Assembly (NCBI RefSeq): GCF_002215035.1
Contig: NZ_NKFP01000006.1
Coordinates: forward strand, 1,252,530-1,316,529
DNA from: Leptolyngbya ohadii IS1
GTDB lineage: Bacteria; Cyanobacteriota; Cyanobacteriia; Elainellales; Elainellaceae
DNA: 64,000 bases
Reading direction: 5' to 3'
Part shown: positions 1 through 64,000 of the stretch, one piece after another
Layout of the letters: each line of letters opens with the position of its first letter
How positions within the stretch are numbered: the first letter of the stretch is position 1
The notes under the pieces: model-generated
What the model saw: only the letters and a program-made list of their open reading frames with translations
What the model was told of the DNA's origin: nothing
Database searches by the model: none
Position numbers and translations under genes: made by a program

Positions 1-33
1 ATAGAAACCGGAGTGCAGGTTGAATGTGCCAGG

Positions 34-81
34 ATGCAGGTATATCAGAATGCAGGTATATCAGAATGCAGGTATATCAGA
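34..81. repeat. 16-bp tandem repeat, three copies
   Basis: The unit ATGCAGGTATATCAGA occurs three times head to tail without mismatch, followed by a decayed fourth start (ATACAA). It lies about 260 bp upstream of the malic enzyme gene. The rest of 82-342 shows no gene that I can support. Confidence 0.9.
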
Positions 82-342
82 ATACAATTTAGCGGGCGGG
101 ATGCTCTTTAGACTGGGCATAAATCTCGCCAGGAACTAATATTTCAATACCGCTGGATTCGAGATTTCTATCGTTCCCTTCAACCTGCCAATAAGGTGCT
201 AATTCGCCGCAAATCCGAGATTTAAGTTACGACATTCAATTCTGCGATCCACTTCCAGCGACGCCCATTCAGCTGCTTATCGTCGCCGCCAGCATAGTCA
301 TTTCCATACAGCCACTTACATACAGGAGCATTTGGCAATCCC

Positions 343-1734
343 ATGGTCAGTCTGACACCCAACCCTAGCTATAGTTTAACGATTCGGATTCAGTTACCCA
401 ATATGGCGGGAACACTGGCTCCAGTCATTCAGGCGATCGCCGCAGCAGGCGGAAACATTGGGCAGATTGACTTGATGGAGGCAAACCGCAAAACGCTGAT
501 CCGGGAAATCACGATCGATGCGTCGAGTACGGAACATTCCCAGGCGATCGTGCAGGCGATTAAGGAAGTTCAGGGAATTAAGGTGCTGGATGTCTACGAT
601 CGCACGTTTAGTTTGCATCAGGGCGGCAAAATCAGCGTCCAGAGCAAGATCTCCCTGAAGCGGCAGAGCGATCTGGCAATTGCCTATACTCCCGGTGTGG
701 CGCGGATCTGTACGGCGATCGCCCAGCAGCCAGAGCGGGTGTACGAACTGACGATTAAAAGCAATACGGTGGCAATCGTGACGGATGGCAGCGCCGTTTT
801 GGGACTGGGGAATCTGGGGGCAGCGGGTGCCCTGCCCGTGATGGAAGGGAAGGCAATGCTGTTCAAGGAATTTGCCGGAATCGATGCCTTTCCCATCTGC
901 CTGGCAACCCAGGATGTGGAGGAAATTGTCCAGGCGGTCAAGCATATCGCCCCGGTGTTTGGCGGCGTCAACCTGGAGGACATCAGCGCTCCCCGCTGCT
1001 TTGAAATCGAAGCCCGTCTGAAGCAGGAACTTGATATTCCCGTGTTTCACGATGACCAGCACGGTACGGCGATCGTCACCCTGGCAGCGATGCTGAATGC
1101 GCTGAAACTGGTCGGCAAGTCGATCGAGCAGGTGCGAATTGTGATCAATGGAGCTGGAGCCGCCGGAATTGCGATCGCCCAGCTTTTAAAAACCGCAGGC
1201 GCAAAGACGATTGTGCTGTGCGACTCTCGTGGCATTCTCTCAACCAGCCGGACGGATCTGAATGACCAGAAGCGCAAATTTGCCGTCGCCGAAAGCGGAC
1301 TGCTGGCGGATGCAATGGTAAACGCGGATGTGTTTCTGGGGGTCAGCGCACCGGGCGTTGTGAGCGTAGACATGGTGAAATCGATGGCAAAAGACCCGAT
1401 CGTCTTTGCAATGGCGAACCCGATTCCTGAAATTCAGCCGGAGCTAGTCACGGATCTGGTGGCAGTAATGGCAACCGGACGCAGCGACTACCCCAACCAG
1501 ATTAATAACGTGCTGGCATTCCCTGGCGTATTTCGCGGCACCCTCGACTGTCGCGCCAAAACCATGACCACCGGAATGTTTTTAGAGGCGGCAAAGGCGA
1601 TCGCTTCCCTGGTCAACCCTGAGGATTTGAATCAGGAACATATTGTGCCCTCGGTGTTTGACGATCGGATTGCGATTTCGGTGGCGGCAGCAGTCCGGGA
1701 TGCGGCACGGGCGGAGGGCATTGCCCAGGCTTAG
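343..1734 (+). CDS. NAD(P)-dependent malic enzyme with N-terminal ACT domain
   Basis: Predicted to decarboxylate malate to pyruvate in the cytosol. Residues about 8-80 look like an ACT regulatory domain (IRIQLPNMAGTLAPVIQAIA, then GGNIGQIDL). The malic-enzyme catalytic part follows, with TPGVARIC near residue 114 and the metal/substrate segment FHDDQHGTAIV near residue 236. A Rossmann dinucleotide motif (INGAGAAGIAIAQLL) follows. The 463-residue length fits short bacterial malic enzymes carrying an ACT domain. The ATG at 343 gives the complete ACT strand and I kept it. The cofactor (NAD versus NADP) cannot be read from the sequence. An amino-acid or other small ligand could bind the ACT domain; that is inference from the family. 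Confidence 0.9.
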   Translation: MVSLTPNPSYSLTIRIQLPNMAGTLAPVIQAIAAAGGNIGQIDLMEANRKTLIREITIDASSTEHSQAIVQAIKEVQGIKVLDVYDRTFSLHQGGKISVQSKISLKRQSDLAIAYTPGVARICTAIAQQPERVYELTIKSNTVAIVTDGSAVLGLGNLGAAGALPVMEGKAMLFKEFAGIDAFPICLATQDVEEIVQAVKHIAPVFGGVNLEDISAPRCFEIEARLKQELDIPVFHDDQHGTAIVTLAAMLNALKLVGKSIEQVRIVINGAGAAGIAIAQLLKTAGAKTIVLCDSRGILSTSRTDLNDQKRKFAVAESGLLADAMVNADVFLGVSAPGVVSVDMVKSMAKDPIVFAMANPIPEIQPELVTDLVAVMATGRSDYPNQINNVLAFPGVFRGTLDCRAKTMTTGMFLEAAKAIASLVNPEDLNQEHIVPSVFDDRIAISVAAAVRDAARAEGIAQA

Positions 1735-1844
1735 ACGGTTCACGACTGTCCAGGGCTATCCGCGACTATTCGCAGGACTGACCGCAGGCACTCGCAACTT
1801 GTTAGAATGGCAAAGCTCGATCAGAACCTTGTCAACTCATTTCT

Positions 1845-2513
1845 ATGCAAGCTCGCAGAATTGCCCGTGAACTCGCTCTCCTCAGCGTGGGTCAGTTGCC
1901 CAGTAAGCCACAGCAGCTCCAGACCCAGCAACTTCAAGATATTGTGCTAGCGGCGATCCGAACCCTGACCACGGAGGTACAGGATACGCTAGAAACGGCG
2001 GCGGCGGAGCTAAGTCGCGCCAGCGATCGACTGCTAAATAGTGAGACGAGGGCGATCGATCTCAATAGCGCCAAGGCGATGGTCACGGAGGCAGTAGAGC
2101 TAACCCAGAAGGCAATTAACCGTATCGGGGCATCGCTGGAACTGCCGGAATTCATTCAGCTTGTGAACCAGAAGGAAGTCCGCGCCTACGCGATGGAAAT
2201 ATTGACGCAGGTACAGGCAAACCGGGCAAAGGTCGATCAGCTCATTGACGAATCGATGGTGGATTGGCAGTTGAGCCGTCTGGCGCGGGTGGATCAGGAT
2301 ATCCTCCGGATTGCCGTAACGGAAATGTGGGTGCTGGGACTTGCACCCCAGGTTGCCATCAATGAAGCGGTTGAACTGGGCAAGCGATACAGCGGCGATG
2401 AAGGGCATCGGTTCATTAACGGCGTACTGCGGCGGGTCAGCGATCGTCTCAGCGGGAAACCTGTTGCAGACCTATCGGACTCTAGCGTTTCCGGCTCTAA
2501 CTCCGCAGGCTGA
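1845..2513 (+). CDS. nusB: Transcription antitermination factor NusB
   Basis: NusB binds boxA RNA with NusE (S10) in rRNA antitermination. The C-terminal half is clearly NusB: residues about 140-210 contain [31 protein letters not shown] and FINGVLRRV. At 222 residues it is longer than the roughly 140-residue enterobacterial protein because of an extended helical N-terminal region, as is usual in cyanobacteria. The N-terminus [18 protein letters not shown] matches the family start, so the ATG at 1845 is well supported. The last 20 residues are Ser/Asp-rich and probably disordered. It lies 110 bp after the malic enzyme gene and may be read with it. Confidence 0.93.
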
Positions 2514-2656
2514 GGTTGATTCCCCTGGCTGGGGTTGAAGGGTAAGACCGAAGGACGATCGCCTCTCTGCCCAATGAAAGACAAAACAGTCGCTCGTAAT
2601 CCTTCTCTCTACCTTTAGATAGAGGTGCCCCGAAAGGGTGAACCGATACTATAGAG

Positions 2657-2722
2657 CCACTGGAGAACAAAACCTGAAAGGCATTTGCGTACAGATAGGC
2701 AGTCCGTGAGGACTGCTTTTTA
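2657..2722 (+). ncRNA. Candidate small RNA or leader ending in a terminator
   Basis: Between nusB and the lipoprotein gene is a compact segment with a possible -10 box (TACTAT, 2646-2651). It runs into a perfect hairpin with a T-run at 2699-2722. Just upstream are two more short stems (CTCTA/TAGAG and CCCC-GAAA-GGG). No reading frame of note covers it. A transcript of about 65 nt is plausible, but I do not recognise a family and the -35 region is unconvincing. It could also be the 3' end of the nusB transcript. Confidence 0.3.
2699..2722 (+). terminator. Rho-independent terminator
   Basis: A seven-base-pair stem GCAGTCC/GGACTGC closes a GTGA loop and is followed directly by TTTTTATTT. It would end transcription from nusB or from the small-RNA candidate. 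From 2730 to 3269 the DNA is strikingly AT-rich, with repeated ATTGA/ATTAA-type words and no HIP1 site until 3208. I see no gene there. Confidence 0.75.
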
Positions 2723-3269
2723 TTTGGCATCTGGCAGCCCTGAGTACTAATCCTGTGTTATGCGGGTCGGATAGCTGCGATCGACACGGAGCCGTCCCAG
2801 CAAAAGGACGTTTAGAGCAGTTTTGTCCACCGTATTCATGAAAATTGGGCGTTCCTGACGCACCCTATACAAACTAAAGCAGAACCAGTTGAAAATTGGT
2901 TTTCTCAATTCTTTATTCAAATTCCTAATCATTTTGTTTGCTAACCGATTGTGAGTCAGGAAGTTTACTCACAATTTCGAGTTTGCCCACAATTTAGTGA
3001 TTAAACAATTGAATGATTGAGTTAGTGATTAAACTCGTCATTGAACTATTAATTCATGGGTTATTAAATTAAGTAATCATGTTGATCAGTATAAAAATTA
3101 GCTTCTCCATCAAAAGGGATAGATTAATCGCTTGCCTATCTCAAGATTGATGTGATGAGACGTAAAGCGAGCGTGAATAGAACTTGAGCCGATCGTTGAA
3201 GAAAAGCGATCGCATTTATTTTGAAACATTTGAATACATTGCTGACAAATAAAAGTCGAGGAATAGAAT

Positions 3270-3704
3270 ATGAATCGATGGCAGCAAATTCGCCGCGTTT
3301 TTGTGGCATTTCTGGCAGTTTTTCTATTAACAACTTCTGTTGCTTGCAGTACCGCCACGCCTGAAGCTCGCACGACCAGTCCCAGCCTCAGCAGCGGCAA
3401 TCAGTACGGTGAGTTGGCAAGGGGCGATAGCGCACAGGGCGATCGCTATGCAGATTGGGTGATTCAAACCAGCCACGGTTTAATCAAAGATGCCTATGTG
3501 CGGGATAACGATAAGCTCGGCGTGGTCATTTCCAAAGATGTGCGACCCGATGACGTGAAGCCATTGGCGCGATCGCTGGTGCAGGGATTCCATCGTAGTT
3601 CGCCCAATCGCGATCTGTCGGTTCTGGTGTACGCCCCTGATAAGCAGCTCATTTTGACGGCGCGATATAACCAGCAAACCCAGCAGGTGAATTATCAGGG
3701 CTAA
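3270..3704 (+). CDS. Conserved hypothetical lipoprotein
   Basis: A 144-residue protein with an arginine-rich n-region, a hydrophobic stretch of residues 9-22 and a lipobox with Cys26 (TTSVACST). It is therefore probably anchored to a membrane on the outer side. After a Ser/Thr-rich linker, residues 47-144 form a small folded domain with features like YADWVIQTSHGLIKDAYVRD and a C-terminal strand-rich part ending DKQLILTARYNQQTQQVNYQ. I do not recognise a named family. The start follows a GAGGAATAGAAT leader and fits the signal peptide. Confidence 0.75.
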   Translation: MNRWQQIRRVFVAFLAVFLLTTSVACSTATPEARTTSPSLSSGNQYGELARGDSAQGDRYADWVIQTSHGLIKDAYVRDNDKLGVVISKDVRPDDVKPLARSLVQGFHRSSPNRDLSVLVYAPDKQLILTARYNQQTQQVNYQG

Positions 3705-3898
3705 GGCAATTAGACAAGGCAATCAGGGCTAAAGCGATTCAGGGCTAGGAATGCGGATTGCGGCACCTGGGTCGGCAGCATAGAAGCCGAAAGGCGGGCA
3801 GGATGTCCACTCCATGTGAGTCTATGCTAGCTCCCTGATTCAAGGTAATTCTTTGCAGACATTAATTGCAGACATAATTCAGGTTTAGGAGACGAACA

Positions 3899-4414
3899 AT
3901 GGCAAGTCATGATGAGTATAAGCGTCAGATCATGCAGGATTTGGCGAAGGGTAACAGCGAAAGGCTCGATGATACCAGCAAGGGCAACGATTACGAAAAC
4001 TTTGATGATTTTGCTCGCCGATCGACCCGCGAAGAAAGACGCGAAATTTTTGGACGATCGTTCCATCCCGATCGGATTCCCACTAATCAAATGGAGCCGG
4101 AATTGCAAAAGGCAATTTCTCAAATTCATTCCCATGAACGTGATGATGTGGCGCGGGAATTCTTCGGTCAGTTCAAGAAGCGCGGCTTGAGCGATCGCGA
4201 TCTGGAACAGCAGCTTGGCTTATCCACCCATACTCCCGGTCGCATGACTGCGGATGATGTGAGCAAGCTGGCATCCTTTGCCTATCACTATCACCCGGAT
4301 ATCTTCCAGGAAGTGCTGGCAGACCAGCCCGCCATTCTGAAGTTTATTAGCAATCCGATGGTGGGTGCGGCGCTGGGAGCAGTTGCAGCAAAGTGGCTGG
4401 GAAATCGACACTAG
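3899..4414 (+). CDS. Conserved hypothetical protein, highly charged
   Basis: A 171-residue protein, very rich in Asp, Glu and Arg over residues 1-75 (FARRSTREERREIFGRSF), helical throughout, with a short hydrophobic glycine/alanine stretch near the C-terminus (NPMVGAALGAVAAKWLG). This stretch could be a membrane-attaching helix. The start has a good ribosome site (TAGGAGACGAACA before ATG). It is convergent with the MarC gene. I cannot assign a function. Confidence 0.72.
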   Translation: MASHDEYKRQIMQDLAKGNSERLDDTSKGNDYENFDDFARRSTREERREIFGRSFHPDRIPTNQMEPELQKAISQIHSHERDDVAREFFGQFKKRGLSDRDLEQQLGLSTHTPGRMTADDVSKLASFAYHYHPDIFQEVLADQPAILKFISNPMVGAALGAVAAKWLGNRH

Positions 4415-4476
4415 AAGTCCCTAGGGGGTAATGTTTTCGTTCCCCTATTTACCTTTAACAACTGGGAATTCAAGAC

Positions 4477-4500
4477 TGGGGAGGGCTACTGCCTTCCCCT
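4477..4500. terminator. Probable bidirectional terminator
   Basis: A strong stem (GGGGAGGGC, TACT loop, GCCTTCCCC, one mismatch) lies between two convergent genes and is followed by a moderately T-rich stretch. A second, weaker AGGGG...CCCCT pair lies at 4421-4446. Placement between tail-to-tail genes supports termination for both. Confidence 0.55.
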
Positions 4501-4562
4501 TAGTTATGTTTTATGGGTTTAGTTTTTTAATGGGTTTAGGATTGCGGAATTCCACTGAAACT

Positions 4563-5186
4563 TTAGCCCCATCCTGAGTGAGTTGCCTGGGTTAACAGAA
4601 GCTCCCGAATGCCCGAACTCCCAATCTCGATCGCCAGAGCCGCCAGCAGGAAGCCCAGGAGTTGAGTCGCAATGACTGCCCCTTCTGCACCGATAAATTT
4701 ATCAATCCAGGTTGCCTGCCGGAAGATAAACCAGGTAACTGCCATTGCTGCCACAATCCCCACTGCTACGCTGATATGACCCGCTGCCGAAGGAGCATTT
4801 GACATTAGCAGCATGACGGTTGTGAGAGTTCCGGGTCCGGCAAGCAGGGGCAGGGCTAAGGGCGTAATGGCAACGTCGCGTCCCTGTTCGACGATCGGTT
4901 CATCCAGTTCGCCTTTGAGCATATCCAGCGCAATCAGCAATAGCAGCAGTCCTCCTGCAACCTGAAGTGATGCCATGCTGATGTGCAGATAGTTCAAAAT
5001 CGCTTTTCCGGCAAAGGCAAAGGTGAGAATGACCAGCGTGGCGATAAAACTGGCGCGATCGACGACACGATTTCGTTCCGGGGGTTCCATACCCTTTGTA
5101 AGAACCAGAAAAATCGGCGCATTGCCCAGTGCATCTGCCAGCACAAATACCGCCACAAACGTTCGGACAAAGATGGAGATTTCCAT
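4563..5186 (-). CDS. MarC/UAAP-type six-helix membrane protein
   Basis: A 207-residue integral membrane protein with about six hydrophobic segments (residues 8-28, 45-62, 70-88, 112-128, 135-152, 178-198). The first helix, with DALGNAPIFLVL and GMEPPERN, and the central PLALPLLAGPGTLTTVMLL are hallmark MarC-family segments. Despite the historical name, MarC proteins are not established multidrug resistance determinants and their substrate is unknown. The start methionine gives the usual family N-terminus. It is transcribed alone. Confidence 0.88.
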   Translation of the reverse strand: MEISIFVRTFVAVFVLADALGNAPIFLVLTKGMEPPERNRVVDRASFIATLVILTFAFAGKAILNYLHISMASLQVAGGLLLLLIALDMLKGELDEPIVEQGRDVAITPLALPLLAGPGTLTTVMLLMSNAPSAAGHISVAVGIVAAMAVTWFIFRQATWIDKFIGAEGAVIATQLLGFLLAALAIEIGSSGIRELLLTQATHSGWG

Positions 5187-5363
5187 CAGCGACTCACTGA
5201 TTGGTAGATTTCTCCTTCACAGTAGCTTGATTGCGCGATCGGGTTCATCCTGCAATTGGTTGAGACGCCAATTATCATTACGATCGTTCAATCATTACGA
5301 TTGCCACAAACCAAGGGAAGAGGAGTAGACTAGGGGGAATGGCAGTGTAACGAAAAGTAAATT

Positions 5364-5663
5364 ATGGCATCTCAATCGGTGGTTAATCGTTTGCTGACAG
5401 TTAGCCTTTTTGTCGGATCTTCCTTTGGAACGCTGGCACTGTTTGGAGCGGTGCCGATGCTACCCCAACTAACGGCACGACTCGCGGGCATCCTTCCTGA
5501 CCTGTCTGAAATGGCTTCCGAACCTTCGCAGCCTCCGGTGAATCGCCAGGGGCGGGGTTCCTGGGTCGCTCAATTGCCCGATAACACGCCAGATGATCAG
5601 CCTCTACCTCACGAATTCCGCAGGCGATCGGCTGAGTTCCAGCGATACCGTTTGCCTCGATAG
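5364..5663 (+). CDS. Small hypothetical secreted or membrane-anchored protein
   Basis: A 99-residue protein with an N-terminal hydrophobic helix (residues 9-33, LLTVSLFVGSSFGTLALFGA), followed by a short proline-rich polar tail containing PDNTPDDQPLPHEFRRR. No catalytic or binding motif is visible. The frame is open with an ATG after AAAGTAAATT. It may be real because the region lacks any other gene, but I do not recognise it. Confidence 0.5.
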   Translation: MASQSVVNRLLTVSLFVGSSFGTLALFGAVPMLPQLTARLAGILPDLSEMASEPSQPPVNRQGRGSWVAQLPDNTPDDQPLPHEFRRRSAEFQRYRLPR

Positions 5664-5751
5664 GTTGATTCTGTTGGGGGTAAGCGCATTCGAGGTTCTT
5701 CCGCAATCCCTCCCCGCACCATAGAGACTCCCGGCACAATGGGATAATATA

Positions 5752-5905
5752 GCTTGGCAAACGTGAATCGCCGCAAGGGCGGGAAAGTTCGGTGAAAAGC
5801 CGACGCTGTGCCGCAACTGTGAGGCTCAACGGTGAATCTCCCCGATCGTTCGATCGGTTTACGGTGAGTTTAAGCCAGGATGCCGCCTTGCTGGTTTTTC
5901 ACTCT
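5752..5905 (+). promoter_or_regulatory. Cobalamin (B12) riboswitch
   Basis: The conserved core is readable: GGGAAAGTTCGGTGAAAAGC at 5780-5799, then GCCGCAACTGTGAGGCTC at 5809-5826, and the 3' element AAGCCAGGATGCCGCC at 5871-5886. These match the GGGAA..GGTG..AA, CCGCAACTGT and AGCCAGGATACC-type blocks of B12 riboswitches. A HIP1-containing hairpin (CCGATCGTTCGATCGG) occupies the variable arm. It lies directly before the cobaltochelatase gene, so B12 should lower chelatase expression. A GATAAT box at 5743 could be the -10. Confidence 0.88.
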
Positions 5906-5941
5906 ATTTCCTGCGATGCACGGGAAAAGGGTTCTGTGGAT

Positions 5942-7093
5942 ATGGTGCTTTCTTCTGATATTTCTGGTTCTTTTGCGTCTGGTTCTTTCGAGAACATTAC
6001 CCCACAGGATTCGCTGAATCTTGCCGATCGAGAGGCTGTGAATGCGGTTCAGCTTGCGCCGTTGCCGTTTCACCGTCCAGTTCTGCTCGTTGGGCATGGA
6101 AGCCGCGATGCCGATGGTCGTCAGGGCTTGCTGGATTTTGCCGAGGCATATCAGGCGCTCGATCCGTCGCGTCCGGTGGTTCCCTGCTTTCTGGAACTGA
6201 CCGAACCATCGATCCAGCAAGGGGTCGATCGCTGTGTGGAGCAGGGCTATACGGAACTGTCGGTGCTGCCGATTCTCCTGTTTGCGGCGCGGCACAATAA
6301 GTTTGACGTGACCAATGAACTCGATCGCGCCCGGCAGCGGCATCCCCAGGTCAAGTTCCACTACGGCAGACATTTTGGCATTACGCCTGGCATTCTCGAT
6401 CTGTGGGAAGCCCGTCTAACGGAACTGGATCAGCCCCAGTGGAATCCTAAGGGAATCGATCGCAGTGAAACCGTGCTGCTGTTTGTGGGACGTGGTTCCA
6501 GCGACCCGGATGCCAATGGTGATGTCTACAAAATGGCTCGCATGATGTGGGAAGGCAGCGGCTATCACACCGTGGAAACCTGCTTTATCGGCATCACCCA
6601 TCCCCGTCTGGAGGAGGGCTTCCGGCGTGCCAGACTGTACCAGCCGAAGCGAATCGTCGTGCTGCCCTACTTCCTGTTTACCGGGGCACTGGTGAAGAAG
6701 ATTTTCAACATCGCCGCCGAGCAGCAGCAGCTTCACCCCGAAATCGAACTGACCTGCCTGCCCGAAATGGGAATGCATCCTCAGCTTTTCCATGTGCTGC
6801 GCGATCGCGAAATTGAAACCCAGCTGGGTCAGGTCAACATGAACTGCGAGATGTGCAAGTTCCGATTGGCGGCAGTGGGTCAGGCTGGCGCACACGGACA
6901 TTCGCACGATCATGGGCACTCCCACGACCACGGACATTCGCACGATCACGGTCATTCCCACGACCATCACGACCACGGTCATTCTCACGGGCACGACCAC
7001 GGACATGGGCATTCTCACGATCATGCTCACGGCGCGATCGATCCCTATGCGGAGCCGGAACAATACCACCAGCGGATCTGGAATGTGCCCTAG
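5942..7093 (+). CDS. cbiX: Sirohydrochlorin cobaltochelatase, CbiX-long type with His-rich tail
   Basis: Inserts cobalt into sirohydrochlorin for B12 synthesis. The protein has two chelatase half-domains (first near [21 protein letters not shown], second near [19 protein letters not shown]), the MxCxxC motif MNCEMCKF known from CbiX-long proteins, and a long tail of about 50 residues made almost only of His, Asp, Gly and Ser (repeats of GHSHDH) that likely binds or buffers cobalt. The frame is open back to 5792, but that part is the B12 riboswitch. The ATG at 5942 is therefore the credible start, giving 383 residues. The tail is encoded by near-identical 12- and 18-bp repeats prone to copy-number change. 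Confidence 0.9.
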
Positions 7094-7145
7094 CTGAGCC
7101 GATAGACTGGGAGCATCAGGAGGACGATACGCGGAGGACTGGGCA

Positions 7146-7394
7146 ATGTCGGACGTAAAGCCGGAAGCAAAATCAGCAGCTAAAGAATTTACGGTGGGCG
7201 ATCGGGTGCGTGTGGTGGCAATGCCGCCCTACCTGAAAACCGCTGATCCCATGCCCATGCTCCGCCCTTCCAGTCTGATTCAGCTTGGCGAAGAGGGAAC
7301 GGTGATGGATCGTCGTCCGGGGAACTACTGGGGCGTCAAGTTTGCCAGGGGCGTTTTTCTGATGGAGAGCCAGTATATCGATCGGGTCATTTAG
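7146..7394 (+). CDS. sipA: SipA, NblS-interacting regulatory protein (DUF3148)
   Basis: An 82-residue cytosolic SH3-like protein. The core GDRVRVVAMPPYLKTADPMP, then GEEGTVMDRRPGNYWGVKFA and FLMESQYIDRV are the family signature. SipA binds the ATP-binding region of the sensor kinase NblS (Hik33) and modulates high-light and nutrient-stress signalling. It starts at ATG 7146 after a GGAGGAC site, 52 bp after cbiX; the N-terminal 14 residues are a variable extension. The tight spacing may mean co-transcription with cbiX. Confidence 0.85.
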   Translation: MSDVKPEAKSAAKEFTVGDRVRVVAMPPYLKTADPMPMLRPSSLIQLGEEGTVMDRRPGNYWGVKFARGVFLMESQYIDRVI

Positions 7395-7400
7395 TCGGAA

Positions 7401-7910
7401 TCAGCCAGGGGATCTCTCCTTCGATCGCTCCAGCAGCAGCCCCCATTGGGCATTGTAGGGGTGAACCGATCGCACAACTTCCCCGTTGCGATAAACCGGA
7501 TAGCCCTGATTCACCCACTCAAAAATCGAGCCTTCCAGGTTGCGGACATGCTGATAGCCTGCTGCCTGCAAACGATCGCACAATTGCGCCGAACGGTAGC
7601 CGACTGAACAGTAGCAGACGATCGGCGTATCGGGGGAATAGGGAAGGCTGGAAAAATCCTTGGTGGCGGGACTGATTTGATGTGCGTCGGGTAAATGGCT
7701 GACCGCGTATTCTTCGGGCGATCGCACGTCGAGCAAAACGGGCTTCTGTCCAGTTTTTTGTTCAGGCTTCTGTTGAATGTCCTGCCTCTGCTGAAGCTCT
7801 GCCGCCAGCGCTGCGGAGTCAATCTGCTGAACCTGAGGAAACTTACGGCGAATCGATCGCTTTAGGGCTTTCCAGGCAAGCTGTCGAAGGGGGGCAGGGA
7901 GACCAGGCAT
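7401..7910 (-). CDS. Rhodanese-like sulfurtransferase domain protein
   Basis: A 169-residue protein with one rhodanese domain (residues about 35-150). The segment LLDVRSPEEYAVSHLPDA is the CH2A-type motif and the active-site loop is CYCSVGYRSAQL, with Cys in the catalytic position. The basic N-terminal 30 residues (LRQLAWKALKRSIRRKF) form an amphipathic helix that may contact membrane. A GTG lies one codon before the ATG at 7910; I chose the ATG. It follows cobA by 7 bp and is probably co-transcribed. The sulfur acceptor is unknown. Confidence 0.85.
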   Translation of the reverse strand: MPGLPAPLRQLAWKALKRSIRRKFPQVQQIDSAALAAELQQRQDIQQKPEQKTGQKPVLLDVRSPEEYAVSHLPDAHQISPATKDFSSLPYSPDTPIVCYCSVGYRSAQLCDRLQAAGYQHVRNLEGSIFEWVNQGYPVYRNGEVVRSVHPYNAQWGLLLERSKERSPG

Positions 7911-7917
7911 CACTGAA

Positions 7918-8679
7918 TCATGCCTGAATGATAGGAGGTAGTGTCACCGTCGCTAAAGTTTGATGCAGGTCAACCACCCGACCCACCACCGCGATCGCCG
8001 GAGCCTCAAATCCAGTTTCTTCGACCTGCTGGGCGATCGTTGCTAGAGTGCCAATCAGCTGTTCCTGATCGGGACGGGTTCCCCAGCGAATCAGGGCGAT
8101 CGGCGTTTGAGCATCCAAGCCTGCGGCGATGAGTTCGCCGATGATGTAGGGCAGATTGTGAACTCCCATGTAAATCACGATCGTCTCAGATCCGTGGGCG
8201 ATTGCCTGCCAGTTGACCTGCGGGCGGTACTTCCCTGCCGATTCGTGACCCGTGACAAAAGTGACAGAAGAACTGTAGTTGCGATGGGTTAGCGGAATGC
8301 CCACGTATGCCGGAGCCGCAATCCCTGACGTAATGCCCGGTACAACTTCCACCGGAACGCCCGCCCGCATCAAATCCTCCATTTCCTCGCCGCCCCGCCC
8401 AAATACAAAGGGATCGCCGCCCTTGAGCCGCACGACGATCGCGTGGTGCTGTGCCTTCTCGATTAAAAGCTGAGTCGTTTCCTCCTGGAGGAGCGAGTGC
8501 CGTCCCCGTCGCTTGCCTGCGTCGATCTTTTCCGCCTGCGGGTTGATCATTGCCAGAATGGGTGGACTCACCAGCGCATCGTAGATCACCACATCCGCGT
8601 GTTCTAGCAAGCTTTTGCCTTTTAGGGTCATGAGTCCGGGGTCGCCGGGTCCTGCACCGATGAGGTAGACTTTGCCGAT
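7918..8679 (-). CDS. cobA: Uroporphyrinogen-III C-methyltransferase; start codon lost or non-canonical
   Basis: SUMT transfers two methyl groups from SAM to uroporphyrinogen III, giving precorrin-2, the branch point to sirohaem and B12. The SAM-binding N-terminus KVYLIGAGPGDPGL, the central VVRLKGGDPFVFGRGGEEM, GITSGIAAPAYVGIPLTHR and the C-terminal AIAVVGRVV are all present. The first ATG in frame (8631) would delete the GAGPGDP loop, so it is unlikely. Codons upstream read IGKVYLIGAGPG, and the expected start position holds ATC (8679). There is no ATG, GTG or TTG between it and the in-frame stop at 8734-8736. The end given here is therefore the expected N-terminus, not a proven start. A G-rich tandem repeat abuts this point. 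Confidence 0.85.
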   Translation of the reverse strand: MGKVYLIGAGPGDPGLMTLKGKSLLEHADVVIYDALVSPPILAMINPQAEKIDAGKRRGRHSLLQEETTQLLIEKAQHHAIVVRLKGGDPFVFGRGGEEMEDLMRAGVPVEVVPGITSGIAAPAYVGIPLTHRNYSSSVTFVTGHESAGKYRPQVNWQAIAHGSETIVIYMGVHNLPYIIGELIAAGLDAQTPIALIRWGTRPDQEQLIGTLATIAQQVEETGFEAPAIAVVGRVVDLHQTLATVTLPPIIQA

Positions 8680-8680
8680 T

Positions 8681-8727
8681 GGAGTGGGGGAGTGGGGAGT
8701 GGGGGAGCAGGGGAGGAGGGGAGGATT
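8681..8727. repeat. Heptamer-type G-rich repeat (GGGGAGT/GGGGAGC)
   Basis: A run built from GGGGAGT, GGGAGT and GGGGAGC units, of the kind dispersed in many cyanobacterial genomes. It begins at the first codons of cobA and occupies the place of its leader and ribosome site. Similar stretches occur at 20044-20098, 59968-59991 and, in reverse orientation, at 63953-63999. The rest of 8728-9252 holds another dispersed repeat but no gene I can support. Confidence 0.85.
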
Positions 8728-8940
8728 AGGACATCAAGCTGTTATCTGCAACAGTAGGCGTGACTCAAGGGAAGTCTAGTGTTACCGGATACAAAATATT
8801 ACCATTTATGAAGAACCTGCATGGAGCGAATGCTGATTTTGCATTTTGCCGGGGAATTTAGCGATTCGATTTTTCCAGGTCGGTTCTTTCAAATCGGTTT
8901 TTCTAATAGAGTCCGCATAATAGAGTCCGCAAACAGAAAT

Positions 8941-8962
8941 TCCCAGGACTGCCTGGGAACCG
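8941..8962. repeat. Short inverted repeat, TTCCCAGG/CCTGGGAA
   Basis: An eight-base inverted repeat around ACTG (TTCCCAGGACTGCCTGGGAA) in the cobA-glycosyltransferase gap. It resembles the arm of a dispersed cyanobacterial palindrome. No T-run follows, so I do not call it a terminator. Confidence 0.6.
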
Positions 8963-9095
8963 CAAAATCAGTTTGGTTTTTCTGATGTCCTTAGTTTAAC
9001 GAACCTGATGAGGGATCAAAGGTAAGGGCGATCGGATTTTTGTCAGATGAAGATGACAATTCCCCACAGTTCGAGCGTTTCCCTGATTTCTCTTG

Positions 9096-9215
9096 CTCCC
9101 TTGCTCCAATGCTCTGCGTTGGAATGCTTTTGGGAGGCTCCGCCTCCAGATTAATTAGCGGCAGAGCCGCATCAAAACCCCATCCAGGCTGAGCCTGGAC
9201 ACCAGAATTAACCAG
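9096..9215. repeat. Dispersed palindromic repeat, copy 1
   Basis: A string of small palindromes: ATGCTCTGCGTTGGAATGC, GGGAGGCTCCGCCTCC, GGCAGAGCCGC and TCCAGGCTGAGCCTGGA, in this order. A second copy with the same order and spacing lies at 48140-48243. The shared words and diverged linkers indicate a mobile or amplifiable repeat family rather than chance. Confidence 0.8.
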
Positions 9216-9252
9216 GATTCTCAGAATTTGTGGTAAGGGAATGGCTTGAGGC

Positions 9253-10749
9253 TCAGGACTTTGTGGAATTCAGGACGGAGGGAGACGGGGGAACGGTTTC
9301 CTTCTGCAAATTGGAGATGTAATAGGCTTGCTTGCCGCGCGGCGTAACCAGCCAGCTTGAGTGACCTCGCACATGGTCGTAGATTGCCACGATCGCAATG
9401 ACATTCTTGAAGAAGATGTAGGGAACCAGCAGCAGGACATGGTTGATGTAGTAGTAGAACGGATAGCGCACATGAGCCACTTTTGCCGTGGCTATCGTCT
9501 GATACACGCCGCCAACAAAGGAAACCATGGTGCTGAACCACAGGTAGTTATTTAGACTATCGGGAATGGTGCCTTCGGCGAGGGAGAGGCTGAGGACGAT
9601 CGGGATAATTTGAAGAGCGACGAGGGAATAGAACTCACAGTAATAAAGCAAATAAATCCAGAAAGCCTTCTGGACTAAGCTGAGCTTATCTGAATTCCAA
9701 AGCTGCCGCTGATATTTCAATGCGACTTCTAACCAGCCCTGTGCCCAGCGTTTTCGCTGAAACCAGAAGGATTTTAGATCTTCGGGAGCCAGTTCGGTGC
9801 TGATAATGCTGCGATCGTGCAAGATCCGGTAGCCGTGCAGCAGGGTTCGCATTGAGGCGTCGATGTCTTCGGTCAGCATCACGGGGTTAAAGCGGATTTG
9901 CTTCAGGACATCCGTGCGCCAATAGCCGTTGGAGCCGCCAAAAATGCTGGAGTCAGTGAGGAAGGATTTTGCCGAGTGAACGATCCCGTAGATCATTTCA
10001 AACTCAACGGCGATCGTCTGGGTTAGCAGGTTTTCCCGGTGGTTGCGGATAATGCTGCGTCCTTGAACCACGTCGTAGCCCTGCTCGATCCAGTGCCAGG
10101 CACGATACAAGCAATCGGGCGCAGGGTGGTGATCCGCGTCCAGAATGCAGGTAATTTCTCCGGTGACAAGCTCAAACGCCGCGTTGAGGTTTTCCGCCTT
10201 CGATCGACTGCCCTCCACCCGCAGCAGCTTTAGTTCTGGGTAGAGTTGGGACAGTTTTCGCAGGTCTTCCTCGATCGAGAGATCGTTGGGCGTGTTGTAT
10301 GCCAGCACCACCTCAATGCCGTCTGGCGGACGCTGCACGTCTAGCAAAATATGCTCTAGCGTTTCTAGAATAATTTCCTGCTCATTTGGCAGGTAGGCGG
10401 CAAGCAGAAAGGAGCAGCGGGGAACGGGAATTTTGGGATAGGGCTGTCTTGCACCTCCCAGTCCCAGACGATCCTTAAGACGAAAGTAAGATCGGCGAAA
10501 CCGATTCCGCTCCAGCTTATAATCGTCCGTGGCAAATCGGCGAGCGATCGCGCTAGTTGATTCCACCAGCAGCATTAGTCCACTAATCACATAAAAAGTG
10601 GCAATCACCAGATGGAGTCCAGTAACGCCCAAACCCTCCAGCCGCATCCAATAAAATACGATCGTCGGAAAAATAATCAGCACGGCATGGGCAAATATTG
10701 CCTTCCGTAGCTCGACCCTCCACTTCCTCACTTCCGTTACCCTCCTCAC
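9253..10749 (-). CDS. Family 2 membrane glycosyltransferase (cellulose-synthase-like)
   Basis: A 498-residue processive-type glycosyltransferase. Two N-terminal hydrophobic helices (residues 15-32 and 40-62) precede a GT-A domain with the D,D,D,QxxRW signature: EVVLAYNTPND, the DxD motif ILDADHHPAP near residue 203, TEDID near 290 and QRKRWAQGW near 328. Several C-terminal helices follow (about 355-470). It probably makes or exports a surface polysaccharide at the plasma membrane. The start is GTG at 10749. It lies 33 bp downstream of an acyltransferase gene on the same strand, so the two are likely one operon for an acylated glycan. The sugar donor cannot be read. Confidence 0.88.
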   Translation of the reverse strand: MRRVTEVRKWRVELRKAIFAHAVLIIFPTIVFYWMRLEGLGVTGLHLVIATFYVISGLMLLVESTSAIARRFATDDYKLERNRFRRSYFRLKDRLGLGGARQPYPKIPVPRCSFLLAAYLPNEQEIILETLEHILLDVQRPPDGIEVVLAYNTPNDLSIEEDLRKLSQLYPELKLLRVEGSRSKAENLNAAFELVTGEITCILDADHHPAPDCLYRAWHWIEQGYDVVQGRSIIRNHRENLLTQTIAVEFEMIYGIVHSAKSFLTDSSIFGGSNGYWRTDVLKQIRFNPVMLTEDIDASMRTLLHGYRILHDRSIISTELAPEDLKSFWFQRKRWAQGWLEVALKYQRQLWNSDKLSLVQKAFWIYLLYYCEFYSLVALQIIPIVLSLSLAEGTIPDSLNNYLWFSTMVSFVGGVYQTIATAKVAHVRYPFYYYINHVLLLVPYIFFKNVIAIVAIYDHVRGHSSWLVTPRGKQAYYISNLQKETVPPSPSVLNSTKS

Positions 10750-10782
10750 TGAACGATGAGTTGCTAATGGCTACAGGATGAC

Positions 10783-12258
10783 TCACATCTGTCCCCCTGT
10801 GGGAGATCTAGCGGACAGATTGTGATGCGACTTCTCGCTAGAGGACGATTTCTCAAGTTCTAGCTTCCCCTGCGCCACCCAGAAGGTTTCCCGTCTGGCT
10901 TTGGATTGACACAGATAAAGCTGTTCCCCTGCTACAAATCGTCCCACCTGGAGAATCTGCCAGCCCCCTTCGCCGCCGCAGCGAACCCGATCGCCAACCT
11001 GAAATCCCCAGATTTTCTGCTGCCTTGAGGCGGGTATCAAAGCGCGATCCACGCGCCGCAGGCTTGCCATTGTCAACTGCCGGATCAGTGGAGTAGTGTA
11101 ATCTGCGAGAATAGACAAAATCAAGGTTCCCCCCACCATTAGCGGCAGGAGACGGAAGTAGGACGCCACAGAATTCCCTACTGCCAGATGAATCGTGCGA
11201 TCGACCACAAAATTATGAATTAGAAAAAAGCTGTAGGTGTGGCGACCCAGCCGAGTCATGCCTGTCTCTAAAATCTGGGACTTCTGCAAGAGGCGACCGA
11301 TCCCGTAGCAGATCCCTGCCAAACCGATCGGCAACAGCACATCGGCAAAGACCCAGCCCAACCGACTGAACTGGCAGAGCCAGCCGATCGCATACAGTCC
11401 GATACTAATAGGAATCACACGCCGCATCCGCCAAAATAAAACCCCTCTGCCCTGCAAGAACGCCTGGGCAATAACCATTCCTATTACAAAGGAACTGAGC
11501 CGCGCCAGGAAGGGTACAAACGGCAGCCAGTCGTGGGGGGTACTGAGAACCACATAGGTCGGATGTCCGCCAAACCAGTAGACTGCCATTGCGCGATAGG
11601 CGATCGTTACCGCCAGGCTCACCAGCATCAGCCGACGTGCCCCCCAGCGATGCATCAGCCGCCACAGCAGGGGAAAGATCAAAATAAAGCTCAGGATCAG
11701 CGGCACAAACCACCAGGGACCGCTGGTAGATAGCAACTGCTCACCGTCAAACTCAAACAGCAGGGGAAACACCGCACCCGTAAACATACTCCAGGGGTCT
11801 GGGCTATAGCTATTCGTCAATCTCCCAACCAGCCACAGAATCGGGTAGCTGCACCAGGCGATCGTCCAGTAGGGAAACAAAATCCGAACCCATCGACGCT
11901 GAATGAAGGGTACGGGTTCCAGGGGTCTGCCCTTGAGGGAAAGCATAGCCGTAAAGCCGCTGAGCAAAATAAACAGATCCACTGCCTGATAGCCAAACCA
12001 CACCGGAACGCTGAAGATTTGTGCTAGAGGATTGTCTCCGAGGCGATCGACGGCGTAGGCGATTCGTCCCAGGTTATCAATCAGTCCGGTGGGCTGAGGC
12101 GTATAGCCATAGTCGGTGAACAAAAGCTGAGCGTGGTAAAGCAACACCATCACCGCTGCAAGTACCCGAATGCCCTCTACCCAGGCGAGGCGGGAAGTGG
12201 AGGATTCTGGGGTGGGAGGACGCTGATTTTGAGTTTCAGCCGGACGAATCGGTGTCAT
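10783..12258 (-). CDS. Acyltransferase 3 family membrane protein with C-terminal SH3-like tail
   Basis: A 491-residue membrane acyltransferase of the OafA/NodX type. Residues near 24-45 read WVEGIRVLAAVMVLLYHAQLLF, including the H expected at the active site, and about ten hydrophobic segments follow to residue 410. Such proteins O-acetylate or O-acylate sugars. The extra C-terminal 80 residues are soluble and start WGFQVGDRVRCGGEGGWQI, which resembles a small beta-barrel. This is unusual for the family. A TTG start 84 bp upstream is possible; the ATG at 12258 is preferred because the added residues look unrelated. It is upstream of the glycosyltransferase in one transcription unit. Confidence 0.85.
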   Translation of the reverse strand: MTPIRPAETQNQRPPTPESSTSRLAWVEGIRVLAAVMVLLYHAQLLFTDYGYTPQPTGLIDNLGRIAYAVDRLGDNPLAQIFSVPVWFGYQAVDLFILLSGFTAMLSLKGRPLEPVPFIQRRWVRILFPYWTIAWCSYPILWLVGRLTNSYSPDPWSMFTGAVFPLLFEFDGEQLLSTSGPWWFVPLILSFILIFPLLWRLMHRWGARRLMLVSLAVTIAYRAMAVYWFGGHPTYVVLSTPHDWLPFVPFLARLSSFVIGMVIAQAFLQGRGVLFWRMRRVIPISIGLYAIGWLCQFSRLGWVFADVLLPIGLAGICYGIGRLLQKSQILETGMTRLGRHTYSFFLIHNFVVDRTIHLAVGNSVASYFRLLPLMVGGTLILSILADYTTPLIRQLTMASLRRVDRALIPASRQQKIWGFQVGDRVRCGGEGGWQILQVGRFVAGEQLYLCQSKARRETFWVAQGKLELEKSSSSEKSHHNLSARSPTGGQM

Positions 12259-12461
12259 GGGTTGCTTATTTTTACTCAATAAAATGTGCTGCCCTGCGGG
12301 TTCACAAAGCAGCACCCTGTTAAATTCTTCGCGATCGATCAAATCATTCTAATGTGGCTTATTTGATCAATCAGGCTTGTAATCTTGGTTCGTAATCTGC
12401 GATCGATTCAGCAAATCAATTAGCAAATTAATCGGCTTAATCGGCAAATTAATCTAGCAAG

Positions 12462-12695
12462 TTACATCTTGCCTTTCTGCATGACTTCTTTCAGGTGCGA
12501 TCGCACTTCTTCAGCGTGCTTTCTGTCTTCTTCCTGAATCTTTTTCAGCAGTTCAACGCAGGGCTGGGAACCAGCAGATTCCGCATCTTTTACGTAGGTG
12601 TCATAAAGCTGAACGGCATCCGATTTGTTCTTTAGAACTGCCAGCAGATCGTATTCCAGGTCGTTAATGACTTTGTTGTTACCGTTGGTAGCCAT
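12462..12695 (-). CDS. Small helical conserved hypothetical protein
   Basis: A 77-residue acidic, all-helical protein: VINDLEYDLLAVLKNKSDAV near the N-terminus, then CVELLKKIQEEDRKHAEEVRSHLKEV. The EExxH-like spacing hints at a ferritin/rubrerythrin-like helical pair but is too short to prove it. An ATG 24 bp upstream exists; the one at 12695 is chosen because GAGGA sits eight bases before it. Similar small proteins are common in cyanobacteria. I cannot assign a role. Confidence 0.72.
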   Translation of the reverse strand: MATNGNNKVINDLEYDLLAVLKNKSDAVQLYDTYVKDAESAGSQPCVELLKKIQEEDRKHAEEVRSHLKEVMQKGKM

Positions 12696-12770
12696 AAGGA
12701 AATCCTCATGAGTTTTCACTTTCTCACCTTGACTTAGCCTTTCAGTGAATCCATCTGTCGAAAAGGGGAT

Positions 12771-14234
12771 TCAAACCGGGGACTCTTCCGAGGTGGGAAA
12801 CAGCAGCTTCATAACCTGATGGAGGGGCTGACTGCGCTGCTCATGGACAAATACTAGCGGCAATAGGGCAATGAGTCGTAGACCGCTCGACAGAGCAAAG
12901 ATACCAAACAGACCGCCCCATCCCTCCACCTGTGCCAGATAGCCCCCTGCCATCGTTCCCAGTGCCCCACTCACCCCTGCCACTGCTGCCACCGTGCCAA
13001 AATAGGCGGACTGACTTTGCAATGGCGCAACGCCGATTTGCAGATTATTGGTACAGAGATCGATCGCCGCCCAGGTCGCACCTCCGAGAATATGCAGCAG
13101 CGGTAGCCAGAGCCAAATCGAAAGCGAATTTGACCCCGTAAACACCCACAGAATTGGTGTCGCGGCAACCAGCAGACCCACGCCCAGCAGAATCGGACGG
13201 TTGCCAATGCGATCGGCAATTCTGCCCCAAAACAGCAGCATTAACAGGTTGGCGGCTGCACTTAAACTGTTATAAAGCGTGACCTGGCTGATGTCGAGCT
13301 TGAGGTTATCTAAAAGATACAGATTAAAGAAGGGCGCACAGAGATTAACGGCGAACATCCACAGATTGAAGTACAGCAAAAACATCAAAAAATTTCTGTC
13401 CTTTAGCATCGACAGAAAGGAATGCGTAATGGCTGTATCTGCGGGTAATTCAGGATTTTCTGTGTCAGGAATGGAATGCTGCTCCTGCGGGTTCACATCC
13501 ACAATAAGAAACTGAAACCCCAGGCTCACAATTCCGAAAATAATTGCCAAAACTAGAACAATTCCGAACCCCTCCAGTGTGCCTCGAAACCAGAGGGAAA
13601 CCACCAAGCCCAGCAGCGGAATACTAATGAGATTCGTCAGGTTTGCGGCACTGTTGCGAAAGCCAAAATAGCGACCCCGTAACCGAGGCGGAACCAGAAC
13701 CGCCATCCAGCTAAGCCAGGAGGCGCTGCCCAACGCTCCTAACAGATGGCTCGCGAGGGAAATTGCCAGCGTGGAAAAAATGAGGGTATGAGCGTCAAGA
13801 TGAAACCATCCAGAGACAAAGATTTCGATCGCCAATGCCACCCACATCAGGCGAGAAATGCCATAAATCCAGAGGCAATAGTTATGGCGACTGCTGGTTT
13901 TTTCAGAGAAATATGCGCCGATCGGCTGCAACAAATTTGCCAGCATGGGAATCGATGCCAGCAGACCGATCTGGGTAGAACTTGCGCCTAATTCGAGAAT
14001 AAAATTACTGAGCAGAACCCCATTTGTCGTATTAGAAAAAACCGCTGCAAAAACACCGTCGATCGTCGAGGCTTTTAGACTGCGGCGAATCACATCCTTC
14101 GAGGCTTTAGGAGTAATTGGCTCAGAGAGTGTTTTCTCGCTAGAAGGAATTACATCGATCGCAGAGAGTTGACCCATTGCGGCAGCCTGCTCAAACTCCT
14201 CCGCAGTCGTGGGGTTGATAGACAAAGAATCCAC
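12771..14234 (-). CDS. Major facilitator superfamily transporter
   Basis: About 487 residues with twelve hydrophobic segments. After a polar 60-residue N-terminus, the first helix pair reads FILELGASSTQIGLLASIPM, and the A-loop-like segment VPPRLRGRYFGFRNS follows helix 4. A hydrophilic middle loop (about 255-275) precedes the second half, which has the second loop WGRIADRIGNRPILLG. The GTG at 14234 has GAGG seven bases upstream and is preferred over the TTG at 14246. Substrate unknown. It is divergently transcribed from the sugar-binding protein gene. Confidence 0.85.
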   Translation of the reverse strand: MDSLSINPTTAEEFEQAAAMGQLSAIDVIPSSEKTLSEPITPKASKDVIRRSLKASTIDGVFAAVFSNTTNGVLLSNFILELGASSTQIGLLASIPMLANLLQPIGAYFSEKTSSRHNYCLWIYGISRLMWVALAIEIFVSGWFHLDAHTLIFSTLAISLASHLLGALGSASWLSWMAVLVPPRLRGRYFGFRNSAANLTNLISIPLLGLVVSLWFRGTLEGFGIVLVLAIIFGIVSLGFQFLIVDVNPQEQHSIPDTENPELPADTAITHSFLSMLKDRNFLMFLLYFNLWMFAVNLCAPFFNLYLLDNLKLDISQVTLYNSLSAAANLLMLLFWGRIADRIGNRPILLGVGLLVAATPILWVFTGSNSLSIWLWLPLLHILGGATWAAIDLCTNNLQIGVAPLQSQSAYFGTVAAVAGVSGALGTMAGGYLAQVEGWGGLFGIFALSSGLRLIALLPLVFVHEQRSQPLHQVMKLLFPTSEESPV

Positions 14235-14370
14235 TGCTAACCTCAAGAATTAAGGGCGAATGAAACACCGACTCGACGCAGCCAAATAGATGAAGAACAC
14301 AGTGAATTCCGGGGCTGCATTCTTCAACATACCCGCATCGGTAATTGTCTTTTCAAAGGTAAATTGAGAC

Positions 14371-15675
14371 TTGTTAAGATACACCTTCCCTGTGAAAGAA
14401 GTTCGGCAGTTCTCCAGATGGATTCGTCTATTTCTTCTGGCAACCCTGACGTTATTCACGATCGTAAGCTGTCAAAATTTCTCTCCATCAGAAGATGCTG
14501 GGGAAAAGGTGACGGTACGGTTAAGCGGCTGGGGATCAAGCTTAGTAGAACAGCGGTTGCTTCAGCAGGTCATCAACGATTTTGAGCAGCAGCATCCTAA
14601 TATTCGCGTCAAGCTAGAGACGATCGCCGATCAATATATGGACGTGGTTAAAACCCGTCTGATTGGCGATGCTGCTCCAGATGTTTTTTATTTAGATGCG
14701 CTGGAAGCCCCTTTTCTAATGGCGCAGGATGTTCTAGAACCGCTGGATTCTTATATCAAACCGGACTTTGAAATTGCAGACTTCGAGCCAAATTTGCTCA
14801 ATATTTTTAAGCACAAAAATAAAATTTATGGCTTCCCGAAAGACTATTCTACGCTGGCATTGTTCTACAGCAAAAAAGCCTTTGCCGAAGCCGGAATCAC
14901 TGCCCCTCCCGCCACCTGGGAAGAATTAATCGCAATTTCAAAACAGCTCACGATCGATCGCGACGGGGACGGCAAACCCGAACAGTACGGATTGGGCATT
15001 CTGCCGGAACTGCCGCGATTGTCTTTCATGATTCGATCGATGGGCGGTAAAGTGGTAGCCCCCAGCGGGCGGGCAACTTTTGCAGATGAAAAGTCAATCA
15101 GTGCCCTCAATCCCGTGATTGAACAGTATCAAAACGATCGGACTTCTGTGCGGGCGATCGACATAGGCGCAAACTCCGGCAGCGAAATGTTTGGGCAGGG
15201 CAGGGTGGCAATGGTGCTGGAGGGCAACTGGATGATTCCCTACCTGCGGGAAACCTTCCCTGACCTGGAATACGGCACGGCAGAAGTTCCACAGGTGAAT
15301 AACCAACCGGGAACAATGGTCTATACCGTCGCCTACGTCATGGATCGCCAGTCGCGCCACAAGCCCGAAGCCTGGGAACTCATTTCCTACCTGACGGGCA
15401 AGGAAGGCATGGACAAATGGACAGGCACCGGATTCGCCCTTCCCACCCGCAAGTCCGTTGCTGCAAAACAGCAGGTCGATCGGGATGTAGTGCGATCGCC
15501 CCTCGTCGCCGGAGTCAAATACGCCACGCCCTGGCAGGTTGGGGATTATCCAACGGTGATTAACAACCAGTTTAATAATCAGTTTCTTAGTGCCCTTTTG
15601 GGGGAACAGCCGCTCGAACAGGCGATGCAAAAAGCACAGCAGGACGCGAATGAGCAGATTCGATCGATGGAATAA
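14371..15675 (+). CDS. ABC transporter sugar-binding lipoprotein (family 1)
   Basis: A periplasmic solute-binding lipoprotein of 434 residues. Hydrophobic residues 20-32 lead to the lipobox cysteine (TIVSCQN, Cys34 from the TTG start). The mature part has the family-1 pattern: VTVRLSGWGSSLVEQRLLQQ, RLIGDAAPDVFYLD, YGFPKDYSTLALFYSKKAFAEAG, GRVAMVLEGNWM and YLTGKEGMDKWTGTGFALPTR. It likely delivers an oligosaccharide or glycerol-type solute. The start is uncertain: TTG at 14371 has AAAGG 11 bases upstream; GTG at 14392 has none. The gene ends two bases from the convergent permease gene. No ATPase or second permease is nearby. Confidence 0.88.
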   Translation: MLRYTFPVKEVRQFSRWIRLFLLATLTLFTIVSCQNFSPSEDAGEKVTVRLSGWGSSLVEQRLLQQVINDFEQQHPNIRVKLETIADQYMDVVKTRLIGDAAPDVFYLDALEAPFLMAQDVLEPLDSYIKPDFEIADFEPNLLNIFKHKNKIYGFPKDYSTLALFYSKKAFAEAGITAPPATWEELIAISKQLTIDRDGDGKPEQYGLGILPELPRLSFMIRSMGGKVVAPSGRATFADEKSISALNPVIEQYQNDRTSVRAIDIGANSGSEMFGQGRVAMVLEGNWMIPYLRETFPDLEYGTAEVPQVNNQPGTMVYTVAYVMDRQSRHKPEAWELISYLTGKEGMDKWTGTGFALPTRKSVAAKQQVDRDVVRSPLVAGVKYATPWQVGDYPTVINNQFNNQFLSALLGEQPLEQAMQKAQQDANEQIRSME

Positions 15676-15677
15676 AA

Positions 15678-16529
15678 CTAACCCTTACTACCCGTAAAGG
15701 TAATTCCCTGGATGAAATAGCGATTGAACAGCGCATAAATCCCCAGCACGGGCAGCGTGAACACCATCGATGCCGCCATGATGTAATTCCAGTTGGTGAT
15801 GTACGCCCCCTTAAAGCTATTCAGTCCCAGCGGCAGGGTAAACATCTCCGGCTCAAACAGCACTACCACGGGCAGCAGGAAATTATTCCAGCTATTCATG
15901 AAGATGAGGACAGCTTGAGCGGCGATCGCAGGTTTGGCAAGGGGCAAGACAATGTGCCAGAAGGTGCTAAATTTCCCTAGTCCATCCAGGGCAGCGGCTT
16001 CCTCCAGTTCTTTGGGAAAGCTGAGGAAAAACTGGCGCATCATGAAAATAAACGTGGCGTTGACCATCACCGGCGCGATCATGCCCTGATAGGAATTGAG
16101 CCAGCCAAACGCCTTCAAAATTAGGAACGTGGGAATCAGCGTCACCTGAATCGGGACTGCCAGGATTGCCAGCACCAGGAAAAACCAGAACTGCCTGCCG
16201 GGAAACTTCAGCCGCGCCAGGGCATAGCCTGCCATTGAGTTAAAGATCAGGTTCAGTACGGTGACGCAGACCGCAATGAAAAAGCTATTCCACAGCCAGC
16301 GCAGAAACAGCGGCTCTCGCTGCATGATTTGCTGATAGTTATCCAGCGTGAACTGATTTGGAATGAGATTCGTGCCGCTATTAATAATCTCAGACAGCGG
16401 CTTAAACGATGCTGACAGCGCCCACAGGAACGGAATTAGAGTGACGATCGCATACAGAATCAGCACCCCGTAGAGGAGAGCGATCGAGACTTTTTGCAGA
16501 GTACCGTTTACTGGGGCGGATTGGGTCAT
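15678..16529 (-). CDS. ABC transporter permease, MalG type
   Basis: A 283-residue membrane subunit for a sugar importer with six hydrophobic segments. The EAA loop reads KELEEAAALDGLGKFSTFWHIVLPLAKPA, the segment that docks the ATPase. The frame remains open upstream into mnmG, but the ATG at 16529 gives the typical start (polar stretch, then VSIALLYGVLILYAIVTLIPFLWALS) and stays clear of mnmG. It is 10 bp after mnmG and may be co-transcribed. The matching binding protein is on the opposite strand and converges on it, which is unusual; the MalF-type partner must be elsewhere. Confidence 0.88.
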   Translation of the reverse strand: MTQSAPVNGTLQKVSIALLYGVLILYAIVTLIPFLWALSASFKPLSEIINSGTNLIPNQFTLDNYQQIMQREPLFLRWLWNSFFIAVCVTVLNLIFNSMAGYALARLKFPGRQFWFFLVLAILAVPIQVTLIPTFLILKAFGWLNSYQGMIAPVMVNATFIFMMRQFFLSFPKELEEAAALDGLGKFSTFWHIVLPLAKPAIAAQAVLIFMNSWNNFLLPVVVLFEPEMFTLPLGLNSFKGAYITNWNYIMAASMVFTLPVLGIYALFNRYFIQGITFTGSKG

Positions 16530-16539
16530 AGGGTGAGGA

Positions 16540-18483
16540 TCAAGGTGTGACGGCTTCTCCTTTGGCTTCGCCCGTTGTTTGACCCATGCGAGAGCGCACT
16601 TCCAGGTAAACCAGCAGCGCATTCACATCGGCAGGATTCACGCCCCCGATCCGGGCAGCCTGTCCCACGGTTAGGGGTTTCACCTTTGCCAGCTTTTCCC
16701 GCGACTCTTTTGAGAGGGTGGAAATGGCGTGGTAGTCCAGATCCGCAGGCAGGGGACGATGCTCCTGTCGGGCAATCTGCTCGATCTGGGTCTGCTGTCG
16801 CTGGATGTAGCCGGAATATTTGATGTCAATTTCCGCGCCTTCCTGCTCCGTCTGATTCAGGTCAGGATTGCTCAGCCCATAGCGATCGAGATCCGCATAG
16901 TGGATGCCGGGACGACGCAGCAAATCCGCCAGCGTAATCGATCCCTTAATTGCCTGCTGAGTCTCTGAGGCAATTTGTTTGCCGATCGGCTCATGTTCCT
17001 TAACGCGGGTTTCGTGCAGTCGCTCTTTCTCAGCGGCGATGTGGGTTAGCTTCCGGGTGAAGAGTTCCCAGCGGCGATCGCCGATTAGTCCAATCTCTCG
17101 TCCGAGGGGGGTTAACCGTTGGTCGGCGTTATCCGATCGTAGAATCAGCCGATATTCCGATCGGGAAGTCAGCATCCGGTAGGGTTCACGCAGATCCTTG
17201 GTACACAAATCATCAATCAGCGTGCCGATGTAGCTCTGCTCACGCGGAAACACGATCATGTCCTGACTCCGCGCAAATCGAGCCGCGTTAATGCCTGCCA
17301 CCAAGCCCTGTGCCGCCGCCTCTTCGTAGCCCGTCGTGCCGTTGATCTGCCCCGCACAGAACAGACCTTCGATCGTCTTAGTCATCAGCGTTGGGTAGCA
17401 CTGGGTTGTCGGGATGTAGTCGTATTCCACCGCATAGGCAGGACGCAGCATCACGCAGTTCTCCAGACCGGGGAGCGATCGCAGCATTTGCAGCTGCAAG
17501 TTTTCCGGCAGTCCAGTGGAGAAGCCCTGGATATAGAGTTCGGGGATATCTCGTCCTTCGGGTTCAATGAAAATCTGGTGGGAATCCTTGTCGGCAAAGC
17601 GGACAATTTTATCCTCAATGCTGGGACAGTAGCGCGGACCCTTGGCATCCACCCAGCCGCCATACACCGGGGACAGGTGCAAATTTTCCCGAATCAGCCG
17701 ATGGGTTTCCGCTGTGGTGCGCGTCAGATAGCAGGGCAGTTGCTCCTTCTCGACCCACACTTCCGGATCGAAGCTGAACCAGCGGACTTCTGCATCTCCG
17801 GGCTGGGGTTCCAGAGCGTCGTAGTTGACCGATCGCCGATCGACCCTGGCAGGCGTGCCCGTTTTCAGCCGTCCCGTTTCAAAGCCCATCCGGTTCAGGG
17901 TTTCCGTCAGACCCACGGCAGCAAATTCTCCGGCGCGTCCGGCGGACATAGACTTATTGCCCACCCAGATCGTGCCGCCCAGAAACGTCCCCGTCGTCAA
18001 AATGACCGATTTGCAGCCAAAGGCAACCCCAAAATAGGTTTCAACGCCGATAATTTCCTCGTTTTTGCCCAGCACCAGATCTGTCACCATGCTTTCGCGC
18101 ACCGTCAGGTTTTCCTGATTGTCGATAATGCGCTTCATCACAGCAGCATATTCCCGCTTGTCCGTCTGCGCCCGCAACGCCCACACCGCAGGACCGCGCG
18201 AAATGTTTAGCACCCGCTTTTGCAAATAGGTGCGATCCGCCATTTTGCCAATCTCGCCGCCCAGCGCATCCACTTCGTGCGTCAATTGCGACTTTGCCGG
18301 ACCGCCCACAGCCGGATTGCAGGGTTGCCAGGCGATTTTGTCCAGGTTCAGCGTCAGCAGCAGCGTCCGACAGCCCAACCGCGCCGTTGCCAGGGCAGCC
18401 TCACAGCCCGCGTGTCCGGCTCCAACGACAACGACATCGAAGTAGTCTTGAAATTCGGGTGGGTTAGCGGACGTTTGTGCGGT
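16540..18483 (-). CDS. mnmG: tRNA uridine-5-carboxymethylaminomethyl modification enzyme MnmG
   Basis: FAD enzyme that with MnmE makes 5-carboxymethylaminomethyl-uridine at the tRNA wobble base. The N-terminal FAD motif is [21 protein letters not shown], followed by [21 protein letters not shown] and [21 protein letters not shown]. The C-terminal MnmE-binding part has [20 protein letters not shown]. It has 647 residues from the ATG at 18483. A TTG at 18546 is in frame, but the extra residues look unlike the family. The gene is intact. Confidence 0.93.
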
Positions 18484-18577
18484 CATTGCCTGAAAAGCTT
18501 CTGCTACGGGAGATCTTTCCCATTTTAGCGGGTTGGCTTTGTTCAAGGGAAACCGGAGGCGATCGTTTTGGGATTTC

Positions 18578-19828
18578 CTACCTCCGCATTTCCGATCGCG
18601 CCTGTAAAGGAGCCGTCCGAATCGTCAACGACTGCGATCGCTCCCCACGCTGCACATTCACCCGCAAAGGCTGACCCACCGTACTGCGATCGACTAAACC
18701 CTGAAGCTGATCGGCGGAGGTAATTGCCTGTCCTTCGATTTGAGTAATCACATCACCACGTCGGATTCCGGCTTCGGCTGCGGGAGAGTTGGGGACGACC
18801 CCTAAGACGATCGCCCCATTCACTTCGGGCAGCATCACGCTTGCATTGGGATCGCGGTTGTTTTGCCGCGCTAGATCGGGAGTCAGGTCAGCGATTTGCA
18901 CACCCAGGTAAGGATGGGGGACATCTTCGCCACGAGCCAGAATCGGCATGATTTGCTTGGCGGTGTTAATCGGGATCGCAAAGCCAATACCCGCTGCGTT
19001 CGCCCGAATTGCGGTGTTGATGCCAATCACTTCGCCGTCGGCGTTGAGTAAGGGACCGCCAGAGTTGCCCGGATTGATGGCGGCATCGGTTTGAATGAAG
19101 TCCAGCCGCTTATCGGGAATGCCTACCAGCGCACTCGATCGATTTAGCGTACTCACAATGCCGAGCGTCACCGTGTTATCCAGTCCGAGGGGATTTCCCA
19201 TCGCGATCGCCCAGTCGCCCACCTGTATATCGTCCGAATCACCTAGCGCAGCGGTTGGCAGTCCGCCTCCAGAGATTTTCACGACTGCGAGATCGGTGAC
19301 TTCATCTACGCCCAGCACTTCCCCATCCAGGCGGCGACCGTCTTTCAGGATGACTGTAACGCGATCGGCATCGCTGACCACATGGGCATTGGTCAAAATC
19401 GTGCCGTTGCCGTCCACAATGAAGCCGGAACCCTGTCCCTGAAGTCGCTCCTCGAATCCGCCGGGGGGGAAAATGCCGTCGCCAAAGAACCGCCGGAAGA
19501 AGGGATCATTCATGTACGGCTCTGGGGAACGGCTAATGGTTCGCTCCGTATCGATTCGCACCACGGCTGGGCCCACCCGATCGACTGCGGTTGCCACAAA
19601 GCTACGAGTGCGCTGCATGGCGGGAGCTTGAGCAAGGGTCTGTGCAGCGGTGAAAGATGGTAAGGGGACTGCCCAACTGGGTGAAGCAAAGGGTGAAGCG
19701 AAGAGGAACATCCCCAATGTGGCTACCAGAACGCGAGCAATTGCCCCAATGCGGAACTTTGTATGGAACTCTGCCTGAAACTCTGCGAGGAATTTTGCGT
19801 AGAAGTTTGCGAATCTGCGGGTGATCAT
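18578..19828 (-). CDS. HtrA/Deg-type serine protease with PDZ domain
   Basis: A 416-residue protease of the cyanobacterial HhoA/HhoB/HtrA group. A basic N-terminus and hydrophobic segment (residues 28-52) form a signal peptide. The trypsin-like domain has the His in [13 protein letters not shown], the Asp in VTDLAVVKI and the Ser in [11 protein letters not shown]. One PDZ domain follows (about residues 300-405, [20 protein letters not shown]). It acts in the periplasm or thylakoid lumen in protein quality control. Which of the three paralogues it is cannot be decided here. Unusual N-terminal repetition of Phe and Ala/Glu words ([15 protein letters not shown]) precedes the signal. Confidence 0.9.
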
Positions 19829-20043
19829 GCGTTGCTTATCCCAATTCGTTGCGATCGAGCTATCCCATCAGCGGATCAAATCGAAGGGTTAAGGGCGATC
19901 GATTCACCGATCGGAGATAGCCAGTAGATAGCTAAAAATGCTGAAACGCTGTTCATTCGAGCCATTCAGCACCACGTTTATTCTATGGCACTGCCTTGAG
20001 AAGCTGAGTGCGGTTTTCCCGACAAGGGTAGATTTCTGTCTGG

Positions 20044-20098
20044 AGGGGGAGTGGGTGAGGAAGCGGGGGAGCAGGGAGCAGGGAGCAGGGGAGCGTAG
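20044..20098. repeat. G-rich heptamer-type repeat
   Basis: Repeats of GGGAGCA, GGGGAGC and GGGAGTG in a gap of about 340 bp between the convergent-side ends of the protease and TPR genes. Same type as the repeat at cobA. Nothing else can be supported in 19829-20171. Confidence 0.8.
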
Positions 20099-20171
20099 GA
20101 TGGGTTAGCGAAGTAACGGATGGTTTTGGCAGGGAATGAGGCAATTGGGAATGGCTGTTATTCAACAGACG

Positions 20172-20642
20172 TTAGGACAGCTTTGCCGTGCATTCCAGAA
20201 TCATTCGCTGATTCACTAGGGCATAGGGCTGAATCTCCAGGGCGCGACGAAATGCCTGGATTGCTGCTGCATACTCTCCCAGTGCCGCGTGACACAGACC
20301 CATGCCGTGCAGTGCGCCAAAATGCACCGGATTCAGTTCTACCACTCGCTGACAATCGGTAAGCGATCGCCGATATTGCTTTTGCAAGTAGTACAGCACC
20401 GCCCGACGATTCCAGGCTTCCGCAAAGTCTGGCTGGTCTTGAATTAAATCGTTCAGAACTGTCTCTGCTTCGTCGATTTGACCCGCATTGATGAATGCCT
20501 GGCTCTGACTCAGGATCTCCAGCCCGTAAACGCCTTTCTGATGGAACCAGATCCGCCAAAGTTCTTCAGTGGCTTCCTGCCGGGTTAGCTCATCGGGATC
20601 TTTCAGGTGGTTGAGCAGGCGATCGATCGCAAGGTTATCCAT
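20172..20642 (-). CDS. TPR repeat protein
   Basis: A 156-residue protein with about three tetratricopeptide motifs. The first helices (DNLAIDRLLNHLKDPDELTRQEATEELWRIWF) are a leading region. Repeats follow at AFINAGQIDEAETVLNDLIQDQPDFAEAW, RRAVLYYLQKQYRRSLTDCQRVVELNPVHFGAL, and GLCHAALGEYAAAIQAFRRALEIQP. It probably serves in protein-protein contact. The frame extends to 20756, but the ATG at 20642 begins the conserved part. The added upstream codons run through a 13-bp tandem repeat that looks like leader, not protein. Confidence 0.82.
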   Translation of the reverse strand: MDNLAIDRLLNHLKDPDELTRQEATEELWRIWFHQKGVYGLEILSQSQAFINAGQIDEAETVLNDLIQDQPDFAEAWNRRAVLYYLQKQYRRSLTDCQRVVELNPVHFGALHGMGLCHAALGEYAAAIQAFRRALEIQPYALVNQRMILECTAKLS

Positions 20643-20644
20643 AA

Positions 20645-20683
20645 GGGTGACGAGCAAGAGTGACGAGCAAAGGTGACGAGCAA
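20645..20683. repeat. 13-bp tandem repeat in a gene leader
   Basis: Three copies of RRGTGACGAGCAA-like units (GGGTGACGAGCAA, GAGTGACGAGCAA, AGGTGACGAGCAA), directly before the TPR gene start. A second local duplication, TTATCACGGGAAT twice, lies at 20703-20730. Confidence 0.85.
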
Positions 20684-21038
20684 TATTTGCAGCTAGTACA
20701 GTTTTATCACGGGAATTTATCACGGGAATTGAAAAACGCCCTGTGTCCGCCATCATCGATTCGTTTTGCAGCTTACCTTCAAGGGGCGATCGCCTTCAGG
20801 TCAAACCTGCCCGTCAGGTTCCGAGTCAAAACGATACTCGTCACAAAAATGACAGAAACGCTTCTGCAATTCGACTTAAAACAGTTTGAACTTCGGACAC
20901 AGGATCTCGAAAGATCGCTTAGTCTATAGTCCAAAGCTAAATCTTTTAGGGCGATCGAATTCAACTTCTCTGAATCGCCTTGCACAAGCCTCCTAACGTA
21001 TCGCACATTTCTCCCAACGTCTTCCAAGAGGTCAATCC

Positions 21039-21359
21039 GTGAAAATTGTCTGGGAACAGAGCGTTTACATCGGCAATGCCCCTGTCTTCTGTGCGATTTG
21101 CGGTCACAGAGCCTATCCGGTTCGTACCCGTCGCAATCAGCTCATGCTGGCAGTCCTGTACGACAAGCGAGGCGTGATGCAGGGGGAAGCCTGCCGGGAC
21201 TGTGTGGCATCCGGCTCAGCGGAAATTAAAGCACGCTTGCAGGAACGGATCGAAAAGCTGCAACAGCAAATGAATGAGCTTCAGGCGATGGCGCAGGGTG
21301 AGATCGAAACGCCGAGCTTAGAGGAAGAGTTTCAGTTTCACTGTCAGGATGCGTCGTGA
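21039..21359 (+). CDS. Conserved hypothetical protein with CxxC pair
   Basis: A 106-residue protein. FCAICGHRAYPVRTRR near residue 18 and EACRDCVASG near residue 51 form two CxxC knuckles likely to bind zinc. A coiled-coil helix follows (EIKARLQERIEKLQQQMNELQAM). The start is GTG at 21039. Small cyanobacterial zinc-knuckle protein of unknown role. Confidence 0.75.
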   Translation: MKIVWEQSVYIGNAPVFCAICGHRAYPVRTRRNQLMLAVLYDKRGVMQGEACRDCVASGSAEIKARLQERIEKLQQQMNELQAMAQGEIETPSLEEEFQFHCQDAS

Positions 21360-21395
21360 GGCACGAAGGCTATCGGATGGGATGCTTAACTCCCT

Positions 21396-21566
21396 GCATC
21401 GCCCCCTAAATCCCTCAATTCTGGGGGACTTCCGAACCTTAAAAATTGGCATTCAGTTTCCTACTGTTTCTTTTCGCTCTCTAGCTGTCCTGATTCGAGA
21501 CTTCTAAATCAGTCAGGAAAAAGGCTCGATTCCCCTCAGAATTGGGGGGTTAGGGGGGCGGTTCGG
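21396..21566. repeat. Dispersed CCCCCTAAA/GGGGGACTT repeat, two arms
   Basis: GCCCCCTAAATCCCTCAATT then CTGGGGGACTTCCG at 21396-21434. The reverse-oriented version (CCCCTCAGAATTGGGGGG, TTAGGGGGGCGGTTCGG) is at 21532-21567. This is a common cyanobacterial dispersed repeat type and lies between convergent genes. Other members are listed separately. Confidence 0.8.
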
Positions 21567-21591
21567 ATCGCCCAAAAACCTAAACTGCGTC

Positions 21592-21969
21592 CTAGACCAT
21601 CCCGATCTGCCGCAAAAACCATGCCACCGCAAAAGACTCCCGCCGATCGATCCAGGGAATCTCTGGACGGAAGTGGGTGGCGCTAATCAGCAGGCAGATT
21701 AGATTAATCGCCAAGCAAACCCCAGCCAGGGCAGGCAGGATATAGGTAGGCAGCATCACTACGCCGATCGCCCACCAGCTAATGACGTGAATCAGCATCA
21801 GCGTCGCGTAGCCCAGTGCCGCAGCAGACATGATCCCCACTTGGAAAATCGGACGACCGATCCCCGTAAAGATCATGGCTTGCAGGGTTGCCAGCAAATT
21901 TGCCGGAACCAGGAAGGCGCAAATCGCAATACAGTGAGTGCGCGAAAATTCAAAAAGAGACTCAACCAT
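21592..21969 (-). CDS. Small four-helix membrane protein, unknown function
   Basis: A 125-residue protein from the ATG at 21969, with four hydrophobic segments (about 12-32, 38-62, 66-84, 86-104), a cytosolic-looking tail and RPEIPWIDRRESFAVAWFLR near the C-terminus. The frame is open for another 35 codons upstream but those are Ser/Arg-rich and unlikely. I do not recognise the family. Confidence 0.68.
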   Translation of the reverse strand: MVESLFEFSRTHCIAICAFLVPANLLATLQAMIFTGIGRPIFQVGIMSAAALGYATLMLIHVISWWAIGVVMLPTYILPALAGVCLAINLICLLISATHFRPEIPWIDRRESFAVAWFLRQIGMV

Positions 21970-22129
21970 CGATCGTGCAACGGAATGGAAAGAGAGGAAG
22001 CCACTGGCAGGGATCAAACCGGAAGAACTCGCTAACCGTAAAGAATCCGATACAAGCGATCGAACTTTCCTCACGGTTTGTATCCAACGCTTAATGACTT
22101 CCCCTCAGCATAGCCGGAGTGGGCGAACC

Positions 22130-22447
22130 CTACTTACTTCCGTAGTAAAACGCAATTTCCTTGTCCTTCAGGGGGGCAAAGCCTGCCGCTTCGAGCTTCT
22201 GGTTGAGTTCGTCCTGGGGGATGTGCTTCGCGCCAATCCGCACAATGCGGGAACGCATGGTATTCGAGACTCCGCTGCGCTGCCGTCCGGCTTCCAGCCC
22301 CATCACTTCGGTGTAAAGGGAGAGTTTCTCCTGGGGAATGGGCGAGCCGTCGAAATCGATCCTCGCTGCAATTGCCCGATCGATCGCGTCTGCGCCTGTC
22401 GTGGAGTCCTGGGTAGATTGCGGTTCGGGAGTGATGTTCGTCGTCAT
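22130..22447 (-). CDS. Conserved cyanobacterial protein, DUF4090-like
   Basis: A 105-residue soluble protein. GADAIDRAIAARIDFDGSPIP, VMGLEAGRQRSGVSNTMRSR and KHIPQDELNQKLEAAGFAPL are strongly patterned and I recall near-identical proteins in many cyanobacteria (DUF4090 from memory). The role is unknown. The ATG at 22447 has AGTTCT upstream and no strong ribosome site. Divergent from gnd across a gap of about 420 bp that holds no gene. Confidence 0.8.
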   Translation of the reverse strand: MTTNITPEPQSTQDSTTGADAIDRAIAARIDFDGSPIPQEKLSLYTEVMGLEAGRQRSGVSNTMRSRIVRIGAKHIPQDELNQKLEAAGFAPLKDKEIAFYYGSK

Positions 22448-22805
22448 AGAACTTTTGCCTAACTACGTTTGTCTCATCATTATCGGGCACGGTCTGCAAC
22501 CAGAGATAGAGGTAAGTTTCCGGGGGGACGATCGCTAATAAAAGTGGAATTTTTTCTGGGTATCTTTTAGCCCTCTTATAAAGAAAACCTTTCGGCAAGC
22601 GAGCTTGGTTTGAACCATTGTCTACCCTGGAGGCGAGAACGCAAGTTGTCTGAATTAGTCCCATCGATTCTCGGTTTTGTCTAGATTCACGGTTGCAAGG
22701 CTTTATCTCAGGTTGAATGCGATCGAATTTCCCCGGATTGGCTTCCGTTAGCCCTTATCTCGTCATTTCGTTGTTGGGACGGAAGCGGGTATCTCAAGCA
22801 ATAAG

Positions 22806-22845
22806 TGTTCGGCAGTAAATGTCCGACAGTAAATGTCCCAGAGTA
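22806..22845. repeat. 14-bp tandem repeat in the gnd leader
   Basis: GTTCGGCAGTAAAT is followed directly by GTCCGACAGTAAAT and a partial GTCCCAGAGTAA. It ends 23 bp before the gnd start. Another example of leader duplication. Confidence 0.8.
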
Positions 22846-22867
22846 AGCGAAAAATAGCACAGGTCCT

Positions 22868-24274
22868 ATGGCACAGAGTTTTGGTTTGATTGGTCTGGCT
22901 GTAATGGGCGAAAACCTCGCGCTCAACGTCGAGCGGAATGGTTTCCCCGTTTCGGTGTATAACCGCACGACCTCCGTGACGGATAAGTTTATGCAAACAA
23001 GGGCGCAGGGTAAAAACTTCTACGCTGCCCACACCCTCGAAGATTTCGTGCAGTCGCTAGAGCGTCCCCGGCGAATCCTGATCATGGTGAAAGCCGGAAG
23101 TCCGGTGGATGCGGTGATGAATCAGCTCAAGCCGCTGCTGCAAGAGGGCGACATGATTATCGACGGCGGTAACTCCCTCTACACCGATACCGAGCGGCGC
23201 GTTCAGGAAATGGAGGCTACCGGACTCAGCTTTATCGGCATGGGCGTCAGCGGTGGCGAAGAAGGCGCTCTAAATGGTCCGAGCCTCATGCCCGGAGGGA
23301 CGGAAGCTGCCTATCGGGAAATTGAGCCGATCGTTACTAAAATTGCGGCTCAAGTGGATGATGGTCCCTGTGTGACCTACATTGGTCCCGGCGGATCGGG
23401 TCACTACGTCAAAATGGTGCATAACGGCATCGAGTACGGCGACATGCAGCTGATTGCCGAGGCATACGATCTGCTGAAAAATACGCTGGGACTGGATCAC
23501 CTCCAGCTTCATGAAGTGTTTGCCGAGTGGAACACCACCGACGAACTGAATTCCTTCCTGATTGAAATCACGGCAGATATCTTCAAAAAACTTGATCCCG
23601 ATACCGGACTGCCCCTCGTAGACGTGATCCTCGATGCCGCTGGACAAAAGGGCACGGGTCGCTGGACGGTTTCAAGCGCCCTGGAACTGGGCGTCAGCAT
23701 TCCCACTATCACCGCAGCGGTAAACGCCCGCATCATGTCCTCCATCAAGCAGGAGCGGCTGGCGGCTTCCAAAGAGCTGGAAGGTCCGACGGGCAAGTAC
23801 GGCGGCGACGTGAAGGAATTCGTCAACAAGATCCGCGATGCCCTCTACTGTTCCAAGATCTGCTCCTACGCGCAGGGCATGGCGCTGCTAGGCAAAGCCT
23901 CCCAGGACTTCAACTACAATCTCGACCTGGGCGAAACGGCACGGATCTGGAAGGGCGGCTGCATCATTCGGGCAGGCTTCCTGAATAAGATCAAACACGC
24001 CTACGACGAAAATCCCCAGCTTGCCAACCTGCTGCTTGCGCCGGAGTTTAAGCAGACCATCCTCGATCGCCAGGATGCCTGGAGAGAAGTAATCATGATG
24101 GCGGCGAAGCTGGGGATCGCGGTTCCAGCGTTTAGTGCCTCGCTCGACTACTTCGACAGCTACCGCACAGCCCGTCTGCCACAAAACCTGACCCAGGCGC
24201 AGCGGGATTACTTTGGTGCCCATACGTTCGAGCGCACAGACAAGCCGGGAACCTTCCACGCCGATTGGTTTTAG
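22868..24274 (+). CDS. gnd: 6-phosphogluconate dehydrogenase
   Basis: Oxidatively decarboxylates 6-phosphogluconate to ribulose 5-phosphate, making NADPH in the oxidative pentose phosphate pathway. The N-terminal fold has GLAVMGENLALNVERNGFPV (NADP binding). The substrate motif is IGMGVSGGEEGALNGPSLMPGG, the catalytic Lys segment is GHYVKMVHNGIEYGDMQLI, and the C-terminal part ends AQRDYFGAHTFERTD. It has 468 residues, the usual full length. ATG at 22868. Transcribed alone, with a leader containing a tandem repeat. Confidence 0.95.
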   Translation: MAQSFGLIGLAVMGENLALNVERNGFPVSVYNRTTSVTDKFMQTRAQGKNFYAAHTLEDFVQSLERPRRILIMVKAGSPVDAVMNQLKPLLQEGDMIIDGGNSLYTDTERRVQEMEATGLSFIGMGVSGGEEGALNGPSLMPGGTEAAYREIEPIVTKIAAQVDDGPCVTYIGPGGSGHYVKMVHNGIEYGDMQLIAEAYDLLKNTLGLDHLQLHEVFAEWNTTDELNSFLIEITADIFKKLDPDTGLPLVDVILDAAGQKGTGRWTVSSALELGVSIPTITAAVNARIMSSIKQERLAASKELEGPTGKYGGDVKEFVNKIRDALYCSKICSYAQGMALLGKASQDFNYNLDLGETARIWKGGCIIRAGFLNKIKHAYDENPQLANLLLAPEFKQTILDRQDAWREVIMMAAKLGIAVPAFSASLDYFDSYRTARLPQNLTQAQRDYFGAHTFERTDKPGTFHADWF

Positions 24275-24294
24275 GTTGGTGTCTTTGAGATCCT

Positions 24295-24415
24295 GAAGAT
24301 CCCCCCTAGCCCCCCTTGAGAAGGGGGGAACTGAGCCGATGTAGGAAAACTATTTGCAAAGAGAAAGCCTTGCGTCTCAAAGTCCCCCTTCCTAGGGGGG
24401 ATTTAGGGGGATCTC
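24295..24415. repeat. Dispersed CCCCCTAG/GGGGGATTT repeats after gnd
   Basis: CCCCCCTAGCCCCCCTTGAG then AAGGGGGGAACTGAGCC, and further on AGTCCCCCTTCCTAGGGGGGATTTAGGGGG. The palindromic layout could fold strongly and end gnd transcripts, but there is no run of T after it. Confidence 0.75.
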
Positions 24416-24588
24416 AGAATTTAGCAGGTAACACAAAATCGATCAGCTTCCAAAATCCCTGCCGCTTTAGATAGACTCTCATGATAGATAAATTAGATAC
24501 ATTGAAAACTATACTGAGTTAGCAGTTGAATGAGCGGCTAAACCAGCAACTGGAGTGAGCCGATCGCCCGAAGCAACCCAGAAACGGA

Positions 24589-24626
24589 AAGACAGAACGG
24601 ATTAAGACAGAATTCATAAGACAGAA
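24589..24626. repeat. AAGACAGAA repeated three times
   Basis: The nonamer occurs at 24589, 24604 and 24618, spaced 15 and 14 bp, immediately before the response-regulator ATG at 24630. It may be leader duplication, or an operator; spacing near one and a half turns makes a same-face site less likely. Confidence 0.7.
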
Positions 24627-24629
24627 ACT

Positions 24630-25322
24630 ATGGCAGGTCAGCTTTTATTAGTCGATGATGAGCCGGGATTGCGGCAGGCAGTGCAGGCATACCTGGAGGA
24701 CGAAGGGTTTACCGTCCAAACAGCCAGCAATGCCCGTGAGGGGTGGGATATGTTGCAGCGATCGTCCCCCGATCTGGTAATCACCGATGTCATGATGCCG
24801 CAGGTAGATGGCTATCAGTTTCTTCAGCAGATGCGCGAAGATCCTCGGTTTGAAACGCTGCCTGTGATTTTCCTGACCGCGAGAGGCATGACGACCGATC
24901 GAATTCAGGGCTACACAGCAGGCGTGGACGCTTATCTATCCAAACCGTTTGATCCCGATGAATTAGTCGCTGTGGTGACGAACCTGCTGAGCCGCAGAGC
25001 TGCCCTCAACAAAGCCGCATCCGATAGCGAATCGCCCAACATCGCGGATATGGCAAAGCAAATTGCTGAAATTCGCGCCATGCTCAACCAGCGAGGCGGC
25101 ATTGCTCCTACCCCTGCGCCAATCAAGCACGACTTTACCCCTCGCGAACAGAGTGTCCTGGAACTGGTGGCGGAAGGGCTGATGAACAAAGAGATCGCCC
25201 GTCGTCTAGATACCAGCGTTCGCAACGTCGAGAAATACGTGAGTCGGCTGTTTAGCAAAACGGGAACCAATAGCCGCACAGAACTGGTGCGCTATGCGCT
25301 GGAGCATGGGTTGACCAAGTAA
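24630..25322 (+). CDS. rre1: NarL-type response regulator, Rre1/Ycf29-like
   Basis: A 230-residue two-component regulator. The receiver domain has the acidic pair VDDE (residues 8-11), phospho-acceptor Asp in LVITDVMMPQVDG (about residue 53), a conserved Thr and Lys in VIFLTARG and YLSKPFDPDEL. The C-terminal LuxR-type helix-turn-helix is LTPREQSVLELVAEGLMNKEIARRL... with VRNVEKYVSRLFSKTGTNSRTEL. The exact receiver segment TTDRIQGYTAGVDAYLSKPF and the EKYVSRLF helix match what I recall of Rre1 (Ycf29), the partner of Hik34/Hik2 in stress responses. The name is therefore probable, not proved. A variable linker (about 125-165) carries no motif. Confidence 0.82.
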   Translation: MAGQLLLVDDEPGLRQAVQAYLEDEGFTVQTASNAREGWDMLQRSSPDLVITDVMMPQVDGYQFLQQMREDPRFETLPVIFLTARGMTTDRIQGYTAGVDAYLSKPFDPDELVAVVTNLLSRRAALNKAASDSESPNIADMAKQIAEIRAMLNQRGGIAPTPAPIKHDFTPREQSVLELVAEGLMNKEIARRLDTSVRNVEKYVSRLFSKTGTNSRTELVRYALEHGLTK

Positions 25323-25339
25323 CGACTCCCCAGTAGTGA

Positions 25340-27586
25340 CTACCGAAGTGCCGATCGGGGAAACTTCCAGATTTTGATGGTGTTGCCCCCGCTGCCGCTG
25401 GCGATCGTCTGCCAGTCCGGGCTAATCGTCAGGTTTTGGATGTCTGCGCCGTAGCCCGTCAGGGTTTCAATCAGTTGCCCTTCAGGAACTCTCCAGATCT
25501 GGATGGCCCCATCGGAACTGCCGCTCACCAGCGTTTGCCCGTCCGCACTCAGGATCAGCGGATTAAAAAAGCTGTTGCCAACGACGGTATGCAGGGTTTC
25601 CCCGGTGCTGAGATTCCAGATACGAATCGTTTTATCGGCGCTGCTGCTGATCGCCGTCTCCCCGTCGGGGGTGATGACCACCGAGTTGACAAAGCCTGTA
25701 TGCCCCTTGAGGATCTCTTTCTGGGTTCCGGTTGTCCAGTCCCACACTCTGACCGTGCGATCGGTGCTGCCGCTCACCAGCGATTGTCCATCGGGCGTGA
25801 AGATCACGCTATTGACGTAGCCCTGATGACCTGTGAGGGTGCGAACCAGCTTTGCTGTGGCTAGATCCCAAATTTTCACGGTATTGTCTGCGCCGCCGCT
25901 TGCCAAAATTTTGCCGTCTGGACTGACATCTACGGAATTCACAAAGCCCGTATGCCCCAGCAGCGTATGCCGCAGCTTCCCGGTTGTCAGATCCCAGACG
26001 CGAATCGTGCGATCAGCGCTGCCGCTAATGAGCGTTTGTCCATCGGGGGAGAGGGCAAGGGCATTGTTGACGAAGCTGGTATGTCCTGACAGGGTACGAA
26101 TCAGCCGTCCGCTGTTCATGTCCCACAGGCGAATCGTATTATCCGCACTGCCGCTGATCAGCGTTTTGCCATCCGGCGTAATGATCACCGCATTCACAAA
26201 GCTGGTGTGTCCAGACAGGGTGCGATCGATCGAAATCGGCTGAGTGACGACTACAGGATTCTGGCGATCGATAAAATACCATACGCTATAGCCGCCCAGA
26301 CCCAGCAGTATCGCCGCCGGAATGCCCCACAGCCAGCGTTTCATGCCATTTCTGGGGAGATTAGTGAACCCTGCACCGGGCACTGAACCTACTGCTGCCG
26401 TTCCGGGAGTTGTTCCCAACAGATTTCCCGATGGGCTTCCCGACGGGTTTCCCGATGGAATACCTGATCCCATCTGCGGCTGTGTTCCCAACGGGTTCAC
26501 CAGGGGATTTCCCAATGGATTCCCCGATGGGTTAGACGAAACCATTCCCGGCACCATTCCGGCAACCATTCCCGCAGAGGCTCCGGGGGCAGTGGGAGGA
26601 ATAATCGGCTGGGACACCGTTGATTGCAGCAGGGTTGAGGCAGTGGCAGCAACCGGAACCTGGTCGAGCTGCCGCAGGCTTTCCAGCAGAACGCGGGTAT
26701 TTTTGGGGCGATCGCTGGCTCTGGGCGCAATCAAACGATCGATAAAGTCGGCAAAGGCGGGCGAAACCTGGGGAGCAAACGGTCGCCAGTGAAACTCGTT
26801 GTTGAGCGAGTCGTACATGGTGTTATCGGTGGGCTGCTTTCCGGTCAGCAAGTAGATAAAGGTGCAGCCCAGGGCATAGAAGTCGGATTGAGGCACCGCC
26901 TGTCCCTTTTCCTGTTCGGGAGGAGTATATCCGGCGGAGCTGATGCGCGTAATGCCTCCCGTTTTGCCCAACTGCTCCAGATAGGTATAGGTCATCTCGC
27001 GGGCTGCGCCAAAGTCTACGAGGACGACCTGCCCCGTCGATCGCAGCATAATGTTTTCCGGTTTGATGTCCCGGTGGAAGTAATTGCGCTCATGCACCAG
27101 ATGCAGAATTTCCGCAAGCTGCTGGAGCCACTGCCGCGCCTGCTTTTCGCCGATCGGATGATTGCCCTGCTGCCGCATCCATTCTCGCAGGTTAGGACCG
27201 TCAATTTTCTCCATCACAATACAGTGCAGCGGTTCCCCGCCCTGACGCTCTCCCCCCTGGCGCGGCTTGTACTGAAAGTAGCCGTCTGGCTCGATCGCCG
27301 GAATTCCCGGATGATGCAGTTGACTCAGGACCAGGGCTTCCTGCTGGAATAGCTCGACTGCTTTTTCGTTGTCGCTGTAGTTGTCCTTCAGGATTTTGAG
27401 AATTTTGGGATTGCTGCGCTCGAAGGCTTCGTACACCTTCCCGAATCCGCTTTTGTCGCTCAGGAGCCGCATTACCCGATAGCGCCCTTGCAGTACCAGT
27501 TCCGATCCGCAGCTCTGGCAGAACTGATTGCCCCCATTTCCGGGATGGTCAGGCTGATGACAGCGTGGATTAATGCAAAGACTCAT
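25340..27586 (-). CDS. Membrane Ser/Thr protein kinase with WD40 repeats and N-terminal 4-Cys motif
   Basis: A 748-residue receptor-like kinase. N-terminal CINPRC...CQSCGSEL is a Cys4 prefix frequent in cyanobacterial kinases. The Hanks-type kinase domain has GFGKVYEA, the catalytic HRDIKPENIML near residue 170 and the DFGA loop VLVDFGAAREM. A low-complexity linker (about 330-400) is rich in GNPLG/SGNPSG words. One transmembrane helix (WGIPAAILLGLGGYSVWYF, near 415) puts the C-terminal domain outside. Seven WD40-type blades follow (LSGHTSFVNAVIITPDGKTL and kin). The frame reaches 27649, but the ATG at 27586 begins the typical MSLCINPRC start. Substrates unknown; blades 1 to 5 are highly alike, suggesting recent expansion. 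Confidence 0.92.
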   Translation of the reverse strand: MSLCINPRCHQPDHPGNGGNQFCQSCGSELVLQGRYRVMRLLSDKSGFGKVYEAFERSNPKILKILKDNYSDNEKAVELFQQEALVLSQLHHPGIPAIEPDGYFQYKPRQGGERQGGEPLHCIVMEKIDGPNLREWMRQQGNHPIGEKQARQWLQQLAEILHLVHERNYFHRDIKPENIMLRSTGQVVLVDFGAAREMTYTYLEQLGKTGGITRISSAGYTPPEQEKGQAVPQSDFYALGCTFIYLLTGKQPTDNTMYDSLNNEFHWRPFAPQVSPAFADFIDRLIAPRASDRPKNTRVLLESLRQLDQVPVAATASTLLQSTVSQPIIPPTAPGASAGMVAGMVPGMVSSNPSGNPLGNPLVNPLGTQPQMGSGIPSGNPSGSPSGNLLGTTPGTAAVGSVPGAGFTNLPRNGMKRWLWGIPAAILLGLGGYSVWYFIDRQNPVVVTQPISIDRTLSGHTSFVNAVIITPDGKTLISGSADNTIRLWDMNSGRLIRTLSGHTSFVNNALALSPDGQTLISGSADRTIRVWDLTTGKLRHTLLGHTGFVNSVDVSPDGKILASGGADNTVKIWDLATAKLVRTLTGHQGYVNSVIFTPDGQSLVSGSTDRTVRVWDWTTGTQKEILKGHTGFVNSVVITPDGETAISSSADKTIRIWNLSTGETLHTVVGNSFFNPLILSADGQTLVSGSSDGAIQIWRVPEGQLIETLTGYGADIQNLTISPDWQTIASGSGGNTIKIWKFPRSALR

Positions 27587-27811
27587 GGCAGATTCCCCAG
27601 AAACCCCGATCGCATAATTGAATTGCCCCCTTATCTGAATTCTAGTCAACCCAGTTCGTCAGATTCAGGCAACAGTCGCTTGCAAAGCCGGATTGATCGA
27701 ATGACGATCGATCGAATGACGATCAAACTACCTACGATCAAACTATATTCCCGCCGTTAGTGGATTGAAAAGATCGCAGAACGTTACAGGCGATCGCTTC
27801 GCAGGCGAGAA

Positions 27812-28288
27812 TCAGTCCTTATCTTGAGCAATTGCGCCGATCGTGCCCTTAATCGCTTGCAGATAGTCCGAGGGTGCCAGGAGGATCATCAATCCGCGCA
27901 TTCCAGCCGATACCGCTACCTGATCGAATAGCTCGATCGTCTCATCCACGTAAACGGGGTAGGGCTTTTTGCACGCCAGGGCAGTCACTCCGCCGCGAAT
28001 GTATCCGGTCAGGGGCTGCACATCCTTCAGGGGCACGGGTTCAATTTTGCGGTTTCCGGTAAGTTTGGCGAGTGCCTTCAGATCGAGTTGGGCGTTGCCA
28101 GGAATCACTGCCAGACAAATCCCGGTGCGGTCGCCCTTTGTCACCAGCGTCTTGAACACCTGTTCAGGCGGCAGATTCAGCTTTGCAGCGGTGCTTTCCG
28201 CAGCCAGGTCATCGGGATCGACCTCGTAGGTGAGGAGCTGATAGGCAATGTCCAGTCCATCCAGGACTCGCACGGCGTTCGTTTTCAT
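27812..28288 (-). CDS. ybaK: YbaK/EbsC-type aminoacyl-tRNA deacylase
   Basis: A 158-residue cytosolic hydrolase thought to clear mischarged tRNA, typically Cys-tRNA(Pro). Family marks are VFKTLVTKGDRTGICLAVIPG, the catalytic-site Lys segment LAKLTGNRKIEPVPLKDVQPLTGYIRGGVTAL and VYVDETIELFDQVAVSAGMRGLMILL. The open frame extends to 28426, but the ATG at 28288 (MKTNAVRVLDGL) is the family start. Transcribed away from the pentapeptide gene. Confidence 0.88.
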   Translation of the reverse strand: MKTNAVRVLDGLDIAYQLLTYEVDPDDLAAESTAAKLNLPPEQVFKTLVTKGDRTGICLAVIPGNAQLDLKALAKLTGNRKIEPVPLKDVQPLTGYIRGGVTALACKKPYPVYVDETIELFDQVAVSAGMRGLMILLAPSDYLQAIKGTIGAIAQDKD

Positions 28289-28441
28289 GGGTCTGCAAAT
28301 AGGTCTTGCTGATCGTGAGCTGATGAGGGGTTGATTATGCAGTGTACGCTGGCAGGTCATCTGTTGAATTCGGTATGATTCAAACGGTTGCGGTAAATTT
28401 ACCGACTTCCCTTTCCTGAGCGTCACTCTTCAAGATTCCCT

Positions 28442-29542
28442 ATGCGTCGATCGTCACGGCTTCCGTCTGCTTCTACGGTTCGTCCTGCGTGGCATAGTTC
28501 CGTCTTTGCAGGGCTAAAAATTCGGCTGAATGTCTGGCGCGGCAAGAAAACCTTTCGGGGAGCAAATCTGCGAGGAGCGGATCTGAGTCGGGCTGACCTG
28601 GTCGGGTCGATCCTGCTGTGGGCAAGTTTTGGGTGGGCAGTCTTGCTGTGGCTGCAAGTGAGTGAAGCAGGGGCGATCGGGGTGATTCTTATCTGGGCAA
28701 ATCTGCTGTGGACGATTCTCGTCTGGATTAACCTGCGCGAAGTAATGCTCAAGACAACAGCCCCTCGCCGCAACTTTAACCTGCCGATTTTCCTGGGGAT
28801 TGCGCTGGTGTGGGCAACCCTGATCTGGGCGATGACGATCGCTTCTCGCTCCGGTGGAGCCGTGCTGGTGTGGTTAAATCCCAACATTCTGTTTTTGCTC
28901 TGGACGATCCTCAGCCGTATGGATCTGAGCAATGCCGACCTCAGTCAGACCGACCTCAGCTATGCCAACCTTTCCCAGGTGGATCTACGGGATGCCAATT
29001 TGAGTCGATCGAACCTCAGAAATGCCAATATGCGCGAAACCATTCTGCGGGGGGCGGATCTGAGCGGGGCTGACCTGAGCGGCGCGGATCTCAGTGATGC
29101 CGATCTCACTGACGCCATTTTGCCCGGTGCCAACCTCAGCGATGCTGAACTGAGCCACGCCATCCTTAGCGACACGGATCTGCGGGATGCGAATCTGAGC
29201 CGTGCCAACCTCACCGCTGCTAACCTGAGCTGGGCAAGGATCAGCCGCGCCGATCTGCGGGACGCGAATCTGAGCTGGGCAAACCTGAGCCGCGCCAAAC
29301 TCAAGGAAGCCAACCTCAGCGGAGCCGACCTCAGCGGAGCCGACTTTCGAGAGGCACTCCTTCACGGTGTTGATCTGAATCAGGCAGACCTGGGCGTGGT
29401 GCTGGTCAAAGGCGCAAGGTTCAGCAAAAATCCTGGACTGACCCACAGCGATCGGATTAACCTGAAAGCCAGAGGTGCGATTCCTGAAGATCTGCCGAGC
29501 GGCTGGAGTGGTCGCAGCGAAGCGGGTTCGTCGCAGGGGTAA
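28442..29542 (+). CDS. Pentapeptide-repeat protein interrupted by membrane helices
   Basis: A 366-residue protein. An initial repeat stretch (residues 38-56, ANLRGADLSRADLVGS) is followed by four hydrophobic segments (about 57-160) and then about 33 tandem A(D/N)LXX repeats (residues 160-330), which form a right-handed beta-helix. Repeats with L at the centre position dominate. No enzyme motif is present. The first helices sit inside the repeat tract, an unusual arrangement. ATG at 28442. Function unknown; membrane scaffolding is a guess. Confidence 0.85.
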   Translation: MRRSSRLPSASTVRPAWHSSVFAGLKIRLNVWRGKKTFRGANLRGADLSRADLVGSILLWASFGWAVLLWLQVSEAGAIGVILIWANLLWTILVWINLREVMLKTTAPRRNFNLPIFLGIALVWATLIWAMTIASRSGGAVLVWLNPNILFLLWTILSRMDLSNADLSQTDLSYANLSQVDLRDANLSRSNLRNANMRETILRGADLSGADLSGADLSDADLTDAILPGANLSDAELSHAILSDTDLRDANLSRANLTAANLSWARISRADLRDANLSWANLSRAKLKEANLSGADLSGADFREALLHGVDLNQADLGVVLVKGARFSKNPGLTHSDRINLKARGAIPEDLPSGWSGRSEAGSSQG

Positions 29543-29550
29543 TGGGTCGA

Positions 29551-30693
29551 TCAGGCGATCGGTTGGAGGCAGGACTGACTAAAGCGCTGCACGATCTCTG
29601 CAAACTCGGCATTCTTTTCCATCAGCGCCATGTGTCCACCGGGAGCCAAAACCCTCAACTCTGCCTGGGGAATGTCTCGGCTCATGCGATCGCTGGCAAA
29701 GGGACGGGTAGCAATATCCGTTTTGCCCACAATCACCAGCGTTGGCACAGGAATGTGCGGCAGCGTTGCAGTCTCCTCGAAGCGGAACATGGCTAAAACG
29801 CCTCGCGCCAGAATGCCGGGTGAATGCTTGATGCCAATCAAACTAGAAAAATTAAGCTGCCCGCGTGTTTCCCGCCCTGTATAGCCAGAAATTTCCGTGG
29901 TCAGCAGCGTGGAGCCATTTAAGTAACTCAGCCAGCTTGTGAGCCAGAGAAAAGGGGAAAGGACGATCGCCAGATGCAGCAGCGGTTCCAGGAGGGGCTT
30001 TTGCAGGGCTAACAGCAGTTTGCTCAATGTCGTGGTTTTGAGGGGATTGGTATAGGTGCCATCAACCAGAATTAAACCTGCGACGCGATTGCCTAGCTTC
30101 TCCGGGAACAGTCGGCTAAACGTGAGCAGGATCATCGCCCCCATGCTGTGCCCCAGCAGAATCACAGGCTGATCCCCTGCGACTTCAATGACGGCATTTA
30201 GATCCCGCGCATATTTTTCCAGCGAATAGTCCCGATTCTTGGGCTTCCGCGATTTGCCTAACCCCGGCAGATCCCAGACAATGACGCGAAACTGTTCCGT
30301 GAGCTGCTTTTTAGCGTAGTACCAGACCGTGCTATCCGGTCCCCACCCATGCGTCAGAATAATGGTGGGCAGCTGTTGAAACCCTGTCTCTCCTTGAGCA
30401 AACTTTGGCTCATAAAATTCCACCTGAATCTCACTGCCGTCCGATCGCGGAATTCGCTCTACCCGATCGCTCCGAAACGGTTTCGGTTCATCCCTTCCCG
30501 CCCGACGCAGCAGCAGCAGCGGCAATAATCCCAGAAACGACCACACAATCAGCCCCACGCCCAGGTACAGCCAGCGATTGCTAACCAGTTCCCCCTCATG
30601 CCACTCATAGAGAACGTATGCTCCGCCTCCAAGAATGACAACAGACAGCAGGCTAGACAGCAAACGCAGGATGAAGTCGATCGGCATAAACAT
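29551..30693 (-). CDS. Alpha/beta hydrolase with N-terminal membrane segment
   Basis: A 380-residue protein, convergent with the pentapeptide gene. Two hydrophobic helices (residues 8-28, 40-63) anchor it. The hydrolase fold has the oxyanion segment ILTHGWGPDSTVWYYA, the nucleophile elbow GHSMGA (Ser near 184), an acid in VIVGKTDIATRP and the His in LAPGGHMALMEKN. All three catalytic positions are filled. Substrate unknown, perhaps a lipid or ester. Confidence 0.87.
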   Translation of the reverse strand: MFMPIDFILRLLSSLLSVVILGGGAYVLYEWHEGELVSNRWLYLGVGLIVWSFLGLLPLLLLRRAGRDEPKPFRSDRVERIPRSDGSEIQVEFYEPKFAQGETGFQQLPTIILTHGWGPDSTVWYYAKKQLTEQFRVIVWDLPGLGKSRKPKNRDYSLEKYARDLNAVIEVAGDQPVILLGHSMGAMILLTFSRLFPEKLGNRVAGLILVDGTYTNPLKTTTLSKLLLALQKPLLEPLLHLAIVLSPFLWLTSWLSYLNGSTLLTTEISGYTGRETRGQLNFSSLIGIKHSPGILARGVLAMFRFEETATLPHIPVPTLVIVGKTDIATRPFASDRMSRDIPQAELRVLAPGGHMALMEKNAEFAEIVQRFSQSCLQPIA

Positions 30694-30885
30694 AGCGAAC
30701 TTCCACCTTCAAGCACAACTAATAGGCATAACCAATTAAGCCGAGCCTAAAGGAAAAAACGCTGCCCCCATAACCCTCCCAGGATAGGAATCTACAAGGC
30801 AGAAGCATTTTGGAGTTGGAGGGTAGTGCGTTGTGTCACCTGGGAAAACTGTGGGAGGGGTGATTAGGTTCAACTGAGCAGATTC

Positions 30886-31130
30886 ATGGGTGGCATTGAC
30901 CGCGAAATTATTCTTGATACTAGGCATATTGCAAAGCATTTGCCTGATACACCCCAGGTACAGCGGTTGCTGAAACGAGGTCGATTCGGGGATACGAGCG
31001 TTACGGCTTGTTCTTTAGTGAATCGATCGGTTATCGAATCACTCCTGAAGAGGGTTCAAGTACGCCTTTGTTTTATGGAGAGGTGAAAATTGATGCAGAA
31101 AATCGATACCACGTCATTCCCCGCACGTGA
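30886..31130 (+). pseudogene. Frameshifted remnant of a small gene
   Basis: Two coding-like pieces in different frames. From ATG 30886, frame one reads GGIDREIILDTRHIAKHLPD...QRLLKRG, to about 30984. A second frame then reads IRGYERYGLFFSESIGYRIT and YGEVKIDAENRYHVIPRT, ending at TGA 31128. The second frame has no start. Together they resemble one protein that has lost internal DNA and its frame near 30985. The TGA may also be a mutated Arg codon, since PSQA and another stop follow. From memory it resembles a small cyanobacterial family (DUF6972-like) but I am not sure. The first frame's continuation to 31086 looks non-coding. Confidence 0.6.
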
Positions 31131-31359
31131 CCCAGCCAAGCCTGATTGGAGCTTTGTGGAAGTCTGGATTGATCCAATGCTATCCCCTCCTTATCTCTTG
31201 CTGCTGCTTGGCGATCCCGCAGGAGGTTGTCGTATCTGTGATCCGGCTGAAAATTATAAGGTTGTATTTAGCAGCGCAACCTATAACGAAGCTCAGAACT
31301 GGCTGTTAGAAGATGAGTACGAGCCAGTTGAAGGTCGGCTTTCAGGACTAGATTTGTAA
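31093..31359 (+). CDS. Small hypothetical protein
   Basis: An 88-residue protein. SFVEVWIDPMLSPPYLLLLLGDPAGGCRICDP and YNEAQNWLLEDEYEPVEGRL look conserved and folded. The start overlaps the remnant's end in another frame; the ATG at 31093 has GAGAGG about 10 bases upstream. Such short acidic proteins often neighbour toxin-like or HTH genes, but no partner is seen here. Function unknown. Confidence 0.6.
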   Translation: MQKIDTTSFPARDPAKPDWSFVEVWIDPMLSPPYLLLLLGDPAGGCRICDPAENYKVVFSSATYNEAQNWLLEDEYEPVEGRLSGLDL

Positions 31360-31879
31360 TTTGCAGCAAAACTCAGCAGGGGAAAGAGATCGTTCAATGC
31401 GTTCTATATCGATCGTTCAAAAGCCTCAGGTCGAATGATCACGATTAAGCCCAGTGATTCTAATTGGGAGAATGCTTTAGAGCAACTGCAAGCAAATACC
31501 CCTTGCTTCTCTTCCGATCGCCCTTCCCAATCATACCCAAACCCCACAAAACATTAGTATTGCTATCGGAGAAAAACTTTGGTAGCGTGAGGGATGGCTA
31601 CCTTGTAAGCAAGAAGTGAGCCAAGCTTTTCCTAGAGATAGACTGAGGGAGTTTCGATTACCTGAAGGGGAACTGCGAAGCACTCGACGGAAGACTGCAA
31701 AGCATTTGTCCCAATTGACGATCGATCGCCGACTATGGGTGTTGCGAGCACTCATAGCCAGCTAACCTCCCCGACTGGTGTAGGCAGTCTGAAAGGCTAG
31801 GACGATTATACGTTCTGGCTTGTCAGTCTTGTTTAACAGTATTCAGCCTCATCTCTAGGGTTTCTATACCCTCGGAGAT
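31360..31879. other. Gene-poor stretch with possible decayed coding
   Basis: No intact gene. On the + strand at about 31540-31764 one frame stays open but for a TAG at 31584-31586, ending ...RRLWVLRALIAS before TAA. It contains SQAFPRDRLREFRLPEGELR, which looks protein-like. A separate frame at 31407-31556 reads ITIKPSDSNWENALEQLQANTP. Both have lost starts or frame, so the stretch may be a graveyard of small genes. I could not name a family. Confidence 0.35.
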
Positions 31880-31885
31880 TTGAAT

Positions 31886-32158
31886 ATGACTTACCCTACC
31901 GAACCGCAATTGGCTGTCGGTCAACTGTTGCACGATCGTTTTGAGCGAGAAGCGGTAAAACTATTGCTGATTGGCAATCCCGCTGCCGTGGAGCAGTGCA
32001 TCATCGAACTGGAGCGCAAAGGCTTTTGTGATAGCTATGCCTGGAGTGCCTCCCTACCGATCAATGCAAATTCGGCGATCGTCGTTCCTCGTCCGGGTGA
32101 AGAAATGCGATTGTACAAACGCTGGTATCCGCCCACCGTGCAGCGCATTCCTCTCTAA
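31886..32158 (+). CDS. Small hypothetical protein
   Basis: A 90-residue protein. EREAVKLLLIGNPAAVEQCIIELERKGFCD and EWSASLPI-like SYAWSASLPIN lead to a basic end RLYKRWYPPTVQRIPL. The ATG at 31886 has GGAG eight bases upstream and is preferred over the TTG at 31880. I recall similar short proteins across cyanobacteria but no named function. Confidence 0.65.
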   Translation: MTYPTEPQLAVGQLLHDRFEREAVKLLLIGNPAAVEQCIIELERKGFCDSYAWSASLPINANSAIVVPRPGEEMRLYKRWYPPTVQRIPL

Positions 32159-32311
32159 CGTTTCCTTGCCCTGATTCCAGTTAATACAGAGCGGCTGCGA
32201 AATGACTTGATTCGATCGAGCAAAACCGCAGTCGCTTTGGGGCGATCGTTCTTAGTGATTAGGATACTTTAGCGTTAGGCATGATTTACTTAAATCCCTG
32301 GGGTTAACATC

Positions 32312-32776
32312 ATGTATCTTGACAAAGCAAAAGCACGATTCCAAGAACTTGAGCAGATTGGAGATATTTATAAAAATCAGCCTTGTTCACTGGAAGAAGT
32401 TGAACTTTTAGAGAAAGATTTGAAGTTAAAGCTGCCTGTTGCATACCGAGAATTTCTTCTATGGTGTGGAAATCGTTGTGGATTTCTTGATTCGGATAGG
32501 TATTTCTGGAGTGATGTAAAGGACTTTCACCGTGAATTGCTTGAGGAAACAATGGAAATCCTCAATCTGCCGATGACCCTAATCCCCTCAGATGCCATCA
32601 TCTTTTACGTAAATCATGGGGGATACGTTTATGCCTTTATTTGTGCTTCTGAAGGAGATAATCCTCCTGTTCACGAACTTCGCAATGGTCAATTAGTCTG
32701 GAACCAGACTGACACCATTGAGCAATTCTGTCTTGATAGGATTGAAACTGCGCTTAAGCTTGCAAAAGGTTGTTAA
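32312..32776 (+). CDS. SUKH (SMI1/KNR4) family protein
   Basis: A 154-residue cytosolic protein. The N-terminal half carries the SUKH signature: LEEVELLEKDLKLKLPVAYREFLLWCGNRCGF. SUKH proteins are often immunity proteins for polymorphic or contact-dependent toxins. No toxin is present within several kilobases, so this is an orphan. Codon use is slightly more AT-rich than in neighbours, suggesting acquisition. Confidence 0.78.
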   Translation: MYLDKAKARFQELEQIGDIYKNQPCSLEEVELLEKDLKLKLPVAYREFLLWCGNRCGFLDSDRYFWSDVKDFHRELLEETMEILNLPMTLIPSDAIIFYVNHGGYVYAFICASEGDNPPVHELRNGQLVWNQTDTIEQFCLDRIETALKLAKGC

Positions 32777-33000
32777 CGATTCACAGATGCTATTTGATGA
32801 GTAGCCACTGCTAATTTTTCTTATTTGGTTCAACGATTCTGATTTAAAGATAAGCGATCGTGCAGGGAACAGAGGTTGAATATTGCTCTACTAAAAAACT
32901 GCCTCCCATTTCTGAGAAGCAGCCTCGATTCTTAACTTAATTTTGCGCTGAGACGATCGCCCTCCTTAAACCCCAGAGAGACGATCGCCCTACAATCCCC

Positions 33001-34902
33001 CTAACCCACCAGCGATTTCACCTTCTTGATGATGCCATCCGGATCGATGCCCTGATGCGGGTACTGTTCCCACAAGCCGCCGCAGCCCTCTTCGTGGGTG
33101 CCGATGTAGGCGTACTTGGGCGTATAGCCACGCTCCAGCAGCCAGCTTCCGAAACGGCTTCCCAGCCCGGTTCTGCGGTTGAATGCCTCCGTGACGAGAA
33201 CGAAGGGCGCTTTGCCAATCTTCGCCATCATTTCCTCATCGACCACGTTCAGCGTCGATTTGTTGATTACGCCGACTTCGATGCCTTCCTGCTTCAGCCG
33301 CTCTGCTGCATCCACTGCCCGATACAGCGAATCGCCAAAGGTGACAATATAGCCCGCACTGCCTTCGCGCACCAGCTCATCTTTGCCAGGAACAAACTTG
33401 TAGTTACCCGCAAACAGCTCGTTGCCATTAGTATCCAGGATCATCGGCGTTTTCGATCGTGTCGAGAAGATAAACCGCAGTCCCGGATTAAAGAAGACCG
33501 ATTCCACGCAGGCTTTCATCTGGTTCGCGTCCGCCGGGAAGTAGAGGCGGGTTTCGTAGCCGTCGTCCAGTCCGTTGTCGGCAAAGAAGTTATTGATGCC
33601 GAAGTGGCAGGTATTGTCCGCCATGTCGTCAATGCCGGAGTGGGAGAAGTGGCACAGCAGATTCGACTTGTTCAGCCGCGCCATCGTGATTTCCGAAATG
33701 CACATCTCCAGGAAGGCGGCAAAGGTGGCAAAAATGCCCTGCTTCCCTTCCTCCATGCCAAACCCCGCAGCGGCAGACAGGTTGCCCCGCTCCATAATTC
33801 CGGACGGAATGAAGACCTCCGGGTGGGCATCGTGGATTTTCTTCAGACCGCAGGAGCCTTCCAGGTCGCTGTCGATCACGACTACTTTGGACTTGCGCTC
33901 CTCTTCGCTCATCCGTCCCAGTACCGTCACCACCGCATCACCAAAGACGTTCCGATTGGAGTCCCACTTATCGCTGACGCCCTGGAAGGTGTACTCGTGC
34001 TTCGGCTTTTGAATATTGTTCAGATAATCCACCGCTGCCTGGTGTCCCCGCTTCTCCAGGTAAGCCAGCGCCAGCTTCACGGAAATCACGTCATGCCCGT
34101 GGTTCGATCCTTCCAATCCTTCAATGCCGGGACACATAGGACGCTTATTGATCACCGCGATCGGTCCAGGCGTAGTAATCGCCTCACAGATCCGGGCATA
34201 GAGTCCGTCAATATCTTCCCCGTCGCCCTCCAGCACCTTCATGCCGTGTCCTTCCAGCGTGGTGCGAACGCTAAATCCGGGCAGATATTTCGAGGGGTGT
34301 CCGGCGATCGTCACGTCGTTGTCATCGATCAGCAGCTTCACGTTGATGTGCTGCGCCACTGCCAGTCTTGCGGCTTCCGCGTCGTTGCCTTCCTGCTGCG
34401 ACCCATCCGAACCCAGACAGAACACCGTCTTGCCGGGATGCGCCAGCGCCACACCATTCACGTAGGGCCACATATGACCCAATCGACCGGAGCTAAACTG
34501 CACGCCGGGAGTCAGCCCCAGTTCCGGGTGTCCGGGCAGCTTGGAGTTTGCCTGACGATAGAGCATGAGCTGTTCCGCAGGCATTTGACCGCGCAGAACG
34601 GACATTAAATATTGTGTGCCCACCCGGTGTCCCGCTTCGTCAAAGAAGATCGGCACAAACTGATCGGGCTGGCTGCGAAACAGAGCATCCAGGATCACCA
34701 CTTCCGGCACAGTATCGTAGGGTCCGCCCGTATGTCCACCCATTCCCGTTGCGGCTCCGGTTGCCGTAAAGAAGACGATCGCATCCCGGAAAAGCTGAAT
34801 ATTGGCTTTCAGAGCTTCCCGCTGCTCATTGGTGAGGGTGGAATTTTTCGGGTCAAGCTGAATGGTTTTATAGGCGCTGAGATCGATCGGAAATGTAGTC
34901 AT
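33001..34902 (-). CDS. Divergent transketolase-like enzyme
   Basis: A 633-residue thiamine-diphosphate enzyme. The diphosphate motif reads FCLGSDGSQQEGNDAEAARL...DNDVTIAGH (near residue 180). The substrate-binding start AATGMGGHTGGPYDTVPEVV replaces the usual NSGHPG segment of classical transketolases. The pyrimidine domain includes MERGNLSAAAGFGMEEGKQGIFATFAAFLE and the C-terminal domain ends GGLWEQYPHQGIDPDGI. It is not the textbook TktA of about 670 residues, though it lies after fabF where tktA is found in Synechocystis. Its substrates may differ. It is 60 bp from fabF on the same strand and likely co-transcribed. Confidence 0.8.
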   Translation of the reverse strand: MTTFPIDLSAYKTIQLDPKNSTLTNEQREALKANIQLFRDAIVFFTATGAATGMGGHTGGPYDTVPEVVILDALFRSQPDQFVPIFFDEAGHRVGTQYLMSVLRGQMPAEQLMLYRQANSKLPGHPELGLTPGVQFSSGRLGHMWPYVNGVALAHPGKTVFCLGSDGSQQEGNDAEAARLAVAQHINVKLLIDDNDVTIAGHPSKYLPGFSVRTTLEGHGMKVLEGDGEDIDGLYARICEAITTPGPIAVINKRPMCPGIEGLEGSNHGHDVISVKLALAYLEKRGHQAAVDYLNNIQKPKHEYTFQGVSDKWDSNRNVFGDAVVTVLGRMSEEERKSKVVVIDSDLEGSCGLKKIHDAHPEVFIPSGIMERGNLSAAAGFGMEEGKQGIFATFAAFLEMCISEITMARLNKSNLLCHFSHSGIDDMADNTCHFGINNFFADNGLDDGYETRLYFPADANQMKACVESVFFNPGLRFIFSTRSKTPMILDTNGNELFAGNYKFVPGKDELVREGSAGYIVTFGDSLYRAVDAAERLKQEGIEVGVINKSTLNVVDEEMMAKIGKAPFVLVTEAFNRRTGLGSRFGSWLLERGYTPKYAYIGTHEEGCGGLWEQYPHQGIDPDGIIKKVKSLVG

Positions 34903-34962
34903 TGCAAATCCTTGAATGGGCAGGGGATGGGTGGAATCAGACAGGGGGCTAAACCGTGATAT

Positions 34963-36222
34963 TTAACCGTGATACTTGCGGAAGACCAGCGTTACGTTAT
35001 GTCCGCCAAAGCCAAAAGAATTGGACAGCGCCACTTCTACTTTCTGCGATCGGCTCACATTTGCCACGTAGTCTAGGTCACAGGCGGGGTCAGGATTTTC
35101 CAGGTTAATGGTGGGAGGCACTTTGTCGTTGTAGACCGCCATCGTCGTCGCGACTGCTTCAATGCCGCCGGAGCCGCCCAGGAGGTGTCCGGTCATGGAC
35201 TTGGTGGAGCTAATTGCCGTTTTGTATGCCGCCTCACCCAGGGCAGTTTTAATCGCTGCCGTCTCGGTGGAATCGTTGGCAGGGGTACTCGTGCCGTGGG
35301 CGTTGATGTAGCTCACCTGATCCGGCGTGATGCCCGCATCCTTAAGGGCAAGCTGAATCGCTCTTGCTGCGCCTTCGCCGCCCGGAACCGGAGAGGTAAT
35401 GTGATAGGCATCGCAGGTCATCCCGTAGCCAATCATTTCGCCGTAGATTTTCGCTCCCCGGCTGAGGGCGTGTTCTAGCTCCTCCAGCACCAGGATTCCT
35501 GCGCCTTCGCCCATGACAAAGCCATCGCGCCCCGTATCGAACGGACGGCAGGCATGAGCCGGATCATCGTTTCGGGTGGAGAGTGCCTTACAAGCCGCAA
35601 ATCCTGCCAGGGAGAGGGGAGTGACTGCCGCCTCTGTGCCGCCGCAGATCATCGCCTGGGCATAGCCCCGCTGGACGAGCCGGAAGGCATCGCCGATCGC
35701 ATTAGAACCCGCCGCACAAGCCGTCACGGTGCAGTTGTTGGGACCCTTCGCGCCCAGATGAATTGCCGTTAAGCCCGCTGCCATGTTCGCGATCATCATG
35801 GGAACCATGAAGGGGCTACAGCGATCGGGTCCACGATTCAGGTAGATCTCCTGCTGCTCTTCCATTACCTTTAAGCCGCCGATGCCCGTCCCGATCAACA
35901 CACCCACCTGCTCGGCGTTCAGGTCGTTGATCACAAATCCCGCATCCGCCAGAGCTTGCTTACTGGCAGCCACCGCAAACTGGGCAAAGCGATCCATCCG
36001 CTTGGCTTCCTTGCGATCCATGTATTCCTGGGGGTCAAATCCCTTGACCTCGCCCGCAATGCGGCAATCGTGCTTGGATGCATCAAACAGCGTGATCGGA
36101 CCAATGCCATTCCGACCGCTCAGCAACCCTTCCCAGTACTCCGCCAGGGTATTGCCGATCGGGGTAATTGCGCCCAGACCCGTCACCACAACCCGCTTGA
36201 GTTCAGAACCTAATTTTGTCAT
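34963..36222 (-). CDS. fabF: 3-oxoacyl-ACP synthase II
   Basis: Condenses malonyl-ACP with acyl-ACP in fatty-acid chain elongation. The catalytic Cys is in [15 protein letters not shown] (near residue 167). The two His are in [14 protein letters not shown] and [15 protein letters not shown], with the conserved Lys in STKS. 419 residues, normal length; the N-terminus [17 protein letters not shown] fits the family. It is between acpP and the transketolase-like gene, all on the minus strand. Confidence 0.95.
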
Positions 36223-36495
36223 GACAGCAGCTTCAAGGGTCTAACTTACCCAGAATGCACAACAGTAAAAGAATGAAAGTGGACGATGAATTGAATAAAG
36301 TGTTTGAAGAGTAAGAGATCTGGCACTGCCCCAAATTCCCCATCGATTTATCGCTATCGTAGGGCAGGCATCCCTGCTCAAACATTCTCGGAAAGCAAAC
36401 CTGCAAGGCTCAGCAAGAAATTTGGTGAAAACTGATGATGGGCTGGAGCAGTCCTGCGAGCAGCGTCCAACCCTTCACGCTTCTGAAAAATTGCC

Positions 36496-36741
36496 CTAAG
36501 CCGCCGCTTTGTCCTGGATGTACTTCACAGCCGATCCAACCGTGGCAATACCTTCCGCCGCTTCGTCGGGAATTTCGATATCAAATTCTTCTTCCAGTGC
36601 CATGACCAGTTCCACCGTATCCAGGGAATCTGCGCCTAGATCGTTGGCAAAGCTGGCTTCCGACGTTACCTTTTCAGGATCAACGCTTAGCTGATCCGCC
36701 ACAATTTGCTTAACCTTCTCAAAAATTTCTTGCTCGCTCAT
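36496..36741 (-). CDS. acpP: Acyl carrier protein
   Basis: An 81-residue acidic four-helix protein carrying acyl chains on 4'-phosphopantetheine. The attachment Ser is in [18 protein letters not shown] (near residue 38). Complete and typical. It is upstream of fabF; the 270-bp gap holds no gene that I can support. Confidence 0.97.
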
Positions 36742-37135
36742 ACGTTCCCTTTTGCCGAGATGCGACTATCTAAACAGCTACCTAACGGTTGCAACTCCCT
36801 CCTCACCAGGCAGGGAAGAATTTTACCCACAGTTGGAACAATCAATTGGGGTAATCGACAGTTAGGCATTTTCTCATATTACTTGAAAGCGGGACGGGAA
36901 TGACTGATGGGATTGAGTGGTCGGAATTGACTGAAGGAGCGATCGACCCAACGGGAGTATCTTAATCAGAGAAAAGTAGCAGCGCTCGGATTTTGGGTAG
37001 GACTGAGTTTTGGGCAAGACCAGGGGAATCGCCGTATCGTTAAATAGGTAATAAGCAACAAACTGTCCTCACTCAGGCTTTATACCATTGGACTACGGTG
37101 TACAGATCACTCCTGGTTGAGGTCGCGGCATCCCG

Positions 37136-37305
37136 AAGCCCCCTAAATCCTGCATTGCCCCCTAAACCCCCATAAATGGGGGACTTCCGATCTTTATCCT
37201 GCGGTCGAGGCTTTCCACTAATCAAGAAGTCTTTATTAATCCGGATAGCTAAACCTTGGGTGTCAGATTCCCCACTGGTGGAGAATTTAGGGGGCGGCAA
37301 GGTCT
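37136..37305. repeat. Dispersed CCCCCTAAA/GGGGGACTT repeats
   Basis: AGCCCCCTAAATCCTGCATT, GCCCCCTAAACCCCCATAAA then TGGGGGACTTCCG at 37137-37190, and GATTCCCCACTGGTGGAGAA followed by TTTAGGGGGCGG at 37266-37297. Members of the family seen at 21396, 24295 and 41735. It fills the divergent gap between acpP and the BCD carrier; no gene is seen there. Confidence 0.8.
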
Positions 37306-37421
37306 AGAAGTCGGACAGACTCGATTATGGTTTATATCCCATAGTCCAACCAGCGAGAAACTTCCGAATCCCCCCTACTCATCATCATTCGCGTTTAGCA
37401 TTTTCCTCTTACACAATCCCT

Positions 37422-38858
37422 ATGGCTTTTGATCAATCGTTTAATTCGTCGAATTCACCCTCACCCGAACCCCGATCGCTCCCGAAGCTAAATTTATTCA
37501 CCATGCTGCGGCTAGGGTTGTTCCAGATGGGGCTGGGTATTATGTCGCTGCTGACGCTGGGTGTCCTGAATCGGGTGATGATCCAGGAGTTAGCCATTCC
37601 GGCGACGATCGTGGCAGGGACGATCGCCATGAATCAGTTTGTCGCTCCGGTGCGGGTACTATTTGGGCAAATGTCCGACGCAAAGCCGATCGGTGGGTTT
37701 CATCGCACGGGCTATGTGTGGATTGGGGCGCTGCTGTTTACGGTGGCTTCTTTTCTGGCGGTGCAGGTGGTCTGGCAGTTGGGCAACAGCTTTCAGGCAA
37801 CCGGATGGAGCGGCGTGACGATCGCCTGGGTGGGACTGCTGGCGCTGGTGTTTGCCCTGTACGGGGTGGCGATTAGCTTTAGCTCTACTCCCTTTGCGGC
37901 GCTGCTGGTGGACATTTCCGACGAGGACGATCGCTCGAAGCTGGTGGGTGTAGTCTGGTCGATGTTGATGGTCGGGATTATTATCGGTGCGATTATTACG
38001 TCGATTCTGCTGCGGACGATCGCCTTAGATTCCCCGCTGGAAGTGGTTCAGGCAGCGATTAACCGGATTTTCCTCGTCGTTCCTGGGATTGTGCTGGGGC
38101 TGGCGATAGTGGGGACGATCGGCGTAGAGCGCAAATATTCCCGCTATAAGCTGCGATCGCAGATGGTCGATCGGGAGGATCAGATTACGCTGGGACGGGC
38201 GTTAAAAGTGCTAACTGCCAGCCGTCAGACCGGAATTTTCTTCGTGTTTCTGATGATGATGACCCTCAGCCTGTTCTTCCAGGAACCTGTGCTGGAGCCT
38301 TACGGCGGCGAAGTGTTTGGAATGTCGATCGCTCAAACGACGCAGCTCAACGCCTTCTGGGGATTAGGAACACTATTTGGACTGAGCCTGACCGGATTTC
38401 TGATTGTGCCAAAGCTGGGCAAACAGCGAACCACACGCATCGGCTGCGGGCTGGTGGCAGTGTCCTTTGTGCTGCTGATTCTGGCAGGCTTCACGGCGAA
38501 TCCGGCAATGCTTAAGGGAACGCTGCTCCTGTTTGGCTTGGCTTCCGGGATTACCACGACGGGCGCACTGAGCTTGATGCTGGATCTGACCGCAGCGGAA
38601 ACGGCGGGAACGTTTATCGGAGCCTGGGGACTGTCGCAGGCATTGGCAAGAGCCACCGCAACCGTCGCAGGGGGAGCCGTGCTGGACATCGGGCGATCGA
38701 TTTTTGGCGTTCCCATGCTGGCATACGGTCTGGTGTTCCTGATGCCCGTCATTGGCATGACCGTGGCGATCGTTCTGCTGAATCGCGTTAACGTAAAAGA
38801 GTTTCAAACCGAGGCGCGATCGGCAGTTGCCCGTGTCTTAGAAGCGGAGCTGGATTAA
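37422..38858 (+). CDS. BCD/PucC-family membrane carrier
   Basis: A 478-residue membrane protein with twelve hydrophobic segments. The start of the family is visible in MLRLGLFQMGLGIMSLLTLGVLNRVMI, then ATIVAGTIAMNQFVAPVRVLFGQMSDA with GGFHRTGYVWIGALLF. Members of this group accompany chlorophyll or bacteriochlorophyll assembly; the substrate is not settled. The stop overlaps the next start by one base (TAATG), a sign of translational coupling with the phosphatase. Confidence 0.88.
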   Translation: MAFDQSFNSSNSPSPEPRSLPKLNLFTMLRLGLFQMGLGIMSLLTLGVLNRVMIQELAIPATIVAGTIAMNQFVAPVRVLFGQMSDAKPIGGFHRTGYVWIGALLFTVASFLAVQVVWQLGNSFQATGWSGVTIAWVGLLALVFALYGVAISFSSTPFAALLVDISDEDDRSKLVGVVWSMLMVGIIIGAIITSILLRTIALDSPLEVVQAAINRIFLVVPGIVLGLAIVGTIGVERKYSRYKLRSQMVDREDQITLGRALKVLTASRQTGIFFVFLMMMTLSLFFQEPVLEPYGGEVFGMSIAQTTQLNAFWGLGTLFGLSLTGFLIVPKLGKQRTTRIGCGLVAVSFVLLILAGFTANPAMLKGTLLLFGLASGITTTGALSLMLDLTAAETAGTFIGAWGLSQALARATATVAGGAVLDIGRSIFGVPMLAYGLVFLMPVIGMTVAIVLLNRVNVKEFQTEARSAVARVLEAELD

Positions 38859-39688
38859 TGGGCAGGGAGATAAACAGCGAGATTGACTGGGAGAAAATTG
38901 TTAGCGTGGCAGAATCGACCACCGCTGCGATCGGTGAAAAGCTGTTGCAGGATTTTGGGCACATCGGGGCACAGGAGAAAAGCGACGGCAGTTTGGTGAC
39001 GCAAGCCGATCGTTGGGCAGATGGGGCGTTACGGAAGGCACTCCTGGAAGCTTTCCCCGACCATGGCGTTTTGAGCGAGGAAGTAGAGCATCGGTTGCCG
39101 GACAAAGACTGGTGCTGGGTGATTGACCCGATCGACGGCACAACCAACTTCACACGGGGCATTCCGCTCTGGGGGATTTCGCTAGGGCTGTTGTACAGAG
39201 GCACGCCCGTTTTTGGTCACGTCTATCTGCCGACGCTGCGCGATGCCTTCCACGGATTCTGGTACGGCGACTCCGGGTTGACGGGTCCGACGGGAGCATA
39301 TCTGAACCATCAGCCGATTCACGCCAGTTCCGCCGATCCGTCAGGCAATCAGTTTTTTAGCCTCTGTGCCCGCAGTCTCGCCGTGCTGAGAAACCCCCTC
39401 CCCTGTAAGGTTCGGATGCTGGGCGTTGCCAGCTATAATCTGCTGACCGTTGCCACAGGTGCGATGCTGGGCGGCGTTGAAGCCACACCTAAAATCTGGG
39501 ATATTGCGGCGGTTTGGGCGATCGTACAGGCGGCAGGCGGCGTATGGATTCCCCTCCAGTCGGAGCCAATTTTTCCGCTTCAGGTGGGGAAAGACTACAG
39601 CCAGCAATCCTATCCCACGCTGGTCGTGAGTCGATCGGATTTGAAGTCGGTGTTTTTGCCGCTGGTGGAGTTTCTGAGTAAGAAGTGA
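38858..39688 (+). CDS. Inositol monophosphatase family protein
   Basis: A 276-residue Mg-dependent sugar/inositol phosphatase. The metal and catalytic motifs are VLSEEVEHRLPD (metal Glu), WVIDPIDGTTNFTRGIP and, near the end, KIWDIAAVWAIVQAAGG. It could act on inositol phosphate or another phosphosugar. It is coupled to the BCD gene at its start and to the DUF4168-like gene at its end. Confidence 0.88.
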   Translation: MGREINSEIDWEKIVSVAESTTAAIGEKLLQDFGHIGAQEKSDGSLVTQADRWADGALRKALLEAFPDHGVLSEEVEHRLPDKDWCWVIDPIDGTTNFTRGIPLWGISLGLLYRGTPVFGHVYLPTLRDAFHGFWYGDSGLTGPTGAYLNHQPIHASSADPSGNQFFSLCARSLAVLRNPLPCKVRMLGVASYNLLTVATGAMLGGVEATPKIWDIAAVWAIVQAAGGVWIPLQSEPIFPLQVGKDYSQQSYPTLVVSRSDLKSVFLPLVEFLSKK

Positions 39689-39699
39689 TTAGGGAGAAC

Positions 39700-40122
39700 A
39701 TGAAACGCTGGCTGCTGTGCGTCGTTCGTTTAATGGCAAGTTTAATCGCGATCGTCCTGCTCAACCTTCTGACCCCGATCGCTGCCTGGAGTGAGCAATT
39801 GCCTGTGGCAGAAGAAGCTCCGGTTACAACGACGCGCTCACCTGCTGGTGTAGAGAATATCTCCAGCGAGAAGCTTGACCAGTTTATTCAGGCGTACCTG
39901 CAAGTGACGATGCTGATTGAGCAGAAGGAGGACGCACTTCAAGGGGCGGAAACTAACAGCGAATCGGTGCAGATGCAGCGGGAAATTGCAGCGGAGGCAG
40001 TCGCCAAAATTGACGAGGCGGGATTGACGCTTCAGGAATACTTACAGCTTTTGCGGCTTGCCAATCTCGATCCGGAATTCGGGGAGCGGGTTGCCATTCA
40101 GCTTCAGGAGGCAGCGGAATAA
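39700..40122 (+). CDS. DUF4168-like secreted protein
   Basis: A 140-residue protein. A basic start and hydrophobic residues 6-30 form a signal peptide. The mature domain has SEKLDQFIQAYLQVTMLIEQ, AVAKIDEAGLTLQEYLQLLRLA and DPEFGERVAIQLQ, typical of DUF4168. Role unknown. The ATG at 39700 with AGGGAG before it is preferred over the GTG at 39685, which overlaps the previous stop. Confidence 0.8.
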   Translation: MKRWLLCVVRLMASLIAIVLLNLLTPIAAWSEQLPVAEEAPVTTTRSPAGVENISSEKLDQFIQAYLQVTMLIEQKEDALQGAETNSESVQMQREIAAEAVAKIDEAGLTLQEYLQLLRLANLDPEFGERVAIQLQEAAE

Positions 40123-40123
40123 T

Positions 40124-41143
40124 ATGACGATCGGTACGAACGAAACAACGAACGAGACGACGATCGCGCCCCAGGTGCTTTGTCTGGGTGAGATGCTGTG
40201 GGACTGCATTGCCGATCATCCCGCCGATGCCGTGAATTGGGTGAAATCCTGGACACCCTATGCCGGAGGTGCGCCTGCAAACGTTGCCTGTGCGCTGCTC
40301 AAACTGGGAACTCCTGCCGCCCTGGTATCCTGCCTGGGAGAGGACGAACCGGGAGAACATCTGGTGGAAATCCTGGAGCGAATTGGGGTAGATCTGCGGG
40401 GTATCCAGCGTCATGCTACCGCTCCCACTCGCCAGATTGACGTGCTGCGATCGGAGACGGGCGATCGAACCTTTGCCGGATTTCGAGGCGCAGACTCCGC
40501 CGAATTTTCCGATGCCTACCTGAAAGCCGATTTGCTGCCAATCGGGCTATTCGACCAAGCTCAGTTTCTCGTGTTTGGGACGATCGGATTTGCCTACCCT
40601 GAAAGCCGAGCCGCCTTTGAGCGATCGATTTCCTTGGCAAAAGAGCGATCGATCCAGTGCGTCTTAGATGTCAACTGGCGACCCGTGTTTTGGACGGATC
40701 ACGATGCTGCGAAGTCCATCATTCTGGACGTGGTTCAGCAGGCGGATTTGCTGAAACTCTCGATCGAAGAAGCGGAATGGCTGTTTGATGTCACCGATCC
40801 GGCGATCGTCGCTGAAAAGTTTCCCCAGCTAAAGGGCGTTCTGATTACCGCAGGCGAAGCGGGCTGCGAATACTGGCTCAGCGGCAACACAGGCAAAGTG
40901 CCAGCCTTTGAGGTTGAAGTCGAGGAAACCACCGGAGCGGGGGATAGCTTTGTGGCGGGACTGGTGCATCAGCTTTGCGTACAGGGGATAGAGGCTTTAA
41001 CTCATGGCGATCGCGCGAAACAAATTGTTCGCTATGCCAGCGCAGTTGGATCTTTAACCACCATTCGACCTGGGGCGATCGAGGCTCAGCCTACTGCAAA
41101 GGAAGTGGAGGCGTTTTTGTATCTGATGGGCAACGCTTCGTAA
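40124..41143 (+). CDS. PfkB-family sugar kinase, fructokinase-like
   Basis: A 339-residue carbohydrate kinase. VLCLGEMLWDCIADHP begins the fold. GGAPANVACALLKLG is the first PfkB signature and VEETTGAGDSFVAGLVHQL the second, with the catalytic Asp in GAGDSF. Likely phosphorylates fructose or a related sugar. The frame extends upstream to 40058 inside the DUF4168-like gene. The ATG at 40124 is right because the conserved fold begins just after it and AGGAGG lies upstream. Confidence 0.88.
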   Translation: MTIGTNETTNETTIAPQVLCLGEMLWDCIADHPADAVNWVKSWTPYAGGAPANVACALLKLGTPAALVSCLGEDEPGEHLVEILERIGVDLRGIQRHATAPTRQIDVLRSETGDRTFAGFRGADSAEFSDAYLKADLLPIGLFDQAQFLVFGTIGFAYPESRAAFERSISLAKERSIQCVLDVNWRPVFWTDHDAAKSIILDVVQQADLLKLSIEEAEWLFDVTDPAIVAEKFPQLKGVLITAGEAGCEYWLSGNTGKVPAFEVEVEETTGAGDSFVAGLVHQLCVQGIEALTHGDRAKQIVRYASAVGSLTTIRPGAIEAQPTAKEVEAFLYLMGNAS

Positions 41144-41149
41144 ATTCTT

Positions 41150-41707
41150 CTAGCCCGGTTCCAGGAAATCGTACAGAATCTCGTCCGGTTCCTCTTCGAT
41201 CTCCTCATAGGTGAGGGGCTGTGCCCGACCGTTTGGCTGAATTGTCCAACCCAGATTTCGTCCTAGCGCGATCGCCTTTTCTGCCGCCAACTCGGCTGGG
41301 TGAGGGACGTCAGGATCATCGTCCGATGCAGAGGGTATTGGACTTGCTGAAGCTCGATCGTCCTCCAGGAAACTGAGCAGCACTTCGTCGGGTTCGTCTT
41401 CGATGTCTTCTGAAGTGTCTGGAGTAGAGACGATCGCCCTTTGTAGAGAATGTCCTTCTAGGGAAGTTACGCGATCGATCAGTGCCGCTAACAGTGCCTC
41501 GGTGCGAAATAGCCTTGCTTCAAGCTGGCTAACATCTCCAGCAGAACTAGACTTCGGGGAGTTTGGTTGCCCCACGAAGTATTCGGACAGGACAATCAGC
41601 AGCGCTTCCTGAATCGAGGACAGCTTGCGCGACTGGCGGAGGGTTTCCAGGCGATCGAGCAGGGGTTGGGGGAGGAGGACAGCAATTGCAGAAAGGTCAG
41701 AAGTCAT
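41150..41707 (-). CDS. Hypothetical protein with duplicated IEDEPDE motif
   Basis: A 185-residue acidic protein. N-terminal residues 8-45 (VLLPQPLLDRLETLRQSRKL) resemble a ribbon-helix-helix or RHH-like DNA-binding pattern. A short coiled-coil region follows. The motif IEDEPDEVLLSFLED (about 101-115) recurs at the C-terminus as IEEEPDEILYDFLEP, so a module is duplicated inside one protein. Function unknown. Convergent with the sugar kinase. Confidence 0.68.
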   Translation of the reverse strand: MTSDLSAIAVLLPQPLLDRLETLRQSRKLSSIQEALLIVLSEYFVGQPNSPKSSSAGDVSQLEARLFRTEALLAALIDRVTSLEGHSLQRAIVSTPDTSEDIEDEPDEVLLSFLEDDRASASPIPSASDDDPDVPHPAELAAEKAIALGRNLGWTIQPNGRAQPLTYEEIEEEPDEILYDFLEPG

Positions 41708-41734
41708 TGCAGGGTGAGGAGTCTTACGGTTCGG

Positions 41735-41778
41735 AAGTCCCCACTCGTGGGGGATTTAGGGAGCAATGCAGGATTTTG
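41735..41778. repeat. Dispersed GGGGGATTTAGGG repeat
   Basis: GGAAGTCCCCACTCGTGGGG followed by GATTTAGGGAGCAATGCAGG, a single-arm member of the family at 37136. Between the DUF gene start and the Rieske gene end. Confidence 0.75.
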
Positions 41779-41812
41779 CCGCTTTTCTAGCTTCATTCAT
41801 AGATTGCAGCTA

Positions 41813-43246
41813 TTATTTCACCTTACTCGATCGCTTCTCCGGCAAATTGCGCGGCGGAACTGCCCGTCCCTCATAAAATTTCCGCTTGAAGTTTGCTAAG
41901 CCCAGCCAGCCTGCACCCAACAATCCGCTAACGCTCACGGAAATGGCGACCGGAAGCAGGGCAGCTTGACCCAGCACGACAGCCAGCAGCGGCGTTCCCA
42001 GCCAAACGATCGCCCCTATAAACAAAATCACCGTCTGAATTTGTTCGATCCGCTTCAGGGCAGTCCGACAGCTTGCACAGTGCTTGGTGTGGGAATGGTA
42101 GCGATCGAGTAGGGCTTCCGTTGATAGCGGGGGTGTGAGATGACCATTCGGAAAGGGGTCTGCCTGAAACTGATTCACCCACTGCCGCAGAGCAGAAACA
42201 AAGGAATCGGCTTTGGTGGGCAGATAGAAGGCTTTGCTGACGTTTGCGCCGCCGCCCAACTGCTCCAGATAGCGTTCCTGATGATGCAGGAAAATCTGAT
42301 CGTCTTCCAGAACGCCATTTTGTCCAATATGGGAATACCAGCGGGGCGTGAGCCCGATCGCCAGTGCCGGAATTTTAGACGAGAACTTGAACGGGAAGCG
42401 GGCAAATACGCGACATTCGCCTTTGCGGATCGGGGTGGCGTAAACGACGGTTAGCGTCCGTCCAAACTGCTTCGAGGTGAGGTCATGCCACATAAAATTC
42501 GGCGCAACAAAGCGACTGGTCTGCCGTCCTAATGTGCCGCGTCGTGGACCTTCTTCCCATACGCCCGCAAAGCCCTGCTTGCCCGACTCCGTGACTTCCA
42601 GTTCTACCGGACTGGCATTGCTACGGTTGCCGACGGACTTGTGATGGGTAAAGGGCAGATGGCTGGAGTCCAGCACGTTTTCCAGTAGGGTCAGCGCGTC
42701 GTAGGGCAGATCGCGGAAGGTGTTGAGGCAAACCCACTGTTGGGATGATTCTTCCATTGCGTCAATGATGGGAACCGCAACCCGATCGGCATTTTCAACC
42801 TGACCCGGATAAACAAACAGCAAACCCTGCCGCACCGTCGCCGGAAACGATCGCACACAGGCACGCTTCGAGGTTTCTGCCGATCCGCCTTCAGGCTGCT
42901 GAGGAATTCGATCGCAGGTTCCTTCCGCTGTAAATGCCCAGCCGTGGTAAGGACATTCCAGCAAGCCGTCTTCCGCGATTCTGCCCTCGGAAAGGGGGGC
43001 AAGACGATGGGGGCATTTGTCCTCCAGGACGCGCCAGGATTTGGTTTTGCTGTCCCACCAGATCACCAGGTTCAGATCCAGCAGGGTAAAGGGCGTGGGC
43101 TTGGTTTTATCCAGATCTTCCACATAAAACACGGGATGCCATGCCTCAAACCAATCGAAGCGATCGGGGTCAGTGCCTCCGGCGGGCAAGCTTGATTCTA
43201 AAGTGAGTCCCGAAATAGGGGGCTGAAGGGCAATCGACGTTTCCAT
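41813..43246 (-). CDS. Rieske oxygenase, pheophorbide-a-oxygenase/Tic55-like
   Basis: A 477-residue iron-sulfur monooxygenase. The Rieske centre is CPHRLAPLSEGRI...CPYHGW (Cys and His of both pairs). The mononuclear-iron part includes LENVLDSSHLPFTHH with the two histidines. A C-terminal CxxC (KHCASCRTAL) is typical of the PAO/Tic55/Ptc52 group. Two C-terminal hydrophobic helices (about 400-450) anchor it in membrane. It likely acts on a chlorophyll-derived or related lipid-soluble pigment. Substrate cannot be read. Confidence 0.87.
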   Translation of the reverse strand: METSIALQPPISGLTLESSLPAGGTDPDRFDWFEAWHPVFYVEDLDKTKPTPFTLLDLNLVIWWDSKTKSWRVLEDKCPHRLAPLSEGRIAEDGLLECPYHGWAFTAEGTCDRIPQQPEGGSAETSKRACVRSFPATVRQGLLFVYPGQVENADRVAVPIIDAMEESSQQWVCLNTFRDLPYDALTLLENVLDSSHLPFTHHKSVGNRSNASPVELEVTESGKQGFAGVWEEGPRRGTLGRQTSRFVAPNFMWHDLTSKQFGRTLTVVYATPIRKGECRVFARFPFKFSSKIPALAIGLTPRWYSHIGQNGVLEDDQIFLHHQERYLEQLGGGANVSKAFYLPTKADSFVSALRQWVNQFQADPFPNGHLTPPLSTEALLDRYHSHTKHCASCRTALKRIEQIQTVILFIGAIVWLGTPLLAVVLGQAALLPVAISVSVSGLLGAGWLGLANFKRKFYEGRAVPPRNLPEKRSSKVK

Positions 43247-43491
43247 GTTTCCTCTTGCTTGGCGCGGATTTGGTCGTGAATTGGGCGATCGATCCTAATC
43301 TAGCAAAAGTAACGGAATGTTAACGATTGTGGCGATTGGTCTGCAAGCTGAGAGAACAGCCTCTCCTGAACCAGGACAGGATAGCGGGGAAGGGTTGCGA
43401 TTTTGGGCAGATTCAGGGACGCTTAAAAGCAGCACAAAATTTTTACTGCGTTTATTGCCGATCGCTCAAGTCGAATCCTTTAATTTTTTCC

Positions 43492-43556
43492 ATTCAGCAA
43501 ATCTACTCAGCAAATCTACTCAGCAGATCCATTCGGCGGCTCCATTCAGCAACTCA
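43492..43556. repeat. 13-bp tandem repeat, about five copies
   Basis: ATTCAGCAAATCT, ACTCAGCAAATCT, ACTCAGCAGATCC, ATTCGGCGGCTCC and ATTCAGCAACTCA follow one another without spacing, about 55 bp before the next ATG. The gap 43247-43611 otherwise has no gene. Confidence 0.85.
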
Positions 43557-43611
43557 ATACAAAATTCCTGCCCTGTCTGGTTAAGCATCCACCCATCCTT
43601 TCGCTCAGTCT

Positions 43612-46095
43612 ATGTCCGTGGATTACTTCTTCTGGCTTGATCAGATTCAGCCGCATGATCGCGATCGGGTTGGCAGTAAGGCATTTTATCTGTCATTGCT
43701 TCAGCAGCGCGGCTATCCTGTGGTGCCAGGGTTGGTGGTTAGTAGCGACCTGTTTCAGACATTTTTGGGGCAGATTCAGTGGGCAGATCCCACCTTTGCC
43801 GATTTACCTGCCTCCTCGCTGTATATCGATGTGGACAATCCGCGTCAGCTTCGGGTGGCAGCGCAGCACATTCGACAGGCAATTGTTTCAACCCCGCTTC
43901 CCGATTCCTGGCTGTTGCCCATCAAGCTAGCGATCGAAGAGTGGCAGACGAACTGGCAGACGAACTGGCAGAGTGAGGCAGTCATTTTGCGTCCGTCCTT
44001 TTCCCTGGTAGCGGGGATTGATCCAACCCTGAGTTCTCGCACCAGAGGATTGCTGGATGCCCATATTTGTCACGCAGAGCCAGAAACGATCGGACAAACG
44101 CTCAAACAGGTCTGGGCAGAATTGTTTCGCGCCCGGAGCCTGCTCTACTGGCAGCGGTTAGGCATTCAGCCCCAGCAGGTGCAGCTTGCGGTTTTAATTC
44201 AGCCGATTTCATCCGCGATCGCTGCGGGAGAAGCCAGCATGGGGGCGGCAGAACTAGAGGTGCAGGCAGTTTACGGTTTGGGGCATGGCATGACACAGGG
44301 CGTCATACCGGATCTCTATCGCATTGAGGCGTCGGGCACCGTTCAGGTTGATCGGGTGAGTCGTAAAACGGTGGCGTATGAGATTGCGATCGCCCCAACT
44401 GTCCAACCCCCCGATCCTGTTGTGTCCCCTGTGCCTAGCGAACCTTTCATCAGCGAACCAAATCACGGTCTCCAGATGCAGTTTCTCCAGTGGGAGCAGC
44501 AAACGCAGTCCGTGCTCACGCAGGCACAGGTCGAACGTCTGGCGCATCTCTGCCGCCAACTGATGCTGACTTTGGACATGGCAGTTGACCTGGAATGGAT
44601 GCTGTGGAGTTCAGCCGATTCCGCCGAACCTGTCTTCTACGTCACGCAGGTTATTCCCTTCGGGAAGCGCAGTTCCAAGTCCTCCCTCCCCTCCAGTTCC
44701 GCTGATTTGCCTGCTGCCCGATTGCCTGAGACTGGAATCCCTTGCCCCTCGGAAAGCACTGCCGAGGACTGTCTCAAGGGAATTGCGGCTGCTCCCGGAA
44801 AAGCCATTGCCCCAGTCTGGATCATGCCGCAAACAGCGACCTCGCTTCAGGAAATGCCGTCGGGCTGTGTTCTCGTTGCCCGCTTTATTTTGCCGGAGTG
44901 GGTGAGCCAGCTTCGTCGGGTTGCGGGAATTGTGACGGAACAGGGAGGAGCCACCAGCCACGGAGCAATTCTGGCACGCGAACTCGGTATCCCTGCCGTT
45001 GTCGGCATCGCGGATGTTATGCAGGAATTTCAAACCGGAGAGAACGTTCTGGTAAATGGCGATCGGGGAGAGGTCGTGCGGATGGTGGCTGACCCAGAAT
45101 CCTCGGCTTCCAGGCATTTCGAGCATGAGCATTCCGATGATCCGCTAATGCCCAGCTCAGATTCAGCCAGTCCTCAGACTTCCCAGGACAACTGCCATCG
45201 ATCGATGCCTCCCACCGCAACCCGACTGATGGTGAGCCTCAGTCAAACGGAGTCGATCGCCCAGCTCCGCAACCTGCAAGTTGATGGCATTGGGCTTTTG
45301 CGCTCAGAACTGCTCTGGCTCCAGAGTTTCGACTATCGATCGCCCCAGGAATGGCTGCAACAGGATAGAGCCGGATTAGTCGATCGGCTGGCACAGCAAA
45401 TTCAGCAGTTCGCCGCAGGTGTGACGCCCCGCCCCGTGTTTTATCGCAGTCTGGATTTTCGTGCCCACGAGTTTCCCCTGCTGGCTGCCTCCGAACCCTC
45501 TGAAGCGCATCCGATGCTGGGAGTGCGGGGAGCCTATCGCTATCAAATCTACCCGGACTGGTTTGAGGTAGAACTGGCGGCACTGAAACAGGTACAGCAG
45601 GCAAGCTACGACAATCTGCGGCTGATTTTGCCCTTTGTGCGAACCGTGGAGGAATTCATTTTTTGCCGCGATCGCATCGAGCAGATGGGCTTACGGCAAC
45701 CGACGTTTGAACTCTGGATGATGGCAGAAGTCCCTTCCGTCTTGCTGCTGTTACCCGACTATATTGCGGCAGGCGCTCAGGGATTTGCGATCGGCTGTAA
45801 TGACCTGACCCAGCTTCTACTCGGCGTCGATCGCGATCATCCCCAGATGGCAGCCCGATTCAACATGACCCATCCCGCTGTAATGCGGGCAATCGAGCAA
45901 ATTATCCAGACCTGCCGCACTGCGAACCTTCCCTGTACCCTTTGCGGTCAACTGCCTCGACAAATGGAAGTGATCGATCAGCTAGTTGAATGGGGCGTGA
46001 CGGGAATTTCCGTAGACCCAGGGGATGTGACGTGGATGGGGGAGGCGATCGATCGGGCAGAGCGGCGGTTGCTATTGGAATGGAATAGGGAATAA
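43612..46095 (+). CDS. PEP synthase/PPDK-like phosphotransferase
   Basis: An 827-residue enzyme of the PEP-utilising family. The N-terminal ATP-grasp part (GSKAFYLSLLQQRGYPVVPGLVVSS) binds ATP. The central swivelling domain has the phosphohistidine in TEQGGATSHGAILARELGIPAVVG. The C-terminal barrel has QGFAIGCNDLTQLLLGVDRDHP and the active-site Cys in CTLCGQLP. It is divergent from classical PpsA, which has CGE/CGQ followed by AP. It may make PEP from pyruvate, or phosphorylate another substrate. A duplicated WQTNWQTNWQ stretch (43951-43975) sits in the N-domain. It ends one base from aroA. Confidence 0.8.
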   Translation: MSVDYFFWLDQIQPHDRDRVGSKAFYLSLLQQRGYPVVPGLVVSSDLFQTFLGQIQWADPTFADLPASSLYIDVDNPRQLRVAAQHIRQAIVSTPLPDSWLLPIKLAIEEWQTNWQTNWQSEAVILRPSFSLVAGIDPTLSSRTRGLLDAHICHAEPETIGQTLKQVWAELFRARSLLYWQRLGIQPQQVQLAVLIQPISSAIAAGEASMGAAELEVQAVYGLGHGMTQGVIPDLYRIEASGTVQVDRVSRKTVAYEIAIAPTVQPPDPVVSPVPSEPFISEPNHGLQMQFLQWEQQTQSVLTQAQVERLAHLCRQLMLTLDMAVDLEWMLWSSADSAEPVFYVTQVIPFGKRSSKSSLPSSSADLPAARLPETGIPCPSESTAEDCLKGIAAAPGKAIAPVWIMPQTATSLQEMPSGCVLVARFILPEWVSQLRRVAGIVTEQGGATSHGAILARELGIPAVVGIADVMQEFQTGENVLVNGDRGEVVRMVADPESSASRHFEHEHSDDPLMPSSDSASPQTSQDNCHRSMPPTATRLMVSLSQTESIAQLRNLQVDGIGLLRSELLWLQSFDYRSPQEWLQQDRAGLVDRLAQQIQQFAAGVTPRPVFYRSLDFRAHEFPLLAASEPSEAHPMLGVRGAYRYQIYPDWFEVELAALKQVQQASYDNLRLILPFVRTVEEFIFCRDRIEQMGLRQPTFELWMMAEVPSVLLLLPDYIAAGAQGFAIGCNDLTQLLLGVDRDHPQMAARFNMTHPAVMRAIEQIIQTCRTANLPCTLCGQLPRQMEVIDQLVEWGVTGISVDPGDVTWMGEAIDRAERRLLLEWNRE

Positions 46096-46096
46096 C

Positions 46097-47440
46097 CTAC
46101 CCACTCACCCGCACCAGCGTCGGCACAAAGTCCGGGTAAGAAATCCCCGCAGCCTCAGCCCGATGGATGACTGTCTGACCGTTAGCAATCAGGGCGGCGA
46201 TCGCCAGGCTCATCGCAATTCGGTGGTCGGTGTGGCTGTCGAGTTCTGCGCCGTGCAGGGGCGTTTTTCCGGTAATTTCCAGACCGTCGGGGAGTTCGGT
46301 GACGGTGGCTCCCATTTGGATCAACTGGGCTGCCATGACCGCAATGCGATCGCTTTCTTTGACGCGCAGTTCGGCGGCATCTTTAATGACAGTGGTGCCC
46401 TCGGCGCAGGTGGCGGCAACTGCCAGGATCGGGATTTCGTCAATTAAGCGGGGAATGACATCTCCGGCGATCGTGCAGGCTTTTAGCTGGCTATGCCGGA
46501 CATGCACATCGGCAACGGGTTCTCCGGCAACTTCGCGCTCATTTTCCAGCGTCACATCGGCTTCCATCTGCTGCAAAACTTCCAGGATGCCCGTGCGGGT
46601 GGGGTTCACGCCCACATTTTCGATCGTTAAATCCGAACCAGGAACGATCGCCGCTGCCACCATCCAGAACGCTGCTGAGCTAATGTCTCCCGGCACGATC
46701 ACCGTTTGTCCATGAAGCTGAGCGGAACCCGTGACGGTGGCGCTGCACGTTTCCGGATCGACAGTAATCTCTGCGCCAAATGCCCGCAGCATCCGTTCGC
46801 TGTGGTCACGAGACAGGGCGGGTTCGGTGACGGTGGTTTTACCCTCGGTCAGTAGACCCGCCAGCAGAATACAGGATTTGACCTGGGCAGAGGCGATCGG
46901 CGACTGGTAGTGAATCGGTTTGAGTGCCTGTCCCTGAACCGCCAGCGGTGCATAGCCCCCCGATCGATGCCAGATCTGTGCCCCCATTTCCTGAAGGGGT
47001 TTAATCACGCGCAGCATCGGACGCGATCGCAGTGAAGCATCCCCCGTGACTGTAAAGAATCGTCCGGGATGGGATGCCAATAACCCCAGCATCAGCCGCA
47101 TTGTGGTGCCTGAATTGCCAGAATCCAGTACGTCGGTCGGTTCCTGAAGCTGCCCCAGCCCAATTCCCTGTACTGTAACGCGATCGGTATTTAGCTCGGA
47201 GATCTTTGCCCCCATTGCCCGGAAGCAGTGTGCTGTACTGCGCGGATCTTCCCCCAGCAGCAGCCCGTGAATGATCGTTTCGCCGCTTGCCAGTGCGCCC
47301 AGCATTAGCGCCCGATGGGAAATCGATTTGTCGCCCGGAATTTGAATTTTGCCGCGCAGACAAAAGCCTCCGTTTGGTGGCGCGATCGTCAGGGAATGAT
47401 GGGAATCAGTTGGGTTCAGGGTAATAGCGTCGGTTGGCAT
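46097..47440 (-). CDS. aroA: 3-phosphoshikimate 1-carboxyvinyltransferase (EPSP synthase)
   Basis: Joins PEP to shikimate-3-phosphate in aromatic amino-acid synthesis. Motifs: [19 protein letters not shown] near the start, [19 protein letters not shown], and the C-terminal [16 protein letters not shown] and [13 protein letters not shown]. 447 residues, intact. Adjacent in opposite orientation to a gene for a PEP-forming enzyme, a suggestive substrate link but with no shared transcription. Confidence 0.95.
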
Positions 47441-47619
47441 TGGGATAGACTTGGAAAAAGACGGGCGGTCAACACGCTAGTCATCCTACCGCTTTCCGGG
47501 ACGCTTTGATTGCCCTCTGGATTGCCCTTTTCCCCGCTGCCGCTGCCTTTTCCTGCCTTTTCCTCCCGCTGTCTTGATTTATGCTGACTCAACATCGCCA
47601 TCCGGTCTGTCTATCCCTC

Positions 47620-48117
47620 ATGTCCTACGATCTGCCGCTGTGGTCGGTGGTGGAGGGGGAAGCCACGGTTTATCAAAAGGATGCAGAGCGGTTTCACCTG
47701 CTGATGACCGAGCCGCTGGTGCAGGGAATGGATGGCTTGGAGGAAACGGGATCGGGCGATCGGACAGGGGGACAGGAAGCGGGTCAGTTCCCGATCGCCA
47801 ACCCAACGGAAGCCAACCCAACTTCTGCAACGCCTCGTCTGCTGTGGCTGGAACTCTCGCCCTACCGCGTGATTATGACCATGCAGGGAAACGGCAAATT
47901 CAGCTACCGCCACTACTGGGAACAGGGTGTTTATGGCACCAGCCGCTACTGGCTGCAAAACGATGCCGTGCTGCAAAAGCCCATCCGCCTGCGGAACTTT
48001 ACGCGCAGCCTGACCCTTTCCGGTGGAGAGGTGCCGCGCCAGCTCCGGGTGGAATATGAGCTGTGGGCAAATCAGCTGGCGATCGGGCGATATGTGCTGA
48101 ATTTAGACCTTCAGTAA
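47620..48117 (+). CDS. Conserved hypothetical protein
   Basis: A 165-residue soluble protein beginning MSYDLPLWSVVEGEATVYQ. The C-terminal half is more conserved in look: LLWLELSPYRVIMTMQGNGK, YRHYWEQGVYGTSRYWLQND and YELWANQLAIGRYVLNLDL. A Gly/Asn-rich linker (about residues 45-75) is low-complexity. The frame starts at 47581, but the inner ATG fits the folded start. Family not recognised; role unknown. Confidence 0.7.
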   Translation: MSYDLPLWSVVEGEATVYQKDAERFHLLMTEPLVQGMDGLEETGSGDRTGGQEAGQFPIANPTEANPTSATPRLLWLELSPYRVIMTMQGNGKFSYRHYWEQGVYGTSRYWLQNDAVLQKPIRLRNFTRSLTLSGGEVPRQLRVEYELWANQLAIGRYVLNLDLQ

Positions 48118-48139
48118 CACTGAACTTTACTCCTTGTTC

Positions 48140-48243
48140 CTCGTTCCGATGCTCTGCGTTGGGATGCCTGTGGGAGGCTCTGCCTCCGGGTTAGAGTTGG
48201 CGTCAGAGCCGCACCCGAGCCATATCCAGGCTGAGCCTGGACA
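48140..48243. repeat. Dispersed palindromic repeat, copy 2
   Basis: Same order of words as at 9096: GATGCTCTGCGTTGGGATGC, GGGAGGCTCTGCCTCC, GTCAGAGCCGCAC and ATCCAGGCTGAGCCTGGACA. Located between the convergent-side end of a hypothetical gene and sasA. Confidence 0.8.
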
Positions 48244-48291
48244 CCAGAGAGAGAGTACACCAGAGAGAGGGATGTGTGGCTTCTAACGAAC

Positions 48292-49509
48292 TCACGGTGA
48301 GGGAGTCAGCCGATATACGGGCAGCGTGAAGTGAAAGCAGCTTCCCTGCTCCTCGTTGGAATCCACCCAGATTTGCCCATAGTGTGCCTGCACAATTCGC
48401 CGACAGAGGGCTAAGCCGATGCCGTACCCGTCCTTGCCTTCGTCCCGCTGAAGCCGAAACCGATCCTCGAAAATGTGCTTCTGATTTTCCGGCGGAATGC
48501 CAGGACCGTTATCGCAAATGCTGACCTGAACTTTCTGTGTGGTGCGGTGCAAAATTGCAACGGAGATCGCGCCCCCTTCCGGCGTGTATTTAATTGCGTT
48601 GTCAAGCAGGTTTACCACGACCTGGCGAACTCGTTCTACATCGGCGTAAACATGGGGCAGGTCAGAGGGAATGTCGGTGGAAATTTGCTGCGATTTGGTT
48701 TCAATTCGATCGCCCAGATGCTCGATCGCCTCCTGACAGAGTTGCCCCAGATCCAGCTTTTGCGGCTGCATCCGAAATTCTGAATTGCGTTCGCGGGCTG
48801 CCTGCAAGATATCGGTGATCATCCGATCGAGTGCCTTGGTCTGAGTCCGGGCGTGGCGGATGAGCTGGGCAAACAGATCGGGATTGAGCCGAAACCCGCC
48901 GTCGGATTTGGGGGTACTGCCCATTTCCAGGGTTTCCAGGGCGATCGAGACAGCCGTCAGGGGATTTCTCAGATCGTGTGCCAGCATCGCAATTAGCTGG
49001 TCTTTGAACTGGAGCTGTGCCTGAAGCTCTTCTTTCTCGCGCTGGAGCCGGAAGATCTCATCCGAAAGTTTCAGCAGCTCCGCCGATTCCTCGATCGATC
49101 GAATTTGCTCTGCTCTATTGCTGTCCTGACCATTGCTGCCCTGACCATTGCTGTCCTGAATCTCTGCGAGCCGGGAAGCTTCCAGAAAATCATCAACCGA
49201 TCGCAGCCAGCGCGACCACCAATCTTCGATTTGGGCAACCAGATTGCTTCCCGCCAGGATTTGCTGGGGTTCTGGGTGAATCTTAATCAACGACGGGGTT
49301 GCTACCAGCTTAAAGTGTTCTGCCAGGTGCGGCTGTTCGCTGACATCGACGACCTGAAGCGTATAGGGTTCGCGGGAATGCTCAGCAGCCAGAGTCTTAA
49401 GGCAATTCCTCACCTGACGAATCCGCTCGCCGGAACTGGGACGCTTATCCACAAACAGCAAAAGCTGAAGCGGCGCTTCGGAACTGATTTGGGACGGCTG
49501 TGCCTTCAT
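48292..49509 (-). CDS. sasA: Clock-associated histidine kinase SasA
   Basis: A 405-residue cytosolic kinase that reads the KaiC rhythm and phosphorylates RpaA. The N-terminal 100 residues form a KaiB-like thioredoxin domain: [24 protein letters not shown] and [21 protein letters not shown] linker with short tandem words ([11 protein letters not shown], encoded by 15-bp repeats at 49119-49158) leads to the kinase: the phospho-His in [20 protein letters not shown], the N box [16 protein letters not shown], the G1 box [20 protein letters not shown] and the G2 box [16 protein letters not shown]. Start ATG 49509. Confidence 0.93.
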
Positions 49510-49915
49510 GCGAATTTCATACGGATAGACAGCAATTGCTTTAACGGGGTTCAGTTCGGTGGCGTTTCAGGTGTAATTTCAATTTACCGCGAAGGGTGCG
49601 TTCGTTTTATCACGCTTGGAAGCCCTAGTTCTATAAAATAGGCGATATTACTTTTTCGCCCCTGTAGCGATCGCTATCATCGAAGTTTACAATTCGGCTC
49701 TACAGAAGGCATTTCTGAGGTTGTCCCACTCGGTTTTTCCGGCACCTGTCTTTCTGAAGCTGTAAAGTATTGGAGCAGCCAGGGGAGGAGCATTGCTACC
49801 TTTATAGCGCTTGAAGTTTAGTACTTGAAGTTTCTATTGCTGTCCTGGTCTTTTCTGCTCCTGTACTTGTTATGAGTTTGCTCACCCATTCAGATTTTTG
49901 TGAGGTTTGGCAGAG

Positions 49916-51103
49916 ATGAAAATTCTGGTACTGGCTTGGGAGTTTCCACCGCGCATTGTGGGAGGAATTTCGCGCCATGTAGCAGAGCTGTACCCGGAAC
50001 TGGTCAAACTGGGGCATCAGATCCATCTGGTCACGGTGGAGTTTGGACAGGCTCCCCGCTACGAGGTGGTAGACGGCATTCATGTTCATCGTGTCACCGT
50101 GGGGGAAAGCCAGAACTTCTTCCAGTGGGTCGCCCTAATGAACGACAGCATGGGACATCATGGCGGCAAGCTGTTGCAGGAGGAAGGTCCGTTTGACCTG
50201 ATCCATGCCCACGACTGGCTGGTGGCAGATTCGGCGATCGCCCTGAAGCACATCTTTAAAGTGCCCCTGGTCGTCACCATTCATGCGACAGAATACGGAC
50301 GCTGGAACGGACTGCACAACGATACCCACCGCTATATCCACGGCAAGGAAGCCCATTTGATTAGCGAAGCCTGGCGAGTGGTGGTCTGCACGGAATATAT
50401 GCGGCAGGAATTGTACCGAGTGTTTCACTGCCCGCTGGACAAAATGGATGTGATCTTTAATGGCATCTGTCTGAAACGGCAGGCACCCCGGCGGGATTTT
50501 GACTACTGGCGATTTCGCCGCCGCTTTGCCGTCGATCAGGAAAAAATTGTTTACTACGTGGGGCGCATCACCTACGAGAAAGGGGTGAGCCTGATGCTGG
50601 CAGCTGCTCCGAAGGTGATTGGAGCGATGAGCGGACGGGTCAAGTTTGTCATTATTGGGGGTGGCAATACGGACAGCCTGAAGCAGCAAGCCTGGGAAAC
50701 GGGCATCTGGCACAAATGCTATTTCGCTGGATTCATGGCAGAGGACGAGCTAAATCAGTTTCGTACCATTGCCGACTGTGCCGTATTTCCCAGCCTTTAT
50801 GAGCCGTTTGGAATTGTTGCTCTGGAAAGCTTTGCGGCTCGGATTCCAGTGGTGGTTTCTAATGCAGGTGGCTTCCCCGAAGTGGTGCAGCACGGCAAAA
50901 CGGGCATGGTGACATACGCCGGAAATCCCGACTCGATCGCCTGGGGCATCCTCGAAATTCTTCAGAACTCGGAACATGCCCAGGAAATGGTAGAAAACGC
51001 CTACGCCGACCTGGATTTGCGGTTTAACTGGAGCAGAATAGCCGTCGAGACGCAGGCAGTCTATCAGCAGGTGATGCAGGAGCGATCGGCGATCGCATGG
51101 TAA
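49916..51103 (+). CDS. Family 4 glycosyltransferase, glycogen-synthase-like
   Basis: A 395-residue GT-B glycosyltransferase. The N-terminal fold has LVLAWEFPPRIVGGISRHVAEL. The donor-binding C-domain has GRITYEKGVSLMLAAAPKVI and FPSLYEPFGIVALESFAARIPVV, with the EX7E motif in EPFGIVALE. It resembles cyanobacterial glycosyltransferases near glycogen/starch synthase. Donor and acceptor unknown. A TTG at 49907 is in frame three codons upstream, but the ATG at 49916 opens the fold. Confidence 0.87.
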   Translation: MKILVLAWEFPPRIVGGISRHVAELYPELVKLGHQIHLVTVEFGQAPRYEVVDGIHVHRVTVGESQNFFQWVALMNDSMGHHGGKLLQEEGPFDLIHAHDWLVADSAIALKHIFKVPLVVTIHATEYGRWNGLHNDTHRYIHGKEAHLISEAWRVVVCTEYMRQELYRVFHCPLDKMDVIFNGICLKRQAPRRDFDYWRFRRRFAVDQEKIVYYVGRITYEKGVSLMLAAAPKVIGAMSGRVKFVIIGGGNTDSLKQQAWETGIWHKCYFAGFMAEDELNQFRTIADCAVFPSLYEPFGIVALESFAARIPVVVSNAGGFPEVVQHGKTGMVTYAGNPDSIAWGILEILQNSEHAQEMVENAYADLDLRFNWSRIAVETQAVYQQVMQERSAIAW

Positions 51104-51112
51104 TTTAGTACT

Positions 51113-52336
51113 ATGCTGCCCTCCGATCTCCTCCTCCATCGCAATAACGGCGAAGAACTCCAGCCCAAACGACTGCCGATCGATTCCCGGCATTTGGCAA
51201 TGGCGACGGATTTGATCAATGTGTTTCAGCAGGCAAAGGGCAGACCGCAAAGCGAACTCGATCGCCAGCTTCAGGAGCTTGAGGGGGAAAGCACAGACTA
51301 TCGCATTAAACGCGGTTTAGCGCATTTGCTCCGGGCGGAGGCATTCAGCAAGTTTGAAATTGTCAGTCCGCTCGATCCCCAGGCATTACGGCAGAAAGTC
51401 TTTGCCCAGTCTGCAAAATCGGCTCCCCTTCCCCAGCGGGCGGAAGAGACGCTGCAAACGATCGCTACCCAGCTCAGTCAGGAATTGGGCTACGAGGTGC
51501 TGGCAGACCAGGTGCGATCGGGCTTGTATGCCGACCTGGAGGAAAACCGAATTTTGACGCAGTTTGATCCACCGGAGCCAGAGGCTTTGCTGCATCGCTA
51601 TAACCTGTCCCAGGTGCAGGGCGTGTTCTACAAGGCAAGCCAGATTCGGATTAATGCCCACCGCAATGATCCGGGCGAATATAAGCTGCTGTTCCGCTAT
51701 CTGAAACTGTTTGGGCTGATGACCTACATCGAAGGCGATGCCGACCACGGGTTTACGATCGCGATCGATGGTCCTACCAGCCTTTTCAAGCCCAGCAACC
51801 GCTACGGACTGGATATTGCCAAGCTTATACCCGCTCTGCTGCACGTCACCAAATGGAACCTTACCGCCGATCTGGTCTTTAAGGACACCTACTCCAAACA
51901 GGAAAAACAGCGGCGCTTCACTCTCTCCGATACCTGCGGTCTGGTTAGCCACTATCCGGCGGGCAAACCCTACGACAGTATGCTGGAATTGTCCTTCGCC
52001 GATCGCTGGGATAGTCTCAAAACCGAATGGAAGCTAGAACGGGAAGTGGATCTGATTCCGATTCCGGGCAGCGTTATGATTCCTGATTTTCGCCTGGTTC
52101 ACCCAGATGGGCGATCGTTTTTGCTGGAAATTGTGGGCTACTGGCGACCGGAATACCTGCGGAAGAAGTTCTATCAGGTGCGGCAATCGGGACGGGATGA
52201 TTTGATTCTGGCAATTTCGGAGCGGCTGAATCTGGAGAAGGCAGGCGTAAAGTTCACCGATACTTCGGCGCAGTTGATCTGGTTTAAGGATAAGCTGTTG
52301 CCCAAAGCGGTTCTGTCGGTGTTGGAACGGAATTAA
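51113..52336 (+). CDS. DUF790 (Bax1-like) nuclease-like protein
   Basis: A 407-residue protein. Residues about 300-390 have the PD-(D/E)xK-like core: IPDFRLVHPDGRSFLLEIVG followed by WRPEYLRKKFYQVRQ and LILAISERL. In archaea, DUF790 proteins (Bax1) pair with XPB helicase in DNA repair. No helicase is nearby here, so a partner is elsewhere if it exists. It is 9 bp after the glycosyltransferase and could be co-transcribed. Confidence 0.78.
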   Translation: MLPSDLLLHRNNGEELQPKRLPIDSRHLAMATDLINVFQQAKGRPQSELDRQLQELEGESTDYRIKRGLAHLLRAEAFSKFEIVSPLDPQALRQKVFAQSAKSAPLPQRAEETLQTIATQLSQELGYEVLADQVRSGLYADLEENRILTQFDPPEPEALLHRYNLSQVQGVFYKASQIRINAHRNDPGEYKLLFRYLKLFGLMTYIEGDADHGFTIAIDGPTSLFKPSNRYGLDIAKLIPALLHVTKWNLTADLVFKDTYSKQEKQRRFTLSDTCGLVSHYPAGKPYDSMLELSFADRWDSLKTEWKLEREVDLIPIPGSVMIPDFRLVHPDGRSFLLEIVGYWRPEYLRKKFYQVRQSGRDDLILAISERLNLEKAGVKFTDTSAQLIWFKDKLLPKAVLSVLERN

Positions 52337-52462
52337 ACTGGAGCGAAATCAGGTTAGAACGAAATTAAGTTGTGCCAGCGATCGAAACAGGCTAAGCGGG
52401 ATGTCGTTTAGGGCGATCGTTCGAGAAAATGGCTTTAGTGCGAGCAATTTGCACGAGGAATC

Positions 52463-52501
52463 AGTACGAGAAGTTAGTACGAGAAATCAGTACGAGAAAT
52501 T
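52463..52501. repeat. 13-bp tandem repeat in a leader
   Basis: AGTACGAGAAGTT, AGTACGAGAAATC and AGTACGAGAAATT, head to tail, with a degenerate relative just upstream (AGTGCGAGCAATT at 52438). It ends 44 bp before the hydrolase start. Confidence 0.88.
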
Positions 52502-52545
52502 AATGCCAAAATTCTGGCAGAACTGGCGTTGCTCCGGAGGCGCGG

Positions 52546-53466
52546 ATGAGCGAATTTGTTGAGCCTGGGTTTTTCCTGTTTGTGCAGCATGGCTGGGCGG
52601 ACGATAATCGGACAATGCTGAAGCTGGCAAAGCGATTAGTGACGGACAATACGCCGATCGTTGCGCCGAATCTGGGCTACATTCAAACCTGGCTCAAGAT
52701 CGATCCGCTGATTAACGACGTAGAGGCGATCGCCAAAGCGCACCTTGATCCCTATCCCCATACGCCGTTTCGCATTGTCGGGCATTCGATGGGCGGACTG
52801 ATCTGGCTGGAGGTGCTGCATCGTCATCCGGAATGGTGGTCGCGGGTGCATTCGCTGGTATTGGTGGGTTCTCCGGTAGGCGGCTCCGATCTGGGACGCA
52901 TGATCGATCCCTTTAAACTGGGAATTGGGATTGCGGCGGATCTGGGCACTTCTCGCGTGCATCTGGCGGAGGCGATCGCCAAGGAAATTCCGACGCTGAT
53001 CATTGCTGGAGATGTGGGGCAGGGCAGTGATGGCACAGTGCCGATCGCCTGTATGCGGTTTGCCCACGCTCAGTATGTCTGTCTGCCAGGGGTGTCCCAT
53101 GCGGGGCTGCGAAATCATCCAGAGGTGGCGGAGGCGATTCGCGATTTTTGGGTAGATACGTCGATCGGTGAAACGATCGTGGACGATGAGATTGTCCGTC
53201 GTTTGCGAGTCACACCGGGAATAACGGACGGCAACTGGAGCAATTTTCCCAAAGCTTCGATCGTGATGAATCTGGCAAACGGCAGCACGATCCGCCTCTA
53301 CGAAGATCTGTTTGGCATCGATCATGTGTTTGTTGCCTGTCCCGAAGGGAGCTGTGTCTACGCTGGATTTGTGGGCTGGTTTCACATACAGGATTTGCTG
53401 GAGGCGCTGGAGGATATCCGCCAGGCGTATGGCGTGGGTGAGGAGGAGTATGAGCGCACCTGGTAG
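52546..53466 (+). CDS. Alpha/beta hydrolase
   Basis: A 306-residue soluble protein. FFLFVQHGWADDNRTMLKLA gives the oxyanion region. The nucleophile elbow is VGHSMGGLIWLEVLHRH (Ser near 80), and the catalytic His lies in CLPGVSHAGLRNHPEV (near residue 185). The C-terminal 100 residues (VRRLRVTPGITDGNW onwards) form an extra domain with VYAGFVGWFHIQDLLEAL that is not part of the core fold. Substrate unknown. Confidence 0.85.
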   Translation: MSEFVEPGFFLFVQHGWADDNRTMLKLAKRLVTDNTPIVAPNLGYIQTWLKIDPLINDVEAIAKAHLDPYPHTPFRIVGHSMGGLIWLEVLHRHPEWWSRVHSLVLVGSPVGGSDLGRMIDPFKLGIGIAADLGTSRVHLAEAIAKEIPTLIIAGDVGQGSDGTVPIACMRFAHAQYVCLPGVSHAGLRNHPEVAEAIRDFWVDTSIGETIVDDEIVRRLRVTPGITDGNWSNFPKASIVMNLANGSTIRLYEDLFGIDHVFVACPEGSCVYAGFVGWFHIQDLLEALEDIRQAYGVGEEEYERTW

Positions 53467-53549
53467 CCGTCAATTAGCTGTCAATTCTATAAAGCTGCTT
53501 ATCCCGTGGAGCGGAAACGCTGGAAGCAAAGTGTCAATCGGTTCTGAAG

Positions 53550-55316
53550 TCATTGAACCTGCCAGAGGGAAAGACTCATCTCCGTGGGAACAAGCTGCTG
53601 GGGTTGGTAGCGATTCTGAATGGAAACGCCTTGCTTTTGTAAGTTCTCCTGAAGTTCGATCGACGGATTAAACACAAACGCACCAGGGAAATCATCCGCC
53701 CAGGTTGGGAGAGCATCGATCGCCCCTATTCTGATTCGCACATCTGGATTTAGGAGATGACTGAGGGATAACAAATCCATTGTTTGAGAAGCTTCCGCCA
53801 AAACGAGTGGGGATTTGGTCTGGTTAACGATAGCGGCGATCGGCGGGTTACTGAGACTGCGGCTTTTGTGATAGCGGGAAGGCTGCTGAAGCTGAAACAG
53901 GCAGGAACATAGGCTGATAAAAATCAATCCAGCAAACACACCTGACCAGAAACGCCGATGCTGTTTAGGTTCTTCCCAGAATTGGGGGGCTAGGGGGGCG
54001 GATTGAGACGAGTGTGTTATCTTTTCAAACGGATTCTTGAACAAATCAGTGAACAAATCAGGAATTCGCTCGAATAACAGAAAGGCGATCGTCAGCAGAA
54101 TCCCTAGATGAACGGGCATTAAATAACGGGGTGCAGTGGAAAGCCGTCCGTTTGCGAATAGATCGAATACGATCAGCGGAATCGGTAGAGCAACGCAGAA
54201 AGTGATGAGAAATAACCAGATTTTTCGCGGCGTTTTGCGGATTAATTCCCGCAGCGCAAACCCCATCAGTCCCACTAAAGCCGTTGCTGTTGCAATTTGA
54301 GCCAGTCCCACGATCGCTGGATTCGTCACGACAGGCACGTCAAAAAACAGAACTGCCAGCGTGTACAGCCAAATCGCCACCATCGGCAGGAAACCCAGCG
54401 GCAGTCTCGTCCAGGTAGTATTGTCCTGCACAGTGTCCAGTTGAGACACAATCACCCAGATCCAGGGAGAGAACAGCAGCAGGGAAGCGATCGCCGCAAA
54501 TCCCCAATGAAATAGCTTTTGCCGCCCCCAGCAGATTGCCACATAAACCCCTTGCCCCAAGAACACAGGTAAGCTGAGCAGCGAAGTATAGAGTCCGATC
54601 GCCGCAGAAAAGGCGTAGAGTATCCAATTTCCTAACTTTTCCGTCCGAATTGCCCGCAGCAGGGAAGCTCCCATCAGCAGCAGGGACAAACTCCAAAGAC
54701 TATAGGGACGGGCTTCCTGGGCGTACGCCACAAAAAACGGCGAAACGGACAGCAGCGAAACGGCAATCAGACTGACCTGACGCGACCGCTCCACGTAGCC
54801 GCCTTCAGCGGATCGCCATAACTCTCCCCGGAATAGCTCTGAACTGAGCCAGAACATTGCAGGTAGAGACAGGAGGCTGAATAGCACGGAAAGCGATCGA
54901 ATCTGAGCAATGCTATTTCCAGTCTCATGTCCAATCTCATGTCCAAGAAACTGCATCCAGAGCCGCGCCAGCAGGAAATAAAGGGGAGCGTGTTCGGGAC
55001 TCTGCCGCAGTGCGTTGAACGTTGCAGACCAGGGAAGCGCAGGGTCAAGCGTTTGCACATCCAGCAGCTGCTGAACAGTGAGAATCTGACCTGTGGCAAA
55101 TTGCTCAGTCACTTGCGCTCTGGTGGTTCCTGCAATCCGGATCGAAGTTGCCACCTCATCGACCCAATACACCTTGTCTGCCAGATGGGTGAACCGAAGG
55201 AAGATTCCCAGCAGCAGAGGAATTACTATGAACCAGATCTGCGATCGCTTCGTGCAACCGCTATAGGCAGATCGCTTCCAAATTCCATTTCCTTTTCCAT
55301 TTCCTTTTCCATTCAT
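53550..55316 (-). CDS. Multi-pass membrane glycosyltransferase (GT39-like), paralogue B
   Basis: A 588-residue protein with about a dozen hydrophobic segments. The DE motif YWVDEVATSIRIAG after the first helix is typical of PMT/ArnT-like transferases that use polyprenyl-phosphate sugars. The start ATG 55316 overlaps the upstream TGA (ATGA), with AGGAAG upstream, so it is translated together with its neighbour. A 12-bp repeat encodes NGKGNGKGN at the start. A dispersed G-rich repeat lies inside the gene (53970-54008). It encodes residues near 440 in a loop. The acceptor is unknown. Confidence 0.85.
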   Translation of the reverse strand: MNGKGNGKGNGIWKRSAYSGCTKRSQIWFIVIPLLLGIFLRFTHLADKVYWVDEVATSIRIAGTTRAQVTEQFATGQILTVQQLLDVQTLDPALPWSATFNALRQSPEHAPLYFLLARLWMQFLGHEIGHETGNSIAQIRSLSVLFSLLSLPAMFWLSSELFRGELWRSAEGGYVERSRQVSLIAVSLLSVSPFFVAYAQEARPYSLWSLSLLLMGASLLRAIRTEKLGNWILYAFSAAIGLYTSLLSLPVFLGQGVYVAICWGRQKLFHWGFAAIASLLLFSPWIWVIVSQLDTVQDNTTWTRLPLGFLPMVAIWLYTLAVLFFDVPVVTNPAIVGLAQIATATALVGLMGFALRELIRKTPRKIWLFLITFCVALPIPLIVFDLFANGRLSTAPRYLMPVHLGILLTIAFLLFERIPDLFTDLFKNPFEKITHSSQSAPLAPQFWEEPKQHRRFWSGVFAGLIFISLCSCLFQLQQPSRYHKSRSLSNPPIAAIVNQTKSPLVLAEASQTMDLLSLSHLLNPDVRIRIGAIDALPTWADDFPGAFVFNPSIELQENLQKQGVSIQNRYQPQQLVPTEMSLSLWQVQ

Positions 55317-57037
55317 CGTGCCGCTTCCTGTTGACATAAATTCCCGTTGTGCTGCTGTTTGGCGCGATCCATGCTCCACAGCGATAAATGAATGTCCTCC
55401 GAGGTCAGGAGATCTGGCTGATAAACTTCTTGCAGCGTCAGGAGATCACTTTGTCTAAGGCGATCGATCAGTTCCAAAGGGGGATTAAACAAAAAGTTCG
55501 TATTGCAGTCATCTAACGCAATTTCTGGCTCGATCGTGGGCAGAATTTGCAGCGAAATCGTGGGGGTCAAACTGTGGCTGAGGGACAGCAGATTCATCGT
55601 ATTTGCCGCTTCACTTACAATAAACGGACGACTTGCCTGATTGATGATAGAAGCGATCGGCGGATTAAACCGATTATGTGCCTTGAGATAGTCCGGCGTT
55701 CGGTTTAGATTTCCAATACAGGACAGCAAACTCAATCCCACCAGGAATACAAGAATTCCTGCCCTGAAGAATCTGCCGAACAGAAATCTCTCTGCCCCGA
55801 ACCGCCCCTCTAACCCCCCAATTCTGGGAGGAACTGAGCCTTGACTCACTGCCAGCAAAACCACGAGCTGAAGCGGCAAAAGATATCGTGGCGTAGCGGA
55901 AGCCTGTCCCTGCGAAAGGAGATCAATTAAAAAAAGAACGATCGGAATAGGCAGTGCAAAGGTCATTAAAAATAATGGGATTGATTTGGAAGAACGGCAG
56001 ATTGAAGCAAAAGATACGCCAATCATCGCCAAAATTAACAGTGCTGTGGATGCTTTGACGATCGTTTCCAAACTCAAGGACACCGTAACCGGAAAATCAA
56101 AAAAGAGAACGACAATACTGTATAGCCAGATTGCCACCATTGCGATCGGAGATAGCGGCATCCTTGCCCAGGTCGTATTATCCTGGAGCGTTCCCCACTG
56201 CTGCACCATCACAAAAATCCACGGAAAAAACAGTAGAATTACCCCACCTGCTGCTATAAACCACTGCTGTAAAAGTTTCCGCTCCCCCTTCGCAATCAGT
56301 CCCACGTAAATACCTTGTCCAATCAGCACCAGCAAAGTCAGCACCGACGTATAAAGCCCGACCGCCGCGCAGAAAACATACAGTAGCCAATCCCTGAAAT
56401 CTTTTGTCCGAGTCGCCCGCAGCAGCGACGCACCCATGAGCAGCAGTGCTAACACCCACAGGCTATAGGGACGGGCTTCCTGAGCATATGCGACAAAATA
56501 CGGTGAAATCGACAGCAGTGAAACGGCAATCAGGCTAGCTCGACGCGATCGAACCAGTTTTCCTTTGAATAGCTTCCGATATAGCTCTGAACTGAGCCAG
56601 AACATCGCAGGCAGAGACAGAAGGCTGAACAGGACGGAAAGCGATCGAATCTGAGCAATGCCATTTCCAGTCTCATGCCCAATCTCATGTCCAAGAAACT
56701 GCACCCAGAGCCGCGCCAGCAGGAAATAAAGGGGAGCGTGTTCGGGACTCTGCCGCAGTGCGTTGAACGTTGCAGACCAGGGAAGCGCAGAGTCAAGCGT
56801 TTGGACATCCAGAAGCTGCTGAACGGAGAGAATCTGACCTGTGGCAAATTGCTCAGTCACTTGCGCTCTGGTGGTTCCGGCAATCCGGATCGAAGTTGCC
56901 ACCTCATCGACCCAGTAAACACGACCGCTCAAGTTCGCCCAGCGAAAACAAATTCCCAGCAGGATGACCAGGAACAGCCCCAGTACCCATCCGCGAGGCT
57001 TGCCCGTCTTTATGATTCCTCGCACCGGATGATCCAT
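55316..57037 (-). CDS. Multi-pass membrane glycosyltransferase (GT39-like), paralogue A
   Basis: About 574 residues, a tandem paralogue of the gene at 53550. YWVDEVATSIRIAGTTRAQV near residue 35 and SLSVLFSLLSLPAMFWLSSE are shared almost identically. The C-terminal third has diverged but keeps NPPIASIINQA and NTMNLLSLSHSL. The stop overlaps the next gene's start (ATGA). An in-frame dispersed repeat encodes PPRIGGLEGRFGAE (55796-55840). The ATG at 57037 is used; a TTG at 57055 is also in frame. Confidence 0.85.
55796..55840. repeat. Dispersed C-rich repeat inside a coding region
   Basis: GAACCGCCCCTCTAACCCCC and CAATTCTGGGAGGAACTGAGCC match the intergenic repeat at 21532-21567. It keeps the reading frame of paralogue A. 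The matching element in paralogue B lies at 53970-54008, at a different place, which implies separate insertions. Confidence 0.75.
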
Positions 57038-57105
57038 GCCTCCAATCGATCGCAACTTGCGAACCCAAGCCTACTGAGGAGGTACTTTAGCAGGTTATTG
57101 CCCGG

Positions 57106-57987
57106 TTATTTCCCTCGCGATGAACGCGAGAATTTTTGCACAAATTGCTCGATCGCTTCCCAGTAAATCCGATCGCCAATCCGTGAAACATCATTATGGT
57201 TTGCACCGGGAATCAGCAAAAGCTGTTTGGGCTGAGAAGCCGCCTCGTAAAGTCGCTGGCTCATAGTTGTGGGAACCGTGCGATCGTCTGTGCCGTGAAT
57301 CAGCAGAATGGGAGCCTTGAGCGATCGAACCTTTGCGAGGGAGTCAAACCGCTGGGTCAGCAGTAAATCGATCGGCAGAAATCGCGAATAGCCAGCCACA
57401 TCGGTCATATCGCGCAGCGAAGAAAAGGTACTCTCCACAATGATTCCCCCAGGAACTCTCCCAGACTGGGACTGCCGACTTGCCAGATCGATCGCCACCG
57501 CACCCCCAATCGATTGCCCAAACAGAAAAATTCGCTCAGGCGGAATCTGCCTTTTCTGCGTCAGATAGTCCCACGAGGCGATCGCATCCTCATACACGCT
57601 TTCCTCCGAGGGAAATCCTCCCGTGCTGGCACCATAGCCGCGATAGTCAACCAGCAGCACCGACAGCCCCATCTGATGAAACCGCGCCGCCCGATTCACC
57701 AGATCCCCGATATTGCTGGCATTCCCATGAAAGTAAAGCAGCACCGGAGCATTCTGAACATCCCGCGCCGCCGGAATCCACCAGCCTGTGACGATCGCAT
57801 TTTCGATCGGTAGCTCGATTGGCTCATACGCCAAATTGACTGCCGCAGGTGTGGCATCCAGCGATCGGGGCGGAAAGAAAATCAGTCGGGTTTGCCAGAA
57901 GTAGAGCGTTGCACAGAGTCCGCCATAGAGCAGCAGCGCAATCAGCCCGATGGAACTGAGCAGTGAGACAAGGGGTTTCATAGGCAT
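57106..57987 (-). CDS. Bem46-type alpha/beta hydrolase with membrane anchor
   Basis: A 293-residue protein. One N-terminal helix (residues 7-28, SLLSSIGLIALLLYGGLCATLYFW) anchors it. Then LLYFHGNASNIGDL (oxyanion), the nucleophile elbow FGQSIGGAVAI (Ser near 162), the acid in LIHGTDDRTVPT and the His in PGANHNDVSR. All three catalytic positions are present. It begins directly after the shell-protein stop with no gap, so the two are translationally adjacent. Confidence 0.87.
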   Translation of the reverse strand: MPMKPLVSLLSSIGLIALLLYGGLCATLYFWQTRLIFFPPRSLDATPAAVNLAYEPIELPIENAIVTGWWIPAARDVQNAPVLLYFHGNASNIGDLVNRAARFHQMGLSVLLVDYRGYGASTGGFPSEESVYEDAIASWDYLTQKRQIPPERIFLFGQSIGGAVAIDLASRQSQSGRVPGGIIVESTFSSLRDMTDVAGYSRFLPIDLLLTQRFDSLAKVRSLKAPILLIHGTDDRTVPTTMSQRLYEAASQPKQLLLIPGANHNDVSRIGDRIYWEAIEQFVQKFSRSSRGK

Positions 57988-58392
57988 TCAAGGCGATAGC
58001 GGCGGCGGAAACACAATCGATCGCGTGATTTCATTCTCCTGGGCAGAACGATCGACCTGCACCTCAAACCGATCGACTTCATCACTGCGTCCAATTCTCA
58101 GCACCGCTTCCAGATTGTCATGCGGACGGGCAATCAGATGATGGGAAAGCAGTTGACCCCCATTTACCCGACCGCTTCGCGCAGCCGCCCCAGGCGGATC
58201 GATTGCTTCCAGTCCGGCGGCGACTGCCTGCTGCACTTCAGAAACGCCTCCCCGCACAATCACCGTAATCCGCCCCACGTCCGTATTCTCGAAGCTCATC
58301 AGCGTGACCCGCGCCCCTTTACACATGGCGTCCGCGACTTCCATCGCCGTCGGAATCCCCAAAATTTCAATCATGCCGATTGCCAGTGCCAC
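57988..58392 (-). CDS. Carboxysome-type shell protein (BMC domain), divergent CcmK-like
   Basis: A 134-residue hexamer-forming shell protein. The BMC fold starts AIGMIEILGIPTAMEVADAM, then RVTLMSFENTDVGRITVIVRGGVSEVQQAVAAGLEAI and LLSHHLIARPHDNLEAVL. The pore region reads ENTDVGR where CcmK1/2 have EKIGSGR. There is an insertion DPPGAAARSGR before NGGQLLSHH, and a longer C-terminus than the usual 103 residues. Its pore chemistry is probably different. The start is GTG at 58392. It stands away from any other carboxysome gene. Confidence 0.85.
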   Translation of the reverse strand: MALAIGMIEILGIPTAMEVADAMCKGARVTLMSFENTDVGRITVIVRGGVSEVQQAVAAGLEAIDPPGAAARSGRVNGGQLLSHHLIARPHDNLEAVLRIGRSDEVDRFEVQVDRSAQENEITRSIVFPPPLSP

Positions 58393-58424
58393 CTTCTGCC
58401 TTTCACCCTGCCATTACAAATTGA

Positions 58425-58589
58425 TTCCTGAACCCACAGGCTAGCTGATTCCTGAACCCACAGACTTTCAAATTCCAGTCGATCGATCTTAGACTTTAGA
58501 CCATAGCCGGTTCTCGGCAAAGAGACGACCTATCGGCAAACACGCCTTGGGAAAAACACCTTGGGAGAAACACACACCTTGGGAGAAAT
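58425..58589. repeat. Two short direct-repeat clusters before the M28 gene
   Basis: TGATTCCTGAACCCACAG is repeated at about 58422 and 58446. CCTTGGGA-type units occur at 58545, 58559 and 58577, spaced 14 and 18 bp, ending next to the M28 gene start. No protein in this gap. Confidence 0.75.
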
Positions 58590-58592
58590 GGA

Positions 58593-59552
58593 ATGAGGCG
58601 ACGCTGGATCGGAATAACATTATTTCTGGTGACGATCGCGGCTATTGTCCTGGGCTGGCAACTGCATCAGCGGCGGTTAATTCCCTTTGCCAGCGAAGTG
58701 GGCTATTTGCAGCCCCAGCGGGTCTTCAGCGATGTGCCGATCGTCTTTCCCAAATCGAATCCCGATCGCTTAATTGCCGACCTGGATGCCCTGAGCTATG
58801 TTCGGCATGAGGTAGACGATCGCGCCCGTGCCCGCAGCTACATCATGCAGGAATTGCAGGCGGCAGGCTGGCAGGTGCAGGAACAGCCCTTTGGTGAAGG
58901 TGGGATCAATCTTTATGCCGAGCGTCTTGGAACCGATCCCAGTGCAGGCGTAATCTTGCTGGGCGGACACTACGACACGGTCGAAGAATCCCCCGGAGCC
59001 GATGACAACGCTACAGCCGTCGCAACCCTCCTGGAAGCGGCAAGACTCTTTCAGAAAGAACAAACCCCCCGCACCCTGCGGCTCGTCTTTTTTGACCTGG
59101 AGGAAGCGGGACTGCTGGGCAGCGAGTATTATGTGCAGCATCATCAGTCGGACACAGATTTTCACGGTGCCGTCATCCTCGATATGCTGGGCTACTCCTG
59201 CAATACCCCCGGCTGTCAAACCTATCCCAGCGTTCTACCGATCGCCCCACCCACCGATCGCGGCACTTTCCTGGGCGTCATCGGCAATCAGGGACATCCT
59301 TCCCTCACCGAAAGCTTTACCGATGCCAATCAGCCCGACCTTCCCCAGGTCATCACCCTCTCTGTCCCCACAATGGGACGCTTCACCCCCGATCTGGTTC
59401 GCAGCGATCATGCGCCTTTCTGGCGATCGGGCTTAGGCGCAGTCCTGGTGACGGATACCGCTAACTTCCGCAATCCCCACTATCATCAGCCCACGGATAC
59501 CCTGGAAGAAGTTTCGATCGATCGAAACTTCTCCAGGGTATCCGTGGGCTGA
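58593..59552 (+). CDS. M28-type zinc aminopeptidase, truncated at C-terminus
   Basis: A membrane-anchored peptidase (one hydrophobic helix at residues 6-22) with all metal ligands: His in GGHYDTVEES, Asp in GADDNATA, Glu pair in DLEEAGLLGSE, Asp in AVILDMLGY and His in HYHQPTDTL. The protein ends soon after the last ligand, with SRVSVG read from the second arm of a large inverted repeat. Family members normally have a further helical stretch after this point. The gene is therefore probably 3'-truncated, and activity is uncertain. Confidence 0.8.
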   Translation: MRRRWIGITLFLVTIAAIVLGWQLHQRRLIPFASEVGYLQPQRVFSDVPIVFPKSNPDRLIADLDALSYVRHEVDDRARARSYIMQELQAAGWQVQEQPFGEGGINLYAERLGTDPSAGVILLGGHYDTVEESPGADDNATAVATLLEAARLFQKEQTPRTLRLVFFDLEEAGLLGSEYYVQHHQSDTDFHGAVILDMLGYSCNTPGCQTYPSVLPIAPPTDRGTFLGVIGNQGHPSLTESFTDANQPDLPQVITLSVPTMGRFTPDLVRSDHAPFWRSGLGAVLVTDTANFRNPHYHQPTDTLEEVSIDRNFSRVSVG

Positions 59553-59967
59553 TGATAGTGGGGATTGCGGAAGTTAGCGGTATCCGTCACCAGGACTGCG
59601 CCTAAGCCCGATCGCCAGAAAGGCGCATGATCGCTGCGAACCAGATCGGGGGTGAAGCGTCCCATTGTGGGGACAGAGAGGGTGATGACCTGGGGAAGGT
59701 CGGGCTGATTGGCATCGGTAAAGCTTTCGGTGAGGGAAGGATGTCCCTGATTGCCGATGACGCCCAGGAAAGTGCCGCGATCGGTGGGTGGGGCGATCGG
59801 TAGAACGCTGGGATAGGTTTGACAGCCGGGGGTATTGCAGGAGTAGCCCAGCATATCGAGGATGACGGCACCGTGAAAATCTGTGTCCGACTGATGATGC
59901 TGCACATAATACTCGCTGCCCAGCAGTCCCGCTTCCTCCAGGTCAAAAAAGACGAGCCGCAGGGTGC
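59071..59967. repeat. Near-perfect inverted repeat, about 448 bp per arm, no spacer
   Basis: Left arm 59071-59519 and right arm 59520-59967 are reverse complements, with one extra A in the left arm near 59506. The centre is a 24-bp perfect palindrome at 59508-59531. The right arm ends where a G-rich repeat begins (59968). The left arm lies within the M28 gene. It is either a genuine inverted duplication or a fold-back artefact. Confidence 0.92.
59520..59967 (-). pseudogene. Inverted partial copy of the M28 peptidase gene
   Basis: The right arm, read on the minus strand, repeats the C-terminal half of the peptidase almost exactly (HHQSDTDFHGAVILDMLGY and so on). It has no own start region and, because of the one-base difference, ends KFRSIETSSRVSVG. 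It is a fragment, not a gene. Confidence 0.88.
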
Positions 59968-59991
59968 AGGGGAGCAGGGAGCAGGGGGGAG
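59968..59991. repeat. G-rich repeat at the palindrome end
   Basis: AGGGGAGCAGGGAGCAGGGG of the same type as at 8681 and 20044. It marks the outer border of the inverted duplication. Confidence 0.8.
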
Positions 59992-60050
59992 CTGAATCCC
60001 GTATGCTAGGGGAGGTGTTATCTCCCGATCTTTGATATTCAGGTTACGCT

Positions 60051-60989
60051 ATGCTGCCGCAGGAAATTCTTGCCCTCGCACAACAGGGTCATCCGATCGC
60101 CATTGGCACGCTGCTCAACTACTCGCTCCGATCACAGGGCATCAAAGCCAGGGTTCAGCGGCAGGATCAGAGGCTGCACGTTTTGCTGGAGTCGCAGCAG
60201 GCAATCGATCCGGAGAAGGCGATCACGTTTGTGAAGGGTAGCGTAAGCGTCTTGAATGTTGATTCAATTCAGACCATCATGGTCTATAGTCGGCGGCAGG
60301 GAAAGATACACCTCGACTGGTGGCAAACAATCGAGCTTCATTCTTCCTCGGAACCATCGTCCGCCAGTCTGCCGCTATTCAATCGGGTGAATTTGCCTCT
60401 ATCCCCTGCATCCCTGCCCGATCTATCGCTCTCGAATCCCCCCGAACTGCCCCTGTCCCGGAGAGATGCTGTGACTCAAGATAACGTTTTCTCGGAATCC
60501 CTGGAGCCTGCCCACGCTGCCGCGATCGAATCTTCGACCCGCTCCTTAATCGACAAGCAAGTTGAGAAACAAGTCGAGAAACAAGTTGAGGAGCAAGCCG
60601 TGCCCTCGGTGCAGCAGGCGGTTTCACTGGGGCGATCGTCGGAAGAACTGCCCGTAGAATTTAATGCGGCATCGGTGGAGTCTCCTTTCCCCAGTCCTGA
60701 CGTTCCTTCACAGACCCCTGAGGTCTTAAAGCGTCCAGAGTCGGTGATCTTTTTGCTGTTTATCAGTCTGTTTATCTTCTGGGATGCCTACGTTGAGTTT
60801 TTAGATGATGGCTTCTCTCCAGAAACGACGGCAATTTCCGCCAGCCAGCTCGCCCGTCGCCTCAAGATCAGCCGCAAGGTCATTCGCCGCAGAAAACGCG
60901 ATCGCGACTTTCCCGCCTGGACGAGGAGCCTTGACCCAGACGGCACTGCCTGGACTTATCGCAAAGGTTATTATCTGTCGCAGCCGTAA
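60051..60989 (+). CDS. Conserved cyanobacterial protein with C-terminal HTH-like end
   Basis: A 312-residue protein. The N-terminal 95 residues (LPQEILALAQQGHPIAIGTLL, then IKARVQRQ, LHVLLESQQAID) form a domain seen in many cyanobacterial proteins of unknown role. A disordered Ser/Pro/Gln region follows, including KQVEKQVEKQVEEQ made by 12-bp repeats. A hydrophobic helix (VIFLLFISLFIFWDAY) lies near 230. The last 55 residues (ISASQLARRLKISRKVIRRRKRDRD) look like a helix-turn-helix. It may be membrane-bound with a DNA- or protein-binding end. Function unknown. Confidence 0.72.
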   Translation: MLPQEILALAQQGHPIAIGTLLNYSLRSQGIKARVQRQDQRLHVLLESQQAIDPEKAITFVKGSVSVLNVDSIQTIMVYSRRQGKIHLDWWQTIELHSSSEPSSASLPLFNRVNLPLSPASLPDLSLSNPPELPLSRRDAVTQDNVFSESLEPAHAAAIESSTRSLIDKQVEKQVEKQVEEQAVPSVQQAVSLGRSSEELPVEFNAASVESPFPSPDVPSQTPEVLKRPESVIFLLFISLFIFWDAYVEFLDDGFSPETTAISASQLARRLKISRKVIRRRKRDRDFPAWTRSLDPDGTAWTYRKGYYLSQP

Positions 60990-61082
60990 CCCTCACGGCG
61001 ATAATCTTCTTAGCCTTCACAGTCCCACCCTGCATAGCTGTAATTTTTGACTTTCTCCTCCCAAAGGCGTAGCATAGAGACA

Positions 61083-61292
61083 TAATGAAGGGGAGTAGCT
61101 GCTGCCTTTTGGATTCGATCTTTGCTTGATTTCTATCAATTTTGCAGGGTTGAGTTTTTGAGAGTGCAGTTCGTCTAGGTCAACATACTGGTGATGAACC
61201 TGGCTTAGACGCAAAACCACCGCAGAAGCGAGAATCGTCAAGCCGACGATCGCAAGTGCGAGCAAGTTTTAGATAAGCGAGACCTTCACTGA
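61083..61292 (+). promoter_or_regulatory. Probable yybP-ykoY manganese riboswitch
   Basis: The 5' core TGAAGGGGAGTAGCTGCTG (61086-61104) and the 3' core AAGCGAGACCTTCACT (61275-61290) match the paired GGGGAGTAG and GCAAGACC-type elements of the Mn2+ riboswitch. TGAAGG (61086-61091) pairs with CCTTCA (61283-61288). The domain between is longer than the shortest members. It lies 130 bp before the Mn exporter gene. I could not verify the inner helices by folding. Confidence 0.62.
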
Positions 61293-61418
61293 GTTCACAG
61301 ACTGTGAGACCACAGCCGGATGTGAGCTAGGTGAAGTGTTTTCGTACTCATCCAGCTTCCATCCGTCGTGACTCGATCGCCACACACGAGATCGTCGACT
61401 GAGGGAGGAGCAACGAGA

Positions 61419-62045
61419 ATGTTAACGGGGTTTACTGCGGCTCTGCTGCTGATTACGGTTTCGGAGCTGGGTGACAAGACTTTCTTTATTTCCGCGATTT
61501 TGGCAATGCGGCATCCTCGCCGCTGGGTGTTCATTGGGGCAGTATCCGCTCTAGCAGTGATGACTGTGCTTTCGGTGCTGATGGGACAGTTTGCCTCCCT
61601 GCTGCCGGAGGTCTACGTGCGCTGGGGCGAAATTCTGCTGTTTCTCTGCTTTGGGCTAAAGCTACTCTACGATGCGACGCAAATGCCGCCGAATGCTTGC
61701 CTTGCCGAGGAAGAGGAAGCCGCCGAAACAGTGATGGAAGCGGAATCTAAGATTAAACCCCGCCGTGCTATGGGCGTTATCTCTCAGGCGTTTGGACTCA
61801 CCTTTATTGGGGAGTGGGGCGATCGCACCCAAATCACAACAATCGCCTTGGCGGCGGCAAATCATCCTGTGGGGGTTTCCCTGGGAGCCATTATCGGTCA
61901 CGCCTTTTGTGCCCTGATTGCGGTGCAGTGCGGAAAGTTCTTCTGCGGTCGCGTCTCGGAGCAAAAACTCACGGCGGTCGGCGGCAGCTTGTTTCTGCTG
62001 TTTGCGTCCCTGGGATTTGTCCGAATTATGGGCTGGATGGGTTAA
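61419..62045 (+). CDS. GDT1/TMEM165 (UPF0016) family manganese exporter, Mnx-like
   Basis: A 208-residue membrane protein of the Mnx/GDT1 group that removes Mn2+ (and may move Ca2+) from the cytosol. The two signature metal motifs are SELGDKTFFIS (near residue 18) and GEWGDRTQITT (near residue 137), each in a helix pair, and the middle has an acidic loop EEEEAAETVMEAE. The frame continues upstream to 61368, but the ATG at 61419 has GGAGGAG upstream and the typical start. The 3' end overlaps mntC by 20 bp on the opposite strand. Confidence 0.9.
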   Translation: MLTGFTAALLLITVSELGDKTFFISAILAMRHPRRWVFIGAVSALAVMTVLSVLMGQFASLLPEVYVRWGEILLFLCFGLKLLYDATQMPPNACLAEEEEAAETVMEAESKIKPRRAMGVISQAFGLTFIGEWGDRTQITTIALAAANHPVGVSLGAIIGHAFCALIAVQCGKFFCGRVSEQKLTAVGGSLFLLFASLGFVRIMGWMG

Positions 62046-63033
62046 AGGGCGTATAGCGTCCGCCCAGGTTTTCCACGATCGCCTTTGTGTTTGCCACCAT
62101 CATTTTGACGTAGCTGTCGCCCTCGCTGCCCGGTGCGCCGATCGAGTCGGAATAGAGCTTTTGGGGAGCCAGCTTCACACCCGATTCTTCCGCTACGGTG
62201 GTAATGAGCTGGGGGTTAATCGTGGTTTCTGCAAAGATGCTGGGAATGCCCAAGCCTTTCACCGATTCGACGAGCTTCTGAACCGTCTGGGCGCTGGGCT
62301 GCTCCTCGGTGCTGATGCCGATCAGGGTTCCCGATACCGTTAAGCCGTAGGCATTGGCGTAGTATTGAAACGCATCGTGGGTGGTGACGAGTTTGCGGCG
62401 ATCGGGCGGAATCGTGGCAACCTGTTGATCAATCCAGGTATTTAGCTGCTCTAGCTCCGCAATCAGCCGATCGGCATTTTGGGTAAACTGGGCGCGATCG
62501 TCCGGCGAGAGTTCGATTAGCGCATCCCGAATGACCTGCACCATAGCGATCGTATTTTTCACATTGCCCCAAACGTGTGGATCGGGAACGGTTTGTCCTT
62601 CCTTCTCCATTTCCAGCGGTTTCACGACTTCTCCGACCGCTAATTTTTTGGCGTTTGCCCCGGCGCTCTCCACCAGGCGAATCAGCCCCGGTTCCAGGTT
62701 GTAGCCGTTATATAAAATAAGCTGCGCGTCTTCCATTGCCTGGGTATCTGCCGGAGTTGCTTCATAGACGTGGGGATCATCCCCTGGCTTCAAAATGCTG
62801 GTGAGGTCAATTTCCTCTCCGGCAATTTCCGCTGTCCAGTCGCTAATCATTGTGCTGGTAGAAACGACGTTCGGCTTGCCATCCTCGGCGGCAGGCTGAT
62901 CTGCGCCACATCCGGTTAGCCCCGCAGTCAGTCCCACTGCGCCGATCGCTATCGAAAGAAGCATATAGCGAGATAGAGCTTTTACCCCATTTCTCGCCGG
63001 AAACTGCCCAATATCTCTGTCCCTGGATTGCAT
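62026..63033 (-). CDS. mntC: Manganese ABC transporter binding lipoprotein, MntC-like
   Basis: A periplasmic metal-binding lipoprotein of 335 residues: lipobox Cys42 (GLTGCGAD). The metal ligands are His in GDDPHVYEATPAD, His in VPDPHVWGN, Glu in SIFAETTINP and Asp in LYSDSIGAPG. There is no His-rich loop, which favours Mn over Zn. It feeds the adjacent ATPase gene transcribed the other way. Its 3' end overlaps the exporter gene. Confidence 0.85.
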   Translation of the reverse strand: MQSRDRDIGQFPARNGVKALSRYMLLSIAIGAVGLTAGLTGCGADQPAAEDGKPNVVSTSTMISDWTAEIAGEEIDLTSILKPGDDPHVYEATPADTQAMEDAQLILYNGYNLEPGLIRLVESAGANAKKLAVGEVVKPLEMEKEGQTVPDPHVWGNVKNTIAMVQVIRDALIELSPDDRAQFTQNADRLIAELEQLNTWIDQQVATIPPDRRKLVTTHDAFQYYANAYGLTVSGTLIGISTEEQPSAQTVQKLVESVKGLGIPSIFAETTINPQLITTVAEESGVKLAPQKLYSDSIGAPGSEGDSYVKMMVANTKAIVENLGGRYTPFNPSSP

Positions 63034-63062
63034 CGGTTCCTTTCCCTTGACGGACTACAGCT

Positions 63063-63118
63063 TTTTCATATTGGTTTCATAATCTATGGTAGATTCGATC
63101 GTATCTTGTTTTCATATT
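63063..63118. promoter_or_regulatory. Repeated TTTTCATATT in the divergent mntC-mntA gap
   Basis: TTTTCATATT occurs at 63063-63072 and 63109-63118, with a related TTTCATAAT at 63075-63083. The AT-rich gap must contain both promoters and probably the operator. Mn-responsive control by a two-component system (ManS/ManR) is known in cyanobacteria; that these repeats are its sites is inference. Confidence 0.45.
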
Positions 63119-63152
63119 CTTCTCATTTTCTCCTCCCCTACTCTCGCTGCTT

Positions 63153-63953
63153 ATGACTGCCTCCCACTCCATTCCCTTCACTTCATCGACCCGTCGATCG
63201 GCTCGCTCGTTGACCAGCCCCCAGGTGATTGCCGTTGAAAATCTCAGTGTCCAGTACCAGTCCGCCCAGGCACTCCAAAACGTCAGCTTTACCCTGACTC
63301 CCGGACATCTGGTGGGCATCTTTGGACCTAACGGCGCAGGTAAAAGCACGCTAATTAAAGCGATGCTCGGTCTAATTCCCACCGTCTCCGGCTCTGTTCT
63401 CTACGGTGATCGGCTGCTCTCGGCTCAAAAAGAGCGAGTGGCGTATGTGCCCCAGCGATCGCAAATTGACTGGACCTTCCCTGCAACGGTTTGGGATGTA
63501 GTGCTGATGGGCAGAGTTCGCAGGACGGGCTACCTGAATCGGTTCTCAGTCACCAGCCGCCGAGCCGCTGTGGAAGCCCTGGAACGGGTGGGTATGACGC
63601 AGTTTCGCGATCGTCGGATTGGTCAGCTATCTGGTGGTCAGCAGCAGCGTGTTTTTCTCGCCCGCTCTCTGGCACAGGAAGCAGATGTATTTTGCTTTGA
63701 TGAACCCTTTGTCGGCATCGACCAAAAGACCGAAGACCTGCTGTTCGGCATCTTCCGCGAACTCGCCAATCAGGGTAAAACCGTCCTCGTCGTCAACCAC
63801 GACCTGGGTGAATCAATTACCCACTTCGATCGTCTGCTCCTGCTGAACCGCGAACTGATTGCCTACGGCGATCGAAACCAGGTGCTAACGGTCGAAAATA
63901 TGTCCCGTGCCTATGGTGGTCATGTGAGTTTCTTCGGCAAACAGGCTGCCTAA
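63153..63953 (+). CDS. mntA: Manganese ABC transporter ATP-binding protein
   Basis: A 266-residue ATPase of the metal-importer type. Walker A is GPNGAGKSTLIK, the signature is LSGGQQQRVFLARSL, Walker B is VFCFDEPF and the His switch is VVNHDL. A 25-residue variable N-terminus precedes VIAVENLSVQYQ. It pairs with mntC; the membrane subunit MntB is expected just past the window. The ATG at 63153 opens the frame. Confidence 0.88.
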   Translation: MTASHSIPFTSSTRRSARSLTSPQVIAVENLSVQYQSAQALQNVSFTLTPGHLVGIFGPNGAGKSTLIKAMLGLIPTVSGSVLYGDRLLSAQKERVAYVPQRSQIDWTFPATVWDVVLMGRVRRTGYLNRFSVTSRRAAVEALERVGMTQFRDRRIGQLSGGQQQRVFLARSLAQEADVFCFDEPFVGIDQKTEDLLFGIFRELANQGKTVLVVNHDLGESITHFDRLLLLNRELIAYGDRNQVLTVENMSRAYGGHVSFFGKQAA

Positions 63954-63999
63954 CCCTCCCGACTCCCCATTTCCCGACTCCCGACTCCCCATTTCCCAT
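63953..63999. repeat. Heptamer-type repeat at window end
   Basis: CCCGACTCCCCATTT repeated with CCCGACTCCCGACTCCCC, the C-rich strand of the repeat type at 8681. It directly follows mntA. Confidence 0.75.
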
Positions 64000-64000
64000 C

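What the first reader, a model, noticed from the sequence alone, without database searches (positions are those of the whole stretch)
59071..59967. Spacerless ~0.9-kb palindrome cuts an M28 peptidase gene
Two arms of about 448 bp are reverse complements with a single one-base difference and no spacer. The centre is a natural-looking 24-bp palindrome in the gene (59508-59531) around CGATCGATCG, a HIP1-like word. This invites a fold-back template switch as the origin. Long perfect palindromes are usually unstable, so either the event is very recent, or the host tolerates it, or it is an assembly or amplification chimera. The right arm ends exactly at a G-rich repeat.
Basis: partly seen in the sequence, partly recalled or inferred. 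Interest (0 to 1): 0.8.

Follow-up and report, generated by a model that had tools for sequence, protein, structure and literature searches.

The report
Assembly-made palindrome in peptidase gene
The 0.9-kb mirror-image sequence really is in this cyanobacterial genome record, but many similar scrambled patches elsewhere in the same draft genome show that it is most likely a wrongly closed sequencing gap next to a G-rich repeat, not something the organism carries.

Summary
The palindrome is in the record as described: two 448-bp arms at 59071-59967, no spacer, one 1-nt indel. It replaces the last 24 codons of an M28 peptidase gene and the start of the intergenic region; the nearest relative has a normal gene end there. 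It is not unique: 2.0 Mb of the same genome hold 18 similar clusters of local inverted and direct copies, ten with spacerless palindromes, while 1.4 Mb from relatives hold nothing comparable. Blocks are joined through shared words with a sharp mode at 10 nt. The clusters truncate conserved genes, including the only purH, and are enriched at a G-rich GGGAGCA repeat. The assembly is a gapped draft. An unfilled 451-N gap lies at this repeat in a histidine-kinase gene, and a similar gene carries a patch at the matching place. The window's right arm ends at the same repeat. Best reading: a mis-closed assembly gap. A chimeric DNA molecule and in vivo template switching are less likely rivals. Reads across 58900-60100 would decide.

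The parts
58593..59552 (+). M28 peptidase ORF as it stands in the record (319 aa), its C-terminal end replaced by inverted sequence
   Evidence: PF04389, 114 bits; orthologue in L004 runs 24 codons further
59071..59519 (+). left arm, 3' part of the M28 gene
   Evidence: alignment of arms
59519..59967 (-). right arm: inverted copy of the left arm, 1 nt shorter; most likely not genomic
59507..59532 (.). central 26-bp palindrome (24 bp = 59508-59531) with the 10-mer CGATCGATCG in its middle; 6 nt of its left half are absent from all relatives
59968..59990 (+). G-rich GGGAGCA-type repeat where the right arm ends; family with 105 matches in the genome, 0 for the reversed control
59992..60989 (+). 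flank collinear with the same-genus relative again: intergenic remainder and the next gene (312-aa ORF at 60051)

Best explanation
The right arm is not genomic sequence but a wrongly closed gap in a gapped draft assembly. The contig carrying the M28 gene ended in or near the 3' part of the gene, and the next contig began in the G-rich GGGAGCA repeat downstream. The missing piece (last codons, stop and the first part of the intergenic region) was bridged by turning back at the 10-nt self-complementary word CGATCGATCG, running back over 448 nt of sequence already in hand, and turning forward again where GCAGGGTGC resembles GCAGGGAGC of the repeat. Shown: the structure, the missing gene end, the gapped nature of the assembly, many sister patches with joins of about 10 nt, their enrichment at the same repeat, and truncated conserved genes. 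Inferred: that gap-filling software did it, and the exact order of steps.
For: 18 clusters of the same kind in 2.0 Mb of this genome and none comparable in 1.03 Mb of relatives' loci plus 0.4 Mb of two single-contig relatives. Joins through shared words with a sharp mode at 10 nt (12 of 34 exactly 10; only 4 below 8), in both orientations. Copies essentially identical, differences mainly at the distal ends. Gapped draft: N gaps of 361, 451 and 261 and scattered short N. Single purH lacks its first ~39 profile positions at a spacerless palindrome, six relatives have 1-511. GGGAGCA heptad at 6 of 18 clusters against 1.08 expected, P 0.0014. A 451-N gap at the heptad in one histidine-kinase gene, a patch at the matching place of a similar gene. 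The window's arm ends at the same repeat.
Against: No reads, coverage or assembler record could be inspected. Some patches leave neighbouring genes whole (eno, trmB). Most clusters (12 of 18) are not near the heptad. That the assembly is from short reads is inferred from the N pattern only. The 10-nt limit is inferred from 34 joins.
Confidence: 0.72

Rival explanations
1. The palindrome is an in vitro chimera: during amplification or library preparation a polymerase stalled at the G-rich repeat, its 3' end reannealed to nearby complementary DNA, and the chimeric molecule was assembled because true coverage was missing there.
For: MDA chimeras join nearby segments, 85% inverted, through 2-21 complementary nt (PMC1855051), mostly 0-5000 nt apart (PMC4595205). 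WGA makes palindromic long reads (PMC6218980). The local scale and the identity of the copies here are similar.
Against: MDA overlaps peak at 6 nt, mostly 5-8; here the mode is 10 and few are below 8. Within 10 kb, MDA joins were 337 inverted to 11 direct; here near copies are 35 direct to 37 inverted, and the L145 patch needs only direct jumps. Each patch returns to the collinear strand, which needs two or more joins per molecule. Whether the DNA was amplified is unknown.
Confidence: 0.18
2. Real in vivo event: replication stalled at the G-rich repeat, the nascent strand switched to the opposite strand, copied 448 nt, and switched back at CGATCGATCG, leaving an inverted duplication that deleted the 3' end of the gene; the same process acted at many sites of this genome.
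For: Both switch points have short complementarity. The 6-nt change beside the centre looks like a templated quasi-palindrome correction. Polymerase template switching between short inverted repeats is established (e.g. PMC7202029, PMC8604942, listed).
Against: Dozens of perfect long palindromes would have to persist in a genome that encodes SbcC and SbcD homologues, although long spacerless palindromes are a known risk to genome stability (PMC7999016). Copies show no range of ages. The only purH would be broken. Open gap and patch occupy matching places in similar genes. Samples of relatives lack such structures.
Confidence: 0.08

Closest known systems
Misassembly by faulty gap closing in scaffolded draft assemblies (general knowledge; no specific paper found)
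   Same: Short fixed overlap at joins, locally recruited sequence in both orientations, loss of the true piece, clustering at hard-to-sequence repeats, neighbouring gaps left as N
   Different: The tool used is unknown, so its rule could not be matched
Multiple displacement amplification chimeras (Lasken and Stockwell 2007, PMC1855051; Tu et al. 2015, PMC4595205)
   Same: Nearby segments, often inverted, short complementary words at joins, identical copies
   Different: Overlap mode 10 rather than 6, as many direct as inverted copies, multi-join patches that return to the collinear strand
Replication template-switch / quasi-palindrome mutation and fold-back inverted duplication
   Same: Spacerless palindrome centred on a short natural palindrome; a templated-looking change next to the centre
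   Different: Number, perfection and genome-wide spread of the structures, and truncation of a single-copy conserved gene, do not fit a tolerated in vivo process

Membership tests
Gap-closing misassembly | assembly is a gapped draft | tested here: met
   N gaps of 361, 451 and 261 and many short N in 2.0 Mb
Gap-closing misassembly | joins obey a minimum overlap | tested here: met
   34 joins, mode and median 10 nt, four below 8
Gap-closing misassembly | true sequence missing at the patch, conserved genes truncated | tested here: met
   M28 end, purH, histidine kinase
Gap-closing misassembly | no raw read supports the joins | not testable with these tools
   no reads available
MDA chimera | mostly inverted joins with overlaps peaking near 6 nt | tested here: not met
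   35 direct and 37 inverted near copies; overlap mode 10; reference values
MDA chimera | DNA was amplified before sequencing | not testable with these tools
   strain and protocol unknown
In vivo template-switch inverted duplication | short complementarity at both switch points | tested here: met
   CGATCGATCG in the relative; GCAGGGTGC against GCAGGGAGC
In vivo template-switch inverted duplication | structures diverge with age and essential genes stay whole | tested here: not met
   copies identical but for the distal ends; only purH truncated
In vivo template-switch inverted duplication | both arms present in the living genome | not testable with these tools
   needs long reads or PCR

The most novel reading that the evidence does not exclude
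In this cyanobacterium, replication stalling at a dispersed G-rich repeat really triggers repeated local template switching, leaving dozens of fresh perfect palindromes and shuffled copies that the cell tolerates although it encodes SbcCD.
Probability: 0.06. Interest if true: 0.85.

Novelty: not a real feature. Interest (0 to 1): 0.12.

Why it matters
It prevents a false claim of a stable 0.9-kb perfect palindrome in a bacterium and flags this assembly: extrapolating from the 2.0 Mb sampled, some 70 patches may truncate or invent genes in it, so gene losses, pseudogenes and inverted repeats read from it need checking. It also gives a simple test for such artefacts: scan a draft for local inverted and direct copies that share a fixed join length.

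Tried and rejected
Idea that the arms of the sister palindromes show a series of ages (90-100% identity) and are therefore biological: withdrawn, because mismatches sit mainly at the distal ends and the rest is identical. HIP1 as a specific switch word: some joins contain GATCG words, many do not. Loss of SbcCD as the reason for tolerance: both genes score over the cut-off. General G-quadruplex enrichment at patches: 5 against 2.6, not significant; only the GGGAGCA heptad is enriched. Search for the lost M28 end elsewhere in the genome: nothing, but the query was short and without a positive control. Literature on palindromes made by gap closing: no hit. Attempts to learn the strain and its sequencing method from papers led nowhere. 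One search counted runs of N as palindromes, a script error that revealed the N runs; its palindrome count is not used.

Full report
Observation. The record holds two arms, 59071-59519 and 59519-59967, that are reverse complements without spacer and differ by a single 1-nt indel 16 nt from the centre. No third copy of the arm was found in the genome. The central 59 nt fold as a very stable hairpin.

What it replaced. The left arm belongs to an M28 peptidase gene (PF04389). In the closest relative found (L004, Cyanobacteria bacterium FACHB-502) the gene runs on for about 24 codons past the equivalent of the centre (...IDRDFFLGSAQTVINAIAILLQGAIGN, stop), followed by the intergenic stretch and the next gene. 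The window becomes collinear with it again at about 59992, just after a G-rich repeat. So about 75 nt of gene and a short piece of intergenic DNA are missing, and 448 nt of inverted copy stand in their place.

The centre. In about 95 relatives, from cyanobacteria to Nitrospirota, the spacing D-T-x-x-T-x-x-x-x-F is fixed. The window's left arm has two extra codons (DTL-EEVS-IDRNF). The right half of the central palindrome (ATCGATCGAAACTTC, IDRNF) is gene-like, while the left part reads as the reverse complement of that stretch. The central palindrome is therefore partly a product of the joining (inference), not simply a natural feature that invited it. The natural part is probably the 10-mer CGATCGATCG, which the relative has.

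The rest of the genome. The genome is 7.90 Mb in 8 pieces. Scanning 2.0 Mb of it gave 18 clusters of local inverted and direct copies, the window's own included, ten of them with spacerless palindromes, with arms of up to 848 exact bp. In 1.03 Mb of relatives' loci no inverted arm exceeded 38 bp. In 0.4 Mb of two single-contig relatives there was no spacerless palindrome; the matches were six direct repeats and two spaced inverted ones of 61 and 171 bp.

Signature. Neighbouring blocks share words at their joins: 34 joins, median 10 nt, 12 of exactly 10, four below 8. Five of the joins are self-complementary words of 8-12 nt at which a palindrome turns. The copies are essentially identical, with differences mainly at the distal ends. 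A sharp lower limit near 10 nt in both orientations looks like an overlap rule. Published MDA chimeras peak at 6 nt and are mostly inverted (PMC4595205; PMC1855051).

Gaps and the G-rich repeat. The sampled part has N gaps of 361, 451 and 261 and many short N runs concentrated in a few loci, so it is a gapped draft; that it comes from short reads is my inference. The GGGAGCA heptad has 105 matches genome-wide and none for the reversed control. It lies in or near 6 of 18 clusters against 1.08 expected (P 0.0014). Most tellingly, the 451-N gap at L170:15212-15662 lies in a histidine-kinase-like gene at ...GGGAAGCAGG|N|GAGCAGGGGAGC. In a similar gene the matching place (L145, about 12289), again at the heptad, carries a patch: a copy from 0.7 kb downstream and one from 0.85 kb upstream, joined by 14 nt, with part of the kinase's ATPase domain lost (domain reading by eye). 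One gap was left open, the other closed wrongly. The palindrome in the window ends at this same repeat.

The outer join. Every other near-copy of AGGGTGCAGGGGAGC in the genome differs from it; most read AGGGAGCAGGGGAGC. The T in the window therefore comes from the inverted arm (GCAGGGTGC), and the sequence changes from arm to repeat at an imperfect 9-nt match.

Broken genes. The only purH begins at about profile position 40, next to a spacerless palindrome centred at L159:4945. Six relatives have the full 1-511. By established knowledge PurH is needed for purine synthesis in a prototroph, so this is unlikely to be the true sequence. By eye, YgjP-like, Hsp33-like, NUDIX and AcrB-like genes are also truncated or scrambled at patches. 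Eno and trmB are whole beside their partial copies, so not every patch breaks a gene.

Verdict. A mis-closed assembly gap is the best explanation (0.72); a chimeric DNA molecule is next (0.18), making an artefact of either kind about 0.9. In vivo template switching is not excluded without reads (about 0.08). SbcC and SbcD homologues are encoded, so no special tolerance is indicated.

Noticed in passing
L145, L159, L167, L174, L180, L181, L188, L189, L203, L213, L214, L219, L222 (window's own genome): Clusters of local inverted and direct copies of 50-850 bp joined through words of about 10 nt, the same kind of structure as the window's palindrome.
   Followed up: yes
L171, L172, L204, L238 (window's own genome): Many single or short N runs inside genes, apparently ambiguous positions of collapsed repeat copies; a sign of draft assembly.
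   Followed up: partly
window 8701, 20065-20091, 59969; 105 matches genome-wide: Dispersed G-rich GGGAGCA heptad repeat family, absent in reversed control; apparently a frequent gap site.
   Followed up: partly
window 57988-58392: Gene with a BMC domain (PF00936, carboxysome-shell type) on the minus strand, upstream of the M28 gene and divergent from it.
   Followed up: no
window 54340-55172 and 56097-56920: Two adjacent genes of a membrane-protein family share about 78% nucleotide identity over 0.84 kb, an ordinary-looking tandem gene duplication.
   Followed up: no
L159:9582-9677: The distal 95 bp of a palindrome arm over pdxJ match the other arm at only about 72%, while the remaining 510 bp are identical; not explained.
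   Followed up: no
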